NCBI GenBank assembly: GCA_016946835.1
Contig: JACVTC010000005.1
Coordinates: 1,200,001-1,220,000 of the forward strand
Direction of reading: 5' to 3'
Length of the DNA stretch: 20,000 nt
Source of the DNA: Neocallimastix lanati (nom. inval.)
Lineage: Eukaryota; Neocallimastigomycota; Neocallimastigomycetes; Neocallimastigales; Neocallimastigaceae
Position numbers and translations under genes: made by a program. Positions 1 to 20,000 of the stretch are shown piece by piece (positions within the stretch are counted from its first letter, which is position 1; the number at the start of each line of letters is the position of its first letter). A model generated the notes under the pieces. The model was not told the DNA's origin. It worked only from the letters and a program-made list of their open reading frames with translations, and searched no databases.

Positions 1-1326
1 TATTACAAAATAATAATAATAATAATAATTAATTAATTAATGGTATTAATTTCCTTTAATTTTATGATATCTTTCTTCTCTTATTTTTATATTTTATTAT
101 TAATGTTATTTATAGATATTTTTATTTCAATTTTAGTTATATATATATATATTTTTTTTTTTATTTCATTCCCTCCTTTTATCATTAATCCTAAATAGGA
201 TAAAAAAAAATCTTATTACTTAGTATTCCAATTATTCTATTTATATTTAATTATAATTAAAACCATAATATTAATTAATAAAAAAGATATTTGTTATTTT
301 TATATTTAAATATCTTTATATTTAAAAAAAAAAAAAAAATAATTTTAATTAATATTTTAATTATGGGTTTATTTCTAAAAATCCATTATTATTCATTTCT
401 TTTTCTATCTATTATTATTATTATTTTTTATTATTTTTTATAATTATTAATAATAATTATTTTTTATATATATTTTTATTATTTATTATATTAAGAGAAA
501 AGAGAAAATTTTTTCTTATTTTTATCTTAAATATATTTCTTTATATTTTAATATATAGTATTTAAATTTTTTATATATTTTTTATTAAAATTACATATAT
601 TATTAATTGATTTACTATGAATAGAAATAAATATAAACAAATTAAAAATATATTTAATAAACTACTTCATTATTTACAATTTAAATATTTATTATTTCTA
701 ATAATTGAGATATTACCTAAATGTATTATTTTTTTTTTTGCAATAATTATAGAAATATTTAATAAAATATAAATATTTTATTTATAAACCATATTCCCTA
801 ATATTGTTTATTATTTTATTTTATTAAATAAATAAATAAATAAATAAATAATTTTTTTTTTAAATAAAAAGAAAAAAATTTTACCATTTTAAAAAAATTT
901 TTTTTTTGTTTTTTTTTTTGTTTTTTTTGTTTCTTTGAAATATATATTATTTTATTTTTTAAAAAGGATTAAATTTTGAATTTTAATAAAAAAAAAAAAG
1001 AAAGAACAAAAATAAAAATTTTGGTTCTTAATTTATTTAATTATTAAAATAAAAAGATTTAAAAAGAAACTTTTAATAAAAAAATATATATATTATTATT
1101 TTTAGTTAATAAAAAAGATAATAATTTATATATACTTTTTTTTTTAAAAGCAAAAAAAATAAATTTTTTTTTATATTTATTAATCAACAAATTATTGTTA
1201 TTTATTAATAAAAAATAATATTATTATTTTATTATTTTTTAATAAAACAAAAGATTTTTTTTACAAAAAACAAAACAAAACAAATTCCATATTAAAACAA
1301 ATAAAATATATAAAAAAAATATAAAA
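1..1326. other. gene-free AT-rich upstream region
   Basis: No exon-like island is visible on either strand. The stretch consists of A/T homopolymers, TAA/TTA runs and an AAAT-type run near 827-851. A small inverted repeat (arms 283-292 and 308-317, each with one G or C) could form a hairpin, but such structures are expected by chance in this composition. The last few hundred bases must hold the promoter and leader of the AN1 gene that starts at 1327. The leader is A-rich and CAAAACAAAA-like just before the start, as in other fungal leaders. Confidence 0.6.
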
Positions 1327-1808
1327 ATGGAATCAACTTCAACTCCAAAGGCTAAGAAGTCAAGCAGATGTGCTTTTGAAGGTTGCAATGCCCGTGTCGT
1401 TAAGATTATTGGTGACTGTAGATACTGTCAACATAAGTTTTGTGGTAAATGTTCAATAAATAAATAAAATAATTATTTTATACATAATTAAAGCAAAAAA
1501 TAATAAATAATGATATAAAAATATAAAAATATAAAAATAGATTTAAATAAATAAATATATAAATAAATAAATTTATTGATGGATAATAGATTATTTATAA
1601 TTGATGTATTAATGATTAAATTTTATTTAAATATGTTATTATTCAATATTAAAAAAATATATATATATATTTTTATATAAATAAAACAGGTACTCACAGA
1701 TTACCAGAATGCCATGTTTGTCCAAACTTAGCTACTTGTAAACAAGCTTCCTTTGAAAGGAACTCAAATAAATTATTAAATGAAAAATGTGTTAAATTAA
1801 AGGTTTAA
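1327..1808 (+). CDS. AN1-type zinc-finger protein (Tmc1-like), two exons
   Basis: Exons 1327-1444 and 1690-1808 are joined across a 245-bp GT-AG intron (donor GTAAAT, acceptor AAACAG) and encode 78 residues. The joined protein has the complete AN1 zinc-binding pattern: C15, C20, C31, C34, C39, H42, H48 and C50, with the diagnostic FCGTHRLPE segment formed exactly across the splice junction. A short Lys/Ser-rich N-terminus precedes the finger. The C-terminus (CKQASFERN onward) matches the conserved tail of fungal AN1 proteins such as yeast Tmc1. AN1 fingers bind two zinc ions; family members are linked to ubiquitin/proteasome and stress responses, but the substrate here is unknown. The start is the only ATG before the finger and follows an A-rich leader. 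The stop at 1806-1808 comes right after a possible weak donor (GTTTAA at 1803), so a longer Lys-rich isoform is possible. Confidence 0.88.
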
Positions 1809-1974
1809 AAAGAAAAATTTTATCGTTTAATAATATAAAAAAAAAAAAGTAAAAAAAAAAAAAAAACATTTTTGAACAACAAAACCAAAAAAAAAAAAAA
1901 AAATATCTTATACTATTCATAATATAAAAAAAACAAACCATTAAAAAAAAAAAAATGAAAATTTAATTTATCAG

Positions 1975-2028
1975 AAGAAGAAAAAAAAAAAAAAGCCAAA
2001 AAAAAAAAAAAACTTTTTATTTAAATAA
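1975..2028 (+). other. possible alternative Lys-rich last exon of the AN1 gene
   Basis: A TTATCAG acceptor at 1968-1974 is followed by an open segment of 17 codons (almost all Lys, with one Pro, then Asn-Phe-Leu-Phe-Lys) ending at TAA 2026-2028. It would be in frame with the AN1 gene if splicing used the non-consensus donor GTTTAA at 1803. The result would replace the final Val with a polybasic tail. Against it: the donor is weak and any poly-A stretch reads as poly-Lys. Low confidence. Confidence 0.25.
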
Positions 2029-2653
2029 TATAAATTTTTTATTATTATTTTAAAAAGAACAACAAAACAATAAAGAAAAATATTGTAAAAAATATAAAAA
2101 AAAAATATAAAAAAATATAAAAAAAATAAAAAAAAAAATAAAAAAAATAAAAAAAATAAAAAAAATAAAAAAAAAATAAAATAAAATTGTTTTTTTATAT
2201 TTATAAATATTGAATGGGGAAGGTTGTTAGTAAAAATGTTGATATTATAATTACACTATTTATAAAATGTAATTATATTTATTAGGAGTTTTTTGCTTTA
2301 TTATTATTATTATTTTACTTTAAGTTTTTTGAAATTTTTATTAATTTTAATTGTAAAAATATGGAATATTTATTTAATATTCTTATTTTTTTTTTAATAA
2401 AAAAAAGTAATAATAAAAAATATATATACGTAAAATTTTAAATATTTATCCTTAAGGACATAATGCCTTTTTTTTTTTTTTTTTTTTTTTTATTTTTAAT
2501 TTTTTAGCATGCCTAAAGTAGATATTAAAAAAAAAAAAAAATATTAATGGAAAAATACCCTTTAATTTTTTTATATTTTTTTTATATTTTTATTTTTTTT
2601 ATTTTTATTTTATTTTTTTTTTATTAATTAATTTTGGAGGGTTCAAGGTTAAA

Positions 2654-2691
<38 letters not shown>

Positions 2692-3250
2692 AAAAAAAAA
2701 TTAAAAAATTAAAAAATAACATTCCATAGTATTCTATACAACATTACAACCTACAACTTATTATTCCCCTACTTTGTAAATAAAATAAAATAAAATAAAA
2801 AAAAAAAAAATTAAGGATTCATTTATTAATTAAAAAATTTAAGATTTAAGATTAAAAAAAAAAAAAAAAATTATTATTATTATTAATTATTAATTATTAA
2901 TTATTAATAATATAATAATATTATTCATAATAAAATTAAATATAAACTTTATATCTAACGCTGATATATAATTATAAAAATTTAATTCCATCTATTTTAG
3001 ATAATTCTATATAGAAATATTTTATCTACATATGTTTTTTTTTTTTTGTGTGACAATTCAAAAATAAAACTAATTTTTGTGATACTTTAAAAAAAAAATT
3101 TTTTTTTTTAAAGGATTAAAATAAAATAAAAATAAAAAAAAAATAAATAAATAAAATAAATATAAAATATATACAAAATATAAAAATTACATATTTTAAA
3201 TATATATATATATAAAAAAGTTTTTTTTTTTTTTTTTATTATTTTTTTAT

Positions 3251-3340
3251 ATTTATTATTATTATTTTATATTTATTATTATTATTTTATATTTATTATT
3301 ATTATTTTATATTTATTATTATTATTTTATATTTATTATT
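3251..3340. repeat. 20-bp minisatellite, about 4.5 perfect copies
   Basis: The 20-bp unit ATTTATTATTATTATTTTAT is repeated without any mismatch at 3251-3270, 3271-3290, 3291-3310 and 3311-3330, with half a unit following. It sits in the convergent intergenic region between the AN1 gene and SWP1. Perfect identity points to recent tandem expansion. Confidence 0.9.
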
Positions 3341-3511
3341 TTAATTTCTAAATAAAAAAAAAAAAATTTTTTTTTCTTTCTTTCCTTTCTTTTTCTCTTT
3401 CTTATATTTAAAAATGATTTATAATATAGAATATAGTTAACTTTTTATTTTTATTTTTTATTTTATTTTTTATTTATATTTTATTTTTATCTTTATTTAT
3501 ATTTTATTATA

Positions 3512-3542
<31 letters not shown>

Positions 3543-3797
3543 TCTTTTCTTTTCTTATAATATTATATATATTTTTTTATATATGCATTTTTTTTTTTTT
3601 TTTGTGTGTGTGTGTGTGTTTGTTTATATTAGAATTTTCTTTCTTGTTTGCTTGCTTTCTTTTAATTATAATTATATATTATAATAGTTTTATTTTACAT
3701 TAAATACTTTAAATATATTATAGTAAATAAAAAAAATATATATATATATAAATATAGTATTATATGTAGGTTTATATATATATGTAAATATAAATCT

Positions 3798-5308
3798 TTA
3801 ATTTGATTTGGTATCCTTTTCTTTTTCAGTTTCAGTTTCTTTTTTTGGGGATGAAGGTGGTGGTGGTGATGAAGACTTTTTTACTTTTAATTTTCTCTCA
3901 GCAGAACGCTTATCCGCCTTTTGACGAAGAACAAGATGTCCGAAAATTGAAGTGTAAATTGAAGCAATACCCAAAGCTCCTAAGGTTTGGAAGAGATTGA
4001 GCTTAATGAAGAATAAAACTAAAATACCAATGATGGAACAGAGACTTAGAATAAATAATACACCAAAAATAAAGGTTTTACTATTGTAGAATAAACCATT
4101 GATATTTATTCCAATTTTATTCCACTATAATTATATTATTATTAGTTATTATTAGTTATTATTAATAATTATTGGGTATTATTGGTATTTATTGTTGTTA
4201 TTAAGTTTTTATTATGTTCAAGATTTGATATATAGAAAAATTGAATGAAATTATTAATGAAATTATAATATAATATAATATAAAAAATATATATATAAAA
4301 AAAAAAAGTTAATAATTGTTCATAAATCAATATATTTATATATAAATATCATAATAATTATATCTATCATACTCAATTTTTTTTTTAAAAAAAAAAAAAA
4401 AAAACTAATATTTATATTATTATTACTATTATTGTAATGAAATAATATATATATATATATATTATATTTTATATTTTATATCTATTTATATCTATATTTA
4501 TTATATATATTTACAATGAAAAGTAAGTAACACCATGGAATGAACATTAAAACAAAGACAAACTCAGCAAAAACCTTATTTGGAGCTTTTGGTTCTGGTT
4601 TGAAAATATGAGGTTGATCTGGTTTTGGATAAAAGTTTGGACCTTCAGATTCCATAAGAGTTGGAGCCCTGTTAGGGTCAACCTTCTTTTCTGGAATAGA
4701 ATACTTAACTTCCATATTACCAAATTTATATTCTAAAGGAGCATAATCCTTTTTTGGTGAAGAAAAACGAACAATCATAGAATAGTCACCATTATCAATA
4801 GAAATATCCTTTAAATTCTATTTTTTTTTTTTTTTTTTTTTTAATTATTATCAATGTTATTATTTAGGATATGAAATTTATATTAATTTAATATGTAAGT
4901 ATATATAAAGAGTAAATTAATATTAATTAGTAAAAAATTTTATTTATAAATTTCAAATTATATTTTCATTTCGAGAAAATAATATATATATTATGGTATA
5001 TATTATGGTATTAATAATATAATTTAACTATAAATAGAATGAATATAAATTTTTTTTTTTTTTTTTACAAGTTGGTATCTTCCTTCATCAAGCGAATCAA
5101 GTAAATATGAATTTTGAGATTTATCATTAGATAAATAAAGCATGGCTTGTTCAATCTTATTAATTTCTTTTTCTTTATTATCCTTTTCTACAAGTTTTAA
5201 TGAAATTTCTAAACTATCCATATTGGAATATGTAATTTTTTCTAATACTTCTGGATATTTTAAACTGATGAAAAATACATTTTTATTATATATACATTTA
5301 TTTTTAAA

Positions 5309-5342
<34 letters not shown>

Positions 5343-5649
5343 TTGATAACGATAATAGCAATGATAGTATATAATAGTTTAAATGATAAATAAATGATAT
5401 TAATAAAATTATTTGTTAATATATGTAATATAATTTTACAGTTTTTATTAATATTATGGTATTATTGTTTTTATAATTGTTTTTTCATTTTATTTGACTT
5501 TTTTTTTTTTTTTTTTTTAATTTGTACCTTTTCGATAGATCGTTTTCACCATGGAGTTTTACTTTAAAAAAGTCGAAATCCATTGCTTTTTTACAAAAAG
5601 CAAATTGTACTGCTAATGCTGCGTAAACTATTAATATAAATTGCTTCAT
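3798..5649 (-). CDS. SWP1: oligosaccharyltransferase subunit Swp1 (ribophorin II family), four exons
   Basis: Exons on the minus strand are 5649-5528, 5264-5069, 4817-4515 and 4124-3798 (122+196+303+327 nt), joined by three GT-AG introns of 263, 251 and 390 bp with consistent phases, giving 315 residues. Residues 1-18 (MKQFILIVYAALAVQFAF) are a cleavable-type signal peptide. A luminal domain of roughly 165 residues follows. The ribophorin II hallmark HIFKPEPKAPNKV then leads into TM1 (about 187-208, formed across the last splice junction at FIPWCYLLFI/WNKIG). TM2 is at about 224-247 and TM3 at about 250-272. A basic cytosolic tail with a Ser/Pro stretch (SSSPPPPSSPKK) ends in KDTKSN. The length is close to fungal Swp1 rather than the roughly 630-residue animal protein. 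Known role: a structural subunit of the ER complex that transfers the glycan to Asn in nascent proteins. The neighbours are unrelated. Confidence 0.93.
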
Positions 5650-6822
5650 TTTTTTTTTTTTTTCTATTATTATTATTATGATTATTTTTTCAATTTCTAT
5701 TATGATTTTTCTACTTTTTTTATTATTATTTTGATTATATTATTAATTGTTTACATATATATATGATTTAAATCTAATATATGTGTTAAATCCATTCATC
5801 ATTTCCAGATAATATTAAAATATTTTTTTTCAAAAAAAAATGAAATTTGAAGTTGATTATTAAATGTTTAACAAAACAATTAGGGAGAATAAAAATGATA
5901 ATATATATAGATAAGAAATTTATATATAAAGTATAAATAAAATATAAATATATATATTTATAAATAAAAAAAAAATAGAAAAATTAATATTGTGAGTTTT
6001 CAAAATAATAGATTAATTTTTTTATATGAAACGAAATTAGTTGACTTATATAAATTGAATATTTATTTTTCTAATAAATAGCACGATCATATTTTTTTTT
6101 TATCTTATTCATTATCACTTTATTTCTATATTTATGATATTATTTTATTTTAAAATGAAAAAAATATATATATAAATCTTTCATATATTTGAATTTCGTT
6201 TTTTTTTTATTTATTTATTTACTCATTTATTTATTTATTTATTTATTTAAATTATATATATTATATAAATAAATGGGTTAATCATTTTTAAATAAATAAA
6301 ACGTTATATAAAGATTTTACCTTCTTTTTTTTTCCTGTTAAAATTTTATTTATTTCTATAAAATTACTTTTTTTTTCTTTTTCCTTTTTTTAAATAAATA
6401 ATATTTTTTTAAAAAAAAAAAAAAAAATGAAAAGAAAAAAAGAAAAAAAAAAATGTTTAATATATTAAAAAGGTATATGACTTTTTTTTTAAAATTAAAA
6501 AAAAAAAATAATAAAGTTTTAGTATTCAAATATAATAATTTAAACCTTTATCCCAAAATTTTTTTTTATAAAAAAAAAAAAAAAATTAATTAATAGATTG
6601 ATCAAATTCATTTTTTATTAATTATATTTATTTATTTATTTATTTATTTATTATTTATTATTTATTATTTATTTATTTATTATTTATTTATTATTTATTA
6701 TTTATTTATTTATTATTTATTTATTATTTATTTATTATTTATTTATTATTTATTTATTTATTATTATTTATTTATTTATTTATTATTTATTTATTATTTA
6801 TTTATTTATTATTTATTTATTT

Positions 6823-6860
<38 letters not shown>

Positions 6861-7250
6861 AATTTAATCAAATAATTATTCCAATAATAAAATAATTAGA
6901 ATTTTTTAATTAAAAAATAAAAAAAAAAAAAAAAAGAATTTGATTATATGTTCTATTCATAGATCCATAAATATATATATATATAAATGTATTTATACAT
7001 AATAAAAAATCATCAATATATTTTATAGATTAAAATATTATTATAATAAATAACTTCTTTTTTTTTTTTCCTTTGAAATAACCTACTTTTTTTTTTTTTT
7101 TTAAATTGTAGATAAATATTTTTTTTTTTTATTTTATATATATTTTATTTTAGCAATACTAATAGCAATATACAACATCATTGCTTAATTATTTATCAAG
7201 GGTTAAATGTATTATTAAATAATAATTAAAAAAAAAAAAAAAATACATAC

Positions 7251-7283
<33 letters not shown>

Positions 7284-7501
7284 CCACTACAATATAATCA
7301 TTTTATTTAATTATCTAAAACAAAAGTTCATATTATTAATATAATACCATTATTGAAAAAAAAAAAAATTTTTTTTTTTTTAAAGTTAAAATATATATAA
7401 AGTTATATATATATATAAGAAATGATTATATCCCCTGCTTAAATTTTCTTTATATATTAACTACTATTATTTTAATATAATTTACTATTTTATATATCTT
7501 C

Positions 7502-7541
<40 letters not shown>

Positions 7542-7972
7542 TTCTTTGACTTTGTTTTATTTTTATTATTTTTATTATTATTTTTTGTTATTATTACTAT
7601 AATTATTTTTTTTTTTCTTTTTGCTATTATTTATTTATTTCTTTGTTTATTTGTTTATTTATTTGTATTAATTTACTTTATTTTATTTTATTTTATTTTA
7701 TTTTTTTTTTATTTTTATTTTTATTTTTATATTTTTTTATTTTATTTATATTTTTAGTTTTATTTTTTATATTAATAATTTTTTTTTTTTATTTGATTAA
7801 TATAATATTATAAAATATACAGGAAATCGAATAGTTTAGATATTAAATATTAAGAAATAATAATAAAACTGTTTTATTTTTTCATTCATTCTTTCTTTCT
7901 TTATTAATTTCATTTCGTTTTTCTTTTATTATTTTTTTTTTTTTTTATTTTCCTCTCTATTTATTAATTAAT
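5650..7972. other. gene-free AT-rich intergenic region
   Basis: This separates the 5' end of SWP1 (minus) from the 3' end of VPS55 (minus), so it holds the SWP1 promoter and the VPS55 3' region. No coding island is convincing. It contains a TTTA/TTA array (about 6624-6856), an ACAT run (7243-7263) followed by TA repeats, and long poly-A and poly-T tracts. A slightly more complex patch at 7153-7210 (CAATACTAATAGCAATATAC and following) follows a TTTTAG, but yields no recognisable peptide. Confidence 0.6.
6624..6856. repeat. TTTA/TTA mixed microsatellite array
   Basis: About 230 bp made only of TTTA tetramers interrupted at irregular intervals by TTA trimers. Shorter arrays of the same kind occur around 10810-10945, and TTA-dominated ones inside the VPS55 intron (about 8350-8560). 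The continuous array without unique spacers shows simple slippage expansion rather than a spaced repeat system. Confidence 0.85.
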
Positions 7973-10113
7973 TTAAATGTAATCATAATCATTGCCTCTA
8001 CTAAAGAAGTAACGATAGCCTATAATGGTACCATATACCATTAAACCTCCAATAATAGATAAACTAGCTGAAAAGTGTGTTATCTTTGATGACAAAATAA
8101 ATAAATAAAATAGAAAATAAATATTTGATATATCATTAATAATCATTACACAATATGATAGTTAGTGGAATTATAGAAAAAAAAAATTTTTTTTCTTCTT
8201 TGCTTTTAAATAAATTTTAATAAGATTAATATTAAATACTTACAACACCAATATGAGTTAATACGGCAGGTATACCTAATATAATTAAAAACGAGAATAA
8301 TTATATTAATATATATATATCAATTGAATATAAATTGTTATTATTATTTTTAATTAATTAATTAATTAATTATTTATTTATTTATTTATTATTACTTATT
8401 TCTTATTACTTATTATTATTACTATTTATTTATTATTATTACTTATTATTACGTATTACTTATTATTTATTTCTTATTATTTATTTCTTATTATTTACTA
8501 TTATTACTTGTTATTTATTATTATTACTTATTATTATTATTATTATTATTATTCATAATTTCTATCATTAAGATTATTATTATATATTTTATCATTATTA
8601 TTGTTTATTATTATTATTTATAAATATTTATTACTACTGATAATTTATTATTATTATTACTGCTAATTATATATAAGTTCCATCTTTTGATTATTATCAT
8701 ATTTTATATTATTATTGTAAAAGTTCGACATTCTTCGCAAGAATAAATTGAATTAATTATAAAAACATAATCACTATTATTATTGTATATAATTACCAAA
8801 ACCAGTAACTATAAATATAGAGGTGAAGAAAAATCCTACTTCATTTGATGATGAGCTAAATATACATAGAATTATAAATATATATATATATGTAAGTTTA
8901 TCCATATTAGATAATCAATCATTCAATTTAAAATAAATTATTATTTTTTATATTAAAAAAAAAAAAAAAAAAAACAATAATAAGCATAAAATAAAACAAA
9001 TAAACTATTTATTATAAATTGTAAAAATAATAAGTTTTCGACATGAACTAAAAAAGTATTACTCGTCAAAACCATCATTGTATGATAAATTGGAACAAAT
9101 GATATTTGGAATTGGGGCAACAGCATAAGTCAATACAACAAATAATGACCACCAATTACTACAAATTTTTAAATTAAATAAAAATATATATATTAATATA
9201 TTTTATTACAATTATTAGTACAAATATCAATTATTTAGTATATATATAATTATTTGAAAATAATTTCAAATTTTAAACTATTATTATTATTGTTGTTAAT
9301 ATTATTGTTATTATTATTGTTATTATATCTTTATTATTATTTTATTATTATTATTACTATTATTATTATTATTATTTATTATTATTATTTATTATTATTT
9401 ACCTTTCGATAGCACAAGATAAAATAATTAATAAAACTCCAATAGAAAAGAAAAACGCCTAGTTTAAACAATTTTTTTTTATTTATATAAAAATATGAAT
9501 TACACTTTAATGATTGTTTACAATTCTATTAATCTTTAATTAAATAATAATATCTAAATCTTTTTGTTTTTTAAATATATATTGATACTTACTAATCCAA
9601 TAATTCTTTTTTTATTATTATTATTATTATTTATTACAATTGTAAATTTATTTTTAAATAAATGTTAGTAAATATTAAAATCTTAAACATCATTATACAT
9701 ATATTTATACATTAATGATAGTTTATTTATAATATTGCTTAAAAATTAAACTCACTCTATTTGTGATTAGAAATGTTTATAAAATGAAGAAATTTATATA
9801 TAATAAAATGATTTTATTTATAAATTATTTGTTCATCAATTTGATATTCAGTTATATATATCCAATGTTTTTTTTTTTTTTTTTTTTTTTTGTATTTTAT
9901 TATTCCATTTGAATTGATAGTCATTTTTAAGAATAAAAAAAATATATATATATATATATAAATTTATTAAAAAAGTTTAAAATTATTTATTGATTAAAAT
10001 CAAATTTTTCATATTATATAATTATATATTTAAAAAATGAAAAAGAAGTATATAAAATTTCCTTATATTTTGAATTATATACTGTAATATTTAATTTTAT
10101 ATATAAATAAAGA

Positions 10114-10145
<32 letters not shown>

Positions 10146-10164
10146 TACTTTGCATTTCAGACAT
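7973..10164 (-). CDS. VPS55: Vps55/OB-RGRP (LEPROT) family endosomal protein, eight inferred exons
   Basis: Minus-strand exons: 10164-10149, 9756 (one nucleotide), 9605-9593, 9458-9403, 9158-9063, 8855-8797, 8275-8244 and 8083-7973. They total 384 nt, encoding 127 residues, against 140 in yeast Vps55 and about 131 in LEPROT. The family signature is clear: an N-terminal hydrophobic helix with IILSCA (residues 21-26), the loop APIPN (43-47), the acidic/Ser loop DDSSSNE (60-66) and two further hydrophobic segments (about 68-92 and 96-118). The C-terminus SRGNDYDYI corresponds to the FGRGDD end of the family. Four membrane segments are expected. In yeast Vps55 works with Vps68 in late-endosome-to-vacuole traffic. 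From the 13-nt exon onward every junction is GT-AG and in phase. The first two exons are inferred: MSEMQ at 10164-10149 plus a single A restores the frame and gives the Lys expected before the first helix. Confidence 0.88.
9593..9605 (-). other. VPS55: 13-nt micro-exon of VPS55
   Basis: The bases AATTATTGGATTA lie between the acceptor AAAAAAAG and a consensus donor GTAAGT (from 9592). A perfect branch site TACTAAC (9670-9664) lies about 60 nt upstream, and this is the first AG after it. The exon contributes I-I-G-L just before AFFFSIGVLLIILSCA, matching the start of helix 1 in the family. Reading upstream in frame hits a stop with no ATG, so the start codon must lie in an earlier exon. Confidence 0.75.
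9756..9756 (-). other. VPS55: candidate single-nucleotide exon of VPS55
   Basis: On the minus strand the sequence reads CTAATCACAAATAG, A, GTGAGT. A branch-point-like CTAAT and an acceptor AG (9758-9757) are thus followed by one base and a strong donor GTGAGT (from 9755). Exon 1 (16 nt) and the 13-nt exon do not fit in phase by themselves (29 nt). Adding this one base makes 30 nt and yields codons CAA AAA ATT ATT GGA TTA, that is Q-K-I-I-G-L, which aligns with T-K-I-I-S-L of yeast Vps55. This is inference from frame and signals, not transcript evidence. Confidence 0.55.
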
Positions 10165-11154
10165 TTTGGTAATTTTATTATTTTCTATTTAAAATCCAAT
10201 TTTCATATAATTTTTTAATATTATATTGTTTAAATATATTTATTGTTTATATATATTTTTTTTTCTCTCTTTATTAATTTATCCTTTTCTTCTTTATTTT
10301 TTTTTTTATAATATAAATTTCTTACTATAGATTTAAAAGTGATTTTTACAGTTTTGTTTTATTAAAATAAAAAAAAAATTTTTTTTTCTGTTACTTCTAT
10401 ATATATCTTTTCCTTATTTTTAAAAAATTATTATATAAAATAAAATAAAATTTTTTTTTTTAAAAAAAAATATTATATAATATATTTAATAATATATTTA
10501 ATATATTATAACTTTTAAAATAATAAATAATAAACAATATTTATTTTATTTATATTATTATTTATCATACTAAAACTAATTAAGTATATTACTTTAATAA
10601 TATTTATAATAAATAAATAAAGAAATAATGAAATAAAATATTATTTAATATTAATATTTAAAATTTTAAAATATAAAAAAAAATAAACTTTAAAAGTAAT
10701 TATATTAGGGTTATTCTATATATTGGGTATATTATATAAAAATATAATGATCAATATAATTTTATATATATCAAAATAAATTCATAAAATTATTAATATC
10801 AACTTATATATTTATTATTTATTTATTTATTTATTTATTATTTAATTATATATTTATTTATTATCTATTTATTTATTTATTATTCATTTATTTATTTATT
10901 ATTTATTTATTTATTTATTATTTATTTATTTTTTTATTTTTTTATTTTTTTATTTATTTTATCTGAAAATTTAAAATAATATTACCACTAAAAATCAAAT
11001 TAATAATATTGAATGGGGATTTTAAAAATTAATAGTGATGGTCAATTTTAAAGGTCTTTTTTTTTTTTTTTTTTTTTTTTATTTTAATTTTGTTTGATAA
11101 ATAAGTAATAATATAATAATAATTATATTATTTTTTTATATACAAATACAATAA
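10165..11154. other. gene-free AT-rich region upstream of VPS55
   Basis: The VPS55 leader ends at ACCAAAATG (10170-10162), so its promoter lies in the first part of this stretch. No other coding island is visible. Contents are A/T tracts, a TTTA-type array (about 10810-10945) and a single GGGG-containing patch (11005-11040) that shares a 15-mer with 2206-2220. Confidence 0.55.
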
Positions 11155-11440
11155 ATGGACAAAAATTATATAAAATATATACATATATTACGTCTTCCTT
11201 ATAAAGGTATTAATAATAAAATTCCATATGAAGTATTATTTAATAAAAAGATTGACTTTAATAAATTAGAGGTCTTTGGTTTTCAAGTTTTCTATTATGT
11301 TCCTAAACAATTTAAAAAGAAGTTTGATAATTCTTCTTCTCCTGGTATATTTATTGGTATATTCATAATTTAAAAAAAGTTACTAGTTCTTAATTTTATA
11401 GCAAATCAAAACATTCAAATATTTGATTTTGTATATATAT
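11155..11440 (+). pseudogene. decayed Ty1/copia polyprotein fragment (integrase C-terminal region)
   Basis: The open part at 11155-11373 encodes 72 residues. They contain RLPYKGINNKIPYEVLF and then VFGFQVFYYVPKQFKKKFD...SPGIFIG, the conserved region after the integrase core of copia-type Pol (family pattern: LP...P.E....KP...L.VFG...Y...P......K.D....G.F.G). After GIFIG the frame runs out. A shifted frame to about 11440 reads YS, FKKSY, FLIL separated by stops, resembling the usual continuation of this region. No integrase DDE core, reverse transcriptase, RNase H or long terminal repeat is recognisable nearby, and a stop codon lies directly before the ATG. It is therefore a truncated, mutated relic and not a functional element. 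Confidence 0.78.
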
Positions 11441-11494
11441 ATAATTTATATTAAAGAATATTTATATATGTAAAAAAAAAAAAAAAAAAAAAAG

Positions 11495-12170
11495 GCATTT
11501 TAAATATATTTTATTAATATTCATTGAAACTATTGATAGTTAATATAATATAAATATATGAAAGGACTAATGTAATAATAATTTAAAGGTTATTTTATTT
11601 TATATAATGGATTAACGTACTTTTTTTTTTTTTTTATTTACGAATTAATAAATCTTTTTTATTATATGTATATTTATAATTCAATCAATTAAAGCTAAAA
11701 AAAAATAGGGTTTACTTTCTCATAAATCAAAGTTTTATATATATATTCAAAAATCAAGCAAAAAAAAAAAAAAATTTTAATAATATACTTTTATAATAAA
11801 AATATTTTTTATCAATATTCCTTAATAATATTTAATATAAATTTCGAAAAGACTTTAATAATAATCAATTATTACAATTTTTAAAGATTAATAAATTTCG
11901 AAAAAGAAAAATAATTATTTAACCATAATTTAAATAAATCTATTAAAATAAAAAAAATTAATATAAGTAAATTTTATTAAAACCTATTAATAGTATTCAT
12001 ATATATTAGAAAGGTCAAATGTAATAAATAATTTTAAAGGATATTTTTATTTTATAAAAACGGATTATTATTGGGAATAATTTTCAATTTATTAATTAAA
12101 TTAAGACATAGGATAATTTATACATATTTATGATTTAATCAAAGCAAAATAGAGCTTTTTCTTTTTCTTT
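11495..12170. repeat. pair of diverged direct repeats of about 200 bp
   Basis: Copy 1 is about 11495-11725 and copy 2 about 11955-12170. Shared landmarks in the same order are: TTTTATTAA...TATTGATAGT-like sequence, GAAAGG(A/T)C(T/A)AATGTAATAA, TTTAAAGG(T/A)TATTTT, GGATTA, a TATATTTATAATTCAATCAA-like segment, and AAAGC(T)AAAA...ATAG(A)G with a T/C-rich end. The copies are clearly diverged (many substitutions and indels). They lie just downstream of the copia relic, so they may be old terminal or non-autonomous element sequence; that link is inference. Confidence 0.5.
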
Positions 12171-12219
12171 TTTTTTTTTTTATTAAAAGAATAAGAGTTA
12201 ATAAAAATTTTATTTTTAT

Positions 12220-12357
<138 letters not shown>

Positions 12358-12462
12358 TTGGGAAAAACTATATAATAAAAAACATTTTATTGAGATTTTT
12401 AATTATCTTTTTATTTTATTTTTATTTTTATTTTTTGAAAATATCTGATTTATAATTACAAT

Positions 12463-12625
12463 ATTTTAAAGGTTACTTTATTTTTATAATAAAATATATA
12501 TTTTTAAAGGTTAGTTAATTTATTTTTATAATAAAAAAAAATTTTTTTTTTTTTTAAAAAATTACTTTATTTTTATAATAAAATAAGAATTTTTAAAGGT
12601 TACTTTATTTTTACAATACAATAAG
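12463..12625. repeat. four short direct repeats (TTTAAAGGTTACTTTATTTT type)
   Basis: Imperfect copies begin at about 12463, 12501, 12554 and 12590. The core is TTTAAAGGTTACTTTATTTTTATAATAAAATA; the third copy has lost the AAAGG. Each is followed by an A/T spacer. The same core appears once in each of the two larger repeats upstream (about 11582 and 12031), so all six belong to one local repeat family. Confidence 0.65.
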
Positions 12626-13366
12626 AATTAGCTTTTTTTTATTTTTTTTAATATAGATTTAATTAATTCTTTAGTTTAATAGAAAATCATATCTCTTTAT
12701 GTTTTTTTTTATTTGAAGCTTAATAGTACTTTTTCAAAAAAAAAAAGAAAAAATAAAAAAAATTATTATAAAATTAAATATAAAAAAAAAAAAAAAATGA
12801 ACGAATGAATGCATATATATATATAAATGTTTTCTTTTCCAATTATAATATTAAATATTAATATTTATAATTGATAAAAACATTTTTTTTTGTTTACTAT
12901 AAACAAATGAACTCTGTTAATGATCAAAAAAAAACAGCGACAACGACAATAACAATTATATTTCATTGGCTTTAAAGTAAACATCATACTAAAAAACTTT
13001 AATATTACAAACCGAATAGATTTAATTTATATGGAATTAAATAATATTTTAATATCAATTATATAAATATATATATATATAAAACTATTATTCATTTTTA
13101 AACAGAGTATATCTATTATAATTTTTAAATAATTCGAAAATGTCTTTTTTTATTTTAATCTTTTAATATACAATATACTTTTTTTTTTTTTTTTTTTTTC
13201 ATACTAATTAAAAACAATCATAAATTTTAAAATAATAATAAAATATTTATGTTTTTAAAATATATATATATATATATTTTTTTCAACAAAAAAACTATAA
13301 AAGGTAAAAATATTTATTGTCCAATGTAAAAAAAGTTTAAAGAAATAATTTAATTTTTTTGAGGTT

Positions 13367-13397
<31 letters not shown>

Positions 13398-14420
13398 ATT
13401 TAAATATAAATATAAATATATATAGTTTTTTTTTAAAAAAATTGTCAAACAATAATAATTAGAGTAAAAAAGATTTTATTTTATTAATCTATATCTCTAT
13501 TTATTTATTTATTTTTTTTTTTTTTTGATTTAATAATGAAATAAATTATATTTTAAATTCATTTTTATTGATTGATTATATTATTATATTATTATTTTAT
13601 TATTTTTGATTTTATTTTAATTTTTTTATTTTTACTTTATTTTTAATCAAAAGTTTCTCGTTAATTATTTTATCAATTTTTATTTTTATTTTTGATTTTA
13701 TTTCGTATATATAATTTGTTTTTCTTTATTTTTGATAATTATTTTAATACTTAAAGATAATAATAATAATAATAATAATTATAATAATAATAAAAGATAA
13801 TAAAATAAGTTAATAATAAAAATATGTAATTAATAATATTTAATAATAATAATTTTTTTTTTTTTTATTTTCTTATTAATATTTTAATTTTTTAATTTTT
13901 TAATTTTATCATTAATAAAAATAAATTAAATTTTTATTTTTTTATTTTTTTATTTTTTTATTTTTTTATTTTTATTTATTTTTTTTTTTTTTAAATTATG
14001 TGGTTTCCTTTTTTTTTTATATTAGATAAACTTTTAAAATTTAATTTTAAATCAAATTTTTTTTTCTTTTTTTTAATTAAATTTTAATTATCAAATTTTT
14101 TTTTTAAAAATATATTAAAAATATATATATATTAAAAATACAATTTTTTTAATTTTATTTTATTTTATTTTAATGTGAACAATCAATCTTTTAAATAAAA
14201 AAAAAAAAAAAAGGAAAAGAATTACTTTTTTTACTTTTATTTTATTTTTTTTCTTTTAAAATATAATATACAATAGTTTTTATAAATTATATCTATCAAT
14301 AAATTTATATATACTATTCAAAAAGAAAAATAACCATATCACTGTAAATTTTCTTATAATAAATATTAGCAAAAAGTAATTTAGTATATTATTTCAAAAA
14401 AAAAAAAAAAAAAAAAAAAA
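12626..14420. other. gene-free AT-rich region upstream of the cyclin gene
   Basis: No recognisable coding sequence. One patch at 12900-13020 has higher complexity and includes ATG 12907 with a 22-codon frame (starting MNSVNDQKKTATTT) that ends at TAA; it matches nothing I know. The rest is A/T homopolymers and TAA, TA and TTTTTA runs. The segment nearest 14420 must contain the cyclin promoter, and the ATG at 14421 is preceded directly by a run of 23 or more A residues. Confidence 0.55.
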
Positions 14421-15775
14421 ATGCAAAGTTCAATTGTAAGTAATTGTTTATTAAATATATAATACATATACTATTTCTTTTTATTCTTGATAAATAAAAA
14501 AATAGTTAAAAAAAGCACGATATATGTTTATTATATATATATATAGATATATATATGAATAATTTATAAATAGTATTAAATATATAAAATATATATATAA
14601 TTTTTTTTCCCAATTAATTCCAGTAATTAGTAATTGAACTTTTTTTTTTTTTTCAAATATTGCTTTTTTTTTTATTATTTAATAAAATATACCTTTTTTT
14701 TAAATAATATATATATATATTCTTAACAGAAAAAGATAACAGCAAATCATTTAATAAATAGAAATTATAATGAAACCAATAAAAACAGTTATACCAATAT
14801 CAATAAAAAATATCTATATTATCCAAGGAAAAGAACTGCTCTTGCAGAAATAAATACCAATAATAAAATTGTAAATATTAATAGTTAGAATATATAATAT
14901 ATAATATATATATATTTATATATTTATATAGTTATAAATAAATAATTTAAATATATATATATTTATAAAGAATAAAAATTGAAAATTCATTTTTTTTTAA
15001 TAAAATATTAAAAATTTATTTATAAAATTCTATACTATTATTACTACTGTTAAACCAAAACAAAAATAACATTACTATCATTATTAAGAATAATAATAGT
15101 AATAACAATAATAATAATAATGTTAATATTAAAAATGAAAATTATTTAAGACTGAAAGACCTCAAGTCTTCCATAATTAAAAATATTCAAAGAACAAAAT
15201 CAAAGTCTAGATGTCGTGTAAGTAGTCAATCTAAACAAGATCATTATCTTCATAAAACTATATCCACTCCTTTTAATTTAAGACATCAAATCAACGATAA
15301 TACCCAAAATTTAAAACATCTTACTCTCAATGATAATAAAAATCTAAATGGTTATAGTCAGAGCCTTAGTCTTTGTCATAATTCTAATTATAATAATGGT
15401 ACTAATAATAAATGTAATAGTAATCGTAATAACAACAGTAACAGTAACAATAGTAGCAAAAGAATTAGTAACAATAATAATAGTAATATTAATAGAAATG
15501 GATTATCATCCATCAATCAAAAAGCTAGAATATTTACCACCCAATTCAATGGAGGCAAGGAAGATGTTGATAAAGAGAATCGATACATTCCGAAAAGAAA
15601 AGAAGTCAATATTACCAAAAGAAGGGAAAGTTTAATTAGTAGTAAGGTAGATGTTGATAAAGAGAATCGATATACCTCTAAAAGAAAAGAAGTCCTTCTT
15701 ACCAAAAGAAGGGAAAGTTTAATAAAAAAACATAAAAAAGTGGAAATCCTAAATAATAATAAAAATAAAAATAAA

Positions 15776-15814
<39 letters not shown>

Positions 15815-17683
15815 TATAATAAAGAAAAATTAAATCTTCTTCTACAAAATAATTCAAATATTACTCTCAAAAATAGCAATAAAAATCCATTTTTAAGATA
15901 TGGTCATGATTCATCCATTACAAATCATATCAGTAACTCCAATCACTCCAATCCAACAAGTTTATTACAAAATCAAAATCAAGATCAAGAACAAAATCAA
16001 TATCAATTTCAATATCAAAATCAAAATAAAGAACAAAATAAAAATCAAGAACAAAATCAAGAACAAAATCAAGAACAAAATCAAGAACAAAATCAAGAAC
16101 AAAATCCATATCCATATCCATATCCATATCCATATCCATATCAAAATCTATTGAACAAGAATAAAAAAGAAATTCGATCATTACTATCTCAACTGGGGGT
16201 GAAACCCCATCCACATACCTTTTCAAAATTTTCTATCACCAATAGGACGCTCATCTCTCCAAAAATAAAATGTTTATATAAAAATAAAAAATTCGCTGAA
16301 AATAAAATTGAACAAAATAATAGATTTAAATCATTAAATAAACACGGATTTATTTTTGATGCTTCGTCTTTACCTTCATCTCTATCTTCATCTTTACCTT
16401 CATCTTCATCTTCCCCTTCCTCTTTCCCTTCCCCTTCTTCTTCTCTATTTCCTTTATCTAAATCAAAATTATCTAGAAATGATTTAAAAAATAATATTCA
16501 ACCTAGGACCACTGCTGCCAATGACATTAACACAGATATTAAAACTACTAATCTTAGTACTGACAGTAACCCAAACCATAGTAATAAAACTCATACCAAT
16601 TCTTTTACTACTACTACTTCTACTACTACTACTACTACTACTACACAAGATTCTGATTCAAAAGGATTTTTAGTAAATATTTTAAATGAAATTCAAGAGA
16701 GTAATTCTCATTATTATGATACCCATTCCCATTCCCATTCCCATTCCCATTCACCAAATAGTATTAATGAATTATTAAATAGTAATTTAAAAAGAAAAAG
16801 ATCCTGTTCTTCCATTCATTCCATTGCAGTAGAATTGAAAAAGAGGCATAATAATCTTGAAAAGAATAAAATAACCACTAAAGAAAAAGAAAAAGAAAAA
16901 GAAAAAGAAAAAGAAAAAAATTATATGGAATACAATCAAAATCAAAATATTATGAATATTGATACGAATTCTAAACCTATTCAAAGTACTCTATCCAAAC
17001 TTAATAGTAGTCATCCTTTCACAGGAATAACTATCACTCATGATCTTTATCACAATAATACTAGCAATGGAAATAATAATAATAATAATACTAATCATAA
17101 TCATAATCATGATAATAATCATAATAATAATCAAAATGGTAATAGTAATAGTAATAGTATTAATGAAAATAACCATAGTAATAACATGTATAATAAAAGT
17201 CCAATTCCTATCGCCAACTATTTGAATCCATGGATTCCAGAGGAATCCAAACATGAAAGTCTATTAAAGAAATCCTATTCCGAAAATAATTTAATGAGTA
17301 CTACTACAACTACTACTACCAATACTACTCATCCTCAAGAATGGAATCAGCAACCCTCATTCAATACATATTATTCCAAATTAAAAAATCTTTCACATAA
17401 TAATTTAAAACATAGTGTAGGGAAGAGTAGTAGCAACAACAGCAATAACAACAACAACAGCAATAACAATCCTCTTCAAAAAGAAAATTCTGCTCTCACT
17501 TTAGTAAATAATTCCATATCACAGCAACAGCCACTTCCTACTAGTAGTCAACATTCCACTTTTCAAAATTCTAAAAATTATTATGGGAACATAAACAACG
17601 ACAATATTATTGATATCGATATTGACAATGACATTGACAATAATAATAATAGCAACAGTAGCAACAACAACAACAACAACAAC

Positions 17684-17731
<48 letters not shown>

Positions 17732-18434
17732 TATAATAGAATTTTAGATTTATTAAATTCCAATTCTACCTCCTCACATTCCACTCATTTCAGTAGTAAT
17801 AGTGGTAATGTTCAATCCATCAATTATAAAAATGGATATTTACTTGAAAAAAATGATAATTTCCATAGGTATACGAAGGATACGATTCTTCCTTCAATAA
17901 TGAAGCCATCAACTGAAACTCAAATTCAAGGCCAAACTCAAGCTGAAATTCACCTTTATAAAAAAAATTTACCAACCTCAACTTCTATTTTACCATCAAC
18001 CACCTTTACAAAATCTTTTACTCAAAATAATTATATGTATATGAATCCATCTTCAAAAGAAGAAGAGGAAAAAGAAAAAGAAGAAAAAGTAACAGAAAAA
18101 ATAATATCTAATGGGATGACTCATAAAGAAATGAAAAGTAATTTTATTATGAACTATTTAGAATCGAATACCAATACCCATGCCAATACCCATGCCAATA
18201 CAAATATCCATACCAATATTAATCAAAAAGAAAGCCTAGATCATTCAAAGCCTAAATCTAAATGGATTAAAGATGTTGTCTATGATCCTATTGCGTTAAC
18301 AGAATATTCTAACGATATCAATAAATATATGAAAGAATTAGAGGTAACCCATTTATTTTTAAATGATATTAATTATTATATTTTTTTTTTAAAAAAAAAA
18401 AAATAATAATCATTATTAATATATAAAAATAATA

Positions 18435-18501
<67 letters not shown>

Positions 18502-18613
18502 TAAAAAATTATAATAATAATAATATAAAAAAATTATAATAATAACATAAAATAATAATAATAACAAAAAATAACAAATATATATATAACCTATTAAATA
18601 ATATAATAACAAC

Positions 18614-18644
<31 letters not shown>

Positions 18645-19332
18645 AAAGATTAAAATGCTTCCTGATCCAAATTATATTCAACATCAAAAGGAAGTCACCT
18701 GGAGTGCCCGAACCATTTTAGTGAATTGGATAGCTGAAGTTCATTGGAAATTTAAGATGCAACCGGAAACCCTCTTTTTAACGGTAAATCTTATTGATCG
18801 ATTTCTTTCCATTAAAACTATTAAATTAAATAAATTTCAGTTATTAGCCCTCTGTGCCCTCTTAATCTCTGCAAAATATATGGAAACGGTGGTTCCTTCC
18901 ATTAAAGATTTAGTTCGTATTGTGAATCATATGTATACTCGAGAAGAAATAATCCAAGCCGAACGTTGTGTATTAGTATTACTGGGATTTGATTTAGGCT
19001 ATCCAGATCCTCTTCATTTCCTAAGACGTATATCCAAAGCAGACGGCTATGGCACTAGAACAAAAATTTTAGCAAACTATTTAATTGAAATAGCACTTCT
19101 CGATGAACACTTCTTAAGTTATCCACCCTCAGTGGTAGCAGGAGCTGCCGTTCTTTTAGCCAGAAAAATTTTATTTAATGATCATGATTGGGTTAGTTTT
19201 TTTTTTCTGCTTTTTTTTTTTTTTTATTTTACATTTATTTTTATTTTATATTATTATTTATCATATTAATTATAATATCTTATAAAATTTATAATAATAA
19301 TATTAATAAATAAATAAACATATTAATTTATT

Positions 19333-19364
<32 letters not shown>

Positions 19365-19684
19365 TTTTTCATGTAAATTAACATCGTATATTTTTATATA
19401 TTAATTAATATTATTTCATAATTCATATTTTTATTTTTAATTATTTTTTATTATATATATATATTATATATATATAATTTTAGAATCATTTATTTATTTA
19501 TTATTCAGGGTATCATGAAAATGAATTAATTCCTGTTGCTGAAAATATCATAAACTATGCTCTTCCAAAGGCTGAACATCATCAACTGTCTTTTATGAAA
19601 AAGAAATATAGTACGGAATCTTTTAATAAAATTTCATTACAAGTCTCTCAATGGATTAAAGATCAAGGTTTAGTCAAGAAATAA
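14421..19684 (+). CDS. B-type mitotic cyclin with giant disordered N-terminus, five exons
   Basis: Exons 14421-14435, 14730-14870, 15089-18343, 18649-19191 and 19484-19684 (15+141+3255+543+201 nt) join in phase 0 across four GT-AG introns (294, 218, 305 and 292 bp), giving 1384 residues. The C-terminal ~270 residues form the two cyclin folds. Fold 1 starts at DPIALTEYSNDINKYMKELE and continues over the splice junction as IKMLPDPNY. It has the cyclin signature RTILVNWIAEVH...NLIDRFLS, then LISAKYME. Fold 2 includes HFLRRISKADGYGT and HYSGY-like YYSGYHENEL, ending SQWIKDQGLVKK. Known role: binds and activates Cdk1 for entry into mitosis. The N-terminus has a D-box (RTALAEI, residues 40-46) and two KEN boxes (214-216, 243-245), which suggests APC/C control. 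About 850 residues of Asn-, Gln-, Ser-, Thr- and Lys/Glu-rich repeats follow. Fungal B-cyclins are usually about 400-650 residues, so this is exceptional. I cannot exclude a short undetected intron in exon 3. Confidence 0.9.
14835..14864 (+). other. cyclin destruction box (D-box)
   Basis: Within exon 2 of the cyclin gene the peptide PRKRTALAEINTN contains R40-T-A-L43 with I46 and Asn at 47 and 49. This matches the RxxLxxI core of the B-cyclin destruction box recognised by the APC/C; the canonical final Asn is displaced by one residue. Its place near the N-terminus, followed by Lys-containing sequence, is as in other B-type cyclins. Confidence 0.8.
15563..15724 (+). repeat. tandem in-frame duplication carrying two KEN-box degrons
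   Basis: Two units of about 75 nt, with starts 87 nt (29 residues) apart, begin at 15563 and 15650. Each encodes DVDKENRY, two variable residues, KRKEV, a variable pair, then TKRRESLI. Outside the variable positions the two units are identical or nearly so at nucleotide level, including third positions. The KEN motifs are residues 214-216 and 243-245 of the cyclin. The Lys/Arg-rich second halves also look like nuclear localisation sequence. KEN is an established APC/C-Cdh1 recognition motif. Confidence 0.85.
15779..18216 (+). repeat. in-frame coding microsatellites of the cyclin N-terminus
   Basis: Exon 3 is built from short repeats that all keep the frame. They are: AAT/Asn at about 15779-15815; a 12-bp unit CAAGAACAAAAT (QEQN) five times at 16046-16105; CCATAT (PY) six times at 16106-16141; Ser/Pro tract 16362-16449; ACT/Thr at about 16605-16645; CATTCC (HS) five times at 16724-16753; AAAGAA (KE) six times from 16880; Asn/His at about 17070-17130; AAC then AAT Asn tract at about 17639-17732; and NTHA units at 18171-18200. 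Long runs of several residue types, with no stop in 1085 codons of AT-rich DNA, show that the frame is maintained. Confidence 0.85.
18433..18500 (+). repeat. TAA microsatellite in cyclin intron 3
   Basis: About 22 TAA units lie inside the intron 18344-18648 that separates the N-terminal region exon from the cyclin-fold exon. This is the same triplet that encodes Asn in the preceding exon, but here it is intronic and contains stops in the gene's frame. Confidence 0.85.
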
Positions 19685-19686
19685 GA

Positions 19687-19720
<34 letters not shown>

Positions 19721-19789
19721 TTTTTAAAAATGAGGAGGAGAGAAATAAAAATAAAAATAACAATTATAATGCTTGAAAACTCTTCATTA

Positions 19790-19825
<36 letters not shown>

Positions 19826-19897
19826 ACAATACCTTTAAAAAAGAATATCTAATAATTAAATTGCCATACTTTTAAAAATTAATATATATATCTGTAC

Positions 19898-19932
<35 letters not shown>

Positions 19933-20000
19933 CTATAAATTAATAAAATTTTATTATTATTATTATTAAATACTTCAATATTTTATATATAGAAAAAATA
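19685..20000. other. 3' flank of the cyclin gene
   Basis: After the cyclin stop (19682-19684) there are three poly-A tracts of 25 or more residues (about 19691-19717, 19795-19823, 19900-19929) and short mixed AT sequence. AATAAA-like strings occur directly after the stop but cannot be told from background. No gene is visible before the window ends. Confidence 0.55.

Follow-up and report, generated by a model that had tools for sequence, protein, structure and literature searches.

Known one-nucleotide exons

Two conserved clusters of one-nucleotide microexons have been described in plants, cluster 1 in APC11 and cluster 2 in VPS55, with RNA-seq and RT-PCR support for them (Yu et al. 2022, PMC8831610). 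According to the same report, the VPS55 microexon is followed by conserved GTRAGT donors, and without this exon the annotated plant protein is 13 N-terminal residues short and counts three membrane helices rather than four (PMC8831610). A 1-bp microexon is also given for Vps55 of the alga Zygnema in another study (PMC11096116). The one-nucleotide exon of Arabidopsis APC11 was proved with mutants in protoplasts, and for its splicing it was proposed that the introns are recognized by intron definition and removed stepwise; the authors also cite the potato invertase, where splicing begins with the intron downstream of a 9-nt exon (Guo and Liu 2015, PMC4674806). In fungi, the CYP621A gene of Fusarium carries a one-nucleotide exon, a G in the context AGGGT, that is kept across Fusarium and is supported by 18 SRA reads; its authors count it as the second such case and the first to come from a gene of a fungus, and the accessible portions of the article make no mention of plant VPS55 (Nelson and Syed 2026, PMC12940212).

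The original prediction of a one-nucleotide exon in the VPS55 gene of the anaerobic fungus Neocallimastix lanati had referred to single-nucleotide exons in plants, and these are indeed on record, VPS55 itself among them (PMC8831610). In the open-licence literature, searched with a few wordings, no report of microexons in anaerobic fungi or Neocallimastigomycota was found, and the combination of vps55 and microexon led to plants or algae only.

The VPS55 gene of N. lanati

The assembly of N. lanati comprises 199 Mb in 762 contigs, and the window, i.e., the whole stretch of 20,000 nucleotides that was analysed, corresponds to C445:1200001-1220000. VPS55 lies on the minus strand of this window, from position 10164 to 7973. 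Its model consists of 8 exons, counting a single A, and encodes a protein of 127 residues that closes with a stop codon. The identity of the gene proposed originally was confirmed by a match to the Vps55 family (PF04133) with 1.9e-33 and 115.3 bits against a curated cut-off of 24.6, a score obtained with an earlier model that has a slightly different C-terminal junction. The acceptor of the last exon was taken from the deposited N. lanati protein P0001; compared by eye, both products are identical except at residue 6, which is K in our model and R in P0001. The features of the gene are as follows:

10149..10164, minus strand: exon 1, 16 nt, ATGTCTGAAATGCAAA, encoding MSEMQ and the first base of codon 6 (phase 1), followed by GTATTT
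9757..10148, minus strand: intron 1, 392 nt, GTATTT...CTAATCACAAATAG
9756..9756, minus strand: putative exon of a single base, A, in the middle of codon 6 (AAA, K)
9606..9755, minus strand: intron 2, 150 nt, GTGAGT...TACTAAC (9670-9664)...AAAAAAAG
9593..9605, minus strand: exon 3, 13 nt, AATTATTGGATTA, last base of codon 6 and IIGL, between AAAAAAAG and GTAAGT
9403..9458, minus strand: exon 4, 56 nt
9063..9158, minus strand: exon 5, 96 nt
8797..8855, minus strand: exon 6, 59 nt
8244..8275, minus strand: exon 7, 32 nt
7973..8083, minus strand: exon 8, 111 nt with the stop codon

The TACTAAC of intron 2, as read off the sequence, is located 58 nt upstream of the acceptor with no AG in between. 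Elsewhere in the window, an exon on the minus strand (3798-4124) matches Ribophorin_II_C (PF25147, 2.8e-12) and probably forms the last part of a ribophorin II gene. The plus strand at 15026-19269 bears a long open frame, rich in asparagine and serine and matching no Pfam family, and after it a pair of cyclin N- and C-domains (PF00134, PF02984).

The reading frame and the single A at position 9756

When exon 1 and the 13-nt exon are joined directly, the product is MSEMQKLLD followed by a stop, i.e., the junction is one base short (modulo 3), in agreement with the mismatch noticed in the original prediction. That prediction had also held a single A to be the only candidate able to repair the frame, and this stood for single inserts: a script that searched the 543-nt stretch between both exons (8 AG, 8 GT) for single internal exons bounded by AG and GT, with a length of 1 modulo 3 and no stop, returned A 9756 and nothing else; the search covered the stretch apart from 20 nt at either end, and considered one insert at a time. 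This base is flanked by CTAATCACAAATAG upstream and GTGAGT downstream, and with it the gene reads MSEMQKIIGLAFFF; the predicted spliced junction is ATGCAAA-A-AATTATTGG.

Exon 1 could be dispensed with as coding sequence if translation began in another first exon, for instance at the ATG of ATGATGTTTAAG within intron 2, which, as read off the sequence, would join the 13-nt exon in frame if cut before GTTTAA. Against such a start, the motif MSEM[HQ] encoded by exon 1 and the K after it are kept in the related gut-fungal proteins P0002-P0004, several chytrid proteins show MAGMK, one residue and then II, with equal length, and the paralogues described below retain first exons of their own that are matched by P0008-P0010; a start outside exon 1 therefore has a negligible probability in our judgement. 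The IIGL of exon 3 is present in P0001, P0002 and P0004.

In recursive splicing, zero-nucleotide sites known as ratchet points place an acceptor and a donor back to back, introns are removed stepwise, and nothing is retained. This possibility was rejected for VPS55 because one base lies between the AG and the GT and the reading frame needs that base. The reading that we favour is that base 9756 would be present in the mature mRNA as an exon.

Paralogues with the same layout

A Pfam search of the genome, which runs exon by exon and from which a very divergent Vps55 copy could escape, found three loci of the Vps55 family. Besides VPS55, these are two LEPROT-like paralogues, whose exons of 25 and 6 nt were modelled with the help of P0008 and P0010:

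C632 (paralogue 1): exon 1 of 25 nt ending in phase 1, single C at 591732 flanked by TTTAG and GTAAGT, followed by a 13-nt exon; N-terminus of the product MARIPGVT-A-LIGL; predicted spliced junction GTTACAG-C-TCTTATCGG
C554 (paralogue 2): exon 1 of 25 nt ending in phase 1, single C at 1591413 flanked by TTTAG and GTAAGT, followed by a 13-nt exon; N-terminus of the product MAKSQGIT-T-LIGL; predicted spliced junction ATTACAA-C-TCTTATTGG

A one-base exon is thus predicted in all three of the Vps55-family loci found, and for other species the comparison was made through protein sequences. The exons of 13, 56 and 32 nt are common to the three genes, and their single bases (A, C and C) lie directly between a 3' AG and a 5' GT, as TAG-A-GTGAGT at 9756 and as TTTAG-C-GTAAGT in both paralogues, with YAG before and GTRAGT after each. 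If the base is removed, a TAG stop appears where the 13-nt exon meets the 56-nt exon in every one of the three genes, and translation ends within 13 codons; with the base, full-length proteins are obtained. At the other 17 introns of the three models, the frame is kept with no extra base. In paralogue 2 the C was the only frame-keeping single insert returned by the script; paralogue 1 admits five further ones, among them a single T before the poor donor GTTTAT, and this counts against the one-base exon. From this common layout, it appears that the one-nucleotide exon predates the duplication that gave rise to the three Vps55-family genes of N. lanati.

The LEPROT-like paralogues also have 6-nt exons after the 56-nt exon (AGAAAA and GGAAAA, with a GTRAGT donor), which supply residues such as the EN seen in P0008 and P0010:

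C632:591032-591027: 6-nt exon of paralogue 1
C554:1590583-1590578: 6-nt exon of paralogue 2

The paralogues bear directly on the fear, voiced with the original prediction, that the mismatch stems from an indel, either within exon 1 or near the acceptor. The assembly or the sequencing could have lost one A from exon 1 or from the start of the 13-nt exon, AG-A-GTGAGT being there by chance; one extra A would likewise give K, and the assembly is described as PacBio-only with 62x coverage, built with MECAT and polished with ARROW (PMC8561657). Nevertheless, this doubt is answered by the two paralogues, since both sit on other contigs, require a single base at the equivalent position and carry it in the motif AG-C-GTAAGT; three matching errors are not credible, and the remainder of VPS55 is in frame. 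We therefore regard a lost base as extremely unlikely.

Residue 6 in related proteins

The residue to which the single base contributes differs between the readings: a single A or C predicts exactly K or A, while a boundary shifted by one base predicts R or G. Gut-fungal homologues, sampled as cluster representatives, include seven from short contigs (910 to 3837 nt) with intact frames. These contigs probably derive from spliced RNA, given that their frames are intact while the N. lanati gene has seven or eight introns. At this codon, K is found in the VPS55 group (P0002, P0003 and P0004; 3/3) and A in the LEPROT-like group (P0008, P0009, P0010 and P0013; 4/4), a count that leaves aside P0014, which begins past the site, P0006, which is more distant and has T there, and six genome-derived models. 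All six of the genome-derived gut-fungal models found are odd at the site:

P0001 (N. lanati, deposited): R at the site
P0011 (P. finnis): G at the site
P0007 (N. lanati): out of frame past exon 1
P0012 (N. lanati): a different first exon
P0005 and P0015 (A. robustus): asparagine-rich stretches replace the 13-nt exon

In addition, P0013 and P0015 match from AALLSV onward except for EN, the dipeptide that in N. lanati comes from a 6-nt exon.

The R of the deposited N. lanati protein, instead of K, counts against the one-base exon. It would be explained, together with the G of P. finnis, if the 543-nt stretch were a single intron with one of its ends displaced by a base (GT...AA or TA...AG), which adds a G and gives R at residue 6. 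Such a shift, however, would require that three genes share an intron of non-GT-AG type at the corresponding position, offers no account of the three AG-N-GTRAGT motifs, and predicts R or G where 7/7 short-contig homologues have K or A; we hold it to be very unlikely. The K and A residues, together with the odd gene models, make both an assembly indel and a shifted splice site unlikely, and the R and G of the gene models may well have arisen from an aligner unable to place a single base. With the single base read as an exon, the wrong N-termini of the Vps55 family in public gut-fungal gene models are explained, and an exon of this kind would be expected in other gut-fungal genera. Orthologous gut-fungal DNA was found neither in genome contigs (query P0001) nor in viral contigs (query P0004).

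Conservation of the K, to which the original prediction had appealed, holds in part: the three related gut-fungal proteins have it, while the chytrid proteins examined have T, A, V or M. Outside the gut fungi the residue varies among these same four (19 sequences examined among the 120 listed of 149 matches, none of them from gut fungi where an organism is named), and this lack of conservation counts against the one-base exon.

Rarity of the motif and strength of the donors

The looser AG-N-GT occurs in 10% of the dinucleotide shuffles of the VPS55 stretch, so that the weight of the evidence lies with the complete GTRAGT donor and with the paralogues. AG-N-GTRAGT was present in 0/5000 dinucleotide shuffles of the 543-nt stretch. 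YAG-N-GTRAGT occurs once in each of the three Vps55-family introns; in 5000 dinucleotide shuffles of each of these introns it appeared 0, 2 (0.04%) and 1 (0.02%) times, and it was absent from 400 strand-kb of N. lanati DNA (20 hand-picked stretches of 10 kb from 8 large contigs), in which AG-N-GTRAGT was found 3 times. Taking the rate of 3 per 400 kb as an upper bound, the joint chance for the three introns is about 6e-8, a value calculated once the motif had already been noticed. Across the genome, TTYAG-N-GTRAGT, a pattern that the VPS55 site itself (AATAG) falls outside, has 244 sites in 398 strand-Mb versus 314 for the reversed control; there is no excess, which counts against the one-base exon, and hence the motif alone marks no large class of exons. 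Among 100 of these sites that were listed, TTTAGCGTAAGT was frequent; a reading of it as many C exons was rejected, given that the six sites fetched all lie in one dispersed repeat.

The donors that follow the exons of 1, 6 and 13 nt are GTRAGT in 8/8 cases, versus 3/15 after the other exons (Fisher 3e-4), a test on three related and hence non-independent genes to which APC11 (GTAAAA) did not contribute. With the frame, the splice signals, the layout of the paralogues and the rarity of the motif all in its support, the reading put forward originally is upheld, and base 9756 is very probably a real one-nucleotide exon of N. lanati VPS55. The RNA-supported exon of plant VPS55 also speaks for it, as does the apparent need for a single base in N. 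lanati APC11.

APC11, a possible second family

APC11 was examined because plants carry a one-nucleotide exon there too. N. lanati has two copies, C76 and C224, and in both exon 1 has 19 nt (MKIKLN and an A, phase 1), while the next exon opens with the last base of the codon. The direct join ends after MKIKLNTGQV. The intron contains 3 AG in total. A single G, preceded by ATATAG and followed by GTAAAA, yields MKIKLNSWSSVALWKW, whose alignment with MKVKIKCWNGVALWLW from the APC11 chain of 4ui9 starts at residue 1 and is free of gaps over this part; the predicted spliced junction is AAATA-G-CTGG. We take this 4ui9 chain to be the human protein. In the C76 copy, which is open, the G was the only insert found by the listing script; in the C224 copy the same script found no insert, because the next exon soon runs into an in-frame TGA. 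It appears, then, that APC11 of N. lanati also needs a one-base exon, in the context AG-G-GTAAAA. This case alone is weaker than that of VPS55: the donor is GTAAAA, at 0.66 AG-N-GT per low-GC strand-kb, the chance of one in an intron of the APC11 type is about one in six, and a shifted boundary gives the same residue as a one-base exon, so that APC11 does not decide between them.

Order of intron removal

If base 9756 is an exon, both flanking introns would be ordinary GT-AG introns taken out sequentially by intron definition, because one base cannot seat the 3' and 5' splice-site complexes together. Removal of the downstream intron first seems somewhat the more probable order, since its donor GTGAGT is strong and that of exon 1, GTATTT, is weak. 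The donors of exon 1 are weak throughout the Vps55 family of N. lanati (GTATTT, GTACAT and GTATCT), and a strong donor behind the base combined with a weak one after exon 1 may be said to fit a downstream-first order in the family as a whole. The base would be required for every full-length VPS55 product, and its loss would simply terminate the protein. Exons of this kind could serve as small natural substrates for the study of how the spliceosome handles an exon without room.

Age of the exon and comparison with known systems

The VPS55 exon of N. lanati is a further case of the already known one-nucleotide exons, which in the literature consulted are otherwise reported from two plant clusters and one P450 subfamily of Fusarium. 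Within one fungus they appear to be present in three Vps55-family genes and in APC11, the two families known from plants. The exons of VPS55/LEPROT and APC11 might be a common inheritance of streptophytes and early-diverging fungi, with an early eukaryotic origin and with losses elsewhere through the loss of one of the two introns; this possibility we advance tentatively and rate at somewhat below an even chance. The exons of N. lanati and plants could equally well be independent, if such a fix is more readily tolerated in short exons at the N-terminus of small conserved proteins, and we give this an even chance; independent origin is about as likely as common descent. CYP621A shows that a one-base exon can arise in a separate gene (PMC12940212); on the other side, the plant clusters are in VPS55 and APC11, both of them families that appear to be affected in N. 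lanati, and APC11 was the only extra family tested. If one-base exons are as rare as reported, a coincidence in the same two families is unlikely. The age and stability of such extreme exon structures thereby become a matter of direct comparison of intron positions.

The Fusarium exon resembles that of N. lanati in that a single base separates AG from GT, that the gene is a nuclear one of a fungus, and that a phase mismatch led to its detection; it differs in that it belongs to a P450 gene and is supported by reads (PMC12940212). Arabidopsis APC11 has in common with N. lanati VPS55 one base (A there) needed for the frame, an earlier mis-annotation and a proposal of stepwise splicing (PMC4674806); it belongs to another family, in which N. 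lanati also appears to need one base. Cluster 2 of plants shares with N. lanati the VPS55 family, an exon of one base, a place near the N-terminus, the GTRAGT donor and a miss by annotation (PMC8831610). The loss of residues and of a helix from plant VPS55 is compatible with a position immediately ahead of the first helix, the one seen in N. lanati, though it does not fix that position; the likeness is one of family, N-terminal place and donor. The plant exon occurs in streptophytes and is partly alternative via intron retention (PMC8831610); in contrast, that of N. lanati belongs to a fungus, extends to three paralogues and is known from DNA.
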